Part shown: positions 1-55,678 of the stretch, piece after piece | Numbering within the stretch: position 1 is the stretch's first letter | Layout: each line of letters begins with the position of its first letter | Source: Promethearchaeota archaeon Loki_b32 | GTDB taxonomy: Archaea > Asgardarchaeota > Lokiarchaeia > Sigyniarchaeales > SOKP01 | Length of the DNA stretch: 55,678 nt | Assembly (NCBI GenBank): GCA_005223125.1 | Contig: NJBH01000025.1 | Location: 1-55,678 of the forward strand | Direction: 5' to 3' | Made by a program: the position numbers and the translations under genes | Notes under the pieces: model-generated | The model's input: only the letters and a program-made list of their open reading frames with translations | What the model was told of the DNA's origin: nothing | Databases searched by the model: none

Positions 1-923
1 ACTCAATGTGGATTAGTGTTAGATACTAGTTTCAAAGAATCGGTATTTATTCATAACAATGAAAACGATAAAAATAATTTAAGCAAACAATTTGTAGCTC
101 TTGGGAAATGTCAGGATTTTGTAGGTGGCTTAGGTTCTTTTATGGATTATGAAAAATCCAAATATTTGAGAGACAGAAAGGGTAGACTTCTATCACCAAA
201 TGGACAAAAATTATATAGACGGTTAAAGAAAAATTATAACCAATTTTCACGGATTAAAAATCAAGAAACCGAAGATCGAATTTTTAATATCTTAGATAAA
301 ATTGCTGGTTATCTGAATCTTAACAAAAATATACGGAATAATGCTGCGTATTATTATAGAAAAATTTTAAAAAATGAAAAGAAGATTCTCAATAATATAT
401 CTTTAATAGGTTTTTGTATTTTCTTTGCTGTAAGGGAGGAATATCACAATGCCCCAATAACTATTAATGAAATCTCTAACGCATTCCAAAATTTCGGTCA
501 TCGCATTACTCCTCTTTTAATTCTGAGGGATGGAGTAAGATATAAGCATTATCTTAATAATAATTCTATTCCACATAAAAGTGAAGATTATCTCACCAGA
601 TTAGTAGACCAACTCATCAAGCATAAAGCTTTAAATGAACGATTACAGTATAAAGGTGTGTCTTGGTCATTAACGGAATACCAAAATAATATTATTCTGA
701 AATACTGTAAAATATTAAAAAAATTATCTTCGGAGCAAAGAGGGGGAGAAATCCCTTTTTCTTAACAGGAGCTGTTATATATCTTGCTGATTGGCTCTTG
801 GCAAAAGAATTTTTTCAAAAAGCAATACTAACTCAGAAAATTATATCTAAAGCTACAGAGATTGTGGAATACTCAATTAGAGACCATTATGTGAATTTAT
901 TAAAACCTATATTTATAAAATAA
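1..923 (+). CDS. tfb: Transcription initiation factor B (TFB/TFIIB), 5' partial and frameshifted
   Basis: TFB recruits RNA polymerase to the TATA-box/TBP complex. The window opens inside the gene: the first codons read QCGLVLD, the second half of the N-terminal zinc ribbon, so the true start lies upstream. Two cyclin-like repeats follow. The first reading frame stops at 763-765, but the second cyclin repeat continues in another frame as NPFFLTGAVIYLADWLL and ends at 921-923. The frames meet at a run of five G near 740-745; one extra G would restore a continuous RGGRNPFFLTGA, a typical TFB junction. Seen: zinc-ribbon remnant, cyclin repeats, frame change. Inferred: a recent mutation or a homopolymer read error. 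Archaea often carry several TFBs, so loss of one copy is plausible. The family call is strong; whether it is functional is unclear. Confidence 0.8.
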
Positions 924-950
924 TATTTTTTTAAAAAATTGAGTTTTTCT

Positions 951-1017
951 AATATTACTGACAATGACATTTAAAATTATTGATAATATAATATTTTTTT
1001 CAATATTATTGACAATG
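951..1017. repeat. Pair of 16-bp direct repeats downstream of tfb
   Basis: The sequence AATATTACTGACAATG (951-966) recurs as AATATTATTGACAATG (1002-1017), with one mismatch, 51 bp apart, in otherwise featureless AT-rich DNA between the tfb fragment and the DUF3800 gene. No gene is seen between 924 and 1215. Function unknown; possibly a protein-binding pair or a small insertion scar. Confidence 0.4.
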
Positions 1018-1173
1018 GTGGTGAGTGAACTCTAATTAATAGATGGAACTTTTTTATGTGACTCTTCTTATTACATTAGTATTTTATAATTTAATGAGAA
1101 AATCATTCTACTCTTTATTGAATAATCAATACTTTTAAATATTTTATTTACATTATTTATTATGAGAAGATAA

Positions 1174-1208
1174 TGATGAGGATGGAGCCCACCGGTTTCT
1201 ACTCATCA
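1174..1208. terminator. Possible hairpin after the DUF3800 gene
   Basis: TGATGAG (1174-1180) and CTCATCA (1202-1208) are perfect inverted 7-bp arms around a 21-nt loop, just beyond the minus-strand stop at 1216. No long T-tract follows immediately, so termination is only a suggestion. Confidence 0.3.
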
Positions 1209-1215
1209 CTCGAAT

Positions 1216-1977
1216 TTATTCCTCAATACTTATATTGGGGAATATCTTCAAACCTTTACCTATAAAAGATGGATGTCCTGAAAATTTTTTAGAAACATAT
1301 TCATTAAATATTTCTATTGTATTTAATTCTTCACCGTGTTCATTATATATCTTCTTCTCCAAGTATCTTTTCACATTATATGCTGTAAAATCAGATAATT
1401 GAACACCTTCACTTAATCTTGAATCAATAAAATAGATTGCTGGAAGAACTCTTTTAAATTTTATTTTTGTACTTTGCAAGATGATATCTTTGACTAATTC
1501 TTTTATTCTCATGTCCTTTTTTAAGTCTTCTGTATCTCTTATAATAATACCCATTGTTTGGTATTCATCCCGTAAAGTCATTTCAATCCTTTCAAGTAGC
1601 ATTGTATAATTCCAATATTTAATATTGTCCTGTTGAGTGACTTTATCTTTTAAAATGGCAACAGAGATGACTTTAAATTGAGTATTAGAATATACATTTA
1701 TCATTATTGAACGATATAATTCTATTGCATAATTAAAATCTAACTTCTTTCCTAAACTAGTCATACCTTTCTCTTGGCTAAATAAATTTGATGCGTGAAG
1801 TTCAAAATTCGAGCTTTTTAAATTATACTTGCTAGCAATTCTTTCTTTCTCTTTGAAGATATTTAGATAAAAATTCAAAAAGTCTTCTTCTTTAAGTAAA
1901 ATGGCATTAAGAAGGTAAATATTAGTCCCATCAGTATAATCTATACTTCCTGATTCATCAATAAAAATTAAGACCAT
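1216..1977 (-). CDS. DUF3800 domain protein
   Basis: The protein starts with IFIDESG (residues 4-10) and carries SEGVQLSDFTAY near residues 205-216. These are the two acidic signatures of the DUF3800 family, which has an RNase H-like fold and is common in mobile and defence-associated DNA. The conserved Asp residues (in DESG and LSDF) could bind metal. The length of 253 residues is normal for the family. It is the last gene of a minus-strand series headed by ParB-like genes, separated from the small gene upstream by about 80 bp. The biochemical role of the family is not settled, so no reaction is assigned. The family call is strong. Confidence 0.8.
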   Translation of the reverse strand: MVLIFIDESGSIDYTDGTNIYLLNAILLKEEDFLNFYLNIFKEKERIASKYNLKSSNFELHASNLFSQEKGMTSLGKKLDFNYAIELYRSIMINVYSNTQFKVISVAILKDKVTQQDNIKYWNYTMLLERIEMTLRDEYQTMGIIIRDTEDLKKDMRIKELVKDIILQSTKIKFKRVLPAIYFIDSRLSEGVQLSDFTAYNVKRYLEKKIYNEHGEELNTIEIFNEYVSKKFSGHPSFIGKGLKIFPNISIEE

Positions 1978-2060
1978 ATAAAAATCTAATATTTATTGTA
2001 AATAAACATATAAGTAATTCTCTTTAAATGACCTAATTGTTTAAATAAAAATTAAAAAAA

Positions 2061-2246
2061 TTATTCTTCCTCACAAATTTGTCCCCATCTAAATGAATAT
2101 ATCCCTTTTTTTCCATTCTTAGTATTTTCTACTTTAAATTTCAATTTATTATCAAGTAAAGTTTTAACAGCTAAACTAGGGCGCTTTTCATCAATCAGTT
2201 CTTCCTTATTTAAATTACCAAGTTGTTTTATTTTGTATATTGGCAT
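2061..2246 (-). CDS. Small hypothetical protein (61 aa)
   Basis: A basic and acidic mixed protein beginning MPIYKIKQLG, with no motif I recognise. It lies between the ParB-like gene (35 bp upstream) and the DUF3800 gene, on the same strand, so it is probably cotranscribed with them. The codon choice is AT-rich like its neighbours. It could be a small DNA- or protein-binding accessory factor, but nothing in the sequence proves this. Confidence 0.5.
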   Translation of the reverse strand: MPIYKIKQLGNLNKEELIDEKRPSLAVKTLLDNKLKFKVENTKNGKKGIYSFRWGQICEEE

Positions 2247-2280
2247 TTTATTTTTCCCTTTTTTGATTTAACTTTTTTTA

Positions 2281-3627
2281 TTATTTAGAATTTTCAATAC
2301 ATTTGTCTTTTTGAAATTCTTTAAGCTTTTCTATTTTGATATTTTTTTCTTCAATCTTTTTATATAAATCCTTATTTTCTTTTAATAACTCGTCAACAAT
2401 TTTCTGCTGTAATATATATTCTTGTGTCTTTTTTATATCAATTTGATTATTATCATCAAATTCTATTCTTAAACTATTTAAAAAATTTTTTAGATACTGA
2501 GGAAGACTTGAGTATCGATTCCAAGCTCTTTGAACAATTTCACTATATGAGAAATGTGTAGATGGAGTACCTTCAATACTAATAATTGGAGTTCCAGAAA
2601 CTTGAAGTACATTAATGGAATAATTTCCTCTTTTAAAAGAGATTTCTTTTATTTTTTTATTCTCTCCCTGTGCAGGTGCATGTATTAGAATAGAATGTTT
2701 TCCTGTTGATAAAAGCCATCTTTCTATTAATTCCTTTATGAATGTTTTAGTTGAGATAAATCTTGAGGCAACATATTCTACTATGGTTTGCTTCAAATTT
2801 GGATCTTTAAAAATAAAATCGCCAACATGTAAAATTCTATCTGTTTCATAACCTTTTTCAATTTTTTTTATAATTTCATGAGGATCTTTATCTGGATTCT
2901 GAGATATTCGCTCAATTGCTTTCAGAGCATCTCTACTATTCATTCCCAATACATCAACAGCTATCTCACAAATCGTATCGTGAGGAAATCCTTTAAGTTT
3001 CAATGCCATCGAATGTGTTATTTTAATTCCTAATTTTTTATGTCTTAATTTTATCATATTATCATATTTTTGCAATTTTTTCATTTCCTTTTCGCAAATA
3101 TTTCTCTCTTCTTTCATTAATGATAATACTGGTGAAGGAAGATCAAAAATATTTAAATATCGTAAAAGAACTTTCTCGTTAATAGGATTATCTTTTATAG
3201 TTCGCTTAATTGCTTCATGATGTGTCATACCAGATTCTATACAAGTATCATAAAAATTTTTATAATGTGTATAATTTTGAAAGTCAGTCCAAGGATTTAC
3301 TATACTTGCTTGTTTTGCCGCTTTTAACGCTTTAATATGATCTTTATAAACACGACAAGGAAATTTAGTTAAACCCGCTTGAAAACCTGCTTGGTATCTC
3401 TCCCAGCCATCAGATATCCAATACTTACCGTTATCATACCAAGTAATTAAAGACTTATCATGATCATATTTTTCCTTTATAGAATCAACTAATTCATCAC
3501 TAGGAATTTCTTGACGAGGATTCATTGGATCTAATTCTAAATCATTAATAGAAACATCTTTTATGATATAATCTGATGCTTCATGTTTCTTTACCATCCT
3601 TCTTTTTTTGCCTCTTTTTCTAACCAT
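2281..3627 (-). CDS. ParB-like nuclease-domain protein (448 aa)
   Basis: The N-terminal 100 residues form a ParB/sulfiredoxin-type domain: VSINDLELDPMNPRQ near the start and WISDGWERYQAGFQAG around residues 70-85, matching the GxRR/GWER box that in ParB proteins binds nucleotide. The middle is helical and could contain a helix-turn-helix. The last 40 residues are rich in Lys, Glu, Ile and Leu and look like a coiled coil. The start overlaps the upstream ParB-like gene by 37 bp; an internal Met 10 residues later (3597) would cut the overlap to 7 bp. Such overlap implies translational coupling. No ParA-type ATPase is in view, so the pair may act in transcription or plasmid-like maintenance rather than classical segregation. 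Confidence 0.7.
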   Translation of the reverse strand: MVRKRGKKRRMVKKHEASDYIIKDVSINDLELDPMNPRQEIPSDELVDSIKEKYDHDKSLITWYDNGKYWISDGWERYQAGFQAGLTKFPCRVYKDHIKALKAAKQASIVNPWTDFQNYTHYKNFYDTCIESGMTHHEAIKRTIKDNPINEKVLLRYLNIFDLPSPVLSLMKEERNICEKEMKKLQKYDNMIKLRHKKLGIKITHSMALKLKGFPHDTICEIAVDVLGMNSRDALKAIERISQNPDKDPHEIIKKIEKGYETDRILHVGDFIFKDPNLKQTIVEYVASRFISTKTFIKELIERWLLSTGKHSILIHAPAQGENKKIKEISFKRGNYSINVLQVSGTPIISIEGTPSTHFSYSEIVQRAWNRYSSLPQYLKNFLNSLRIEFDDNNQIDIKKTQEYILQQKIVDELLKENKDLYKKIEEKNIKIEKLKEFQKDKCIENSK

Positions 3628-4604
3628 TGTATATATACTTGTCGAACTAATTGGGCGGTTTTCATATGTGCTCGACTTAAAGCGGTTCTATGCCAATAAT
3701 TATATTCAGAAGGAATTTTAAATGCAACAGAAGGAATATCACTCATTGTAGGAGTCTGAATATTATGTTCCTCTTTGACTTCTTTCATTACTATTTCAAA
3801 AGTTTTTTCTTTATCTTTAAGTTTATCTCGAATATCTCGTAAAATGATTTCCTGTTCTTTCCATGGTTTTTCTTTATCGAGAGAAAAATCTTGAATCATT
3901 TCAAAAATCTTATCAACTTTTTCTGATGGTGGGATTTCTCCAAGATGATCTGTTATTTTTTTTATAATTGAAAGTGTTTGAAAATTCATTTTAAAATCTG
4001 GTTTAATATCATATTGCTCAAGGATTAATCTTTCTGCATCAGTTCTTTCTTCTGGTTTTTTGATTAAAATTTGAAGCTCTTTTGGAAGTTTTTCTACCGT
4101 TAATATCTTATTTATATATGTAGTATTTCCTTTATAACATTTATCAGCTATCTCTTTTTTTGCATTTTTTTTTCTTTCTTCTTCTGTTCCTTCTGTATAT
4201 TTTTCATTTATTAATATCTCAAGCCAATTAAGAACTGAAATCATTTTTTGAGATTCAGTAAGATCTTTTCTTCCTATATTCTCACTAAAAGACATTGCTA
4301 TTGCATCAGGATCAGAAAGTTCTAATATCTTACATGGAACTTCACTATATCCTGCTCGAATTAAAGCATTGAATCTCCGCCATCCCGCTACAATAGCATA
4401 AGGTTTATCAGTATTTCCACCATATTTTTCACTATTTGTTGATCTGACGATTATATTATAAATTAATCCAATTCCTTTGATTGAATTTATCAATTCCTCA
4501 TCTTTTTCATCCTCTATCCATTCACCGCCTCTCGCTTGAGTAGTATCTATAGCAATATCATCAATGGAAATCATTTTTATTACATTTTTCTTTATTTCAT
4601 TCAT
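3591..4604 (-). CDS. ParB-like partition/regulator protein (337 aa)
   Basis: A ParB N-terminal domain runs through the first 120 residues: ISIDDIAIDTTQARGGEW, then IVAGWRRFNALIRAGYSEVPC (about 72-92) and SENIGRKDLTESQK (about 107-120). This is the classic order of ParB boxes, including the basic GWRR box and the ENxxRxDLT box. The C-terminal half is charged and helical and probably binds DNA or partner proteins. It heads a minus-strand unit with the second ParB-like gene; a terminator lies upstream and the leader contains three TTTAATATA copies (about 4618-4640), a likely promoter region. Two different ParB-like proteins in tandem without ParA is unusual. Confidence 0.75.
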   Translation of the reverse strand: MNEIKKNVIKMISIDDIAIDTTQARGGEWIEDEKDEELINSIKGIGLIYNIIVRSTNSEKYGGNTDKPYAIVAGWRRFNALIRAGYSEVPCKILELSDPDAIAMSFSENIGRKDLTESQKMISVLNWLEILINEKYTEGTEEERKKNAKKEIADKCYKGNTTYINKILTVEKLPKELQILIKKPEERTDAERLILEQYDIKPDFKMNFQTLSIIKKITDHLGEIPPSEKVDKIFEMIQDFSLDKEKPWKEQEIILRDIRDKLKDKEKTFEIVMKEVKEEHNIQTPTMSDIPSVAFKIPSEYNYWHRTALSRAHMKTAQLVRQVYIQWLEKEAKKEGW

Positions 4605-4648
4605 TTTAAATCATTTTATATATTTAATATATTTAATATATTTTTAAA

Positions 4649-4683
4649 TAAAAAAAAAGAGCGCTCCTAATAAAAAAGCTCTT
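4649..4683 (-). terminator. Intrinsic-type terminator, minus strand
   Basis: Read on the minus strand, AAGAGC (4683-4678) and GCTCTT (4662-4657) form a 6-bp stem, followed directly by a run of T (4658-4650). It lies after the 94-residue gene and before the ParB-like gene, dividing the minus-strand series into two transcription units. Confidence 0.55.
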
Positions 4684-4710
4684 ATTAAAAGTAATTGTAT
4701 TCATAGATAT

Positions 4711-4995
4711 TTATTTATCGTTGGGTAACCAACCCATTGCAATATCTTTCCAGCTTACACCTTCAACATCAAAACTTCCTTTTCCACTTATGTCAGAATA
4801 AACGATCTCAGCAATAGTAGCATCTCCATTTTCAGGTAATCTCTCTCTAAGTCCCTTAATAGCCTCTGTTTTATCGGCATATAGATATAACTGTTCTATA
4901 TCTATTAATACCCAAAATTTTCTTACTTTTTTTGTTATTACTTTTCCTTTTTCTTCAACTTCAATTTCAGTTTCATTTACTTCCAAATAACTCAT
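4711..4995 (-). CDS. Hypothetical protein (94 aa)
   Basis: A compact acidic protein beginning MSYLEVNETEIEVEEKG, with the pattern FWVLIDIEQLYLYADKTEAI in the middle and SWKDIAMGWLPNDK at the end. I do not recognise the family. It follows the 310-residue gene by a single base and is followed by a terminator, so it is the last gene of a three-gene unit headed by an RHH regulator. The alternating hydrophobic pattern suggests a small alpha/beta fold. Confidence 0.6.
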   Translation of the reverse strand: MSYLEVNETEIEVEEKGKVITKKVRKFWVLIDIEQLYLYADKTEAIKGLRERLPENGDATIAEIVYSDISGKGSFDVEGVSWKDIAMGWLPNDK

Positions 4996-4996
4996 T

Positions 4997-5929
4997 TTAA
5001 CGACCTCCTATATTAAAGCCATCTAATTCCAATATATTTTCTTTTGTAATAAAGTATGTTTTTATGCAATCATATTTAGTAGGTAAATAATTCAGATAGA
5101 TATATTGAGCTACTTCTCTAGGTGCTTTTGGTGTTAAATCTTGCTTTGTATAACCTTTCCAATACATCGTACTCACTCGTCTTTCCATTCTTTTAGGTTC
5201 TTCTTTCTTTGTTCTCTCTATTAATTGGTGTAAATTAAGATTTCTTATTCCCCATTTACGGTAATAAACACCTAAATCTTTATTGAGTTCATGTATCCTA
5301 CTTCTAATATCTTTATTTTCTGCTTTTTCTGATATAAATGTCACTTCAAAAAGATTTGTCTTTGTTCCAGCTATTTTTTGAAGTTCATCATCTTCTATTG
5401 TAACTACTAAGAAATCAACAGGAATATCTGCATCGTACTCTATGTCTTTCTTTGTTGGATGTGGCTTCTTTGGCAATTTTTCATCTAAATAATCAATTAT
5501 TTCACCAATTTTACTGTTATCTAATGGATTTAAAACTGTTCCATCAATATCATGAACTCGTTTATAATTGATCTCTATTTCAGTACTACTTCCTGTATGA
5601 AAAGTAATGCCGTAATGTTTATCAACATCTAATTTCTCATCGGATTTTAGTCCACCTTTTCCTTTTAATATATAAATAGATTCCCTATAAAAATTTAGAA
5701 TCATTCTTAGACTTTGTGTTAAAATTGAAGGAATGAAAGCGACTATTTTTTCTTTTGTTATACTTGATTTTTTTGAATCGGTTTTTTCTTGTTCTGAATT
5801 TATTTCTCCATTTATAGTATTTTTTGCGATTTCCATTTTGTTCTTTTCTAATTCATGAATTTTTTGATCTAATTCTATTGCTTCTTTGTTTAATTTTTCT
5901 TGATTTTTACTCATCTTTTTTTTCACCAC
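4997..5929 (-). CDS. Hypothetical protein with N-terminal coiled coil (310 aa)
   Basis: Residues 5-45 are charged heptad-like sequence (NQEKLNKEAIELDQKIHELE), followed by a linker and a hydrophobic stretch near residues 62-85 (FIPSILTQSLRMILNFYRES) that could be an amphipathic helix. The remainder looks alpha/beta, with no motif I can name. The start overlaps the end of the RHH gene by 23 bp, and the next gene follows after one base, so the three are almost certainly cotranscribed. The partnership with an RHH protein recalls plasmid or toxin-antitoxin cassettes, but no toxin fold is visible. Confidence 0.6.
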   Translation of the reverse strand: MVKKKMSKNQEKLNKEAIELDQKIHELEKNKMEIAKNTINGEINSEQEKTDSKKSSITKEKIVAFIPSILTQSLRMILNFYRESIYILKGKGGLKSDEKLDVDKHYGITFHTGSSTEIEINYKRVHDIDGTVLNPLDNSKIGEIIDYLDEKLPKKPHPTKKDIEYDADIPVDFLVVTIEDDELQKIAGTKTNLFEVTFISEKAENKDIRSRIHELNKDLGVYYRKWGIRNLNLHQLIERTKKEEPKRMERRVSTMYWKGYTKQDLTPKAPREVAQYIYLNYLPTKYDCIKTYFITKENILELDGFNIGGR

Positions 5930-6077
5930 CTTGATTTATCCAATTTCTTATTGCTTCTTGAATTGCTTTATTTATATTGCCCCTTCTCAAACCAAAACGC
6001 TTAAAGATCTCTGTTCGGAAGCTCTCCTCTAAATCATCAGGTAAAGCAACACTTATTCTTCCCATATTCATTTCCAT
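5907..6077 (-). CDS. Ribbon-helix-helix (CopG/Arc-type) DNA-binding protein, 56 aa
   Basis: This short gene reads MEMNMGRISVALPDDLEESF and continues to a TAA at 5909-5907. The pattern RISVALPDDLEESFR is a typical RHH beta-strand plus first helix, followed by GNINKAIQEAIRNWI, the second helix with its N-cap Gly-Asn. RHH proteins dimerise and usually repress their own operon. It heads the minus-strand unit, and its end overlaps the next gene by 23 bp. The divergent zinc-finger gene starts 70 bp away, so the shared upstream DNA (6078-6147) probably holds its operator. Start at the first of three Met codons; the third (MGRISVALP) is equally possible. Confidence 0.8.
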   Translation of the reverse strand: MEMNMGRISVALPDDLEESFRTEIFKRFGLRRGNINKAIQEAIRNWINQGGEKKDE

Positions 6078-6147
6078 TTTTCAATCATTTTTTTTTTATT
6101 TTTCAATGATAATAAACACATAAACATTTAAAAAGTTTTGTGCCTAA

Positions 6148-6759
6148 ATGTTTATGCAACATATTATGAATTTTGAAAGAAATTTTAAAATTGAAATGGT
6201 TAAACCATTAGTCTTTAAAATTTATTCTAAATTGTCAAAAGAAACATTTGAAGTCATAAATTATATTACCGATTGGCATTGTAAATGTCCAGAGCACATT
6301 GAAACAAGTAGTGAATGTAAGCATATTAAGCTTATAAAATCATGGTTGGGTTTTAAAAAGAATAGTAGAATAGCACAAGAGAGTAAGTTTAAGTGTGATA
6401 AATTTGAATATAATTTGGATAATAATAATTTGATTAAACCACTTCCAACTCATCCCCCTCCTGATCCAAATGAAAGTTTAGGGAAATGGATTGAAAAGAT
6501 TGGCAATACCAATCTAATTGAATTTAACATTATAATGGATTATATTATGAATTATATTGATAAAATTGGATTTGAAAAAACACTTCATCTTTTAACCAGA
6601 TGTCCAATTGACAAAATAATTGATTTAGAAAATGAATTTAAAGATGGATTCTGGAAAAATCGTAAAGAATGTCCAATTAAAGGTTGCAAGTATATTAGTC
6701 ATAATAAAACTAATATTATTTATCATTTAGCAACTCGCCATCATTTAGAAGGAAAATAA
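6148..6759 (+). CDS. SWIM zinc-finger protein with C-terminal C2H2-like finger (203 aa)
   Basis: Near residues 44-58 the motif WHCKCPEHIETSSECKH fits the SWIM zinc-finger pattern CxCx9CxH, known to bind DNA or proteins. Residues about 105-170 (ESLGKWIEKIG to FWKNRKECP) are clearly related to the N-terminal domain of the neighbouring ten-finger protein. The end carries one finger, CPIKGCKYISHNKTNIIYHL, with a Cx4C spacing also seen in finger 1 of the neighbour. The two genes converge with only two bases between their stops. The shared domain shows that they are paralogues in part and probably work together. Function unknown. Confidence 0.7.
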   Translation: MFMQHIMNFERNFKIEMVKPLVFKIYSKLSKETFEVINYITDWHCKCPEHIETSSECKHIKLIKSWLGFKKNSRIAQESKFKCDKFEYNLDNNNLIKPLPTHPPPDPNESLGKWIEKIGNTNLIEFNIIMDYIMNYIDKIGFEKTLHLLTRCPIDKIIDLENEFKDGFWKNRKECPIKGCKYISHNKTNIIYHLATRHHLEGK

Positions 6760-6761
6760 TT

Positions 6762-7967
6762 TTAAAGTTTATATTCTTCAAATAATATTTTATGTTTATT
6801 TATTATATGTCGCTTTAAATCCGATTTTTGCTTTGACTTATAATCACATAAGGAACATTTATACCAGATTACACCAATATCATGTTTATTTGCCAAATGT
6901 CTATTAAGATTTGATTTTAATTTAGACTTATAATCACATTTGGAACATTTATACCATTTAACACCAATATTATGCTTATTGGCTAAATGTTTGGTTAAAT
7001 TACTACTTATTTTTACCTTATATTCACAATGAGGACATTGATACCACTTAACATTTATATTATGTTTATTAGCTAAATGCTTATTTAAATCGCCTTTAAT
7101 TTTAGATTTATATTCACAATTGGGACAATGATACCATTTAACGCCAATGTCGTGCTTATTGGCTAAATGTTCTGTTAATACTTTCTTATATTTGGTTTTG
7201 AAGTCACAGTAATTACATTTATACATCTTTACATTAGGATTATGAAGATAATTAATATGTTCCTTTAATTTATGCTTTTGTTTTGCCTTATATTCACAAT
7301 GTGGACATTGAAACCATTTAACATTTATATTATGTTTTAATGCTAAATGTCTTTTTAAAGAAGTAGAATGTTTTGATTTATAATCACATTTGGAACATTT
7401 ATACCATTTAACACCAATATCATGAGTAAAAGCTAAATGTTGAGTTAGATTTGTAGATAATTTTGTTTTGTAATCACAGTGAGGACATTTATACCATTTT
7501 GAGTTAATATCATGAATATTTGCTAAATGAATTGCTAACGCTTGTTTCTCTTTTGCTTTATAAACACAATGAGGACATTTTTGCCATTCTATTCCAAGAT
7601 TATGAATTAAAGAAATATGACGAAACATTCCTGAATCGGATTTACTTTCATATTTACAACTTTCAATAGGACAAAGCTTTTTGTTTTTCCAAAAGTCTTT
7701 CTTAAATTTATTTTTTATTTTTGCATTAATCTCAATAGGAGATCTTGTTAAATAGCTTAAGCATTCTAAAAATCCTGCCTTTTCAGTATAATCAATTATA
7801 TGCTTTAACATGATTCCAAAACTGATTTTATTTTCTTTAGCTAACTTTTCAATCCATTTACCAATACTTTCATTTTGTATCGGTGGTGTTAAATTATACC
7901 CTAAATATAATATAACAATGAATCCATAAGGTAATTTAATTGTCATATTTTCAAAAAAATTACTCAA
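6762..7967 (-). CDS. Poly-C2H2 zinc-finger protein with ten fingers (401 aa)
   Basis: After an N-terminal domain shared with the convergent neighbour (ESIGKWIEKLA to FWKNKKLCP) come ten fingers. Finger 1 has Cx4C; fingers 2-10 fit Cx2C-x12-H-x4-H, for example CPHCDYKTKLSTNLTQHL. The repeat length is exactly 30 residues and the linker is H(D/N)IxVKWY(K/Q) instead of the TGEKP of eukaryotic proteins. Such arrays normally wrap around DNA, or bind RNA or protein. Long arrays are rare in archaea. The start shown overlaps the divergent helicase by 28 bp; a second Met (7946) would still overlap by 7 bp. The near-identical 90-bp units point to recent expansion by unequal exchange. Confidence 0.85.
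   Translation of the reverse strand: MSNFFENMTIKLPYGFIVILYLGYNLTPPIQNESIGKWIEKLAKENKISFGIMLKHIIDYTEKAGFLECLSYLTRSPIEINAKIKNKFKKDFWKNKKLCPIESCKYESKSDSGMFRHISLIHNLGIEWQKCPHCVYKAKEKQALAIHLANIHDINSKWYKCPHCDYKTKLSTNLTQHLAFTHDIGVKWYKCSKCDYKSKHSTSLKRHLALKHNINVKWFQCPHCEYKAKQKHKLKEHINYLHNPNVKMYKCNYCDFKTKYKKVLTEHLANKHDIGVKWYHCPNCEYKSKIKGDLNKHLANKHNINVKWYQCPHCEYKVKISSNLTKHLANKHNIGVKWYKCSKCDYKSKLKSNLNRHLANKHDIGVIWYKCSLCDYKSKQKSDLKRHIINKHKILFEEYKL
6815..7640 (-). repeat. Tandem 90-bp units coding for the zinc fingers
   Basis: At DNA level, blocks such as TTATACCATTTAACACCAAT recur every 90 bp, with strong nucleotide as well as protein conservation. The variable positions fall mainly in the codons for the finger helix (the x12 segment), as expected for an array that diversifies its target while keeping the scaffold. 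Confidence 0.75.
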
Positions 7968-10867
7968 AAATCGATCTTACACCAGACTCAGAAACGAAAG
8001 TACAGTTAAGAAGACCTCAGATAGGTGCGATACATTCCATAGCATCATATTTCACGAGAAGTTTAGAAAGAAATGATTTGGATCCTGCAATTATCGTTTT
8101 ACCAACAGGTAGTGGAAAAACTGCAGTTTTAGTATTATCACCTTTTTTATTGAAAGTAAAAAGAGTATTGATAATCACTCAAAGCCAAATTGTCAGAAGA
8201 CAGATTTTTAGAGAATTTAGTGAATTACTATTATTAAAAAAGTTGAAAATTTTACCAGAGAACATGCCATCTCCAAGAGTATATGAATTAGATAAAATGC
8301 TTAAATCTGAGAAACAATGGCAAGAATTAATGAAGAATGACGTTATAATATCTACACCTGCTTGTATTAGTCCGCAGTATAAAAAAATTTACCAGGCACC
8401 CAAAGAAGCATTTGATTTGATTTTATACGATGAAGGTCATCATTTACCAGCTATAACTTGGTTTGGTATTTCCAATTATTTCGATAGTATGGAAATATTA
8501 TTTACTGCAACTCCATTTAGGAATGACAAAAAAAGTATTTACGGAAAAATTATATATGAATTTACTATAAGTGAAGCCTACAAAGACGAGATTTTTGGAA
8601 ACATCAATTTTATTCCTGTAGAAGTATCATCAATAGAACCCAACGATATCGATGTTGCAATTGCGAAAAAAACAGAAGAAATTTTTAAACAAGATAGGGA
8701 TGACGGATATGAACACCTAGTCCTAGTTAGGTCTTCTAAGATTGAAAAATCAAAAGAATTACTTGAAATATATAACAATAATACTGATTTATCTCTAAAA
8801 TTGATAAATAGTCAGCATTCACAAAAAACTGTCCAATCAATATTAAAAGAACTTCAAGAAGGAAAAATAGATGGTGTAATTGCTGTTGATATTATGAACG
8901 AGGGGGTTGATATCCCCAATCTCAAAATTGCTGCAATTCATTCTACATATAAATCCTTGAGCATCTTGCTGCAATTTATAGGAAGATTTGCAAGAACTGG
9001 TCATGAGAAAATTGGTGATGCGAAATTTATCGCAACTCCACAGAATGTGACTATAAATGCAATCGACTTATACCGAGAAGACAAGAAGTGGCAAGAAATA
9101 ATTCCTAAACTGTATGATAGCAAGATTCAAGGAGAGGTGAAGTTACGTGATGATATTTATTCATTTAATGCAATTGAAATTGAAGGGGTCACTCTTGATG
9201 AAACAATTACAAGACTTTCATTATTTGAGTTTAAACCGAAAAAACATGTGAAAGTTTACCAAATTGAAAATACGGTAGATTTACAGGCTAATTTAGAGCT
9301 AAAGGGATGGTCAATCGTTAAAAAGGATTTTAGCTCCGAATTGTCTTGCGTAGTATTTCTTATTAAAAGGATAGAAAAACCAAAATGGGCAACAACAAAT
9401 ATTCTTAGTAATATTGAATATCAATTAATTGTAATTGTTTATTTTGAGGCAACAAAACTTCTTTTCATTAATTCTTCCATTAAATCAGATTTCATCTATG
9501 ATTATATTGTTGAACAAATATCAATTGGAGGATATTACACATTATCTACGAACGAAATAAATAGAGCTCTAACATATCTAGAATCTCCAGAATTCTATAA
9601 TATAGGAATGAAAAGAAGAACTTTTGGAACTAGTTCAGAATCTTATCGGATGATAACTGGACCAAGAGTTGAAAATGCTATAAAGAGTAACGATGGCTAT
9701 GCGTTTGAGAGGGGTCATGTTGTTGGCAAAAGTCGTTCTATAGGAGAGAATAATACACTAGGTGTTAGTAGTTCATCTAAAATTTGGACTAGTGGTCGTG
9801 GTTTAATCCCTGAATTTGTTGATTGGTGTCATATATTTAATGATATCTTGTCAGATAATACCATTGATATTGATACAGGTACAAATTTAGATAAAATAAA
9901 AACCGGAAGTAGATTATTAGAGATACCTAATAATGTAGTTGCTGTAAATTGGAATGATGAGATCTACAAACATACTGCATTAGGAAAATATGAGATTTCT
10001 GGAGAATTAAAGGAAATCAACTTACTAGATTTCTCACTTGAAGTAATTGATCAAGATGATGATGATGACAGTATTCAATTTGAAATCAATAATAACGAAA
10101 TAGAATGGAAATGCTATTTTCGTTTACAATCGCCATTATTTATTCAAGATAATTCAAACCCAAGAATTTTAATTGAATTCAATGAACAAGAATGTGAATT
10201 GTTAGAGTTTATTAAATCTTATCCAGTACAGTTCTATACTAGAGATTTATCAATTATAACTGGAAATAATATTAGTAAAATGCCCTCAATTAATGAGAGT
10301 TATGACACTAGAAATATTGATACAATGGATTGGGATAATAATAATGTCGATATTACTTCAGAAGAGATTGGATCTTCAGAAGATGGATTATCTATCCAAG
10401 AATTTTTACTTAACTATTATCATGGATCCTCAGAAATTGTATTCTTTGATCATCGTAAAGGAGAAATTGCTGATATACTCCTTTTTAATATGAATCAAAG
10501 AAATGAACTTTTAATTGACTTCATTCATATCAAAAGTTCTTCTCAATCTAATCCTGGTCAAAGAATGAAGGATGTTGATGAATTAATCGGTCAAATATTA
10601 AGATCAATTAAATGGACACAAATTGAAGACCTAATTTCAAGAATTGAATACAGAATGGAGGGTAGTAGTTATTTTTATCACGGAACTTTTGATGAATTAA
10701 AAGAATTAAAAGAAAATTATGATAGCGTTACATTTCGAATTATAGGAGTACAACCAGGTCTTTCAAAAAATAGATTGAACGATCGCGTTTTAATTCCATT
10801 TCAAGCTTTATCAGTTTTTGTATCTTCATTTAATATCGAATCAGTTAAATTACTTATTTCTGAATGA
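7940..10867 (+). CDS. SF2 (DEAD/DEAH-type) helicase with extended C-terminus (975 aa)
   Basis: A RecA-like core carries Walker A PTGSGKT (residues 55-61), Walker B DEGHH (164-168), motif III TATPF (189-193) and, in the second lobe, EGVDIPNLKIA and QFIGRFART (motifs V and VI). The remaining 600 residues resemble restriction- or defence-type helicases; a segment near residues 830-860 (GEIADILLF then LLIDFIHIKSS) might be a degenerate PD-(D/E)XK nuclease, but this is weak. The only possible start among ATG, GTG and TTG is TTG 7940, because TAA lies directly upstream and no other start occurs before the core. It overlaps the divergent finger gene by 28 bp. Likely role: ATP-driven DNA or RNA remodelling, possibly in defence. 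Confidence 0.75.
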   Translation: MSYFQKNYSKIDLTPDSETKVQLRRPQIGAIHSIASYFTRSLERNDLDPAIIVLPTGSGKTAVLVLSPFLLKVKRVLIITQSQIVRRQIFREFSELLLLKKLKILPENMPSPRVYELDKMLKSEKQWQELMKNDVIISTPACISPQYKKIYQAPKEAFDLILYDEGHHLPAITWFGISNYFDSMEILFTATPFRNDKKSIYGKIIYEFTISEAYKDEIFGNINFIPVEVSSIEPNDIDVAIAKKTEEIFKQDRDDGYEHLVLVRSSKIEKSKELLEIYNNNTDLSLKLINSQHSQKTVQSILKELQEGKIDGVIAVDIMNEGVDIPNLKIAAIHSTYKSLSILLQFIGRFARTGHEKIGDAKFIATPQNVTINAIDLYREDKKWQEIIPKLYDSKIQGEVKLRDDIYSFNAIEIEGVTLDETITRLSLFEFKPKKHVKVYQIENTVDLQANLELKGWSIVKKDFSSELSCVVFLIKRIEKPKWATTNILSNIEYQLIVIVYFEATKLLFINSSIKSDFIYDYIVEQISIGGYYTLSTNEINRALTYLESPEFYNIGMKRRTFGTSSESYRMITGPRVENAIKSNDGYAFERGHVVGKSRSIGENNTLGVSSSSKIWTSGRGLIPEFVDWCHIFNDILSDNTIDIDTGTNLDKIKTGSRLLEIPNNVVAVNWNDEIYKHTALGKYEISGELKEINLLDFSLEVIDQDDDDDSIQFEINNNEIEWKCYFRLQSPLFIQDNSNPRILIEFNEQECELLEFIKSYPVQFYTRDLSIITGNNISKMPSINESYDTRNIDTMDWDNNNVDITSEEIGSSEDGLSIQEFLLNYYHGSSEIVFFDHRKGEIADILLFNMNQRNELLIDFIHIKSSSQSNPGQRMKDVDELIGQILRSIKWTQIEDLISRIEYRMEGSSYFYHGTFDELKELKENYDSVTFRIIGVQPGLSKNRLNDRVLIPFQALSVFVSSFNIESVKLLISE

Positions 10868-11074
10868 CGGAGATAAAGGTAAAGGCTCCGTTCCGCTGAA
10901 ATGTCACAACCAAATGTGAGAATGTTATTAATTAAGATGAATATTGTTCCTACAATTGATATTCGCAAAAAATATGTCTTGATGGATCCGCATATAAAGC
11001 TTCCGCCCTCTAAATTATAAATTCTTCGTCTAAAGGATTGTTGCGCTTAAATTCTTCGTACTCTGTATTTCTGG
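10868..11074. other. Gene-free start of a G+C-rich patch
   Basis: No convincing gene is seen. A 39-codon plus-strand reading frame (10901-11020) has no recognisable motif. The composition changes soon after the helicase stop, with CCGTTCCGC and CTTCCGCCCTC blocks unlike the flanking DNA. On the minus strand a 24-residue acidic tail (ending PLDEEFII, stop at about 11018) could belong to the following gene through a frameshift. Confidence 0.4.
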
Positions 11075-11386
11075 CTATTCTTTTGTTGCTTTATTTATGA
11101 TGTGTTCGATTTCCACTTCAAATCCTACCACCTTGTAGGGGTTATGTCCCTTTTTAAACGTGCCTTCTTTCCAATTCCACCAATTCTTTTCAAGCCTATG
11201 AGAGCCTAAATTCCAAACTTCAAGGTCTTCAATACCTTCTAATATCTGAAATACCCGATACCCTCTCGCGCCTTGCTGCAAAATAGCCAAGAACTTTTTA
11301 AGAATTTTTACGCCTTCTGAATATTCCTCCACGCTCATAAGGTTATTCGATGCTTCCGTTGATTTAAGATTTATCGTTACAACCAC
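11075..11386 (-). CDS. Hypothetical protein (103 aa) in G+C-rich patch
   Basis: A mixed alpha/beta protein with an aromatic-rich centre (LEKNWWNWKEGTFKKGHNP), not recognised. It overlaps the end of the RecA-like fragment by 10 bp on the same strand, so the two were probably one operon in their source genome. The region has about 42% G+C against about 30% around it, which suggests transfer. A reading frame just beyond its stop encodes a plausible protein tail, so a frameshift near 11080 is possible. Confidence 0.45.
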   Translation of the reverse strand: MVVTINLKSTEASNNLMSVEEYSEGVKILKKFLAILQQGARGYRVFQILEGIEDLEVWNLGSHRLEKNWWNWKEGTFKKGHNPYKVVGFEVEIEHIINKATKE

Positions 11387-11670
11387 GAGTCTAAGATCTG
11401 GTTCTTTACAGGGTGCTTCATTCTTCGCTTTGGTTTTCTGGGGAAATATCGCTTTTGAGTGGTTTCGGGAAGGAACGGGTGTTGAACCAGAGAATACAAC
11501 ACATAACGCTCTAAGGTTTCAATAGATGCCAATACGTGTCCGAAATGAGAGAGAATCTTTCCGCTCGTAGGTCTAAACTCCGAATTTGGGTGCATCGGCG
11601 CAGATATTAATATCAAGGGAATTTGTTGCTTCAAGCACTCCTTTAGTCCGCTAATGGCGTGCAGAAGCAC
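11377..11670 (-). CDS. C-terminal fragment of a RecA/RadA-superfamily ATPase, 5'-truncated
   Basis: The sequence PTSGKILSHFGHVLASIE, followed by YSLVQHPFLPE, resembles the C-terminal core of RecA/RadA/KaiC-like ATPases, in which a Gly-Gly loop, a His-Phe strand and a final 'HP' strand recur. The reading frame continues upstream of the GTG start (FRVLLHAISG) to about 11697 and then loses similarity, at the same point where the divergent MutL fragment begins. The Walker A and B part is missing. The family call is tentative; the truncation at a shared breakpoint is the main observation. Confidence 0.4.
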   Translation of the reverse strand: MLLHAISGLKECLKQQIPLILISAPMHPNSEFRPTSGKILSHFGHVLASIETLERYVLYSLVQHPFLPETTQKRYFPRKPKRRMKHPVKNQILDSWL

Positions 11671-12978
11671 CCTAAACGTTTTTTGCTCGTAATTGGGAGT
11701 TTATATGTTTTCGTCGATGAAGGTAGATTAAAAATTATCTATCAGGAGGGACGAAAAAAGATTGCGAAATTTATGGAACCCTTTGATTTCAAGGAAGATG
11801 AGAACAAATTCCGAATAAATGGTTTATTAGGGCATCCTCAAATCGCTAAAAAAAACAGAACTTATTCAAGTCTATTTATTAATCAACGCTATATTATTAG
11901 TGATGTCTTATTTAGAGCTATAAGTGAAGCTTATGAAGGAACTTTAATGGTGAGTAAATACCCTTTCTTTATTATATTTCTTGAGCTTGATCCCTCTGTT
12001 ATTGATTTCAACGTTCATCCAAAGAAACTTCATGTTAGATTCGAAAAAGTGGATTCAATTTATAATAAAGTTTATAATGTTATCAAAGGTTTTGTGGAAG
12101 ATAAATTTATTATAAAAGAGGCAAAATATATATCCGCTGAATTACATGATTTTATACCTAAAGAAGAGAAAAAATTTGCCGAAATTACAGAAACTATAAC
12201 AGAAATTCGAGAAAAAGAAGTTAAAGATATCAACTCAACGCAAGAACTGCCAATATTACCTGAAGAAAGTGTACAATTAAACTTAGATGATCAAGTAATT
12301 AGAGATAAATCAAATAAAAAATTACCTCCTGAGGCATTTTTACGGGGTAAGTATATTATTTCAGAAAATTTTCCAAAGCTCCGTTTAATCTCTCATACAG
12401 GTCAATTAAATAATAAAATTTATGTAGTTTTAGAGGGTATTAACGAAAATAATGAAGAGGGCTTATTTATTTTAGATCAACATGCAGCATCAGAACGGAT
12501 AAGTAAAGAAAAATTCTTGGATGCGTTTGAAACATCAAAAATGAGTAAGCAAAAATTAATATCTGCCTTAAAAATTGAAGTATCTCCAAGTGAAAGGATA
12601 TTTTTAGATTCTAACTTACGTGAAATCCAAAAGTTGGGATTTAGTTTTGAATACTTTGGAGGAAATACATTTATTTTGAGAGAAATTCCTACAATCATGG
12701 GAAAACTTCCAAATATAAATATCATAAAAGAAATAATTAGTGATATTTCTAAAATTGGCAAGGATAAAAGTTTTTCAGATATGAAGGAAGAAATTATTAA
12801 CTATTTATCATGTCATAAAAGTATTAGAGGAGGGGATGATCTCTCCTTAAAAGATATTAGAGGATTATTGACTGAATTAGCGGAATGTAAAGATTCATAC
12901 CATTGCGCTCATGGAAGACCTACTTTAAGATTTTTCTCTTATAGAGAATTAGATAAACTATTTAAAAGAATAGTATAA
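11659..12978 (+). CDS. mutL: DNA mismatch repair protein MutL, 5'-truncated
   Basis: MutL links mismatch recognition to strand incision. The fragment contains the end of the GHKL/transducer region (SLFINQRYIISDVLFRAI, then DPSVIDFNVHPKKLHVRF, the conserved NVHPxK loop) and the complete C-terminal dimerisation domain with LDQHAASERI (the QHAxxER site) and CAHGRPT near the end. The C-terminal DQHAxxE and CxHGRP signatures are those of MutL with metal-dependent endonuclease activity. The N-terminal ATPase domain, about 200 or more residues with the ATP-binding motifs, is absent: MutL-like sequence starts near 11695-11705, directly beside the cut RecA-like gene. The GTG at 11659 is therefore an artefactual start. 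The protein would lack ATPase activity. Confidence 0.85.
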   Translation: MQKHPKRFLLVIGSLYVFVDEGRLKIIYQEGRKKIAKFMEPFDFKEDENKFRINGLLGHPQIAKKNRTYSSLFINQRYIISDVLFRAISEAYEGTLMVSKYPFFIIFLELDPSVIDFNVHPKKLHVRFEKVDSIYNKVYNVIKGFVEDKFIIKEAKYISAELHDFIPKEEKKFAEITETITEIREKEVKDINSTQELPILPEESVQLNLDDQVIRDKSNKKLPPEAFLRGKYIISENFPKLRLISHTGQLNNKIYVVLEGINENNEEGLFILDQHAASERISKEKFLDAFETSKMSKQKLISALKIEVSPSERIFLDSNLREIQKLGFSFEYFGGNTFILREIPTIMGKLPNINIIKEIISDISKIGKDKSFSDMKEEIINYLSCHKSIRGGDDLSLKDIRGLLTELAECKDSYHCAHGRPTLRFFSYRELDKLFKRIV

Positions 12979-13000
12979 TAAAAATTAAAATTATTCATTC

Positions 13001-13267
13001 CTATGCTTTTGAAAAAGCAATACCATCAATTCCTTGGATACCTTCAATTTGCCCAAATAATTCTTCAAGTTTATCTGTTCCTCCCCATTCTTCAGGATAT
13101 CTTACTCGAACTCTAGCTTTTTTCAAACCAAAAGCTATAGGTAATATCTCATATGTTTCTATAGCGCATATATCAGGAAGAACATTTTTTAACTTATCAA
13201 CAAATTTCTCAAAGTTTACATCGATATCTTCTGGAACAACATCAATTAACGCAATAAAATCTCCCAT
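13001..13267 (-). CDS. ef1b: Translation elongation factor 1-beta
   Basis: This is the archaeal EF-1beta (aEF1B), the nucleotide-exchange factor that reloads EF-1alpha with GTP. The 88-residue length is typical. Diagnostic segments are YEILPIAFGLKKARVRVRYP in the middle and IEGIQGIDGIAFSKA at the end, close to the eukaryotic eEF1B C-terminal domain (PIGYGIKKL). It is preceded, on the same strand and 58 bp away, by the small zinc-ribbon gene that accompanies it in many archaea. The gene converges with the mutL fragment. Confidence 0.93.
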   Translation of the reverse strand: MGDFIALIDVVPEDIDVNFEKFVDKLKNVLPDICAIETYEILPIAFGLKKARVRVRYPEEWGGTDKLEELFGQIEGIQGIDGIAFSKA

Positions 13268-13325
13268 ATTAAATAACTCTTTTTGAACTTATTCTAACGA
13301 CTTGAAAAGTGTTTTTCTCCTTCCT

Positions 13326-13502
13326 CTAAGGGCCTTCGAAATCGCAACGGAGACATCTATAAATTTTACCCATTTCTCTACACCGCTCACATCGCCAAAT
13401 TGTAACATCTCCACAAGAAGGGCATGGAAAATGAACGGCGCCTTCATACGGGGCTATAGGACGTCCACAACCGAAGCAAACGTTCTTTTTAAATGTACTC
13501 AT
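13326..13502 (-). CDS. Small four-CxxC zinc-ribbon protein (HVO_2753-like, DUF1610), 58 aa
   Basis: This short gene begins MSTFKKNVCFGCGRPIAPYE and has four CxxC pairs (CFGC, CPSC, CERC, CLRC), the hallmark of the small archaeal zinc-ribbon protein usually encoded just before EF-1beta. The pattern VHFPCPSCGDVTIWRCERC is highly conserved. The stop is TAG at 13328-13326, and 58 bp separate it from the EF-1beta start, indicating an operon. Proteins of this kind are ribosome- or translation-associated by gene context; the haloarchaeal homologue is a two-zinc protein. The G+C content of the gene is higher than its surroundings, as expected for the Cys/Gly/Arg-rich protein. Confidence 0.9.
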   Translation of the reverse strand: MSTFKKNVCFGCGRPIAPYEGAVHFPCPSCGDVTIWRCERCREMGKIYRCLRCDFEGP

Positions 13503-13747
13503 TGATATATCATCACTGCTTTATCAAATCTTAGATTTTAAAATCTATTATAACTTTAATTATTTTTGGTTTTAAAAATTGAACCAAAATGAAATTTATT
13601 GCTTTCTTTTAAGTGATTAACTGGTTTATTTAAATTATTTTATTCATTATAGAAAGAACAAGTAAATTAAATTTTAAATTGATAAACACCTTAATTTGCA
13701 TATAAATTAACAAATGAAATAAAAATACACCTTTAAAGAGAACTGCG

Positions 13748-14278
13748 ATGCCAGAAAATAAAGTGAAGAAATACTTCAGACTTATTGAAGCATGGGCTTG
13801 GTGCGATATATGTGATGACATGATAGCACTCAGAATAAATAAGGAAGAAATAATTGATGGTCTTAAGATGGGAATTTATATGAAAGAATATAAGCATTCT
13901 AACCAATCTCCGGACGTTGAGGATCCTGATGATGTTTCAGGAAACGAACATACAATCTATGTTTATATAAATGATAATTATGATATCACCGGTGTAAAAG
14001 CTTTTTTTGGAGAATCTCCTACTACTGAGGAAATAGGGGCTCAAACTATTCAAGAAGGTGGTGAAGTGAGAATTCCGATTGTAGTAAAAGAGATCCCGCC
14101 TATGGCTGTTCAATTTGGGATGTTGAATAAAGACCAATTTAAAGTTCTAAAAATATGTGATGGAATGAATACAATTGAGCAAGTTGCCTCAATAGCGCAG
14201 ATGAGTGTAAAAGATATCGAAAAAATGATGGAACAGCTCAGAAAAAAAGGTTTGGTTAAAGTTATAAAAAGAACATAA
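13748..14278 (+). CDS. Winged-helix domain protein with N-terminal CxxC (176 aa)
   Basis: The N-terminal part has AWAWCDICDDMIALRINKEE, a single CxxC that could belong to a metal site or a dimer interface. The middle is beta-rich. The last 50 residues (FKVLKICDGMNTIEQVASIA, then MMEQLRKKGLVKVIKRT) read as a winged helix: helix, turn, recognition helix, wing. Asgard genomes carry many such proteins near small GTPases, and a GTPase gene lies convergently just after it. I cannot name the family; a regulatory or adaptor role is a guess. Confidence 0.65.
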   Translation: MPENKVKKYFRLIEAWAWCDICDDMIALRINKEEIIDGLKMGIYMKEYKHSNQSPDVEDPDDVSGNEHTIYVYINDNYDITGVKAFFGESPTTEEIGAQTIQEGGEVRIPIVVKEIPPMAVQFGMLNKDQFKVLKICDGMNTIEQVASIAQMSVKDIEKMMEQLRKKGLVKVIKRT

Positions 14279-14358
14279 AAATCTTTTTATTTAATTCGCT
14301 AATTTTAAATTCTATTGTTATGTATAATAGATTAATTTTAAGTGGTAAAATAATGGTG

Positions 14359-14889
14359 TTATTTGTTCTCTATCATTTTTTTTGCTATAGATTCAAATAT
14401 CTCTTCCACATTCTCACCAGTTTTGGAAGAGCATTCAAGATAACCATGTAATTTATATTTATTTACTAACTCGATTGCCTCTTCAATTTGTACTGATCTA
14501 TTATCCTCGAGGTCTGATTTCCCTCCAACCATAATAATTGGGATTTCAATTTGTGATTCCGCAACAAAATATTCGAAAATTGATAACCAATCCTCAATTT
14601 CTTTTACACTTGAATATCGCGTAATATCAAACATAAAAATTCCTCCATCTGCTCCCTTTGCAAAGCTAGGTAAAAGAACTCTGAACCGTTCTTCTCCCGC
14701 AAAATCCCATATTCGAAGTGTGATTTTTTTACCCTCAACTGTCACGTTTTTAATACTGAAATCCGCTCCAATTGTCATCTTAATATCTTCCTCGAAGATT
14801 TTAGTCACAAATCTCCTTATCATTGTTGTTTTACCGACACCACCAGCTCCAAAAATGCACAGTTTGAAAGCTAACTTTTGTGCTATATT
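14359..14889 (-). CDS. Ras-like small GTPase without a standard start codon
   Basis: The protein binds and hydrolyses GTP and acts as a molecular switch. Motifs in order: G1 FGAGGVGKTT (encoded at about 14857-14828), G2 TIGADF, G3 WDFAGEERF, G4 GGKSDLE (Gly replaces the usual Asn of NKxD) and G5 ECSSKTGEN. The first ATG (14823) lies after the P-loop, so it cannot be the real start. The frame is open to 14889 but contains no ATG, GTG or TTG there, only AUA/AUU-type codons. Either a non-standard start is used or a small indel hides the start. A GTG in another frame (about 14897) supports the indel view. Related to the Rab/Arf/Rag-like GTPases abundant in Asgard archaea. Confidence 0.8.
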   Translation of the reverse strand, partial: NIAQKLAFKLCIFGAGGVGKTTMIRRFVTKIFEEDIKMTIGADFSIKNVTVEGKKITLRIWDFAGEERFRVLLPSFAKGADGGIFMFDITRYSSVKEIEDWLSIFEYFVAESQIEIPIIMVGGKSDLEDNRSVQIEEAIELVNKYKLHGYLECSSKTGENVEEIFESIAKKMIENK

Positions 14890-15141
14890 TTAACACCTTG
14901 TTTGAGATAGAAAAATTATCGTTGTAATCTTTAAATATTTTTTTAAAACTAAAGTAATTTAATTTTTATTATTTATTTTATTTATTTTTTATGTTCTTTA
15001 AGGATATATTATAGTTTTTGCTTATTCTTGCAAAAGCTTATTGGGATAATTTATCCTAAAATATAATGAATTTGATTTTAGATAAAAATTTTATATTTAA
15101 GAACGTAAATTTTTGAAAGTAAGAGCCAAATTGAATGAACC

Positions 15142-15570
15142 TTACTTGATGATATCGGTTATAAAGCACGTTTCAATTATCTTAATTCCCATTATTTGTG
15201 ATATTTTATCCTCTATTAACGGATTAAATTTTTCTATTGACTCAATATCAACTTTCAAAAGTAAACCACAATCACCTGATAACCGCCAAATATTTGAAAT
15301 TTCCTTAATATTAATTAATTCTTTCAATATCCTTTTGATCTCCTTGAAATCAGGTTCAATTTTAATGGTTGCGTAAAGTTTTTGCTTTAAATCAATTTTA
15401 TAATCAATAGTAAATTTCTTTATTATGCCCTCATCAACAAGTCTTTTCACACGTCTTCTAACTGTTGCTTCTGTTTTCTGCACACTTTTGGAAATATCAT
15501 TATAAGAGATTCTACCGTTTTCTTTAAGTATATCCAAAATTTTAAGGTCAATTATATCCATTTTGGTCAA
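15142..15570 (-). CDS. Lrp/AsnC-family transcriptional regulator
   Basis: The N-terminal helix-turn-helix is classic: MDIIDLKILDILKENGRISY, then ATVRRRVKRLVDEGIIKKFT. It is followed by a RAM-type ligand-sensing domain (LYATIKIEPDFKEI and LSGDCGLLLKVDIE). The length of 142 residues is typical. Such regulators sense amino acids or related metabolites and act locally or globally. The nearest metabolic gene is dihydrolipoamide dehydrogenase, divergent and about 350 bp away, a possible target. The start follows a Met-Thr-Lys-Met pair; the second Met is also possible. Confidence 0.85.
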   Translation of the reverse strand: MTKMDIIDLKILDILKENGRISYNDISKSVQKTEATVRRRVKRLVDEGIIKKFTIDYKIDLKQKLYATIKIEPDFKEIKRILKELINIKEISNIWRLSGDCGLLLKVDIESIEKFNPLIEDKISQIMGIKIIETCFITDIIK

Positions 15571-15921
15571 ATCGAAAAAATTCGAGATATTAAATTCAAA
15601 AGTTTATATGATTCTAGTTTTAGAATATGATGTTTCATTTATTAATTCATTGTTACTGATAAGGATATACAAAAATAGAGAGTATTTTAAAAAGAACAAT
15701 AAACAGAGTTATCTATTTTTCTAAAGTTAGGATTTCTAGTTATTATTGGATATTTAACAAATAAATGATCGAAATTAGTATTTAAATGATCTAATTTTAA
15801 AAAAAGATTAATATTTTGAATATTTTTATAACATAGAAGAATTTTAAATTAAAATTATTTTTAAATTTTATAGTTCTAAATTTAATTTGAAAAATAAAAT
15901 ACAATTATTATTGATGATAAA
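15571..15921. promoter_or_regulatory. Divergent upstream region of lrp-like gene and lpdA
   Basis: A 350-bp gene-free stretch, very AT-rich. It must carry both promoters. Candidate TATA-like runs are TTTAAAATATT-type blocks near 15680-15690 and ATTTTTATAAC near 15822. No hairpin or clear operator palindrome is seen. Confidence 0.3.
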
Positions 15922-17403
15922 ATGAGTGAAAATCAATATGATTTAGCTATTATTGGTGGGGGACCCGGGGGTTATCATGCGGCTATTAGGACTGCTCAAT
16001 ACGGAGCAAAAGTCGCTTTGATTGAAAAAAACAAATTGGGGGGTACTTGTCTTAACTGGGGTTGTATCCCTACGAAAGCTCTATACGCTTCTGCTCATTT
16101 AGTTGAAAAAATTAAAGAAGCTCATGAATTTGGAATAGAAATATCTGAGTATAATTTAGATTTTGCTAAAGCTGTCGAAAGAAAAAATAAAATAGTAGAA
16201 GAGCTGGTTGGAGGAATTGAACAATTAGAGAAGGCTTGGAAAAATGATGTGTATAAAGGTCATGGCAAAATTATAGGGGGAGATATTAATAATGGATTTG
16301 AGGTCTCGGTTGAAGGCGAAAATAATGTAGTAATTAAAGCAAAAAGAGTAATTATCGCAACAGGCTCCTCACCTGCTCTAATTCCCGCATTTAATATTGA
16401 TCATGAACGGATTTTAACAAGTGATGATATTTTACATCCTGATTTTAAAACTGTACCTAAGAGACTTTTAATCATTGGCGCAGGTGTTATTGGCTGTGAA
16501 TTTGCTAATATTTTTACGAGATTTGGTAGTAAAGTAAGTATACTTGAATATCTTCCCTCCGCAATTGCTACAGAAGAACCTATGATTGTAAAGGTTTTAA
16601 TGAAAAAGATTGAAAAATTGGGAATTGAACTATATACTTCGCAAAATGTCTTATCTGTAGAAAACACGGGTTCTGGAGTAAAAGCGACAACCTGTGATGC
16701 ATCCATTCCACGAGATCAAACAGATTCTGCTGAAAAATCTATCTATGAAGCTGATTTATGTCTAGTATCCATTGGACGAGCAAAAATATCAAAAGATCTT
16801 GGATTAGAAACACTTAGTATAGAAACTGACCGTGGCGCTATAAAAGTCAATAAAGATACATTAGAGACTTCTGTGAAAGGAATTTATGCAATCGGAGATG
16901 TCACAGGAGGACTTATGCTTGCTCATGTAGCCAGTTATGAAGGTGATATCGCAGTTGCAAATGCTTTAGCCAGTATTGGAGGCTTTCCTGTTAATGATAT
17001 GAAAACTGATTACACTGTAGTTCCAGCAACAATTTTCACATCCCCAAATATAGGGTCTGTAGGCTATAGAAGAAAAGTTGCTAAAGATATGGGAATTGAT
17101 GTCTTGATGGGTCAATTTCCTTATCAATCACTCGGTAAAGCTAAGTGTATGGGTGAAGAAGAAGGTTTTATTATGGTGCTTGCCGATAAAAACACACATA
17201 AAATCATTGGTGCTTCTTGTATTGGAACTGAAGCACCCGAATTAATATCTGAAATTGCTCTAGCAATGCAACATGGATTAACAATCCATGATGTCGCAGA
17301 GACCATCCATAGCCATCCTACAATATCTGAAATGGTGTTGGAAGGATCTGAGTCTGTCGTAGGTAAAGCAATCCATAAGAAAGGACGCCCTATTCACCAC
17401 TAA
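15922..17403 (+). CDS. lpdA: Dihydrolipoamide dehydrogenase (E3)
   Basis: This FAD enzyme reoxidises dihydrolipoamide with NAD+ in 2-oxoacid dehydrogenase complexes or the glycine cleavage system. Seen: FAD-binding IIGGGPGGYHAA, the redox-active disulfide GGTCLNWGCIPTKAL (about residues 40-54), the NAD-binding IIGAGVIGCEFA, YAIGDVTGG for FAD, and the C-terminal HSHPTISEMVLE with the catalytic His-Glu dyad. At 493 residues it is full length. No lipoyl or E1/E2 gene is in the window, so its partner complex is encoded elsewhere. A T14 run follows the stop. Confidence 0.95.
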   Translation: MSENQYDLAIIGGGPGGYHAAIRTAQYGAKVALIEKNKLGGTCLNWGCIPTKALYASAHLVEKIKEAHEFGIEISEYNLDFAKAVERKNKIVEELVGGIEQLEKAWKNDVYKGHGKIIGGDINNGFEVSVEGENNVVIKAKRVIIATGSSPALIPAFNIDHERILTSDDILHPDFKTVPKRLLIIGAGVIGCEFANIFTRFGSKVSILEYLPSAIATEEPMIVKVLMKKIEKLGIELYTSQNVLSVENTGSGVKATTCDASIPRDQTDSAEKSIYEADLCLVSIGRAKISKDLGLETLSIETDRGAIKVNKDTLETSVKGIYAIGDVTGGLMLAHVASYEGDIAVANALASIGGFPVNDMKTDYTVVPATIFTSPNIGSVGYRRKVAKDMGIDVLMGQFPYQSLGKAKCMGEEEGFIMVLADKNTHKIIGASCIGTEAPELISEIALAMQHGLTIHDVAETIHSHPTISEMVLEGSESVVGKAIHKKGRPIHH

Positions 17404-17420
17404 ATTGAAATTAGGATTTC

Positions 17421-17434
17421 TTTTTTTTTTTTTT
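17421..17434 (+). terminator. Poly-T terminator of lpdA
   Basis: Fourteen consecutive T residues lie 17 bases after the lpdA stop. Archaeal RNA polymerase terminates at such U-tracts without needing a hairpin. Confidence 0.6.
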
Positions 17435-17677
17435 ACGGAATTAGTTTTTATTCCTTTGTGTCTATTTTTTTAAAATAAAATTTTTCATAAGTAGAGGCTT
17501 CCTATTCATCATCAACTTTATTTTTTAGTTCTGTTTTTGATAAAAAGTCAATATTAGTTGAATGATTTCGCAACTTTTGGTCGCTTTTCGTTATTCAAAT
17601 TATGGTAATTTAACATATTATCCCTTAGTTTTTTCATAAGTGACTACTTTCAATAATTTTCAATGGTTATTATCGTC

Positions 17678-17703
17678 GTGGGGTGACTGATCCCACCTTT
17701 TTT
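17678..17703 (+). terminator. Hairpin plus T-tract
   Basis: GTGGG (17678-17682) pairs with CCCAC (17692-17696) and is followed by CTTTTTT (17697-17703). It stands alone in the 387-bp gap after lpdA, ahead of the 88-residue gene, so it may end a read-through or small RNA transcript. Confidence 0.45.
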
Positions 17704-17790
17704 GTGTCCGTTATATTGCATTGTAATAAGCGAGAATCGTCATATTTATATATGAAAATTCACATAATACTATTGAGGTGAGTAAGTTAA

Positions 17791-18057
17791 ATGAACAGTT
17801 TCAAATCGAAAGAAAAAGCAGAAAAGAATTTTAAAAATATAAAGGCCGCCGTAAAAGGTTTATATGAGATTTTAGATCTTTCCCTAAGTGAAGACGATTT
17901 TTATTATGAAGCGGGTAAAGATAATATTACAGCAATTTATAAGAATCTCATCGAGTTATTGTTAAACGAGTATGGGCTTCGTCAACTTTTAAAGAAGATC
18001 CAAAACTCAGAAGTAGATTTAAACATCGTGCTAAACGAATATTTAGCTAATGCGTAG
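17791..18057 (+). CDS. Hypothetical helical protein (88 aa), member of repeated family
   Basis: A predicted all-helical acidic/basic protein (EKNFKNIKAAVKGLYEILDL, then LLKKIQNSEVDLNIVLNEYL). A strong Shine-Dalgarno-like GAGGTGAG (17775-17782) precedes the ATG. I do not recognise a family. The last 29 codons plus 135 bp beyond the stop are repeated almost exactly at 20602-20823, where the two coding copies differ only by silent changes. This means the duplicated part is under selection or the copy is recent. It may be the cargo of a small mobile element. Confidence 0.6.
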   Translation: MNSFKSKEKAEKNFKNIKAAVKGLYEILDLSLSEDDFYYEAGKDNITAIYKNLIELLLNEYGLRQLLKKIQNSEVDLNIVLNEYLANA

Positions 18058-18192
18058 ATTATTTTTCTTTTTTGATTATTTTTTCAAATTACACATTTAT
18101 TTTATACTAATACCAGTTCCCTGACTTCGTCCGTTGAATACTCACCTCACTCATTGTACTATTTTTTTCAAGGAGATATCAGGGAGCTGACC
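17971..18192 (+). repeat. 222-bp dispersed repeat, copy 1
   Basis: It covers the last 29 codons of the 88-residue gene and about 135 bp of 3' sequence. It is nearly identical to 20602-20823 (same strand, 2631 bp away). The noncoding part contains an inverted pair CAGTTCCCTGA (18114-18124) and TCAGGGAGCTG (18179-18189) that could fold into an 11-bp stem with one G-T pair. Confidence 0.85.
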
Positions 18193-18251
18193 TTTTATAT
18201 TTATTATTCTTTTCTCACGGTGGTGCCAGCCAATTAGCCCTGACATATTAG

Positions 18252-18467
18252 ATGGGATACTGGACCAGAAAGTATAGTATCACTCTTGTCCATCCAACCT
18301 TGAAGAAACCTATAGAATTTCTGTTTACATTCGGTTTTCAGGGCATTTCAAGAATACTACCGATATGTACATATTATGGACTCTGTTGTAAAATCTCTGG
18401 AATGGAAATAATTATCCCACACGATAGGTTTATTCTCAATCAGGTGTTTATTAATTCTCGAAATTAA
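18252..18467 (+). CDS. Doubtful hypothetical protein (71 aa)
   Basis: An open frame starting MGYWTRKYSITLVHPTLKK directly after copy 1 of the repeat. It has no motif I recognise, no clear ribosome binding site and an odd amino-acid mix. It could be a remnant of a gene interrupted by the repeat, or chance. Kept at low confidence because no other gene covers this stretch. Confidence 0.2.
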   Translation: MGYWTRKYSITLVHPTLKKPIEFLFTFGFQGISRILPICTYYGLCCKISGMEIIIPHDRFILNQVFINSRN

Positions 18468-18486
18468 AAAATAAATTGCTTCAAAA

Positions 18487-18681
18487 TTAATTATCTTTTT
18501 TCATTCTTTTATAGTCAGCAATACAATAATGCCAGATTGCTTCGATTAAAAAAAATAAAGTAAGAAAACCAAACACGGAGGCCCACCATTCTAAAATGTA
18601 ATAAGACCAGATCAGAACCAATATCATGCCCGTAATCAATAAAATTGAGCCATGTATCTCTAATTTCATTATATCATCCAT
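18487..18681 (-). CDS. Small two-helix membrane protein (64 aa)
   Basis: Two hydrophobic segments are visible: residues about 11-30 (SILLITGMILVLIWSYYILE) and 33-52 (ASVFGFLTLFFLIEAIWHYC). A positively charged tail (DYKRMKKDN) follows, suggesting that both ends face the cytoplasm. No family recognised. The upstream leader is AT-rich and could carry a promoter. A plausible real gene because the hydrophobic pattern is regular. Confidence 0.5.
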   Translation of the reverse strand: MDDIMKLEIHGSILLITGMILVLIWSYYILEWWASVFGFLTLFFLIEAIWHYCIADYKRMKKDN

Positions 18682-18877
18682 TTTAAAACCTCAAGATTAT
18701 TTATTATATATAAATTAGTACTTGATTAAATGATCATACACACCATTATTTTTAATGCTTCTTCTCTACATAATTCTAAATTAGGCAGGTCAAATCCGAT
18801 CTATATCCATAAAAGCGAATAGAAAATATCCCGAAGATATAGTCAAAAATATGCCTTAGGTTCTTTTTTCTGCCAGA

Positions 18878-18897
18878 TCTTCTTTTTATAAAGAAGA
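18878..18897. other. 8-bp hairpin with four-base loop
   Basis: TCTTCTTT and AAAGAAGA are perfect inverted arms around TTAT. It lies in the gene-free stretch 18682-19191, which otherwise holds only the partial third repeat copy. Function unknown; perhaps a weak terminator. Confidence 0.35.
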
Positions 18898-19090
18898 ATA
18901 TTGGAGAAATAATTTTTTTCAGACAATATGACTTTACTCACTCGCTTCTCTTTCAGAGAACCACTCAACTTTTTTAAAGTTTAATTATAAATCGCTCCCA
19001 AATTATCTTGAAAGTTCACTTTATAAATTTTAATTCCCTATAATGGTTTTAATAATGTAGGAAAATGTTTAACTTCAAGAAAAATGGGAC

Positions 19091-19165
19091 TAATTTTTTC
19101 AAGGGGATATCAGGGAACTGACCTTTTTATTTTTCCTTGGAAGATCTAGACTTCAATGAAAATTA
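19091..19165 (+). repeat. Partial third copy of the dispersed repeat
   Basis: TTTTTTCAAGGGGATATCAG and then GGAACTGACC match the 3' end of copies 1 and 2 (AAGGAGATATCAGGGAGCTG). The similarity to copy 2 continues loosely through GGAA...TAGACTTCAATGAAAA. Only the right part of the element is present. It lies just beyond the minus-strand stop of the GNAT gene. Confidence 0.65.
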
Positions 19166-19191
19166 GCTTATAAACTGGCTAAATATCTTAT

Positions 19192-20463
19192 CTATAGATA
19201 TGAGCCAAATCGACTTTTCTTTTTTGGAAACATGGTTTCAATCAATGCTTTTAAGGGAATGTTTACTATAGCATCTTTGATGATGTAATTAATTTCATCA
19301 ATTGTTCTATCTCCCAGTAATAGTTTAAATAAAAGAGCTCCTGGAATACTGAGATCGGTAATTTTTGGGTTCAGATAATCTTTTTTAATTTCAATATTCT
19401 CAATTTTTCCATTATTAAAATCTAATTCGATAGTTTCATGATAATTGCTAATTCTTATAGTCTTAGTTAGTCCTTTAAATTCAGAATGTTTTACTCTATT
19501 TTCAATTATTTTCTTTATTAGATAAAAAAATTTTTCCAAATTTGGAATTTTTACTTGCCACCCATAAGTTGAAACAGTTTTTCCTCCTAAAGATTTGATA
19601 TAACTATACAATGGTGAATGTTCACTGATACTAAGAGTGATGATATCATTTTCATTATAATTTCCCATAGTTTTGATGAATTGAAGTAAAGTTATCATTT
19701 CTCTTTTGCTTAAGTCTAGACTAATAATTTCATAGTTTTGATTATCATAACTCATTCCAAAAGAAAAGTAATTTTTAGGTACACCAGCCTTATCAAAAAT
19801 ATTAGTAGATCGGACTTCTGAATTAAATTGTTCCTTTAAATATTTAAACTTAAAACATTTTGGATCAAATCTGTTAAAGATATAGAAGTTCCTATGGAAT
19901 TGAGTATATTTTGATTCAATAAAGGGAATATCGTTAGAATTAGCTTTTCTAATGTTTATACTTTCATATTTCTTAATAGGGATTTTGGATGCTGGAATCG
20001 TTATTCTCTCATCGAGAGATGACACATATTCATATCCTAAAGTACGGTAAAAATATGGTATCCCTTTAATAACTGAAAGAATATAGCCATTTTGATCAAT
20101 TATCTTTTCGTAAAGCTCGTTTAAAATTTTAATAAAGCCTTTTCCTCTATATTTTTCAAGAGTTCCAACAAACTCCATTTCGCATACGGGTAATGTAGTG
20201 TCTTCAATTTGCCATTCTAAAGGAGCTAAACAGATAGAAGAGACAAGTTTGTTTTCCTTATCATCTCTAATATAGAACCATAAAGTCTCACTTTTTCTGG
20301 GATGTTCTAAAAATATTTGACGAATAAAAGTTTCTAATACCTCATCTTGATGAACTTCCATATTTAAATTAACAATAGCTTTTAATTCCTCTTCATAATC
20401 TTCAGCAATATGAATACTGAAACGATCGTCAACTTTAGCACTATATCCTTTTCCAAATTCCAT
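19192..20463 (-). CDS. GNAT-family acetyltransferase, two-domain (423 aa)
   Basis: The N-terminal domain has GNAT motif A as EFVGTLEKYRGKGFIKILNE (about residues 93-112), the RxxGxG acetyl-CoA pyrophosphate loop. IPYFYRTLGYEY follows, the motif B region. The C-terminal 250 residues include a second, degenerate GNAT-like half and a sterol-carrier-like end (LSIPGALLFKLLLGD), an arrangement like Eis-type acetyltransferases. Substrate unknown; an amine or peptide amine is likely. It sits between copies of the dispersed repeat and is probably transcribed alone. Confidence 0.75.
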   Translation of the reverse strand: MEFGKGYSAKVDDRFSIHIAEDYEEELKAIVNLNMEVHQDEVLETFIRQIFLEHPRKSETLWFYIRDDKENKLVSSICLAPLEWQIEDTTLPVCEMEFVGTLEKYRGKGFIKILNELYEKIIDQNGYILSVIKGIPYFYRTLGYEYVSSLDERITIPASKIPIKKYESINIRKANSNDIPFIESKYTQFHRNFYIFNRFDPKCFKFKYLKEQFNSEVRSTNIFDKAGVPKNYFSFGMSYDNQNYEIISLDLSKREMITLLQFIKTMGNYNENDIITLSISEHSPLYSYIKSLGGKTVSTYGWQVKIPNLEKFFYLIKKIIENRVKHSEFKGLTKTIRISNYHETIELDFNNGKIENIEIKKDYLNPKITDLSIPGALLFKLLLGDRTIDEINYIIKDAIVNIPLKALIETMFPKKKSRFGSYL

Positions 20464-20601
20464 AATTTTGAAAATTTTTAGTTTTATTTCAATCTTTTTA
20501 AATTAAGGGGTTTATACTACCAAAAGACAAAAATCATAATATTAGAAGAAACAGTTTTTTCTAATAGTTAAAAATTTATTATAAGATAAGAGATTTTTAA
20601 A

Positions 20602-20688
20602 TATGGGCTTCGTCAACTTTTAAAAAAGATCCAAAACTCAGAAGTAGATTTAAACATCGTCCTAAACGAATATTTAGCTAATGCGTAA
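20602..20688 (+). pseudogene. 3' fragment of the 88-aa gene family (29 codons)
   Basis: The frame YGLRQLLKKIQNSEVDLNIV, ending NEYLANA, equals the last 29 residues of the 17791-18057 protein. It has no start codon in frame nearby and begins abruptly at the edge of the duplicated block. The changes from copy 1 are silent. Confidence 0.75.
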
Positions 20689-20823
20689 ATGGTTTTTCTT
20701 TTTTAATTATTTTTTCAAATTACACATTTATTTTATACTAATACCAGTTCCCTGACTTCGTCCGTTGAATACTCACCTCACTCATTGTACTATTTTTTTC
20801 AAGGAGATATCAGGGAGCTGACC
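20602..20823 (+). repeat. 222-bp dispersed repeat, copy 2
   Basis: Nearly identical to 17971-18192. The inverted pair is at 20745-20755 and 20810-20820. The left edge is sharp (AT-rich unrelated DNA before TATGGGCTTC), and the right edge falls after GCTGACC. Confidence 0.85.
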
Positions 20824-20883
20824 CTTTTCCATTTTCTCGGAATACTTTAGCTTCACTGAAAAATAAAATCAATTAAAAAATTT

Positions 20884-21153
20884 TTACTCAGAGCCTAATT
20901 GCTTATCTAAGTCAATGATTAATGGAACCACTTTATCATCCTTTCTAACAACAACTTTTAAAACTCCATCTTCAATTGTAGCGCTCACAGGTTCAATCTT
21001 AGACACTTTCCCCTTTGTCCTCGATTCTAAACAAGTATGCACCTCGTTATAAAGATAGCATTTAGTACAACAGAATCCTACAGGCATGTATCCTACTATG
21101 GAACATTGGTCATATGCCTCACAATTACAATTATTACACATTTTTTTTATCAC
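20884..21153 (-). CDS. Small Cys-rich protein (89 aa)
   Basis: The N-terminal 40 residues contain eight Cys (CNNCNCEAYDQC, then CCTKC and C further on), enough for one or two metal sites. The rest is a short beta-rich domain with VVVRKDDKVVPLIIDLDKQL. Not recognised. It is divergent from the Hdr operon and shares the GATC-rich upstream region, so it may be a redox-responsive regulator or electron carrier of that operon; this is inference from position only. A second Met at residue 5 gives a start directly before the Cys cluster. Confidence 0.6.
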   Translation of the reverse strand: MIKKMCNNCNCEAYDQCSIVGYMPVGFCCTKCYLYNEVHTCLESRTKGKVSKIEPVSATIEDGVLKVVVRKDDKVVPLIIDLDKQLGSE

Positions 21154-21718
21154 TTATTTATTTTTTATTTACTTTTTGTGAAATTTTATTTTATTTTATA
21201 AGTGGTTATTTCCACATTATTATAATATAACGTTTTCATATTTAAAGATGATCATTCTTCGACACTTTCTGTTTCGAAAAGAATATATTCGTAAAGATTC
21301 GATCATGTGATGCTGTTTTCAACACATCAATTCTTAAAATTGATCATTCATAGCTTAAAAGAATACTTTTATCGAGATTTGTTAGTTGAAATTGCTGTAA
21401 TCGATCATTACTATTTTTATGATCGATCGTCAAAACTATATCTGAAAAATTACAACATTTTAAGGAGGTTTTGATCACCCTTGATCATCAAACCTATTTT
21501 TAATTAATTTTTCCAAAAATTAGGTAATAAGAAATTATTAAGAATAAAAGAAATACATAAGGAGGGAAATTAGGTGCTCAAAATAGAACTTAATAAGTGC
21601 GATTTTGATAATGTAAAACAAAAATAAAAGATTTGGTTATTGAAATTTACTAAAAAATTTATTAAATCTCTTTTATTTTCCTAACCATCTAGTAGATGGA
21701 TAAAAAAAACTTTTAGAC
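21154..21718. promoter_or_regulatory. Regulatory region of the Hdr-Flox operon with clustered GATC sites
   Basis: The 565-bp gap contains eight GATC sites between 21250 and 21487. Most are within TGATCA or CGATCA palindromes: 21249-21254, 21300-21305, 21341-21346, 21402-21407, 21421-21428 (GATCGATC), 21472-21477 and 21482-21487. By base composition fewer than one would be expected in 240 bp. They probably form an operator array or a methylation-sensitive region for the divergent Cys-rich gene and the redox operon. Confidence 0.5.
21574..21627 (+). CDS. Possible 17-codon leader peptide
   Basis: A GTG-started frame (MLKIELNKCDFDNVKQK) is preceded by a strong Shine-Dalgarno-like GGAGGG (21561-21566) at 7-nt spacing, stronger than those of most genes here. 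It ends 91 bp before hdrC. It could be an upstream peptide that tunes the operon, or the remnant of a gene. Confidence 0.35.
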   Translation: MLKIELNKCDFDNVKQK

Positions 21719-22216
21719 ATGTCTGTAATAAATTTTGAGTTTCGAAATGAAGTATTAAAACATAATGCTTCTTTAAGCTACTGCTATCAGTGTAGTACGT
21801 GTAGTGGTGGTTGCCCTGTTGCTCTGATAACTCAAGGTAGATATAATCCTCGGAAAATTATTGAAGAAGCGATTTTAGGGTTGCAGGATAAATTGATAGA
21901 AAAGCAAGATCCTAATCCTTGGCTTTGTTCAACCTGTCAAACATGCGTTGAGCTATGTCCTCAAAAGGTTGAGATTACTGAAATTTTTATATTAATAAAA
22001 AATAAGTGTTTTAATACTGGCAATGTTCCTGAAGCGTTTATTTCACAGGGGAGAGCTGTTTTAGAAAATGGAGTTGCACTTCCATATTCAAAAGCCATTA
22101 TTACCAGACGGGAGAAATTAGGACTTCCTTCGATAAAAACAGCACCGGTTGATGAAATAAAGAAAATATTAAAAGAGACTAAATTTGAAAATAAAATTCC
22201 AAAGGAGGGAGCATAA
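21719..22216 (+). CDS. hdrC: Heterodisulfide reductase subunit C-like protein
   Basis: HdrC is the small iron-sulfur subunit passing electrons between HdrA and HdrB. Two 4Fe-4S motifs are seen: CYQCSTCSGGCP (about residues 22-33) and CSTCQTCVELCP (about 70-81), each CxxCxxCxxxCP. The length of 165 residues is close to the family norm. It starts the long plus-strand operon, and HdrB follows after three bases. No membrane segment is present, so the complex is soluble. Confidence 0.92.
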   Translation: MSVINFEFRNEVLKHNASLSYCYQCSTCSGGCPVALITQGRYNPRKIIEEAILGLQDKLIEKQDPNPWLCSTCQTCVELCPQKVEITEIFILIKNKCFNTGNVPEAFISQGRAVLENGVALPYSKAIITRREKLGLPSIKTAPVDEIKKILKETKFENKIPKEGA

Positions 22217-22219
22217 ATT

Positions 22220-23083
22220 ATGTCTTATGATTTATTTTTAGGGTGTGTAATTCCGGCAAGGCTTCCATTCTTAGAAGCATCTTCAAGAAAAATATTTGAA
22301 AAACTTGGTATTAAATTGAATGATGTTGATGGGTTCAGTTGTTGTCCTGATCCTACAGGAATTGAACTTATAGATCATAAAACTTGGTTAGCTTTAGGAG
22401 CAAGAAATTTAAGTTTATCAAATAATAATGGAGGAATTATCTCTTTTTGTTCGGGTTGTGTTGAAACTCTTAAAGGAGTTAATTACTATATAAACAAGGA
22501 TCCTGAAGTAAAAAATGATGTAAATAAAATTTTAAAGAGTGTTGGCAAGAAATATGAGGGTAAAACTGAAGTAAAGCATTTTGCTCAGGTTCTTTATGAA
22601 AATCTTGATAAAGTAAGAGAGAATGTGGAACATCCTTTAATTGGTTTTAAAGTTGCCGTTCATTATGGATGCCATTATTTGAGACCTTCTGAGATAATTA
22701 ATTGGGATGATCCTTTTGAACCAACCACTATTGATGAAATTGTTAGAGCTATAGGAGCTGATTCTATAGATTATGAATTAAAGATGGAATGCTGTGGAAA
22801 TCCTCTTGACAAATCAGATAAAGAAATTTCTCTTCAAATGATAGATAACAAATTTAAATCAATTCAAAAATCTGGAGCGAATTGTGTTAGCTTAGTATGT
22901 CCTGCATGCTATCAACAATTTGATTTCAATCAACGAGAACTGAGTAAAGGAAAAGAAAATGGTTATAATTTCCCTGTTTTTTATCTCTCAGAGTTAGTAG
23001 CACTCGCATTTGGGTTTAAACCTGAAGAATTAGGATTGAATTTTCATCGAGTTCGACCTAAAGAATTATTGGAAGGATTTTAG
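22220..23083 (+). CDS. hdrB: Heterodisulfide reductase subunit B-like protein
   Basis: HdrB holds the catalytic noncubane 4Fe-4S clusters that cleave disulfides in methanogens. Two CCG domains are visible: the first has LGCVIPARLP, GFSCCPDPTG and FCSGCVETL; the second has YGCHYLRPSE, MECCGNPLDK and VCPACYQQF. The first box reads CCPD rather than CCG, as in many HdrB proteins. It follows hdrC directly. In organisms without coenzyme M chemistry the electron acceptor may be another disulfide or a DsrC-like thiol, so the substrate is uncertain. Confidence 0.92.
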   Translation: MSYDLFLGCVIPARLPFLEASSRKIFEKLGIKLNDVDGFSCCPDPTGIELIDHKTWLALGARNLSLSNNNGGIISFCSGCVETLKGVNYYINKDPEVKNDVNKILKSVGKKYEGKTEVKHFAQVLYENLDKVRENVEHPLIGFKVAVHYGCHYLRPSEIINWDDPFEPTTIDEIVRAIGADSIDYELKMECCGNPLDKSDKEISLQMIDNKFKSIQKSGANCVSLVCPACYQQFDFNQRELSKGKENGYNFPVFYLSELVALAFGFKPEELGLNFHRVRPKELLEGF

Positions 23084-23140
23084 AATTTAAAAAAAATATA
23101 AAATAAATTTATAAACTTAAAAATAAGAATTGGTAAAAAA

Positions 23141-24235
23141 ATGGGATTAGCAGATATAAAAACATTCAAAAATTTGGAAGATGATGTAATCTCGGTTAAT
23201 AGATGTTGTGCTTGTGGCGCCTGTATAGCATATTGTGAAAACCAGGCATTTAATGTTATTGAGATTGAAAATTATACTCCAAAGTTTAAAACTGATAAGA
23301 GCGTTGAAAATTGTTTAGAATGTGGATATTGTTATTATATTTGTCCGCAAACAGAACCTTTATTAGATAAATTAAGAGAAGCACATTTAGTTAAAGATGA
23401 ACTTGGGAACATCATTGATATTTTTGCTGCAAAAACCACAAATGCGAAGATTAAAGAAGTCGGACAAGATGGAGGTATTGTATCAACTATTTTAACATAT
23501 TTATTTGATACTAATAATATTGATGCCGCAATTGTATCAGAATATGATGATAGTTTTAAACCAATACCCAAAATAATATACAGTAAAGATGATTTAGTAA
23601 AATCAGCAGGTACTCGATATTCGATATCATCTAATATACTACCATTAAAAGATTTAACTCAAATCGCAGAAGATATAATTTCTCAAAAGAAACGTATTTA
23701 TGATCCCGATCAATTACGAATTGCTTTTATTGGAACACCATGCCAATGTAGAGCTATTAGTAAGATGAAACTTTTGAATATTAAACCTGCACATGTTATA
23801 AGTATAGTAATTGGTCTTTTTTGTTTTGAAAATTTTGATTATGATAAATTGATGGATATTTTAAAGTCAAAAACACAAACAAATCCTTCAGATATAAAGA
23901 AAACAAATATTAAGAAGAACTTTTTTGTCACATCGAAAGATGACTCTGTGAAGGAAGTAAGTATTAAGGATCTTGATGCTGCTGTAAGGAATCATTGTCA
24001 TGAATGTGATGAATTTGTAGGGAGATATTCAGATCTTAGTATTGGAGCCTCTGGCGCGCCTACTGGTTATTCAATGATTCTTACTCGAACTGAAAAGGGA
24101 CATAGTTTAATAGATTCTTTACTCGCCACAGGATATATAGATCGATTTATTATTCCAGCAGATCAGATTTCAGAATGGCAACCTAAAAAAATCAATTGGT
24201 TAAAAAAAATGACTTCACTAAAAGTGAAGAAATAA
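23141..24235 (+). CDS. FrhB/FdhB-like flavoprotein with two 4Fe-4S sites (first copy)
   Basis: The N-terminal 70 residues carry CCACGACIAYCENQA and CLECGYCYYICPQ, two 4Fe-4S sites. The F420-hydrogenase beta-subunit domain follows, with GQDGGIVSTIL, AGTRYSISSN and IGTPCQCRAISKM. FrhB-type proteins bind FAD and exchange electrons between F420 (or ferredoxin) and iron-sulfur clusters. It sits between hdrB and hdrA, suggesting an electron entry module. It is a paralogue of the gene that ends the operon (34486-35601). Confidence 0.85.
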   Translation: MGLADIKTFKNLEDDVISVNRCCACGACIAYCENQAFNVIEIENYTPKFKTDKSVENCLECGYCYYICPQTEPLLDKLREAHLVKDELGNIIDIFAAKTTNAKIKEVGQDGGIVSTILTYLFDTNNIDAAIVSEYDDSFKPIPKIIYSKDDLVKSAGTRYSISSNILPLKDLTQIAEDIISQKKRIYDPDQLRIAFIGTPCQCRAISKMKLLNIKPAHVISIVIGLFCFENFDYDKLMDILKSKTQTNPSDIKKTNIKKNFFVTSKDDSVKEVSIKDLDAAVRNHCHECDEFVGRYSDLSIGASGAPTGYSMILTRTEKGHSLIDSLLATGYIDRFIIPADQISEWQPKKINWLKKMTSLKVKK

Positions 24236-24247
24236 AAGGTGATATGA

Positions 24248-25552
24248 TTGGAAAAAAATTCTAAAAGTGCACTAATTATTGGAGCCGGTATTGCTGGTAT
24301 TCAAGCAGCTTTAGATTTAGGAGATATGGGAATAAAAGTTCATTTAATTGAGAAAAATCCTGTAATTGGAGGAAAAATGGCACAGTTAGATAAGACATTT
24401 CCTACTTTAGACTGTTCAATTTGTATTTTAGCACCTAAATTATCAGAATGTTATAGGCATGAAAATATTACTCTTTACACACTTTCAGAAGTAAATTATG
24501 TTGAGGGTACAAGTGGGAATTTTACAGTAGATATCCTTAAACGTGCACGTTATGTTAAAGAAGATGTTTGTACTAATTGTGGTGATTGTGCTACAATTTG
24601 CCCAGTAAGAGGAGTTCCAAATTATTTTGATGCTAATTTGAAAAATATGGCAGCAGTATACATTCCTTTTCCCGCAGCAGTTCCTCCAGTCTATATAATT
24701 GATAAAAACACATGTGTTTACTTAAATTATGGAATTTGTGGACTATGTGCAAATATTTGTGGAGCTGAGGCAATTGATTTCTCACAAAAAGATGAAATTT
24801 TAAAAATTGATAATGTTGGTTGCATAATTGTCGCTCCAGGATATGGCTTATTGGAAGATGTCTCTCCGCTTACAAATTATGGTTATGGGAAATATAAAAA
24901 TGTAGTAACAGCCTTAGAATTTGAACGATTAATATGTGCTTCTGGACCATTAGAAGGACATCTAAAACGATTATCTGATGGTAAAGATCCTAAGAAACTT
25001 GCTTTTCTACAATGTATAGGATCACGTTCAGATAGAGATAAGAAGTATTGCTCTTCTATTTGTTGCATGTATAGTACGAAAGCAGCAATAATTGCTTATG
25101 AACATAATAACGATTTAGAATCATATGTTTTTTATATTGATATGAGAGCTGGAGGAAAAGGGTTTCAAACTTTTCTCCGTAGAGGAGTAGATGAATATAA
25201 CATTAAATATATTAAAAGTAAAATATCCCATATTGATGTTGACGAGGATGATACTCCTGTTATAACTTATGAAGATTATGATACATCTGAAATAAAACAG
25301 ATGAAAGTAGATTTAGCTGTTTTAGCAACGTGCATAATCCCATCACAAGGGATTGAAAAATTAGCAGATGTATTAGGAATTGAATTAAATAATTATAATT
25401 TTGTAAAAACAAATCCATTTTTACCAGTAGAAACGAGTGTGGAGGGAATTTTCACATGTGGTTGTGCTCGTGAACCAATGGATATTCCTCGTTCTGTTGC
25501 TGAAGCTAGTGGAGCAGCAGCAAGAGCAGCGGAAGTAATTAAAGGAGGTTAA
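24248..25552 (+). CDS. hdrA: HdrA-like flavoprotein, N-terminal half (434 aa)
   Basis: HdrA carries the FAD that bifurcates electrons. Seen: FAD-binding LIIGAGIAGIQAALDLGDMG, the Cys segment TFPTLDCSICILAPKLSEC, a ferredoxin motif CTNCGDCATICPVRG, a second one with an unusual spacing (CVYLNYGICGLCANICG), and FLQCIGSRSD. The start is TTG 24248; an ATG four bases upstream is out of frame and soon stops. It aligns with residues 1-430 of the fused HdrA at 28022. The other half is the next gene, seven bases away, so together the two equal one fused protein. Confidence 0.88.
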   Translation: MEKNSKSALIIGAGIAGIQAALDLGDMGIKVHLIEKNPVIGGKMAQLDKTFPTLDCSICILAPKLSECYRHENITLYTLSEVNYVEGTSGNFTVDILKRARYVKEDVCTNCGDCATICPVRGVPNYFDANLKNMAAVYIPFPAAVPPVYIIDKNTCVYLNYGICGLCANICGAEAIDFSQKDEILKIDNVGCIIVAPGYGLLEDVSPLTNYGYGKYKNVVTALEFERLICASGPLEGHLKRLSDGKDPKKLAFLQCIGSRSDRDKKYCSSICCMYSTKAAIIAYEHNNDLESYVFYIDMRAGGKGFQTFLRRGVDEYNIKYIKSKISHIDVDEDDTPVITYEDYDTSEIKQMKVDLAVLATCIIPSQGIEKLADVLGIELNNYNFVKTNPFLPVETSVEGIFTCGCAREPMDIPRSVAEASGAAARAAEVIKGG

Positions 25553-25559
25553 AGCGAAA

Positions 25560-27242
25560 ATGTCTGAAAAAGAAAGTGAAGATGTTAGAATTGGCGTCTT
25601 TGTTTGCTCTTGCGGGACGAACATCGGTGGTTTAATAAATGTTAAAGAAGTAGCAGAATATGCTAAATCTTTACCCAATGTTGTATTTACTGAAGATAAT
25701 TTGTATACTTGTTCAGAAACAGGATTAACACAGATTAAGAATGGAATTAGAGAGCATAATTTAAATCGAGTAGTTGTTGCTTCATGCACTCCGAGAACCC
25801 ACGAGCCTCTCTTTCGTGATTGCGTCAAGGATGAGGGCCTTAACGAGTATCTCTTTCAATTTGTAAATATTCGTGACCAATGTACCTGGGTTCATATGAA
25901 ACACCCTAAAGAAGCTTTTGAAAAGGCTAAAGAGGTGATTCGAATGGGTGTGGCAAAAGCTGCTAAACTTGAAGCTCTTGAAAATATTGTGGTTGATGCA
26001 ACTCCTACTGCTATAGTTATAGGAGGGGGTGTCACAGGAATGACAGCTGCCCTTAGCTTGGCAAATCAAGGATTTGAAACACATTTAGTAGAAAGAGATG
26101 ATAAATTAGGTGGACAGTTAAATATTATCAATAAATTGTTCCCTACAGGTCAAGATGCCTCTGAACTTTTAGGAAGTTTAAAGAAAAGAGTTGAGAGCAA
26201 TCCTAATTTGACTGTTTATACTTCAGCTAGTGTGAAAAATATTGAAGGTTTTGTAGGTAATTTTGAGATAGAAGTTGAACAAAAGGGTAAAAGTATTGAT
26301 TTAACTATAGGAGTTATTGTTGTTGCTGTCGGAGCTTCTTTATTAACGCCAACTGGAAAATTTGGCTATGATGGTAATATAAGAATCACTCAATATGAAT
26401 TAGAAAAGAAATTAAAAAATAATGAAGTTAAAGCTAAAGATATTGTAATGATACAATGCGTAGGAGCTCGTAATGATGAAAGAAAGTATTGTTCAAATGT
26501 TTGTTGTATGACAGCTTTGAAAAATGCTTTATTAATTAAAGAAAAAAATCCTCAAGCTAATATAACAATTTTATTTAGAGATTTGTATACTCCCGGAACT
26601 CATTATGAAGAATATTATAGAAGAGCTAGAGAAGCTGGAATTCTTTTTCTGAGTTATAAGCTCGAAAAGGAGCCTATTGTAGAAGAGAATAACGTAAAAG
26701 TATTCAATGAATATATTGGAGAAGAAATGAGTATTCCCTACGATTTACTAGTATTATCTACACCTCTGATCGCAAATAGTGATAACAAAGAGCTTGCTCA
26801 AATGTTAAAAGTTCCATTAGAAGAAAATAAATTCTTTTTAGAAGCTCATGTGAAATTAAGACCTATGGATTTCGCAACTGATGGTATTTTTATATGTGGA
26901 GCAGCAAAATGGCCTGTAGATCTTACAGAATCCATAACTCAAGGGTATGCAGCAGCAGGAAGAGCAAGTACAATTATATCTCATGATACTATAGAAGTAG
27001 AGGGCGCAACATCATTTCTACCGGAGTATAATAAGAATTTATGCACTGGATGTGAAATCTGTATAACTGTTTGTCCATATAAAGCGATAAGTAAGAATGA
27101 AAATGACGAGATTGAAATAACTCAAGTTCTTTGTAAAGGTTGCGGAGTTTGCGGAGCAACTTGTACTAGTCACGCTATAATAATAAGGCATTTTACAGAT
27201 GAGCAAATTTTATCTGAAATATATGCATTTGGAGGTATTTAA
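25560..27242 (+). CDS. hdrA: HdrA-like flavoprotein, C-terminal half (560 aa)
   Basis: The protein starts with VFVCSCGTNIGGLINV, the HdrA N-terminal cluster domain, then VVVASCTPRTHEPLFRD and the Gly-rich IVIGGGVTGMTAALSLANQG for FAD. It ends with two ferredoxin motifs, CTGCEICITVCP and CKGCGVCGATCT. It corresponds to residues about 435-1004 of the fused HdrA downstream. An SD-like AGGAGG at the end of the previous gene precedes the ATG at eight-base spacing. Together with the 434-residue gene it probably forms one bifurcating unit. Confidence 0.92.
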   Translation: MSEKESEDVRIGVFVCSCGTNIGGLINVKEVAEYAKSLPNVVFTEDNLYTCSETGLTQIKNGIREHNLNRVVVASCTPRTHEPLFRDCVKDEGLNEYLFQFVNIRDQCTWVHMKHPKEAFEKAKEVIRMGVAKAAKLEALENIVVDATPTAIVIGGGVTGMTAALSLANQGFETHLVERDDKLGGQLNIINKLFPTGQDASELLGSLKKRVESNPNLTVYTSASVKNIEGFVGNFEIEVEQKGKSIDLTIGVIVVAVGASLLTPTGKFGYDGNIRITQYELEKKLKNNEVKAKDIVMIQCVGARNDERKYCSNVCCMTALKNALLIKEKNPQANITILFRDLYTPGTHYEEYYRRAREAGILFLSYKLEKEPIVEENNVKVFNEYIGEEMSIPYDLLVLSTPLIANSDNKELAQMLKVPLEENKFFLEAHVKLRPMDFATDGIFICGAAKWPVDLTESITQGYAAAGRASTIISHDTIEVEGATSFLPEYNKNLCTGCEICITVCPYKAISKNENDEIEITQVLCKGCGVCGATCTSHAIIIRHFTDEQILSEIYAFGGI

Positions 27243-27246
27243 TACC

Positions 27247-28008
27247 ATGAGTTTTGAACCGAAAATTTTAGGATTTTTATGTAATTGGTGTTCTTATGCG
27301 GGAGCAGATTTAGCTGGAGTTAGCAGAATGCAATACCCCCCAAATATTAGAGTAATAAGGGTTATGTGTAGTGGTCGAATAGACCCCAAATTTATTGTTG
27401 AAGCGCTCCGAGTTGGGGCTGATGGTGTAATTGTTTTGGGGTGCCATTTAGGAGACTGTCACTATCTTGAAGGAAATTACGAGGCAGAGAAGAAATTTGA
27501 CATGGTTAAAAAATTCCTTAAACTGATTGATTTTGATAATAGAGTAAGACTGGATTGGGTGTCTGCCTCAGAAGGTGCCAGATATGCTTCAATGATAACA
27601 GAATTTACAGATCATATTAAAACACTTGGGCCATCTCCTGCGGGTGGAGATAATCCAGATGATGAAATTCTTGAAGAATTAAAAGCTATTGAAGAAGCTG
27701 CTGGAAGTGACAGAATGAGGGCACTTGTTGGAAGAGAAAGAAAAATTACAGAACAAGAAAATGTATATGGAGAAACTGTATCACTTGATAAATTTAATGA
27801 AATTTTTGATCTAGCAATCAAAGATGAATATAATCGGCATAGAATTTTAGGATTATTGGAAAAAGAGTCTAAGTCTGTAAAAGACTTAGCAAAAGAATTA
27901 AAAATAGATTCAAGTATTGTTTTAGAACATATGATAACTTTAAAAAGTCGAGGTCAAGTTGACTTCGGAGAATTATTAGGAATTACACCAACGTTTCACA
28001 AACTGTAG
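27247..28008 (+). CDS. mvhD: MvhD-like iron-sulfur protein with C-terminal helix-turn-helix (253 aa)
   Basis: MvhD passes electrons to HdrA through a 2Fe-2S cluster. The MvhD domain (first 140 residues) shows GFLCNWCSYAGADLAGVSR, VMCSGRIDPKFI and GCHLGDCHYLEGN. A 110-residue extension follows; its end (HRILGLLEKESKSVKDLAKE, then SIVLEHMITLKSRGQVDF) looks like a winged helix. Start chosen at ATG 27247, four bases after the hdrA stop, rather than an earlier ATG inside hdrA that adds sequence unrelated to MvhD. The DNA-binding-like tail is unusual and absent from the second copy. Confidence 0.88.
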   Translation: MSFEPKILGFLCNWCSYAGADLAGVSRMQYPPNIRVIRVMCSGRIDPKFIVEALRVGADGVIVLGCHLGDCHYLEGNYEAEKKFDMVKKFLKLIDFDNRVRLDWVSASEGARYASMITEFTDHIKTLGPSPAGGDNPDDEILEELKAIEEAAGSDRMRALVGRERKITEQENVYGETVSLDKFNEIFDLAIKDEYNRHRILGLLEKESKSVKDLAKELKIDSSIVLEHMITLKSRGQVDFGELLGITPTFHKL

Positions 28009-28021
28009 AGGGGATAAAAAA

Positions 28022-31000
28022 ATGGAAAAAGTTGGAGCTGTTATGGTTGTAGGTGCTGGAATAGGGGGCTCCCAAACATCACTAGATTTAGGAGATTCTG
28101 GTTATAGAGTTTATTTAATTGAGTCCACAACAAGTATAGGAGGGGTAATGGCTCAATTAGACAAAACATTTCCTACTAATGACTGTGCAATGTGTATAGT
28201 AAGCCCAAAATTAGTTGAAACTGGACGTCATCAAAATATTGATTTAAGTATTAATTGTGAAATTTTAGATGTTTCAGGAGAAGCAGGAAATTTTACAGTT
28301 AAAGTTAAAAAAAAATCTTTATACATCAATCCAGATATATGTACTGGATGTGGGGTTTGTGGCCGAAATTGTCCTGTGGAAGCAATTGATATTTTTAATG
28401 AGGGTATAGCTAGATATGCTGCTACATTTGTAAAATATCCTCAAGCTGTTCCACTCGTTTATGCAATTAATAAAGAATGTTGTATTGGTTGTGGAGTGTG
28501 TGCTGGAGTTTGTAAAGCAAAAGCAGTAGAATATGAACGAGAGGATGAAGAAGTAGATATTAATGTAGGGTCAATAGTTCTTGCTCCTGGATTTGATGAA
28601 TTTATCCCTCAACAAGCTAATAAATATGGTTATGGTAAATATAAGAATGTTGTCACCAGTATTGAGTTTGAACGTATATTAAGTGCAAGTGGACCTTATG
28701 CTGGAAGAGTACTCAGACCTTCTGATGGTGATATTCCAGAAAAAGTTGCTTTCCTTCAATGTATAGGATCTCGGGATTATACGGGAGAAGGGCAACCTTA
28801 TTGTTCTTCTGTGTGTTGCATGTATACAGCAAAAGAAGCTGTGATTGCTCATGAACACCAACATGAAGTAAAACCTACCATTTTCAGTATGGATATAAGA
28901 GCTTATGGAAAAGATTTTGATAAATATATTATTAGAGCTCAAGAAGAATACGGTATCCGGTATATTAGAAGCAGAATTTCTTCGATTACAGAAGTTTCTG
29001 AGACAAAAGATTTAAAACTCCGTTATGAAACTGAGGATGGGAAAGTGATTGAAGAAGATTATAACATGGTTGTCCTTGGTGTTGGATTAAATCCACCAGA
29101 TGATGCAAAATATCTTGCGGAGAAATTTGGAATTGAATTAAACGAATTTGGATTTGCAAAAACGGATGTTTTTAATCCAGTACAAACCTCAAGACCCGGT
29201 ATTTTTGCTTGTGGTGCTTTTTCTCAACCAAAAGATATCCCTGAAACAGTCACTCAAGCAAGCGCGGCAGCTGGATGTGTCCATCAAATATTATACGAAA
29301 AGAGAGGTACATTAATTACAGAAAAAACATTACCCCCAGAAATTTTCGTGGCAGGACAACCTCCTAGAATTGGTGTATTTGTTTGTCATTGCGGAATTAA
29401 TATAGGTGGATATGTGGATGTTCCAGAAGTGACTAGATATGCAAGTACTCTCCCAAATGTTGTTATGGCAGATCGTAATTTATATACTTGTTCTGCTGAT
29501 ACTCAAGGGATAATAAAAGAAAAAATAGAAGAATATCATCTTAATCGAGTTATTGTAGCATCATGCACTCCAAGAACTCATGAACCCTTATTTCAAGAGA
29601 CAATTAGAGAAGCAGGGTTGAATAGATATTTATTTCAAATGGCGAATATTCGCGATCAATGTAGTTGGGTTCATATGAAACAACCTGAGGAAGCTACTCA
29701 AAAAGCAAAAGACCTAGTGAGGATGGCTGTGAATAAAGCAAGGCGATTAGCTCCAATAGATAGAATAAAGTTAGAAGTAACACAAAAATCCATGGTAATT
29801 GGTGGAGGAATAAGTGGTATGGTCGCTGCTCTTAATTTTGCGAGCCAAGAAATCGAAACTCACTTAGTTGAAAAAGAAACAGAATTAGGAGGTTTTGCCA
29901 AACATATTTATCATACCCTTGAAGGAGGAGATGTTCAAGCTTATTTAAAAGATCTAATAGAACAAGTTAAATCTAATAAATTTGTTCATGTATATACTAA
30001 TGCTGAAATAGAAAGTCTAGATGGATATATAGGAAATTTTAAAACTTCAGTTATTCATGGTCCGAAAAAAGAAAGAGCAGAATTTGATCATGGAGCGGTT
30101 ATCGTAGCAACAGGAGCTAAAGAATATAAACCAAAAGAATTTCTCTATGGCCAATATAAAAATGTAGTCTTGCAATCAGAGTTAGAAGAATTATTAAACA
30201 CAGATAGTGTTATTAAGAATAAAAAATCAGTTGTTATGATTCAATGTGTTGGTTCAAGAAACGATGAACATCCTTATTGTAGTAAAATGTGTTGCACAGA
30301 AGCTATTAAGAACGCCTTGTTAGTTAAAAAATTATATCCATCTACGGAAGTTACTATTCTATTTCGAGATATTAGAACATATGGATTTAAAGAAAAATAT
30401 TATAGAAAAGCAAGAGAAGAAGGAATCATTTTCCTTCGATATGATGAAGATAATCCTCCAGAAATTATTACTGAGGACTCTTCATTAAATGTAAAAGTTA
30501 AAACTGCAAAAGCGGGAGACTTATCAATCCCCACAGATTTATTAGTATTAAGTGCTGGAATTGTTGCATCTCACGAGGAAAATGAAGAACTTGCTAAAAT
30601 GCTAAAAGTACCTTTAAATGATGATAATTTTTATTTAGAAGCCCATGTTAAGCTTCGTCCTGTAGACTTCGCTACAGAAGGAATATTTGTTGCTGGATTA
30701 GCTCACTGTCCAAAAACTATTGAAGATTCAATATCACAAGCTAATGCCGCTGTTTCAAGAGCATGTACAATTCTCTCTAAAGATGAAATTGAAGTAGAAG
30801 GAAAAACTGCAGTAATTGATATGTCTCGTTGTATAGGGTGCGGTATGTGTGTAGAGAATTGTGCATATAATGCGATAGAGCTAATTGAAGATAGGCATTT
30901 TGGATTAGTAGCATCAATTAATCAAGCATTATGTAAAGGTTGTGGAGCTTGCAGTGGAAATTGTCGATGTAGTGCCATTGATATTTTAGGTTTTACCTCT

Positions 31001-31036
31001 GAACAAATTTATTCAATGATAACTGCAAGATTATAA
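28022..31036 (+). CDS. hdrA: Fused double-length HdrA (1004 aa)
   Basis: Two HdrA-type units are joined in one chain. Residues 1-430: VVGAGIGGSQTSLDLGDSG, DKTFPTNDCAMCIVSPK and two ferredoxin motifs (CTGCGVCGRNCP, CCIGCGVCAGVCK). Residues about 450-1004: VFVCHCGINIGGYVDVPE, VIGGGISGMVAALNFASQ and the final pair CIGCGMCVENCA and CKGCGACSGNC. Such tandem HdrA proteins hold two FADs and up to six iron-sulfur clusters. It repeats the content of the two preceding hdrA genes. Cys, not selenocysteine, is encoded at the N-terminal cluster. Confidence 0.93.
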   Translation: MEKVGAVMVVGAGIGGSQTSLDLGDSGYRVYLIESTTSIGGVMAQLDKTFPTNDCAMCIVSPKLVETGRHQNIDLSINCEILDVSGEAGNFTVKVKKKSLYINPDICTGCGVCGRNCPVEAIDIFNEGIARYAATFVKYPQAVPLVYAINKECCIGCGVCAGVCKAKAVEYEREDEEVDINVGSIVLAPGFDEFIPQQANKYGYGKYKNVVTSIEFERILSASGPYAGRVLRPSDGDIPEKVAFLQCIGSRDYTGEGQPYCSSVCCMYTAKEAVIAHEHQHEVKPTIFSMDIRAYGKDFDKYIIRAQEEYGIRYIRSRISSITEVSETKDLKLRYETEDGKVIEEDYNMVVLGVGLNPPDDAKYLAEKFGIELNEFGFAKTDVFNPVQTSRPGIFACGAFSQPKDIPETVTQASAAAGCVHQILYEKRGTLITEKTLPPEIFVAGQPPRIGVFVCHCGINIGGYVDVPEVTRYASTLPNVVMADRNLYTCSADTQGIIKEKIEEYHLNRVIVASCTPRTHEPLFQETIREAGLNRYLFQMANIRDQCSWVHMKQPEEATQKAKDLVRMAVNKARRLAPIDRIKLEVTQKSMVIGGGISGMVAALNFASQEIETHLVEKETELGGFAKHIYHTLEGGDVQAYLKDLIEQVKSNKFVHVYTNAEIESLDGYIGNFKTSVIHGPKKERAEFDHGAVIVATGAKEYKPKEFLYGQYKNVVLQSELEELLNTDSVIKNKKSVVMIQCVGSRNDEHPYCSKMCCTEAIKNALLVKKLYPSTEVTILFRDIRTYGFKEKYYRKAREEGIIFLRYDEDNPPEIITEDSSLNVKVKTAKAGDLSIPTDLLVLSAGIVASHEENEELAKMLKVPLNDDNFYLEAHVKLRPVDFATEGIFVAGLAHCPKTIEDSISQANAAVSRACTILSKDEIEVEGKTAVIDMSRCIGCGMCVENCAYNAIELIEDRHFGLVASINQALCKGCGACSGNCRCSAIDILGFTSEQIYSMITARL

Positions 31037-31057
31037 CGATAATGAGGTTTTAAAGAA

Positions 31058-31513
31058 ATGACAGAAACAGTATTAGAAGAAAAAAAAATTGATGAGAAAT
31101 GGGAACCAAAGATCATTGCTTTCTTATGTAATTGGTGTTCTTATGCCGGAGCTGATCTAGCTGGTGTAAGTAGGATTCAATATCCGCCAAATATAAGAAT
31201 AGTAAGAGTTCCCTGTTCTGGACGGGTTAATCCCTATTTTATTATAAAGAGTTTGGTTGATGGATGGGATGGTGTAGTCGTGAGTGGCTGCCACCCTGGA
31301 GATTGCCATTATATTAGTGGAAATCTCGTTGCAAGGAGACGATTTGCCATTTTAAAAGAACTTCTTGAGTTTTTTGGGATTGAACCAGGTAGAGTAAATT
31401 TTATGTGGGCTTCTGCCGCCGAAGGAGAACGTTTTGCTGTGCTTATTAGGAAAGTAACCAAAATTGTTAAAGAATTAGGACCAAATACTAAATTTCAAAA
31501 GGAGTGGTGTTAA
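31058..31513 (+). CDS. floxD: MvhD/FloxD-like iron-sulfur protein
   Basis: A short 2Fe-2S protein: AFLCNWCSYAGADLAGVSRI, VPCSGRVNPYFI and GCHPGDCHYISGN, with WASAAEGERFAVL at the end. It lies between the fused HdrA and the Flox genes, so it probably bridges the two. At 151 residues it lacks the tail seen in the 27247 copy. Its stop is two bases before the next start. Confidence 0.9.
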   Translation: MTETVLEEKKIDEKWEPKIIAFLCNWCSYAGADLAGVSRIQYPPNIRIVRVPCSGRVNPYFIIKSLVDGWDGVVVSGCHPGDCHYISGNLVARRRFAILKELLEFFGIEPGRVNFMWASAAEGERFAVLIRKVTKIVKELGPNTKFQKEWC

Positions 31514-31515
31514 AA

Positions 31516-32526
31516 ATGGGAATTGAAACAGATAATAAGGAAATAATAAGCTCAATAAGAGAAAATGCTAAATTGTTGCTCAGTGAAAACCAAGTTGATG
31601 TAATTATTGGATATTCTGAAGGCACTGTGCCTTTAAGTTCCACACCAATTATCATTAGAAAAGAAGAAGATGTAGATAAATTAATTTGGAATAATTTATG
31701 TTATATCAATTTAGCTAGATATTTAGCTCCTTTAATGCCTCAACTTTGTGATTCAGAGGGTAATTCTTTGAAAATTGGGATTGTTGCTAAAGGTTGTGTT
31801 GGTAGGGCAGTAAATCTTTTAGCTGTGGAAAAACAGATAGATCTAGATAACATAAAAATGATAGGATTTAATTGCAATGGAATTGTTAACAGGAGTAAAA
31901 TTGATCTGGAAATTGGTGAAAAGGAGATTCTAGATGTGTCTATATCTGGAGATGATATAATTGTAAAAGGACACAATTGGGAGAAAAAATTTCCTTATGA
32001 TCAATATATTAATGAGTTGTGTAAAGTGTGTCAAATAAAATCTCCTTCTGCTACTGATGCAAATTGCATAGGTGAATGTCAAGAACTAGAATCTATACAT
32101 GATGAATTCTCAGATATTGCTGAGTTTGAATCGAAATCAGCTGATGAGAAATGGGCTTATATTAAAGATGCTTTACAAGTATGTACTCTATGCTACAGCT
32201 GTCGTCAAGCCTGTCCTATGTGTTATTGTAATCTTTGTTTTGTGGATCAAAATATGCCAACATGGTTTGGTAAAACTACTCAATTTACTGATATATTTAC
32301 ATTTCATTTAATACGTGCTCAACATTTGGCAGGTAGATGCGTAGCGTGCGGGGCTTGTTCATCAGTATGTCCAGTTGGCATTGATCTGAATATTATCACT
32401 AGAAAGTTGGAAAAAATTGCGAAAGAAAGATTTGATTACACTTCAGGCCTTAATGCAGAAACTATTCCCCCAATGATGGATTTTAAAATGGAGGATGAAG
32501 AAGAATTTATGTTGGAGGAAGATTAA
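31516..32526 (+). CDS. floxC: FloxC-like 4Fe-4S protein (336 aa)
   Basis: The first half resembles the FrhB-type N-terminal region found in Flox/sulfite-reductase-associated proteins (VAKGCVGRAVNLLAVEKQ, FNCNGIV). The second half has two ferredoxin motifs with CTLCYSCRQACPMCYC and CVACGACSSVCPVG. Start chosen at ATG 31516, two bases after the floxD stop and preceded by AGGAGTGG; a GTG at 31504 overlaps floxD and is less likely. Known Flox clusters couple NADH to HdrABC in the order C-D-B-A; here the order is D-C-B-A. Confidence 0.8.
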   Translation: MGIETDNKEIISSIRENAKLLLSENQVDVIIGYSEGTVPLSSTPIIIRKEEDVDKLIWNNLCYINLARYLAPLMPQLCDSEGNSLKIGIVAKGCVGRAVNLLAVEKQIDLDNIKMIGFNCNGIVNRSKIDLEIGEKEILDVSISGDDIIVKGHNWEKKFPYDQYINELCKVCQIKSPSATDANCIGECQELESIHDEFSDIAEFESKSADEKWAYIKDALQVCTLCYSCRQACPMCYCNLCFVDQNMPTWFGKTTQFTDIFTFHLIRAQHLAGRCVACGACSSVCPVGIDLNIITRKLEKIAKERFDYTSGLNAETIPPMMDFKMEDEEEFMLEED

Positions 32527-32542
32527 AAAGGTGAATTAAGAA

Positions 32543-33604
32543 ATGGATCAAAAAAGATTGAAAAAGGATCAAATTGGAAAATTATATAATGAACTTGTAG
32601 GAGAGTATGACTTTTATGCTCCTATTAATAAAAAAGGAAACATTGCTTTTGAGAAGATTGAAAATCCAGAAGATATTGTTTTGGATTACTTAAATTCAAA
32701 GATTCCACCGAAATCCGTTTTATTTCCTCAAAATGAAGTGTTATTTGAATACACTTTAGATGAAAAAGATGTTGAAATAACTGATAGACAGGATTTAGAG
32801 CAAAAAATCTTGATTTTTGGAATTCGACCGTGTGATGCTTATAGTTTTGAATTATTTGCTAATTTCTTTTCTTTTCATGGAGATTGGAAGGATGATATCT
32901 ATTTAAAGAAAAAAGAAAATACAACACTCATAGGAATCGGTTGTAATACTCCAAAAACTACATGTTTTTGCACATCTGTTAATGGAAATCCTTTCAAAAA
33001 AGATAATATGGATGTATTTCTAACTGATTTAGGAGACACTTATTTAGTTGAAGGAATTAGTGATAAAGGTAAAGGGATGGTTCAAAAGTTATCTTGGCTT
33101 TCTGATGCGTCTAAGGATGATTTGAAAAAAGCTGAAGAGTTAGCAAAAATAGCAGAGGAATCAATAACTACAAAGATAGATGTTGATACTGTTGTAAAAA
33201 ACTTAGAAACATGTTTTGAACACCCGGTGTGGGACGAGATTAGTGAATCTTGTATAGGGTGTGGTTCTTGTGCTTATTTATGTCCAACATGTACGTGTTT
33301 TGATGTTATTGATGAGACTGATCATTATAATAATCGAGGTAGAAGAATTAGAATTTGGGATACATGTCAATCGTGCCTTTATACACTTGAAACTAGCGGA
33401 CATAACCCTCGAGATACTAAAATCCAACGTTGTCGAAATCGTATAATGCATAAGTTCAGCTATTATCCTACAAATTATGATTTATTAGGTTGTGTTGGTT
33501 GTGGTAGATGTGTTTATGTTTGCCCTGCTAATAATGACCTTCGAGTAATATTAGATAAAATAAATAAAATAGAAGAAAAGGAGGATGAGAAAGTAGTTGC
33601 CTAA
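32543..33604 (+). CDS. floxB: FloxB/AsrA-like 4Fe-4S dicluster protein
   Basis: The family of anaerobic sulfite reductase subunit A and FloxB: GIRPCDAYSFELF and IGCNTPKTTCFCTS in the centre, then two 4Fe-4S sites (CIGCGSCAYLCPTCTC, and CVGCGRCVYVCP near the end). It moves electrons between the NAD(P)H-flavin subunit and the HdrA/MvhD side. It overlaps the next gene by eight bases. Length 353 residues, typical. Confidence 0.85.
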   Translation: MDQKRLKKDQIGKLYNELVGEYDFYAPINKKGNIAFEKIENPEDIVLDYLNSKIPPKSVLFPQNEVLFEYTLDEKDVEITDRQDLEQKILIFGIRPCDAYSFELFANFFSFHGDWKDDIYLKKKENTTLIGIGCNTPKTTCFCTSVNGNPFKKDNMDVFLTDLGDTYLVEGISDKGKGMVQKLSWLSDASKDDLKKAEELAKIAEESITTKIDVDTVVKNLETCFEHPVWDEISESCIGCGSCAYLCPTCTCFDVIDETDHYNNRGRRIRIWDTCQSCLYTLETSGHNPRDTKIQRCRNRIMHKFSYYPTNYDLLGCVGCGRCVYVCPANNDLRVILDKINKIEEKEDEKVVA

Positions 33605-34436
33605 TCCTTATATACCATATATTACTAAAGTGAAATCGATAATATCAGAAAATAAAGTTAATGATATTAAAACTATCGAGTTAGAGTTTAAGAATGAAGA
33701 AGATTACAAAAAATTCGATTATGTTCCTGGACAATTTGCTGAAATTAGCTTAATTGGAAAAGGTGAATGCCCTATAGGGATAGCTTCATCTCCAACTGAA
33801 GAAGGAACTATTAAGTTTACTATTAAGAAAATGGGGACTGTTACATCAGGATTTCATAATTGTGAAGAAGGAGATATAGTTGGGGTAAGAGGTCCTTATG
33901 GAAACGGCTGGCCAGTAGAAGAAATGAAAGGAAAAAATATCGTGGTCATTGGAGGAGGATTTGCATTCTCAACACTCCGATCACTGGTAATTTACTTGCT
34001 AGATGAGAAAAATCGAAAAGATTATAGTAATATTACTGTAATTTATGGAAACCGTGACCCCGGAGAAGTATTATACCAAGAAATATTAGAGGAATGGAAA
34101 AAACGAGATGATATTAAAGTAGTTTTAACCATTGATCGTGAAGCAGAGGGATGGACTGAAGAAGTAGGGTTTGTTGCACCCATTGTTAAAAAGGTTGGCC
34201 CAAGTTCGGATAATGCTGTTGCAGTTATCTGTGGACCACCAATAATGATTAAAACTACAATTGCAGTTATGGAGGAACTAAATTGGGGTCCAGAAGCGAT
34301 TCTCAACAGTCTAGAAGCCAGGATGAAGTGTGGAATTGGAAAATGCGGGCGCTGTAATATCGGAAACAAGTTTATATGTACTGATGGACCCGTATTTTCT
34401 CTTGCTGAGCTCAAAGAACTACCTGATGAATATTAA
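33597..34436 (+). CDS. floxA: FloxA/AsrB-like NAD(P)H-flavin oxidoreductase
   Basis: A ferredoxin-NADP reductase-fold protein. PGQFAEISLIGKGECPIGIA is the FAD-binding part, VRGPYGNGWPVEEMKGKNIV leads into the NAD-binding IGGGFAFSTLRSL, and CGPPIMIK is the nicotinamide site. The C-terminal MKCGIGKCGRC with a later C forms a 2Fe-2S site, as in PyrK and AsrB. It is the NAD(P)H entry or exit point. TTG 33597 is used, with AAGGAGG upstream at about 11 bases. Confidence 0.88.
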   Translation: MPNPYIPYITKVKSIISENKVNDIKTIELEFKNEEDYKKFDYVPGQFAEISLIGKGECPIGIASSPTEEGTIKFTIKKMGTVTSGFHNCEEGDIVGVRGPYGNGWPVEEMKGKNIVVIGGGFAFSTLRSLVIYLLDEKNRKDYSNITVIYGNRDPGEVLYQEILEEWKKRDDIKVVLTIDREAEGWTEEVGFVAPIVKKVGPSSDNAVAVICGPPIMIKTTIAVMEELNWGPEAILNSLEARMKCGIGKCGRCNIGNKFICTDGPVFSLAELKELPDEY

Positions 34437-34485
34437 ATTAATAAAAAAATAATTGTTTAAATTAATAAAAAATAGGTGATAAAAA

Positions 34486-35601
34486 TTGGCCGATATGGCA
34501 ATCACAAAAACCTTTGAAGATTTAATAAAAGAAGTTCATGAACCAGGATTATGTGGAGAGTGTGGGGGATGTGTTAGTTTTTGCTCAGCTGGGGAATTAA
34601 AAGCTATTGAAATGTCGGAATCAGGACCCCCAAAATATATAGATAAAGATAAATGTCTTAAATGCGGTATTTGTTATTTTGTATGTCCTCAAACACATGT
34701 ATTAAACGATCAATTAAATAAGAAATTTAAATATGAAGCTCCTATTGGAAATCACATAAAAGTTGCTTCGTGTCATGCTACTTCTGAAGAACTTAGAAAG
34801 CAAGCTACTGATGGTGGTGCTGTTACAGCAATTCTAAGTTATTTATTAGACAATAAGTTAATAGATGGAGCAGTTGTGTGTAAAAGAAAAGGTCCATTCA
34901 ATAGAGTTCCATTTTTTGCTACAACGAAAGAAGACTTAATAGAAGCCGCTGGGTCTCATTATGACGTTTCGAGTCAGGTTGTTGGATTGGAAAATTATAA
35001 TACTTTTATTGCTGCCAATATTACGTTGAAAAAAGTTATGAGTCCTGATTTATTAAATATAGCTGTTGTTGGAACTCCTTGTCAAATTAATTCAATTAGA
35101 AAAATGCAAGAATTAAGCATACTTCCAGCACATATCGTTAAATACACATTAGGTTTATTCTGTTATTTAAATTTTTCATTTAACGATGAGGATAGAAAAA
35201 TGCTCGAAGAAAAATTTAAGTTTTCATTTGAGGATGTTGATAGTATGAATATAAGGGAAGATCTTATTCTATATTTTAAAAATGATGAGGTATTGCATAT
35301 ACCTTTTTCAGATATATACGAAATTGGACGACCAGCTTGCTTTGCATGCCCTGATTTTGCCAATATTTATTCAGATATATCTTTTGGAGGCCTCGGATCA
35401 GAAGAAAAATTAACCACAGCGATTATTCGAACTAAGATTGGTGAAGAACTCTATAGAAACGCTATAAATAAAGGATATATTAAAGAACCAACAGAATTAA
35501 ATAAACCAAACAAAAAAGATGAAATGCTGGTAAAAATTAAAGAATTCAGTAAGAAGAAAATTGAACGCGCAGAAACCACATTAAAAGGTAAAAAAACTTA
35601 A
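34486..35601 (+). CDS. FrhB/FdhB-like flavoprotein with two 4Fe-4S sites (second copy)
   Basis: Similar in plan to the 23141 gene: CGECGGCVSFCSAGE, CLKCGICYFVCPQ, TDGGAVTAILSYLLDN and VVGTPCQINSIRKM. It ends the operon. The TTG start at 34486 follows AGGTGAT by five bases; ATG 34495 is the alternative. Two FrhB-like proteins could supply two different F420/ferredoxin entry points. It converges with an MFS remnant 11 bp away. Confidence 0.85.
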   Translation: MADMAITKTFEDLIKEVHEPGLCGECGGCVSFCSAGELKAIEMSESGPPKYIDKDKCLKCGICYFVCPQTHVLNDQLNKKFKYEAPIGNHIKVASCHATSEELRKQATDGGAVTAILSYLLDNKLIDGAVVCKRKGPFNRVPFFATTKEDLIEAAGSHYDVSSQVVGLENYNTFIAANITLKKVMSPDLLNIAVVGTPCQINSIRKMQELSILPAHIVKYTLGLFCYLNFSFNDEDRKMLEEKFKFSFEDVDSMNIREDLILYFKNDEVLHIPFSDIYEIGRPACFACPDFANIYSDISFGGLGSEEKLTTAIIRTKIGEELYRNAINKGYIKEPTELNKPNKKDEMLVKIKEFSKKKIERAETTLKGKKT

Positions 35602-35612
35602 ATAGTTAAATT

Positions 35613-36104
35613 TTAAGTATTATTAATTTTCCTCCTACTTTTTTTTTCATTTTCTATACTATAAGTTTCTGCTAAATGTGGTATTAGATAGTATACCACT
35701 ACTAAATAGAGTGGAATTAGTGATAATTCAACAAAAATTGAAATAACAAATGGAAATTTAGGACCTATAAAATCCCAAACTATACCACCTAGAATTGGTC
35801 CAATTACACTTCCTAAGAATGTAAAGAATTCTCCTGTACCTAAGATTTTTCCTCGATGTTCTACAGTGATTCTACTTACAAGATTTTGAAATATTAGACT
35901 AGCAGTAATCATAATAGTCATATCAACTAACGATAAGGCGGCAAAAATCCAAATATTCCCAGAATTAATTAATAACCACGTAACTAAAGCACCCAAGAAA
36001 CTTACAATTGTTATCCCAATTGAAGGCCGAAGTTTATCTACAATTGCGCCTAATTTTGGAGCAAAAAGAGTTGCTAAAATTCCAGTTATTTGATAGTAAT
36101 GGAT
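35613..36104 (-). pseudogene. C-terminal remnant of a major-facilitator transporter
   Basis: About four membrane helices remain. The preserved frame includes the MFS loop motif KLGAIVDKLRPSIG just upstream of the TTG at 35996, then LILTASLIFQN-type and GPILGGIVWDFIGP helices. The frame closes at a stop (36105-36107) before any N-terminal half. A full MFS protein has twelve helices, so more than half of the gene is gone. Confidence 0.7.
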
Positions 36105-36120
36105 TTACTACTCTTAGTAA

Positions 36121-36270
36121 TTAAAAATAACTTTTCTTATAGTGTTTCCTTGGTTGATTGATTTCTTTAGCCTCTAGTTTTTCTAAGTATCTCTTCTTTA
36201 TAGGTGCTTGTCTATATAGTCTGAAATATTCCCAATCTTCACGTTTCATTTCTAATTTTTCATTCTTCAT
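36121..36270 (-). CDS. Small basic protein (49 aa), uncertain
   Basis: An ATG frame starting MKNEKLEMKREDWEYFRLYR and ending with a Lys-rich tail. The charged, helical make-up suits a nucleic-acid binder, but it may be a remnant lying beside the MFS pseudogene. It lies in the 260-bp space before the 324-residue gene. Confidence 0.3.
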   Translation of the reverse strand: MKNEKLEMKREDWEYFRLYRQAPIKKRYLEKLEAKEINQPRKHYKKSYF

Positions 36271-36366
36271 TTTAAGCGGTTTTGTGTTTTTTTCTTATTG
36301 AATGAAAAATAAAGACTAAGTTATATATTCTTTAATGAGACCAATTTTTATGAATAATCTTTAAAA

Positions 36367-37341
36367 TTAAATTTCAAAGATGTTTCCCGTATTATAGATA
36401 GTGTTATCTAAATCGAGAATAATCTGCCCGCCCGATGCAATTTCTACAGCATAATTTATGCCTTCTAAAACTCTATGCATCATAAATTCATAGGCTCTAA
36501 AACAATCCTCTAGTTGCGGTATATGCTTTTCTGCATAACATTGTGAGATTGCAGGAATTAGTTCTGGAATGAAATCTTGACTTATCATCATCTCTTCAGC
36601 ATCTATATCTGTTTCTTTTGCTAACGTAAAGGGATTATAAACATCCATTTGTGCAAACATTACTCTACAAACAAAAAGTGAAGCCTTAATCTCTTTCATA
36701 ATAAATTTGATTCGATTTTTATCATCGAGGAACTTTTTAAAAGTAATGGCATTGACTATATCTTCATTTGTAATTGTTTTAGAAGTATCCATTAATTTAC
36801 TCACTCTCTCTGACATCCTCTTTGAAGATAACATCAATTTAAGATTCATTTTATTTTTTTTATAATAATCCCTATAAAAAGCGGAAAGAAACGTATGAGC
36901 TCCCAAATGTTCTTGTTCTTCAGAAGAATCTAAATTATAATTAGCCTCTTTAAATTTATCCATAAAATTCTTAATAACCAAGAATTTCAACTTTAATCGA
37001 TGTAAAGCAAAAAATAGACATAATCTAGTCTTAGCGTATGCTTCTACATTTCCCATCCTGAATCTATCATGATGATCTCTTTCATACATAACAATAGGTT
37101 TCAGTTTATTAACAATAATATGGATGAAATATTCAATGATGTGTTCAAGGGGTTCGCAATCTATTACATGGAATTTTTCTATTAATCTTTCGCTAGATGG
37201 TTGACTTTGTGGTAATTCCTTAATTTCATCATAATTATAATATTCAAGAAATAGAGAAGTCAAGGCTTCCATTTCTAGAACAGTTCGACAAGGAATAAAA
37301 ACCCTGTTTAAATCATATAAAATTGGATTGCTTTCTGGCAT
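36367..37341 (-). CDS. Hypothetical helical protein next to actin (324 aa)
   Basis: Mostly alpha-helical, rich in aromatic and charged residues (VMYERDHHDRFRMGNVEAYA, LSAFYRDYYKKNKMNLKLML), with no signal peptide or membrane segment. I do not recognise a fold. It is divergent from the actin gene with a 550-bp shared upstream region, so coexpression is possible. It could be an Asgard-specific cytoskeletal partner, but the sequence alone does not show it. Confidence 0.6.
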   Translation of the reverse strand: MPESNPILYDLNRVFIPCRTVLEMEALTSLFLEYYNYDEIKELPQSQPSSERLIEKFHVIDCEPLEHIIEYFIHIIVNKLKPIVMYERDHHDRFRMGNVEAYAKTRLCLFFALHRLKLKFLVIKNFMDKFKEANYNLDSSEEQEHLGAHTFLSAFYRDYYKKNKMNLKLMLSSKRMSERVSKLMDTSKTITNEDIVNAITFKKFLDDKNRIKFIMKEIKASLFVCRVMFAQMDVYNPFTLAKETDIDAEEMMISQDFIPELIPAISQCYAEKHIPQLEDCFRAYEFMMHRVLEGINYAVEIASGGQIILDLDNTIYNTGNIFEI

Positions 37342-37890
37342 ATTATAAAACTCCTATTTAATTAAATTTTATGTAATATGGGATAAACCCTCTTTCTTAT
37401 CAAGTAACATTTAAATCTTCATCTATAATAAGTTTATTATTGAATTTACAATGGAAAAATAATTTTTGTTTTCACATTTATGAAAAAAAAAAAATATTTG
37501 AAATTGAACGTAAAATTTGTTGTCCTAAGTGACTAAAAAAATTTAGTTTCTATAAATTTGTACACAATTTGTTATAAGATCATAATATGACGGAAATATG
37601 GTTAGATCGCAATACGTTAATTTACCAATCGAAAACTTTACAATATTTCTTAATTTATTTATAAATCCTTAAAAAATAAGGTAGTTTTTGATTCTTGTTT
37701 AAAAAAATTTATAAATACATAATATATTAGATTATTAAATTTTGTATTTTACACATTAATTGTTCTTTTAAAAACAATTTTTTGATAAAAATATAAAAAT
37801 TAAAATTACCACAAGTAATATAAAAATATAATACACGTAAAAATATAATCCAAAATAATTAAAATTAAAATTAAGAGCTGAATTAGAAAT
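37342..37890. promoter_or_regulatory. Divergent upstream region with the actin promoter
   Basis: A 549-bp gene-free and extremely AT-rich stretch. A TATA-box-like TTTATAAATA at 37708-37717, preceded by A-rich DNA that could be a BRE, lies about 175 bp before the actin start and predicts an untranslated leader of about 150 nt. No small gene or hairpin of note is seen. Confidence 0.4.
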
Positions 37891-39036
37891 ATGGCAGAGG
37901 AAGAAAGCTTTTTAAACGCAAAAGCCCTGGTTGTTGACAATGGAACCGGAATCTCCAAGAATGGATTTGCTGGTGAGGATCAACCAAGGTCAGTCTTCCC
38001 TACACTAATTGGATATCCTAAGTATGAAAGCATCATGACTGATGTTGAGCATTATACTCGGGAATACTATATTGGTGAGGAAGCTATGCAATTAAAAGGC
38101 GTTTTAAAGTTAATGTTCCCTGTTGAACATGGTATCATTGAAGACTGGACAGCTATGGAGAAAATCTGGCATTATACATTTTATACTGACTTGCGTATCG
38201 ATCCAAGTGAACATCCAGTTCTCTTAACAGAAGCACCATTAAATCCACGACCAAATCGTGAGAAAATGGCTGAAATTATGTTCGAGACTTTTAATACTCC
38301 TGCTTTGTATGTAGCGATGCAAGCAGTATTGAGTCTTTATGCTTCTGGTCGTACTACCGGATGTGTTATAGATATTGGTGATGGAGTTTCCCACGTTGTA
38401 CCAATTTTCGAGGGATTCGCCTTAAGCCATGCTATCCAGAGAATCGATCTAGCAGGCCGAGATATTACAACCTATTTACAGAGGTTATTAAGGCAGAAAG
38501 GGTATTCTTTCACAACATCTGCCGAAAAGGAGATTGTGAGAGATATAAAAGAGAAACTTTGTTATGTTGCAATTGACCCTGAAAAAGAGATGATGTTGAG
38601 TAAGAAGGTTGCTGGAATGGAGAAAAGCTACATGCTTCCTGACGGAGAGACCATCAACGTTGGTGTAGAGCGATTTTTAGCACCAGAATGCTTCTTTAAC
38701 CCAAGCGTAATCGGTAAAGAATTAGAGCCTCTTGATGATGTAATTGTTGGTGCCATTTCAGAGTGCGACGTTGATTTGCGACGGGATCTCTATAGCAATA
38801 TCGTTCTATCGGGCGGGAGCACTATGTTTCCGGGGATCAAGGAAAGGTTAACGAAGGAGATAAAGGAACAAATCCCAGAGAGCGTAGACGTCAAAATAAT
38901 TGCCCCACCTGAGCGTATGTATTCTGTCTGGATTGGTGGCTCAATTTTGAGTTCATTAAAGACATTCCATCGAATGTGGGTCACAAGACGCGAATATAAG
39001 GAGATGGGTCCACAAGTCATCCACCGATGCTTCTAA
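37891..39036 (+). CDS. Eukaryote-like actin (lokiactin)
   Basis: This is a full actin of 381 residues, close to the eukaryotic length. Nucleotide-binding motifs: [16 protein letters not shown] (phosphate 1), [20 protein letters not shown] (phosphate 2) and [17 protein letters not shown] (adenine loop). The C-terminus PQVIHRCF closely matches the eukaryotic actin end (IVHRKCF). Lokiarchaeal actins form filaments and bind eukaryotic profilins. The codon use looks less AT-biased than its neighbours, which suggests high expression. An LRR protein follows on the same strand. Confidence 0.95.
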
Positions 39037-39196
39037 AGTGTCAAATATGTTTACCAAAAATCGAACAGGAATAAATATTTTAAGTTTTTTATTTTTCTTT
39101 TTTTATAGTAATCTTACAGAATAGATTTATACCTATTTTATCATATGTGATTAATTAAGGTAGTGTTGAAAAATTTAGGATTGGTAAACACTTAGA

Positions 39197-40639
39197 ATGG
39201 AATTACATCCGAATTTCATAAGGGAAAATTTAGATCAAATTGGACGTAAGGAAGGATTGGCTCTTTTAAGGGAATGGATTGATAACTCAAGCAATCCAAT
39301 CTTACGCCAAGCAGCATTAAAGAATTTTAGTCTAATTGAGCAAGGTAAAAATTTTAAATTTTTCGAACAACTGTTTCTTTCGGATGAAGATCTCAATATG
39401 AGAATAATTGCGGGGGAAATATTGAAAGAGAAATATTCGAACAATAAGAAACTAATCATATTATTAGAATATACTTTAAAAAAAGTGGACAATGTTGAAC
39501 TAAAACTTTTCGCAGTAAAAACCTTAAATTCAATAAGTAACATGAGAGCACGAATAATTTTAATAGATTTTCTGAAGGATATAGTAAAAAAGGAATTTAA
39601 AGATAAAACTAATAAATTCCAAAAAGAAATAAGCACTCTTAATCATAAAAGCACTATCCCTGAGTCATTTCTAGAAGTCTGTATTAATTTAATTTTAAAT
39701 GAGTGTTATACAAATGAATGTGGATATCATGTGACTTTGAGAAAAGGGAAAATTATCTCATTAAATTGCGAGAGCTCGCAAATAAATTCAATTTCTGAAA
39801 TTATACAGTTAATTAGTTTAAATAATTTAGAACATCTTTATTTACAAAGGAATAACCTTAGGAAAATAGATGGATTTTATTTTCTAAAAAATTTGCGAAC
39901 ATTAGATTTATCTTATAATAAAATTGAGAAAAGTGAAAATTTAGAGTTTTTAATAAAAATAGAAGAATTAAATTTATCAAATAATAAAATTCAAAAAATT
40001 GAAGGGATAGAATCTTTAAAAAATCTGAGGAAGTTATTTATAAACAATAATTTCATAGGAGAAATCGAAAATCTAAGTGGTTTAGGTAATTTGGAAGTAT
40101 TAAATTTAAGTCATAATCAAATTTCTGAAATAAAAAATCTTGATAATTTAGTCAAATTAAATAGATTAAATCTCTCTTTTAATCAAATCGAGAAAATTAA
40201 GTCTTTGCAAACTTTAAAAAATCTAATGTGGTTATATCTTAACGACAATAGAATCTCCCAGATTGAAGGATTATTGCCTTTTGAAAATTTAAAGGGATTA
40301 TACCTTTCACATAATTTAATCGAAAGGATTGAATCTCTTGATAACTTAATAAATTTAAAAAAATTAGAACTCTCAAATAACAAAATCAGAAAATTCGAGG
40401 GGCTACAGAATCTATTAGAGTTGCAAGAATTGTATTTAGATAATAATAACTTAACAAAATTAGAAAATTTGGACAATTTACATAATTTAATCATGTTGCA
40501 TTTAGGGAGAAATAATATTTCAGAATTCAGAAAAGAAGATATTGAAAATTTACATAATTTAAATTTCATATTTTTAAATGAGAATCCTCTCGATCCACAA
40601 GGCTTTAAGGATTACCATAAAAGGTTAAAATTCCCATAA
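39197..40639 (+). CDS. SDS22-type leucine-rich-repeat protein (480 aa)
   Basis: The first 180 residues are helical and HEAT-like (AALKNFSLIEQ, LAVKTLNS). Then come about eleven 22-residue repeats of the SDS22 kind, LxxLxLxxNxIxxIxxLxxL, for example LEVLNLSHNQISEIKNLDNL, closed by a cap (FLNENPLDPQG). Such solenoids bind other proteins; the eukaryotic SDS22 regulates a phosphatase. It follows the actin gene by 160 bp and may have its own promoter. LRR proteins of this type are frequent in Asgard archaea. Confidence 0.88.
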   Translation: MELHPNFIRENLDQIGRKEGLALLREWIDNSSNPILRQAALKNFSLIEQGKNFKFFEQLFLSDEDLNMRIIAGEILKEKYSNNKKLIILLEYTLKKVDNVELKLFAVKTLNSISNMRARIILIDFLKDIVKKEFKDKTNKFQKEISTLNHKSTIPESFLEVCINLILNECYTNECGYHVTLRKGKIISLNCESSQINSISEIIQLISLNNLEHLYLQRNNLRKIDGFYFLKNLRTLDLSYNKIEKSENLEFLIKIEELNLSNNKIQKIEGIESLKNLRKLFINNNFIGEIENLSGLGNLEVLNLSHNQISEIKNLDNLVKLNRLNLSFNQIEKIKSLQTLKNLMWLYLNDNRISQIEGLLPFENLKGLYLSHNLIERIESLDNLINLKKLELSNNKIRKFEGLQNLLELQELYLDNNNLTKLENLDNLHNLIMLHLGRNNISEFRKEDIENLHNLNFIFLNENPLDPQGFKDYHKRLKFP

Positions 40640-40651
40640 ATAATATAATTC

Positions 40652-41230
40652 TCATTCTGTCTTTGGGTTTTTTTCATTAAGATAGTCATCAATCCACAGT
40701 TCCATCATTACTTCGTCAATGTAGTTTGATTCCATAAAGAATTGTTTTTTTCTGATACCTAACACTTTAAAACCTATTTTTTTGAAAAGATGGAGTGCTC
40801 TATCGTTAGTTGAAAAACTACTCAGGATAATTTTCTCTTTATTATTTAATTTTTTAGATTCTCGAATAGCAAAGTCAATTAGAGTTCTTCCAACAGATAA
40901 GTCTCTATATTTTTTCCTTACAATAATACCTAATGCTCCTACATGAGTTGCTGCGTCCCAATTGGTATTTGAGATTTCACATTGTCCAATTATATTATTT
41001 GGTGCCTTTAAAAGAGGATTTTCAGCTACGATACAGATTTCATTTTCTTTTTTAACATTGAGATACCATGTATCTTTTTCTAACTGAGTTTTTACAGGAA
41101 GAAATACGGGTAAATAAATTCCCTCCTCTATTACTTCATTGAAATTATGCCAAACACCTTCAGCATCTGATTTTGTTAAATGTCTTATAATTACTGTTTC
41201 TCCGTTTTTTAACTCTAGGACCTTTTTCAT
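40652..41230 (-). CDS. GNAT-family acetyltransferase (192 aa)
   Basis: A one-domain N-acetyltransferase of the RimI/RimJ-like class: VIIRHLTKSDAEGVW at the start, VGALGIIVRKKYRDLSVGRT (motif A with RxxxxGRT) and HLFKKIGFKVLGIRKKQFF (motif B) near the end. The length of 192 residues is normal. It probably acetylates a protein N-terminus or a small amine. Divergent from the next gene, with 45 bp between the starts. Confidence 0.82.
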   Translation of the reverse strand: MKKVLELKNGETVIIRHLTKSDAEGVWHNFNEVIEEGIYLPVFLPVKTQLEKDTWYLNVKKENEICIVAENPLLKAPNNIIGQCEISNTNWDAATHVGALGIIVRKKYRDLSVGRTLIDFAIRESKKLNNKEKIILSSFSTNDRALHLFKKIGFKVLGIRKKQFFMESNYIDEVMMELWIDDYLNEKNPKTE

Positions 41231-41275
41231 TATTTAAATATAAATTTTTATAATTAAATTCCTTATGGTAATATT

Positions 41276-41713
41276 ATGGAAAATAAAAATGATGAGTCTA
41301 TTGAAAAAGATAATGAAGATAAAGAGGAGACCTCAGAAAAGAAAAAGAAACCAGTTGCTAAGGATTTAGTTACACTGAAACATGTTGAAGTGAAAAAGCA
41401 AGAAATAAGCCCTGAAACAAGAAATCTCGCACAAACTTTAAAGGAAAGATACTTGGAGCATGATCAATTTGAACAGCTTTCAAATGATGAGATCACCATT
41501 CTTGAAACATTCATGGGTAAAAGATTATTTTTAGAACGAATCGCAATAATAGCCAATCAATCAAGAATGCCATTAGGGATTCCTGGATTTAAAAAAGCAG
41601 AATTAGAAAAAATTCTTGACGATTTAAATTCTAAGGGGTATATAGTGTCTGAATTGGTTGGGGACAAATATGTATATTTCCTAACTGAGAGAGGTAAATA
41701 TCGAGTCCAATAA
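41276..41713 (+). CDS. Winged-helix-like protein with charged N-terminus (145 aa)
   Basis: The first 55 residues are very acidic and Lys-rich and probably disordered. The rest folds as a compact helical unit ending in KAELEKILDDLNSKGYIVSE and KYVYFLTERGKYRV, a winged-helix pattern. Not assigned to a family. It converges with rpoK with 14 bp between the stops. A role in transcription is possible but unproven. Confidence 0.6.
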   Translation: MENKNDESIEKDNEDKEETSEKKKKPVAKDLVTLKHVEVKKQEISPETRNLAQTLKERYLEHDQFEQLSNDEITILETFMGKRLFLERIAIIANQSRMPLGIPGFKKAELEKILDDLNSKGYIVSELVGDKYVYFLTERGKYRVQ

Positions 41714-41727
41714 TGTTAAATGATAAT

Positions 41728-42030
41728 TTAATCCTTTTTTAAAATTAGCTGATTTATCAGTATATCTTGAAATTCCCCACTTGGATAATCTCTTCTGATA
41801 GTTAACGGTAAGATTTTTGATTTTAACTCTAACTGGGCAATTTTTATTGGATCTATCATGTCTATTGGTTTGTCTACAAGAATTGGGGCTCCATAGCTTA
41901 TCTGTAAGGCTCTTGCGCCTACAATTCTGGCTTTTTCATATCTAGTTAGAAAAATTGGTCCAATTTTGACATACTTTCTTACCTTTTTATACTTCTTCCG
42001 TAATTCTCGAGATTCTAAGAAGCTAGACAT
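41728..42030 (-). CDS. rpoK: DNA-directed RNA polymerase subunit K (Rpo6/Rpb6)
   Basis: Rpo6 helps assemble and stabilise the polymerase clamp. The core [20 protein letters not shown] is the family signature, followed by [20 protein letters not shown] and YPSGEF. The length of 100 residues fits archaeal Rpo6. It is followed upstream on the minus strand by tRNA-Val about 130 bp away. Confidence 0.95.
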
Positions 42031-42156
42031 AATCCAACTAAAAAAAAGAGTAATTTAAAATTTTTAAATGTAGGATTTCATATAACTTTTGTGTTTTTCG
42101 CCATTTTAAGACATATTTAAAGATTCTATATAAATAAAACATTGGAGGTTTAATAA

Positions 42157-42260
42157 TGCGCAGGAGGGGAATTGAACCCCTGATTTACACGGTGTGAGCG
42201 TTTGGCGTTTTGCATGCTATTAGCATAATAAATGTCGTCATACCACTAGACCACCCGCGC
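42157..42260 (-). tRNA. tRNA-Val(CAC) with an intron in the anticodon stem
   Basis: On the minus strand the acceptor arms GCGCGGG and CCTGCGC pair, the D-arm is GTCTAGTGGTATGAC and the T-arm is AGGGGTTCAATTCCCCT. Removal of 32 nt (about 42231-42200) joins ACA to CG and makes a perfect anticodon stem (ACACG with CGTGT) around the loop CTCACAC, anticodon CAC. The intron therefore lies near position 29/30, not at the usual 37/38. The discriminator is A; CCA is not encoded. Mature length 72 nt without CCA. Confidence 0.85.
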
Positions 42261-42450
42261 TTGCTTTAATTTATAATAAATGAGTAATAAGAATTAAATT
42301 TTACTTCCTCTTAGTAAAAACTTAATTATTAAATAATTAGTAAATCGATTTAAGAATTTTAGTGTTTTTTAAAGATCTTGTAAAGTCTGTTAGTTTAAAT
42401 AATTCAATTGCATGTTTTTATAAAATGGTCAAATATTCTAATATTTCCTG

Positions 42451-44796
42451 GTGATTTTTGTAACTGTGAATAAAGAATTTATATCTCACCCTCTAATTAA
42501 GCAAAATATAATCTCTCGACGGGAATACCAAGAGAATATTTTTATTAATTGCTTAAATAGAAACTGTTTAGTTGTCATTCCTACAGGTTTAGGGAAGACT
42601 ATTATAGCTCTAATGCTTGTCATACAAAGATTAACAGAAATTAAAAATTCTAAAGTAATAATATTAGCCCCTACTAAACCTTTAGTGGAACAGCATTATA
42701 AATCTTTCTTAGAATTGACTAAACTTCCTCAAGAATCACTTAAATCTCTTACAGGTACGATTGCTCCTGAAAAAAGAAAGGAATTATGGGCAGATTTAAG
42801 AGTTGCCTTCATGACACCTCAAGTACTTCAAAACGATCTTATTTCAAGGTTATACTCAATTAAGGATGTTTCATTAATAATTTTTGATGAATGTCATAGA
42901 GCCGTTGGAGATTATGCGTACTGCTTTATTGCTAAAAAGTATATAGATATCGCAAATAATTTACAAATTTTAGGTCTTACAGCAAGCCCAGGTTCGACTG
43001 AAGGTAAAATTAATGAGATTAAACAAAATTTATACATTGATCACATCGAAATTAGGACAGAAAAGGATTTAGATGTGAAACCCTATATCCATAAAGTGGA
43101 TAATGAATGGATAAAGCTTAAACTACCAAGCGAATTTTTAGAAATTAAAAGAATTTTAGAAGAGAAGTTAAGAAATAACTATAAAATATTAAAGGAAAAT
43201 GATTTGCTTGCTTCATATGATATACTTAAAATCACCAGAAAGGATTTATTAAAATTAAATAATTTAATTAATCGCCGGATTTCTACGGCTAGAGATGATA
43301 ACGAAAAATTCCAGATGTTTAATGCAAAAAAAATAGCGGCTAACGCTATTAGATTATCTCATATGACGGAATTAATAGAAACTCAAGGTATAAGTACTCT
43401 TAAAGACTATTTTAAAAAAAATGAAGAAAAGATTAAGAATAACACTGCAAATAAGTCTTTAAGAGAATTGTTTGCCGATAAAGATTTTAAACGAGTTCAA
43501 AAATTAACTTATGAATTACATTCTAAAGGATTAGTTCATCCAAAAATAGAAAAACTAAAAGAAATCTTAACAAAACAAATAATTGAAAATTTTAATTCGA
43601 GGATTCTTGTTTTTTGTCATTTTCGTGATTCTGTTAACAATATAGTGAATTATTTTAAAGAAAATGAAACAATAAAAATGCATAAATTTGTAGGACAAGC
43701 AACAAGGGGCTCAGATAAAGGCTTAACTCAAAAAGAACAAATTAATTTACTAAAGGAATTCAAGGAAGGAATTTATAATACCTTAGTTGGTACAAGTGTT
43801 GCAGAAGAAGGATTAGATATAGAAGAATGTGATTTAGTAGTTTTTTATGATGTTGTGCCCAGTGCTATACGTTCTATTCAACGTCGTGGTCGTACAGGAA
43901 GAAAGAAAGATGGAAAAGTTTTTGTTCTGATGGCAAAAGGTACTCGAGATGAAGGTTATTATTGGGCTGAAAAAACTAAGGAAAAAAATATGAAAGTCAG
44001 TTTAGAAAAAATAAAAAATTCTGAAACTCAATCGAAAGGAGAGCAATCAAATCTTTTGAATTTTATAAACTCTGAAGAAAATGATGGAGCTGATTCATTA
44101 GAACAAAACATATCAGAGCTAGGTTTAATTAAGAAGATTGAAGGTGCTGAAGAATATGAAATCATCTGTGATAATCGTGAAACTGCTTCTCCAGTTGTAA
44201 GAAATCTATCATTGATTGGAATGAACATAAAATTAGAGCAATTACCTGTCGCTGATTACATTGTTTCGGAAAGAGTAGGAATTGAAAGGAAATCTGCTAA
44301 AGATTTTAATGACTCTATCATTGATGGAAGATTATTTACCGAATTAAGTGAGCTTAGAGAACATTTTTTAAGGCCAATTCTCATTTTGGAGGGAAATCCA
44401 TTTAAAAGTTTAAATATTAGCGAAAACGCTCTTTATGGTGCAATAACTTCGATAATTGTTAACCTAGGTATCTCAATCTATAAAACAGAAAACTCAATCG
44501 AGACAGCTCAATTTATCTATCAACTAGCTAAAAAAGAGCATTCAACTAAAAAATCTTCCCTAAAGTTAAGATTTGATAAAGCGCCTATTGAAACTTCTCG
44601 CTTATTGGAATATATAGTTGCGGGAATTCCAGGTGTAAATACACTTCGAGCGAAAAGCCTATTGAAAGAATTAAAGACATTACAAAATGTTTTCTTATCA
44701 GATATTCCAGATTTGACAAAAATCGAGAATATTGGAAAAAAAATTGCTCAACAAATTTATAAAATTAGCCGATATAAATATAAAAACAGCCAATAA
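42451..44796 (+). CDS. hef: Hef helicase/nuclease (XPF/FANCM family)
   Basis: Hef processes stalled replication forks. The N-terminal SF2 helicase has Walker A PTGLGKT (residues 44-50), DECH (146-149), LTASPGS and QRRGRTGR. Then comes an ERCC4 nuclease domain with CDNRETASPVVRNL and VGIERKSAKDF (the GDxnERKx3D site, with V-G-I-ERK), and two helix-hairpin-helix motifs at the end (IVAGIPGVNTLRAKSLL, TKIENIGKKIAQQI). At 781 residues it is full length. GTG 42466 with GGTGAT at about ten bases is an alternative start to GTG 42451. Present in Euryarchaeota-like and Asgard lineages. Confidence 0.92.
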   Translation: MIFVTVNKEFISHPLIKQNIISRREYQENIFINCLNRNCLVVIPTGLGKTIIALMLVIQRLTEIKNSKVIILAPTKPLVEQHYKSFLELTKLPQESLKSLTGTIAPEKRKELWADLRVAFMTPQVLQNDLISRLYSIKDVSLIIFDECHRAVGDYAYCFIAKKYIDIANNLQILGLTASPGSTEGKINEIKQNLYIDHIEIRTEKDLDVKPYIHKVDNEWIKLKLPSEFLEIKRILEEKLRNNYKILKENDLLASYDILKITRKDLLKLNNLINRRISTARDDNEKFQMFNAKKIAANAIRLSHMTELIETQGISTLKDYFKKNEEKIKNNTANKSLRELFADKDFKRVQKLTYELHSKGLVHPKIEKLKEILTKQIIENFNSRILVFCHFRDSVNNIVNYFKENETIKMHKFVGQATRGSDKGLTQKEQINLLKEFKEGIYNTLVGTSVAEEGLDIEECDLVVFYDVVPSAIRSIQRRGRTGRKKDGKVFVLMAKGTRDEGYYWAEKTKEKNMKVSLEKIKNSETQSKGEQSNLLNFINSEENDGADSLEQNISELGLIKKIEGAEEYEIICDNRETASPVVRNLSLIGMNIKLEQLPVADYIVSERVGIERKSAKDFNDSIIDGRLFTELSELREHFLRPILILEGNPFKSLNISENALYGAITSIIVNLGISIYKTENSIETAQFIYQLAKKEHSTKKSSLKLRFDKAPIETSRLLEYIVAGIPGVNTLRAKSLLKELKTLQNVFLSDIPDLTKIENIGKKIAQQIYKISRYKYKNSQ

Positions 44797-44932
44797 ATTC
44801 TGGTTATATTGAAATCTCTATTTTATTTAAACAATAAAAAAGATTTTTAATAACTTCAATAATAATTTATAGTAATATTGACTTTTATTGAGTAAGGATA
44901 CAAGTTCAAAAAAAAGCTGAGCGAAGAAAGAT

Positions 44933-45517
44933 ATGATAAAATTTAAAGTGGTTGTTGCTGGTGCTAAAAATGTGGGAAAAACTAGTTTACTTCGGCGTTT
45001 TGCTACTGGTAAATTCGAAAAATCTACGTTATCTACAATTGGTGTTGATTTTGAAACGAAAAAAGTAGTCGTTGATGATACGGAGATACTTCTAAATATT
45101 TGGGATTTCGCAGGTGAGAAAAAGTTTCGACTTCTTTTTCCTTCTTATATTTCTGGCGCTTCTGGTGCTTTAATGTTATATGATATAACAAATAAAGAGT
45201 CTTTGAATGATCTTCTTGACTGGATAAATGTTATTTCTTCGGTTCCTAATCCACCTAAGACTAAAATATTAATCGAAGCAAAAATCGATTTAAAAAGAAA
45301 GGTGCAAAGAGAAGACGCTCAAAAATTATTTGAAAAAAATAAATTTAAAGGAGAAATATTAAGTACTTCTTCAAAAACTGGTGAAAATGTTGAAAAAGCT
45401 TTTGAAATGCTGGGAAGAGAAATTCTTAAAACTTCTTTAAAGAAATGTCCTAATTGTGAAAAGTTATATCCACTAGAATTAAAATTTTGCCAATATTGTG
45501 GTACCAAAACAAGTTAA
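44933..45517 (+). CDS. Ras-like small GTPase fused to a C-terminal zinc ribbon (194 aa)
   Basis: G1 AGAKNVGKTSLL (residues 9-20), G2 STIGVDF, G3 WDFAGEKKF, G4 EAKIDLK (Ala replaces the Asn of NKxD) and G5 STSSKTGEN. After the GTPase domain ends near residue 168, CPNCEKLYPLELKFCQYCG makes a zinc ribbon of the CxxC-x11-CxxC type. In eukaryotic Ras proteins this place carries the lipid-anchor tail; here a zinc knuckle takes it and could mediate protein or nucleic-acid binding. Single gene, own promoter. Confidence 0.9.
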   Translation: MIKFKVVVAGAKNVGKTSLLRRFATGKFEKSTLSTIGVDFETKKVVVDDTEILLNIWDFAGEKKFRLLFPSYISGASGALMLYDITNKESLNDLLDWINVISSVPNPPKTKILIEAKIDLKRKVQREDAQKLFEKNKFKGEILSTSSKTGENVEKAFEMLGREILKTSLKKCPNCEKLYPLELKFCQYCGTKTS

Positions 45518-45693
45518 ATTTTAATCTTCCCTTTTATTTTCATCATTTTTTTAAAACTCATTCTGTTTGAAAACATAAAATTGAGATTTGTTGTTAAAAT
45601 TGATTTTATGAATCAGTTTTCTTTCTTAAAGTAAAATTTATTTATAACAATAAATAAGAGAAGATATATTATAACGTACCAAGGTTGTAAAAA

Positions 45694-46125
45694 TTGAACT
45701 ATAATATCAATCAAGATATTCAAGAGATAGTAAAAAGACTTAAAAACGAGAATATTTCTTTTGAAGACAAAAAAGTTTTAGTTACTGGGGGGGCTGGTTT
45801 TCTAGGTTCTTGGGTATGTGATGTTTTAATTGAACAAGGAGCCTATTGTATATGTTTAGATAATCTTTCCTCAGGACGCCCTGAAAATGTACTACATCTC
45901 ATGGAAAAGGACAATTTCCGCTTTATTAATCATGATATCTCTTACCCTATATATTTTGGAATGAGTTATCACCCGTTAGGAATTTGCATAGGTGACATTA
46001 AGAAAATTGATATTGTTATGCACATGGCTAGTAGAGCGTCCCCATTCGAATTTAAAGAAGAATTAATTAATCGCAAGAAGGAGATAAGTAATCTTCCATC
46101 ATTCTCATCTAACAGAGATTCTTGA
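45694..46125 (+). CDS. NAD-dependent sugar-nucleotide epimerase/dehydratase, 3'-truncated
   Basis: The N-terminal Rossmann part is intact: VLVTGGAGFLGSWVCDVLIE (GxxGxxG), CLDNLSSGRPENV, and MHMASRASPFEF, where the SDR enzyme would continue into the second half. After about 46052 the sequence ceases to match and becomes the antisense of the UvrD-like gene. A full protein has about 310 residues; only 115 are left. The similarity is strongest to UDP-glucuronate decarboxylase and UDP-glucose epimerase types. TTG start near 45694. Confidence 0.75.
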   Translation: MNYNINQDIQEIVKRLKNENISFEDKKVLVTGGAGFLGSWVCDVLIEQGAYCICLDNLSSGRPENVLHLMEKDNFRFINHDISYPIYFGMSYHPLGICIGDIKKIDIVMHMASRASPFEFKEELINRKKEISNLPSFSSNRDS

Positions 46126-47255
46126 TTTTGATTTGAAACAGCGATTCCTTCTTTCAATAAAGCGTTTTTTATCACCTCTGAAAAATTTTGATTACTATCA
46201 ATCCGTAAAAGTATTAAAATATCACCTTCAGAATAATTTTTCTTCTGAATTAATGCTTTACAAATTTTAGCAATACCTTTTGCTTCGTAATTTTGATTTT
46301 TAAAACGATACAAATGAATCTCTCCATCTTCTGCATCTTCTTTTGGCTTTAATTCCTTTGGAACTCGATCCTTATCAAGATTTGCAACAAATTGAGAAAG
46401 TTTTATTATTTTTTTATCACATCTTTGACATATCTTTAAATCATACACATCTGCCGATGAAAAATTTTCTTCAAAGCTCCTTATTCCATCAGGATAAGCA
46501 AATCTAAAGCCATAAATACTTTGATCATCATCTCCTATTCCATAAATGTTTGATCCTTGATCTCTTAAAGCATAGATTAAAGCTAAATCACAACGATTTA
46601 AATCTTGAAACTCATCAATCAATACAAATTCAAAATCCCTTTCTAATTTAAAATCACCTATCTGCTCAATTGATTTCTTCACTTGATAAACAAGTTCAGA
46701 TCTCAAAATGTAAGTATATATTTTTCGATGTGATCCCCATGCTCCAAGAAAATTGGATGTAAATCGATCATCATCATTACTATCTTCATCTGCTTTTAAT
46801 GTATCCCAATCAGCTGACAATTTTCGGAAATAATCTCTAATCTTTTTCTTTTCACTTTTTAATATCACTTTTAATTCTTCAAAAACTAAATTATTTTCCT
46901 CCCAATCATCAACTACTCGTATTGGTGTGGGTAATTGATGATTAGCGATTAGTTCTTGATTTCGTATTAATTGTCTAAATGCAAATGAGTGTAAAGTTGA
47001 AACATAGAGCATTTTTTCTTCTCCTCTCAAAAATTCTTTTAAACGTTGAGAAAGTTCTGCAGCGGCGGCTCTAGTAAATGTTACAATTGGTATATCTTCT
47101 GGAGATATATTCTTTTCAGATATCATATAAGCAATCTTTCTTATAATAGTAAAAGTTTTTCCAGTTCCAGGACCAGCTATTAAAACAGAATGTCTATCTA
47201 AATCGCATGAGGCATATAACTTTTGTTCATCAGTTAGATTTTCGTCCCAACTCAT
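45969..47255 (-). CDS. UvrD/Rep-type superfamily 1 helicase, 3'-truncated
   Basis: Walker A AGPGTGKT (residues 27-34), VTFTRAAAAEL (motif Ia), STLHSFAFRQL, LIDEFQDLN (motif II), GDDDQSIYGFRFA (motif III) and RCDKKIIKLSQFV (motif IV). The chain then reaches LLISFLRLIN and runs into sequence antisense to the epimerase (SMGDALLAMC-like and beyond). Motifs V and VI are missing, so the helicase is not functional as encoded. It normally unwinds DNA in repair. The start MSWDENLTDEQKLYA is convincing. Confidence 0.85.
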   Translation of the reverse strand: MSWDENLTDEQKLYASCDLDRHSVLIAGPGTGKTFTIIRKIAYMISEKNISPEDIPIVTFTRAAAAELSQRLKEFLRGEEKMLYVSTLHSFAFRQLIRNQELIANHQLPTPIRVVDDWEENNLVFEELKVILKSEKKKIRDYFRKLSADWDTLKADEDSNDDDRFTSNFLGAWGSHRKIYTYILRSELVYQVKKSIEQIGDFKLERDFEFVLIDEFQDLNRCDLALIYALRDQGSNIYGIGDDDQSIYGFRFAYPDGIRSFEENFSSADVYDLKICQRCDKKIIKLSQFVANLDKDRVPKELKPKEDAEDGEIHLYRFKNQNYEAKGIAKICKALIQKKNYSEGDILILLRIDSNQNFSEVIKNALLKEGIAVSNQNQESLLDENDGRLLISFLRLINSSLNSNGDALLAMCITISIFLMSPMQIPNG

Positions 47256-47411
47256 TTTTCTAAACTCTTTAAGATTATCTTATCCCAATTATAAAAAAAT
47301 TAAAAACTCATTTTTGTCTTATTATCTTAAGTCTCTAATACTTTAAAGGAACTTATATTAAATAAATAAAACCTTTTATATAACAATATTAGCTGCTTAG
47401 TAGATGAATTA

Positions 47412-48011
47412 CTATTGAAAAAATTGAAAATAACCGAGTTTATACATTTTAAATAATATTTTTGCTTCATGAAAAACATCATCTACCGCTCTATGCGCCT
47501 CTTTGTAATTAATGTTTGGAAAAAAGAAATTCCATGCTTCTTCTACTTTTGGCCATTTATAATCTTCCAGATCTTCTTTCCAAAATGATTTAATTTTTAC
47601 ATGATTAGTAGCTGTTAACATGATACATGGTAATTCTTTTGGAATTTTAAAATTTCGAGTCTTTAAAAAGCTGAGGTCAAATAGTTTATTAAAAGCAGTA
47701 ACATGATACTTATTGAAAATTGCTTGTAACTCTTGAGCAACCTCATCAAATGTTGGAGCTTTTTCTACTTCTTCGAAGGTTAAATTTGAATTCTTAAAAA
47801 TCCAAGAATCTCGAAATCTTTCAGTAAATGAAGATTCTTTCACTAGTGAATTAAAAATAACTTTTATCAAGCCAGTCTCTAAATCTAATTCTACAATTCC
47901 AATTTCAACGATTAAATCGTATTCTGGATCTAATCCTGTTGTTTCAATATCAATAACAGCAATTTTTTTAGGTTTTATTGATTTTGTAAAATCTGTAATA
48001 TCACGAAAAAT
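47412..48011 (-). CDS. DEDDh 3'-5' exonuclease (DnaQ-like) without a standard start codon
   Basis: The exonuclease fold needs IAVIDIETTGLDP at its start (Exo I), encoded at about 47963-47925, upstream of the first ATG/GTG/TTG-type start (TTG 47870). Exo II is seen as AFNKLFDLSFL and Exo III as AHRAVDDVFHEA (HxAxxD). The frame is open to 48011 but holds only ATT/ATA-type codons as possible starts. The frame thus lacks a normal start, as with the GTPase at 14.4-14.9 kb. Likely role: 3'-5' trimming in DNA or RNA repair. Confidence 0.75.
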   Translation of the reverse strand: MFRDITDFTKSIKPKKIAVIDIETTGLDPEYDLIVEIGIVELDLETGLIKVIFNSLVKESSFTERFRDSWIFKNSNLTFEEVEKAPTFDEVAQELQAIFNKYHVTAFNKLFDLSFLKTRNFKIPKELPCIMLTATNHVKIKSFWKEDLEDYKWPKVEEAWNFFFPNINYKEAHRAVDDVFHEAKILFKMYKLGYFQFFQ

Positions 48012-48491
48012 TTAAAACATCCCAGTTAACAGGTATTTAATATTTTTGTACTCATTATTTTAAATATTCTCTATTTAAAATAATTTAGACATAGATTCAA
48101 TACGTTAAATAATAAAAATCTTGTAAGATATAATAGATATTTGGGTAATTAGAGCATATACAATTGATATCCAAATTTTTATTATTTATAAGCGTTTAAT
48201 ATCTCTTATATAAGAAAATGTAAATTAGAGAAATGATTTTATCAATATTTTATAAGCCAATTAAAGATGGGAGTCTTAAAAGAGAAAAAATAATTTAATA
48301 TTCAAAATATGAAACTTGAAGATACAAATTCTATTAAATAATCAATTGATTAAAAAATTTTCTTCTTTAAATTGGATTTACTCGAACTAAGAGGATTCCA
48401 GCACTAAATCATCAATTTATGTTAGTTTATGGTTAAGCTCCTTAATAAAGAATATCCTTCTTCTTCACGTTGGATCAATTTTAATTAAGAC
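48012..48491. other. Gene-free AT-rich stretch
   Basis: 480 bp between the exonuclease and the XPD-like helicase. No reading frame with recognisable similarity, tRNA or strong hairpin is seen. The promoter of the exonuclease gene should lie in the first 100 bp. Confidence 0.4.
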
Positions 48492-50576
48492 TTAGATTGT
48501 ATTCCAGAATAATTCTAAATTCCTCCCTAATTCGCCCGGATTATCTCCAATAATCTTTAGCACATCTTCATTATTAATCCAGTCAGAAAGATGTTGTTTT
48601 ATATCATAGTCATTATAACGATAATCTAAAAAAATAATTGCTCCTTTATCTTCCAATCTTCTTATCGGGCGACCAGCAGCTTGGTTTGCTTTTCTTATAG
48701 CAGGTTCGATATATCCGAAGAATTTTCCTTTACTTTCAAATTTTTGGTTAAAGTATGATATTTTTCTTCGAATATATGCATTCATAGGCGCAAAGGGGAG
48801 CCCAATAATGATTACATGTTCCATATCTTTACCGGGGAAATCTTCCCCTTCAGAATTCCTACCTCCTAAAACACCCAATAAGACAGCTCCTTTATTGCCT
48901 GATTTTGCTTTAAATCCTTTAATCATTTTTGCATTATCAATGTTTCGTCCTTCCCTAAATATTTCTCTTCCGTTTCTTCTAATAATTTCTTCCAATCTAT
49001 CTTGCTTTAATATTTTGGAATTCAATTTATGCAAGAAATCATAAGATACACAGAAAATGCCAACATTTCCATTTTTTACCTTGAGCATTTCATTTATTTT
49101 TTGATTTATTTTTCTAAAATTCTCTAGATTCTCTCTTTGGTGATATGCGGAAGTAACTCCTAAAACAATACAAGCTTTTATATTCTCTTTTCTAAATGGA
49201 GATTCAATTTTCTCTAAATGAAACTTTTTAGAAGAATTGCTTATCCCTGTTAAGCTTAAATAAACTTCTGGTATTAGTGTACCTGACATATGTAAAGTAC
49301 AGTAAGTTAAGTTCAAGATAGGTTGAATAAATTCTTGAGGATCTAAAGGTTTGATTTCTAACCTGGATTCAAATGCATTCTTTGTTTTTTCAAGAAAATG
49401 ACCAATAAAATGAGTTTTAGATAAGCTGTTATCTAATGTAATTCTTATGAAATTTTTCCAAAATTCTATAAAAGTTAACAACCAATTTCTCACAACTTTC
49501 TTTTTAAAAACTTGTTCTGACGTGTGTACAGAAAAGGCAAATTCCTGAGCACTTTCTAGAATATTATTTAACTGTAATGTGTCTGAAATATTAGTTCCCA
49601 TAAGTAATTCATTTAATAATTGGCTTGGAATTAACGGATATAAAAATTCTGTTACCTTTTTATTTTTTATAGTGAAATTATTAAATTCTGACTCTTGGTT
49701 TTTAAAATATTTTTCAACTGTTTTAAAAAATCTCTCAAATGGTCTGAAATAATCCTTATTGATGTATCCTTTACGATATTGTTTAATGAGGACGTCACTA
49801 TGGATTAATACACGTTCTGATAATCTTTTTTCATTTACTTCTAAAACTGTATCTGTTAGATTATGGCATTCATCTACAATTAGTATACATTCAGATAAAT
49901 CCTTTTCAACATCAGGAAGTAGAACGTTACTAAGAATAAACGGATTGAATACCCAAAGATAATTGCATATAATAATTTTCATAAATCCTAATAATTTCTT
50001 CACAAAATAATAGGGACAAATTTCATTTTTTTTACAAATCTCTATAATTTCATTGATATCTACTACCTTTTTTTTAAATTCAAGAAATAGCTCAGATAAC
50101 AAAGGTTTATCATGAGCCGGAATGTTTTTGTCTTCCTCATTAAATTCTTCGAGATTTTTAAATGGTTCATAATATTTACATCCATTCTCTTCTTTCCTTA
50201 AACTAGCACAGAGTTTTGTCAATTCTTCCAAATTGGGTTTTTCTTTAATAATTTCTGACTGAATACACATATTTTTTCTTCCACGGAGAGAAATACCATT
50301 GACTTCAGGACGAATTTTATTGATTTTTTGTAATTCATTAATAATTCTATCATTCTGTTGGTATGTTCTACACAGGTATATTAATTTGAAATTTTTATTA
50401 TAAAGAAAAGGTAAGACACTGGATAATCCTATTATACTCTTTCCAGTTCCATTTGGAGCGATTAGAATAAAATTATCTCCTTGAGAACATGATTTCTTAA
50501 TTTTTTCAATAATGGTCTTTTGTCCTTTCCTATATGTTTGATATGGGAAAAAATCAGTGAAATCCAAATCTTTCAT
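48492..50576 (-). CDS. XPD/Rad3-type iron-sulfur DNA helicase
   Basis: A 694-residue SF2 helicase of the XPD/DinG group. Walker A APNGTGKS (residues 40-47), Walker B DECHN (236-240), and a cluster of Cys between them (C105 in RKNMC, C124, C134, and C188 in ICPYYF, with C182 nearby), arranged like the XPD 4Fe-4S domain. In the C-terminal lobe VLLGVLGGRNSEGEDFPG (motif V) and QAAGRPIRRLEDKG (motif VI) are clear. It unwinds 5'-3' in repair or transcription-linked processes. It has its own promoter region; the next gene is 513 bp away. Confidence 0.9.
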   Translation of the reverse strand: MKDLDFTDFFPYQTYRKGQKTIIEKIKKSCSQGDNFILIAPNGTGKSIIGLSSVLPFLYNKNFKLIYLCRTYQQNDRIINELQKINKIRPEVNGISLRGRKNMCIQSEIIKEKPNLEELTKLCASLRKEENGCKYYEPFKNLEEFNEEDKNIPAHDKPLLSELFLEFKKKVVDINEIIEICKKNEICPYYFVKKLLGFMKIIICNYLWVFNPFILSNVLLPDVEKDLSECILIVDECHNLTDTVLEVNEKRLSERVLIHSDVLIKQYRKGYINKDYFRPFERFFKTVEKYFKNQESEFNNFTIKNKKVTEFLYPLIPSQLLNELLMGTNISDTLQLNNILESAQEFAFSVHTSEQVFKKKVVRNWLLTFIEFWKNFIRITLDNSLSKTHFIGHFLEKTKNAFESRLEIKPLDPQEFIQPILNLTYCTLHMSGTLIPEVYLSLTGISNSSKKFHLEKIESPFRKENIKACIVLGVTSAYHQRENLENFRKINQKINEMLKVKNGNVGIFCVSYDFLHKLNSKILKQDRLEEIIRRNGREIFREGRNIDNAKMIKGFKAKSGNKGAVLLGVLGGRNSEGEDFPGKDMEHVIIIGLPFAPMNAYIRRKISYFNQKFESKGKFFGYIEPAIRKANQAAGRPIRRLEDKGAIIFLDYRYNDYDIKQHLSDWINNEDVLKIIGDNPGELGRNLELFWNTI

Positions 50577-51089
50577 ACTTTTTGTCGGTACTCCTGAATT
50601 CTTTTTTTAAATGATTACCATGAAAATAATTTATTCTATATGCCCCAAAATTATTGTATTTGAATATTTAAAAATATTATTATTCATAATATCTTTTAAC
50701 TTATTGGTTCTGTAAGTTTAACCAGTTAAGGATTTCTTATCATAATTTTCCTAAGAAATGAAATCTTACAGAAATAACTTATTTATAACAATACTTTTAT
50801 AAATCACCTTTTGATAATTTAGGGATTCACTCTACTTTTCTTTCTTGCTTAAAAATGAATCGAATCCATCCTCGCTAGTACCATTTTTTGCTCATGTTCT
50901 ATATTTCCAAGAAAATTTAATATTTTAGAAAAATTCATTATATTTTAAATTTAGAGAGAATTTTTCTATTAGAGAAGAATTAACAGACTGAATTTAATTT
51001 AATAATAACTTCTTATTTCCTTCATTCTAATTCTTTAACTGATTTAGGGAAGAAATCTCAAAGCTAAAAGCATAAAAACACATTGTAAT
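50577..51089. other. Gene-free region with a nested hairpin
   Basis: 513 bp between XPD-like and HD-domain genes, containing the hairpin at 50708-50773. A 34-codon hydrophobic reading frame on the plus strand (from about 50610) has no supporting features and is not called. The rest is featureless AT-rich DNA. Confidence 0.35.
50708..50773. other. Nested two-stem hairpin (possible structured RNA or operator)
   Basis: Outer arms TTCTGTAAG (50708-50716) and CTTACAGAA (50765-50773), 9 bp, and inner arms ATTTCTTA (50732-50739) and TAAGAAAT (50752-50759), 8 bp, are both perfect. The double arrangement over 66 nt is unlikely by chance. It lies in the noncoding space upstream of the XPD-like gene. 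Confidence 0.45.
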
Positions 51090-51491
51090 TTATCCAATTT
51101 TAGAAGAAAGGTTTTCAGCAAAATGAACAATCCAAGCTTCATCCATAGTCGGTTCAATTGGAGAACCCCAATCTTTTAGGTTATGATGACTAGCTATTAT
51201 ATGTATTAAATCATCTAATTTTTTTGATTTAATTTCTTGACTTATTATTTTGATACCATTAATAATATGTTCTTGTTTTAAAAAAGTCTCAGTGATTTCA
51301 AAAAATCCATTCTCAGTTCTGTAGCAATTAATTTTACCAATATCATGTAAAATTGCTCCCGCTATTATTAAATCTTTATCAAGAATAATGTCTTTATTAT
51401 CTAAATTTGAAATTATTGCCAATGAAAATTTGATTGTTTGAACTGTATGTTCTAATAATCCAAAATAAAGATGAAAGAATTTAGTGATCAA
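51090..51491 (-). CDS. HD-domain phosphohydrolase (YhaM-like), 133 aa
   Basis: The HD signature is complete: GLLEHTVQTIKFS, AILHDIGKINCY, then QEHIINGI and IASHHNLKDWGSP, ending DEAWIVHFAENLSSKIG. The His/Asp residues bind two metals. The pattern ASHHxxxxWGSP with a final acidic helix is typical of the YhaM 3'-5' exoribonuclease group, but the N-terminal OB-fold of YhaM is absent and the protein begins directly at the HD domain. TTG start at 51491 with GAGGT upstream at about 12 bases. Divergent from the cluster at 51.7 kb. Confidence 0.8.
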   Translation of the reverse strand: MITKFFHLYFGLLEHTVQTIKFSLAIISNLDNKDIILDKDLIIAGAILHDIGKINCYRTENGFFEITETFLKQEHIINGIKIISQEIKSKKLDDLIHIIASHHNLKDWGSPIEPTMDEAWIVHFAENLSSKIG

Positions 51492-51692
51492 TATAAAAAT
51501 TCTACCTCAAATTTATAATTCAAATGAAAATCTATCTTTTGGATGAAAATCAATTGATAAGGAAATTGAGATAGCTATGATAAATTTTTAATTTTCTAAT
51601 ATAATTTATTAAGTTCTAACTGTCTATATAAATAAAAATCTAATGATTGGTCTTAATCATTATTAATAAGTTTGTTATTATTATTATATAGA

Positions 51693-52085
51693 ATGAATAA
51701 TGAAAAATCTTATCAAACATTTTTAGCCCAAAAGTTAAATTCTAATGAATGTAAAGTAATTCTGGAAGCACCGTATAAACATAAGAGAGTTGATATTGTC
51801 AAAATTGAGGAAAAAAAAATAATTTGTATTGAAGTAAAGATAAATAATTTTTCTAATTTACTATTTCAAGCAGCTCAGAATCTAGTTTTTTCTGATTTCT
51901 CATACATAGCAATCCCTGAAAAAAAATATTCAAATAAGATATATAAAAAAGCTAAAGAACTATCTTTAGGAATAATTTTAATAACAGACAAGAATTACAA
52001 TACAATATTGACTCCAAAACAAAATCCATATAAAATCCTAAGTTTCTATAATTATTTTAAAAACAGTCTTATGAGATGTCATTGA
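51693..52085 (+). CDS. PD-(D/E)XK-like nuclease (130 aa)
   Basis: RVDIVKIEEKKIICIEVKIN gives the nuclease core: Asp in VDIV, then Glu and Lys in IEVKI, with AAQNLVFSDFSYIAIPE as the QxxxY-like motif. This is the restriction-endonuclease-like fold. ATG 51693 is chosen because the upstream TTG (51672) adds only hydrophobic residues unlike the family. It begins the plus-strand cluster, and its stop touches the next start. Substrate not known; DNA cleavage or end-processing is the family norm. Confidence 0.65.
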   Translation: MNNEKSYQTFLAQKLNSNECKVILEAPYKHKRVDIVKIEEKKIICIEVKINNFSNLLFQAAQNLVFSDFSYIAIPEKKYSNKIYKKAKELSLGIILITDKNYNTILTPKQNPYKILSFYNYFKNSLMRCH

Positions 52086-53291
52086 ATGAAATATAATTTT
52101 TATATTAATTCTAAATCTGCACTTGATAAATTAAGAATTTTATTTAAAAGACTGAGAATTATCGGTGATAATCATATTATCGATAATATTAATGAATTGT
52201 ATATTGATTCAAAATTGTTATTCTCTAATATTAATGATGAAAAGGTTTTTGCTAATATTTACAAAATCAATAAAGATATTAACATCATACCTAATAGCCA
52301 ATTGTTATATAATGAATTTACGGAAGAAGATTTCACCAATGATGAGCCTTCACTTCAATTTCAACAAAAAATAAATTATTTACAGAATTTTTATGAAGAA
52401 TGTGAGGATTTTGAAGTAGTTTATTATAATTTTTCAAAAAATTCTTATTTGAAATACTCTAATTTCTTTGACAAAATGATTGATAAAATAAATAAAGATC
52501 CATCTGTCTTAAACTCTTCATTGTTAAGATACTTAAAGATTACCCTTCCTCAGCAAATTCACTTATCAAAAAAAATTTCACCTTTTATTTTTCTTGAAAA
52601 TTCAAGACTCAGAAATATTAAAACATTTGATAATTTTTTTGAAATATATGATAAGATTCCTGATCTCTTTGATACATTTATTCTCTATTCTCCCCTGAAT
52701 TATATTAAAAATATAAAACGATTTCGAAAAAAAAAAAAAATTTCAGAATTTAAAAATATTCTGTTATGGTTTCCAGATTTTAATGAAATAACAGCTAGTT
52801 ATGATGAAATTAAAGATTTAAGAAACACATTGAAAATAATATATGAATTAAATAATAACCTAATTTATTTATTTGGAGGAATGATGATAGGTAAATATTT
52901 ATCAGATTATATAAAAGAACTTATCTGTAGAAAAGACATATACCCTGGCTATAGGATAATACCAACAATAGAAACTTTTGGAAGAAGAAAGAAAAATTTA
53001 TTTTTTCCTCAATATGGAAGAATAACCAAATTAGAGACAATTGCATCACCTCCTTTTATTGATATGTATGATTGTAATTGTCTATCTTGCTCAGACTATC
53101 AGAAAGGAATTTCTTTTAACAAAAAATTATGTTTAGAAACCTTGGAAGAAAGTTCTACAAGAAGATATTACCATAATTATCATTCATTTTTAATAAAATT
53201 GGGTAGTAAGGAAGATATTGAACTTTATCCTAAAATTAGTTTAGATAATATAAAATTGGAGGTAAAATGGAGGAGAGCATTAAATGAATAA
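52086..53291 (+). CDS. Divergent tRNA-guanine-transglycosylase-like protein (401 aa)
   Basis: Near residues 345-385 the sequence DCNCLSCSDYQKG followed by RRYYHNYHSFL fits the zinc site of TGT enzymes (CxCxxC then His about 30 residues on). Before it, LIYLFGGMMIGKYLSDYIKE and YPGYRIIPTIETFGRRKK resemble the Gly-Gly loop and the end of the TIM barrel in the archaeosine/DpdA branch. The N-terminal half is not recognisable. TGT-type enzymes exchange guanine for 7-deazaguanine in tRNA or, for DpdA, in DNA. It sits between a nuclease and an unknown gene; the next start overlaps it by eight bases. Contains an A14 run (52727-52740). Confidence 0.45.
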   Translation: MKYNFYINSKSALDKLRILFKRLRIIGDNHIIDNINELYIDSKLLFSNINDEKVFANIYKINKDINIIPNSQLLYNEFTEEDFTNDEPSLQFQQKINYLQNFYEECEDFEVVYYNFSKNSYLKYSNFFDKMIDKINKDPSVLNSSLLRYLKITLPQQIHLSKKISPFIFLENSRLRNIKTFDNFFEIYDKIPDLFDTFILYSPLNYIKNIKRFRKKKKISEFKNILLWFPDFNEITASYDEIKDLRNTLKIIYELNNNLIYLFGGMMIGKYLSDYIKELICRKDIYPGYRIIPTIETFGRRKKNLFFPQYGRITKLETIASPPFIDMYDCNCLSCSDYQKGISFNKKLCLETLEESSTRRYYHNYHSFLIKLGSKEDIELYPKISLDNIKLEVKWRRALNE

Positions 53292-54213
53292 TGAACCAAT
53301 ACAGCTTATTAAAGATCCTTTAGACTTCTTAATTTGGTTTTTATATAATAAGAAAAGGAAAACAGGAATAACCAAGATAATGAAATCATTTCAATTATTT
53401 ACACTTTTTGATAAATTTCAAGATATTGGTAACTTTAAAGCTGATAAGTTTGGTGCAAGAGATACCCATTTAGATGCGTTAATCTGTAAATTTGATGATA
53501 TCTTATTAGATGTTGAAGAAGAAAATATAGCTCAAAGTGAAGAGAAATATGATTTTATAGAAGTGAGTCTTAAACAATACTATAAAGAAGAATTGAACAA
53601 CAACTTAAGAAAATTTCTTTTTAATGAAGAAAATCTGGGTGATTTTAATTTAATTAAAGCAATAGCATATTTATCAGATAAATATTATTATGAACAATTT
53701 TTGAGATTCGCATATGCAATAATTCCAGAATTAACAGAAAAATCAATAATCAAGCCTAAAATTTTATTAGTTCCGGATGAAATCGTTAGGATTGAAATGT
53801 TAGACTTATTAGAGCGATTACCTTTAAATTATGCATTTGAATTTATGGAGAAAAAGCTTGATATTGTAATTAAATTAAGTATAATTCAAACAGAACTTAA
53901 AGAAAATCTCAAAAAAATCTTAAGTGAATTATTAGCTTCTGACATAAATTCTTCGATACTTATAAAGATCAAGGAAGATTTATTAACAATTATAGAGAAG
54001 TGTGAATTAGACAATTATAAGATAATATTTCGGAATTTTCTAGATCTTTTGGTTGAAAATGAGAATTATAGACTCACAAAAACTGAAAAATTACATCTTT
54101 TCAAATTTCTCGTTTTATTCAAAAATATTAATCAAAGTGATTTAAAGAAATACTACGAATACTGGAATGATTCAACTTTAAAAGTTATTTTCGGAAGTGA
54201 GATTGAAAAATAA
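53284..54213 (+). CDS. Hypothetical helical protein (309 aa)
   Basis: All-helical in appearance. The first 60 residues (DFLIWFLYNKKRKTGITKIM, then LFTLFDKF) may form a winged helix; the rest is a repeated helical bundle with Leu/Ile/Lys/Glu. No family recognised. It overlaps the TGT-like gene by eight bases, so it is translated in coupling with it. Probably a DNA- or protein-binding subunit of the same system. Confidence 0.6.
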   Translation: MNNEPIQLIKDPLDFLIWFLYNKKRKTGITKIMKSFQLFTLFDKFQDIGNFKADKFGARDTHLDALICKFDDILLDVEEENIAQSEEKYDFIEVSLKQYYKEELNNNLRKFLFNEENLGDFNLIKAIAYLSDKYYYEQFLRFAYAIIPELTEKSIIKPKILLVPDEIVRIEMLDLLERLPLNYAFEFMEKKLDIVIKLSIIQTELKENLKKILSELLASDINSSILIKIKEDLLTIIEKCELDNYKIIFRNFLDLLVENENYRLTKTEKLHLFKFLVLFKNINQSDLKKYYEYWNDSTLKVIFGSEIEK

Positions 54214-54322
54214 ATATTTTAAATAGCTTTATTCTTGATACTACTATTTTAATTGATTATTGTTTTGGTTCTAAAAAAAAAAAAAGTTAATTAGAAACAA
54301 AGTAAAGGATTCTCAAATATAC

Positions 54323-55054
54323 ATGACTTATTTGATTTTAGGAGAGTTTAATAGGACTATATTAGAAACTATTAGAAAGTTGCTAAATACTTTTTTAAAA
54401 AATGAAGATATAATAAATAATTTTGAAAGTATTGATATCTTCATTAATGATGTTATAAAAGATATCTATTTTTTTTCTAATCAAGAAGCAAGTCGAATTA
54501 TCAAATTAATACCTTATTTAAGAAAAGAGATTGAATTGAAAGTTGAAAAATACCAAAAATTCGACATTGGTTTAAAATATCCAATACAAAAAATTATTGA
54601 TGATGCGAATGTGTATAGATTGACATTTTTAAAAGAATTCAAAATTTTAAAAGAATCCTATGAATGTCAAAATATTATTAGAAGATTAACCTTTAATCAC
54701 AAAGAACATAGAGTTAGTTTTGAAAAACCATATTGTTCTTTGTGTGAAAAAAAGATATTAGAATATTTTAAAAGGAATTATATTTGTGAGATAAAATTAT
54801 TCCAAAATAATATTACGTCACTAACACTTCGATATAGACAGGATGAAAAAGAAAAATTAGTAAAGTCATTAACATTTCTTTTAGAATTTGATAATGGAAT
54901 TAAATTAGATGGAAGACACCATATTTGTTGGAACTTAATAGATATTTTTTTAGTTCTTGAAGCACCAAAAAATTCAGTAATTCTTACTACTAACATGAGA
55001 CATCAAGGACCATTTGCAAAATGTATATATAAACAGATCTCCGATCTTAGTTAA
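54323..55054 (+). CDS. Protein with a possible PIN-like C-terminal end (243 aa)
   Basis: The first 120 residues are helical. Two CxxC-type Cys (YCSLCEKKI) near residue 140 could hold a metal. The end, CWNLIDIFLVLEAPKNSVIL then TTNMRHQGPF, resembles the last strand-helix-strand of PIN ribonucleases (Asp, then T-T-N), but the N-terminal acidic residues of PIN are not clear. It follows the 309-residue gene by 109 bp on the same strand and may belong to the same cluster. Confidence 0.45.
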   Translation: MTYLILGEFNRTILETIRKLLNTFLKNEDIINNFESIDIFINDVIKDIYFFSNQEASRIIKLIPYLRKEIELKVEKYQKFDIGLKYPIQKIIDDANVYRLTFLKEFKILKESYECQNIIRRLTFNHKEHRVSFEKPYCSLCEKKILEYFKRNYICEIKLFQNNITSLTLRYRQDEKEKLVKSLTFLLEFDNGIKLDGRHHICWNLIDIFLVLEAPKNSVILTTNMRHQGPFAKCIYKQISDLS

Positions 55055-55203
55055 GTAAAATCATCAGAAAAAGATGGAGTTATCAGAAAGGAGAACTAAA
55101 GAATATCCCATTAAGGTAAATGGGCAAAATTTCGTTTTTAATTTTATTAAAGTTCGATATATTAACAATAATAATCTAATGGCCCTTAATTAATTTTAAT
55201 ATT

Positions 55204-55223
55204 CGTGAAACAGCGCTTTCACG
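55204..55223. promoter_or_regulatory. Perfect palindrome CGTGAAA-N6-TTTCACG
   Basis: CGTGAAA (55204-55210) and TTTCACG (55217-55223) are exact inverted repeats with the spacer CAGCGC. A further CGTGAAA half-site lies near 55426. The gap 55055-55440 contains no gene. The element has the size of a dimer-binding operator. Confidence 0.45.
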
Positions 55224-55477
55224 TTCCTACTAATTAATTTCTTTTAGAATAAGGCAATATAAAAAGACTAGTTAAAATTGATTTGATCCATTTATATTTT
55301 CAATAATGAGAATGCTTAAATGTAATTTTTATTATTGTTAATGGGCGGAAGAGGTTTTAAGCATATGGGTATATCAATCGCTATAGTTTATTTTATTCTC
55401 GTAGCACTATATGGATTATAAACGGGCGTGAAATCTTTCCGAATTTGAAAATTCTAAGATTTATTTATAAGAAAGGG

Positions 55478-55645
55478 ATGAATATGAGAGAAAATTGGGA
55501 AGATTATCCAATTCAGAATTTAAATGAATATGAATTGGATATGGATTCACTGTTAAATTTAACTCCTTTCAATAGAAATTTCGTTTTTTCTTTAAATACT
55601 TTAGATATTACACTTGAATATTATAATTTCAAATTAACTAGATGA
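55478..55645 (+). CDS. Small hypothetical protein (55 aa)
   Basis: ATG 55478, preceded by GAAAGGG, opens a frame MNMRENWEDYPIQNLNEYEL that ends with TAG at 55643-55645. Acidic with aromatic residues. Not recognised; the frame might start earlier at TTG 55445. The following bases begin another possible reading frame cut by the window edge (ATGGAAAAAGAAG). Confidence 0.35.
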   Translation: MNMRENWEDYPIQNLNEYELDMDSLLNLTPFNRNFVFSLNTLDITLEYYNFKLTR

Positions 55646-55678
55646 TAGTGAAAACATGGAAAAAGAAGAAGTTTTTCA

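Follow-up and report, generated by a model that had tools for sequence, protein, structure and literature searches.

Two adjacent genes in the Asgard archaeon Loki_b32 probably encode target selectors of the Tn7-like transposon type, derived from TniQ and orphaned in the window (the whole 55,678-nucleotide stretch of DNA analyzed here). P0001 (203 aa, positions 6148 to 6759, forward strand) combines a SWIM-like motif, a TniQ-like helical domain and one C2H2 finger, and P0002 (401 aa, 6762 to 7967, reverse strand) joins a TniQ-like domain to an array of ten C2H2 fingers. The third gene of the group encodes an SF2 helicase (7940 to 10867, forward strand), and all three ORFs lie at the positions and on the strands given in a preliminary description of this DNA. 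P0002 has a TTG start and its first ATG, at 7946, is 21 bases inside the frame. The head-to-head overlap already recognized between the starts of P0002 and the helicase amounts to 28 bp if both genes use TTG.

The ten fingers of P0002 (6792 to 7673, reverse strand) were delimited by tandem repeat, finger alignment and AlphaFold2 modelling. The array matches Pfam C2H2 families (best match 1.8e-49) and holds a DNA tandem repeat of period 90 at 6832 to 7499. It shows both the pattern of a C2H2 array, C-x2-4-C-x12-H-x3-5-H, and the bba fold: fingers 2 to 10 are modelled as bba units, at a pLDDT of about 70-85, and the best Foldseek matches of the model are CTCF, ZFP568, PRDM9 and TFIIIA. The exact 30-residue period attributed to the array holds for fingers 2 to 10, which begin at residues 131, 161 and so on to 371; finger 1 is of the C-x4-C type. 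The fingers have HX4H spacing and linkers of the DIGVKWYK type.

Variable helix positions on a fixed scaffold had also been proposed, and the comparison of the fingers bore this out. Among 25 testable columns (the finger columns minus the zinc ligands and the fixed leucine), the contact positions -1, 2, 3 and 6 are the four most variable (exact rank enumeration, P = 1/12650). Their entropies in the nine CX2C fingers are 2.50, 2.42, 2.42 and 2.20 bits, with a mean of 2.38 bits for contacts versus 1.10 for the scaffold. The same rank test gave P = 0.003 for the array of a relative in Lokiarchaeota CR_4 and P = 0.06 for that of Ca. Sigynarchaeum. Since the contact positions are the most variable, diversification falls on the residues with which the fingers would contact DNA. 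Within the P0002 array pN/pS is 0.99 at contacts and 0.47 at the remaining positions, with 0.31 for the strands; the contact value is not above 1 and is a signal of relaxation or diversification. These data also bear on the idea that the orphan pair is recent, non-functional debris in decay. The transposase is missing and decayed relatives exist in two other genomes (G017 and G041), as such debris would predict. However, both frames are full-length, the zinc ligands are complete in 10 of 10 P0002 fingers, and the contacts vary while scaffold pN/pS stays low, so that we consider this explanation hardly credible.

P0001 and P0002 share a domain of about 95 residues (44% identity over 97 residues; P0001 matches the shared-domain model at 2.9e-56). 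It was correctly recognized before as common to both proteins but not in its position, which is N-terminal in P0002 (7689 to 7886, reverse strand, located with the shared-domain model and HHalign) and C-terminal in P0001 (6442 to 6654, forward strand, located by HHalign against canonical TniQ). An HHalign comparison of the shared-domain profile with seven canonical Asgard TniQ proteins gave a probability of 94.6% (E = 7e-8, 67 columns), the matched part being Hel1, the N-terminal helical domain of TniQ/TnsD. The profile of the canonical Asgard TniQ proteins itself recovers solved TniQ chains (best 2e-8). The TniQ core consists of Hel1, a zinc finger, a connector and Hel2, and TnsD proteins carry helix-turn-helix extensions (PMC10293859). 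The window proteins have neither the TniQ zinc motif (CxxC ... CxxH) nor Hel2; in place of the zinc motif, a C-x4-C C2H2 finger immediately follows Hel1, and in P0001 this is the single finger (6670 to 6741, forward strand).

Neither window protein passes Pfam TniQ (PF06527, gathering cut-off 27 bits) and the shared domain alone receives no Pfam name. The best window-type relative, the short protein of Ca. Sigynarchaeum, falls below this cut-off with 22.3 bits (E 2.2e-4) over nearly the whole profile. Foldseek with the low-confidence P0001 model yielded a TniQ match only at E 8.8, which is not significant. Because the TniQ-like part is poorly modelled and has no significant structural match, membership in TniQ is argued from sequence profiles and gene neighbourhood, and on these profiles the shared domain is identified as a divergent form of the helical domain of TniQ. 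The SWIM name given earlier to P0001 stands as to the motif, C45-x-C47-x9-C57-x-H59 (residues 45-59, 6280 to 6324, forward strand), read directly from the protein, but the Pfam SWIM family (PF04434) gave no score and the label derives solely from this CxCxnCxH pattern.

Of the Asgard genomes searched, two contain intact relatives of the shared domain, Ca. Sigynarchaeum springense (G067) and Lokiarchaeota CR_4 (G066). The Sigynarchaeum operon reads TnsAB - TniB - TniQ-ZF - TniQ-ZF (TnsA 1.1e-8, rve 6e-6, TniB 7.6e-27), with a long selector of nine fingers and a short one of about three, and that of CR_4 reads TnsAB - TniB - TniQ-ZF. Fusions of TniQ and fingers were also found, and those of G073 and G168 are independent of the remote-homology argument for the window domain. 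An 892-residue frame in genome G073, adjoining TniB and TnsAB, contains two TniQ domains, one on either side of 13 C2H2 fingers whose linkers are of the TGEKP type (Pfam TniQ E 6.8e-35, 121 bits; C2H2 E 2.8e-69). In G168, from another family of the phylum, TniQ (3.5e-17, 64 bits) is fused to six fingers and adjoins TnsAB, and a protein of G166 begins like TniQ and continues with TGEKP fingers. TnsA, a DDE-type TnsB and TnsC are all present at the relatives' loci according to Pfam matches and the catalytic triad; D445, D541 and E577 are invariant in six TnsAB proteins, and TnsC carries Walker motifs.

The CR_4 TnsAB is 57% identical to the TnsAB of G074, which has a canonical TniQ without fingers, whereas the CR_4 TnsC is closer to its Sigynarchaeum counterpart (55% identity) than to the G074 protein (26%). 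Since these identities point to different partners, the part comprising TnsC and TniQ-ZF has apparently been exchanged between transposases. In a TnsAB tree, selector type changes at least twice and neither fused nor unfused TniQ types form single clades, although long branches leave the details unsure. Decayed finger-array relatives, apparently transposon debris, occur in genomes of the same genus or family (L059:3153-3569, L060:8689-8973 and L016:3093-3386). In viral contigs, plasmids and phages, no matches were found to the domain or the array, nor to TnsC or the G168 fusion, and the TnsAB search of the same collections gave one weak match, on a viral contig.

Some further loci were recorded during this survey. 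Tn7-like TnsAB-TnsC-TniQ loci occur in several Asgard genomes (L062, L093, L094, L090, L063 and L106), some without finger arrays, on contigs that carry archaeal TFB or FEN1 genes. The TnsC/TniB proteins of G065 end in a C2H2-like finger (L063:140-1321, reverse strand, CQMKNC...HHYRRKH; L106:2017-3201, reverse strand, CIIENC...YHYKIKH). One Asgard genus encodes, in six or more of its genomes, a fusion of seven C2H2 fingers with a conserved C-terminal domain that contains 'PEIVVYYENNTKRIIDAKRS' (L064:5230-6375, reverse strand, also L028-L033). This domain has no Pfam match; by eye it resembles a PD-(D/E)XK nuclease core, and the fusion could possibly be a natural zinc-finger nuclease.

The preliminary description was right about a putative DNA-reading array that diversifies at its specificity positions and about its paralogy with the SWIM-motif protein, but it took the array for a targeting module of the adjacent SF2 helicase, for example in a sequence-directed restriction or defence machine. 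The head-to-head overlap of the genes would suit such a role, as would the weak similarity of the helicase, a ResIII/Helicase_C protein by Pfam, to type I/IV restriction and Dnd-type helicases. However, none of the 116 other genomes searched yielded a helicase relative at E <= 1e-40, and the finger gene and helicase are divergent and form no operon. The finger genes of G067, CR_4, G073 and G168 adjoin TnsAB and/or TnsC and none has a helicase partner, so that the pairing sought in other Asgard genomes is unique to this contig. We therefore regard a helicase guide as very unlikely. It is adjacency alone that ties the helicase to the fingers, and the same inserted DNA probably carries it as unrelated cargo of a defence type; Tn7-like elements usually bear cargo of this sort (PMC8649781).

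To the right of 11753-11755 the window is collinear with same-genus mutL loci through EF1-beta, beginning with the C-terminal part of the native mutL (11753 to 12978, forward strand, identified by homology to those loci), which is broken at about codon 216. Because unrelated DNA stands in place of the first approximately 215 codons of mutL, the left 11.75 kb looks like inserted DNA of which only one border lies on this contig. Besides the finger-gene pair and the helicase, it carries at 1-765 and 1216-6077 a plasmid- or virus-like gene set: a contig-edge TFB-like gene, DUF3800, two ParB-like proteins, a 310-aa protein of unknown function and a 56-aa ribbon-helix-helix-like protein. A second, intact mutL on contig C6 is 70% identical, more distant and without an adjoining EF1-beta, and a replacement of the mismatch-repair gene is possible. 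Contamination is an unlikely explanation: EF1-beta occurs on this contig only and the order mutL-EF1-beta agrees with that in relatives, which makes the contig most likely a genuine part of the genome.

No TnsC or TnsB operon surrounds P0001 and P0002 in the window, and the host assembly (95.5% complete) contains no TnsC, TnsAB or Pfam TniQ at the thresholds used. The pair may be a remnant, a selector with an unassembled, off-contig TnsABC, or a domesticated DNA-binding pair. In the last case P0001 and P0002 would be TniQ-derived regulators of the inserted element, acting in transcription, partition or superinfection control with no role in transposition; the host without TnsA/B/C, the TFB-like, ParB-like and ribbon-helix-helix-type neighbours and the intactness of both genes agree with this. 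On the other hand, every relative with an intact operon and enough flank adjoins TnsAB and/or TnsC, and the same-genus relatives are decayed arrays, as expected of mobile-element debris and not of conserved regulators. We consider domestication unlikely and orphaned transposon selectors the better reading.

One candidate element end was recognized. Behind the Sigynarchaeum TniQ genes, a 20-base motif (GTTCGAGnnAAAAnnTACATG) recurs seven times at a spacing of mostly about 32 bp, and the array reaches to within about 12 bp of the stop codon of the neighbouring gene, which is xylose-isomerase-like, an arrangement like that at attTn7. These repeats possibly form a right end with TnsB-like sites and the candidate terminal sequence TGTTCGTG. 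Its end can be placed only approximately, because in a comparison with G073 as the empty site the homology does not extend past the stop codon of that gene. This right end was the only end found; the left end is off the Sigynarchaeum contig, and no target duplication was seen. No convincing repeats of the Sigynarchaeum type were present within the window, and a crude finger-code scan around the end of the Sigynarchaeum element and the break in mutL predicted no site (P 0.1 to 0.9).

Under the selector reading, the P0002 array would read a DNA sequence of at most about 30 bp (up to ten fingers at 3 bp per finger). The TniQ-like helical domain would be the adaptor that recruits the AAA+ protein TnsC, as in known systems, and TnsC would call the TnsA-TnsB transposase and lead to insertion beside the site read. 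P0001, which has a single finger besides its SWIM-like motif for zinc, could be the short partner of a long/short pair such as that of Ca. Sigynarchaeum. We give roughly even chances to the wider proposal of zinc-finger-guided transposons in Asgard archaea, in which a modular C2H2 array on TniQ sets the insertion site, arrays were captured more than once, the TnsC and TniQ-ZF cassette was swapped between transposases and retargeting proceeds through the contact residues.

A survey of 6,549 Tn7-like elements reported no Tn7-like transposase in archaea in 2021 (PMC8649781), nor are C2H2 selectors mentioned in a survey of 80,028 loci (PMC10293859). No C2H2-array TniQ selector is described in the part of the literature searched, which included few subscription papers and preprints. 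C2H2 arrays are probably the DNA reader of these Asgard Tn7-like selectors, a kind absent from the published surveys found. Coupling zinc-finger arrays to transposases is a long-standing engineering aim, and the C2H2-array TniQ looks like a natural version of it.

The Asgard proteins share with TnsD/TniQ selectors (PF06527) the helical domain, a zinc segment right after it, a long C-terminal extension that would read DNA and, in the Sigynarchaeum and CR_4 relatives, the operon with TnsAB/TnsC. However, that extension is helix-turn-helix in TnsD and a tandem C2H2 array in the Asgard proteins, and the window-type proteins lack the CxxC-CxxH motif and Hel2 of the former. TnsF of Tn6022 also brings zinc fingers into a Tn7-family target selector, but they are LIM-like and accompany a tyrosine-recombinase-like domain (PMC10293859), whereas the Asgard selectors carry C2H2 arrays on TniQ. 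Eukaryotic poly-zinc-finger proteins (CTCF, PRDM9, ZFP568, TFIIIA) likewise have tandem C2H2 fingers that diversify at -1, 2, 3 and 6; P0002 differs from them by the six-residue linker DIGVKW instead of TGEKP, the HX4H spacing, the 30-residue period and the TniQ fusion. It offers a prokaryotic setting for diversifying long C2H2 arrays, comparable to PRDM9 or KRAB proteins, in the closest archaeal relatives of eukaryotes. The short TniQ of type V-K CAST elements (PDB 7n6i, 8bd5) is similarly close to Hel1 plus a zinc region and is coupled to a swappable target reader, which is an RNA-guided Cas complex there and a fused protein array in Asgard archaea. The C2H2-array TniQ would join helix-turn-helix TnsD and RNA-guided CAST as a third way in which Tn7 elements select their targets.
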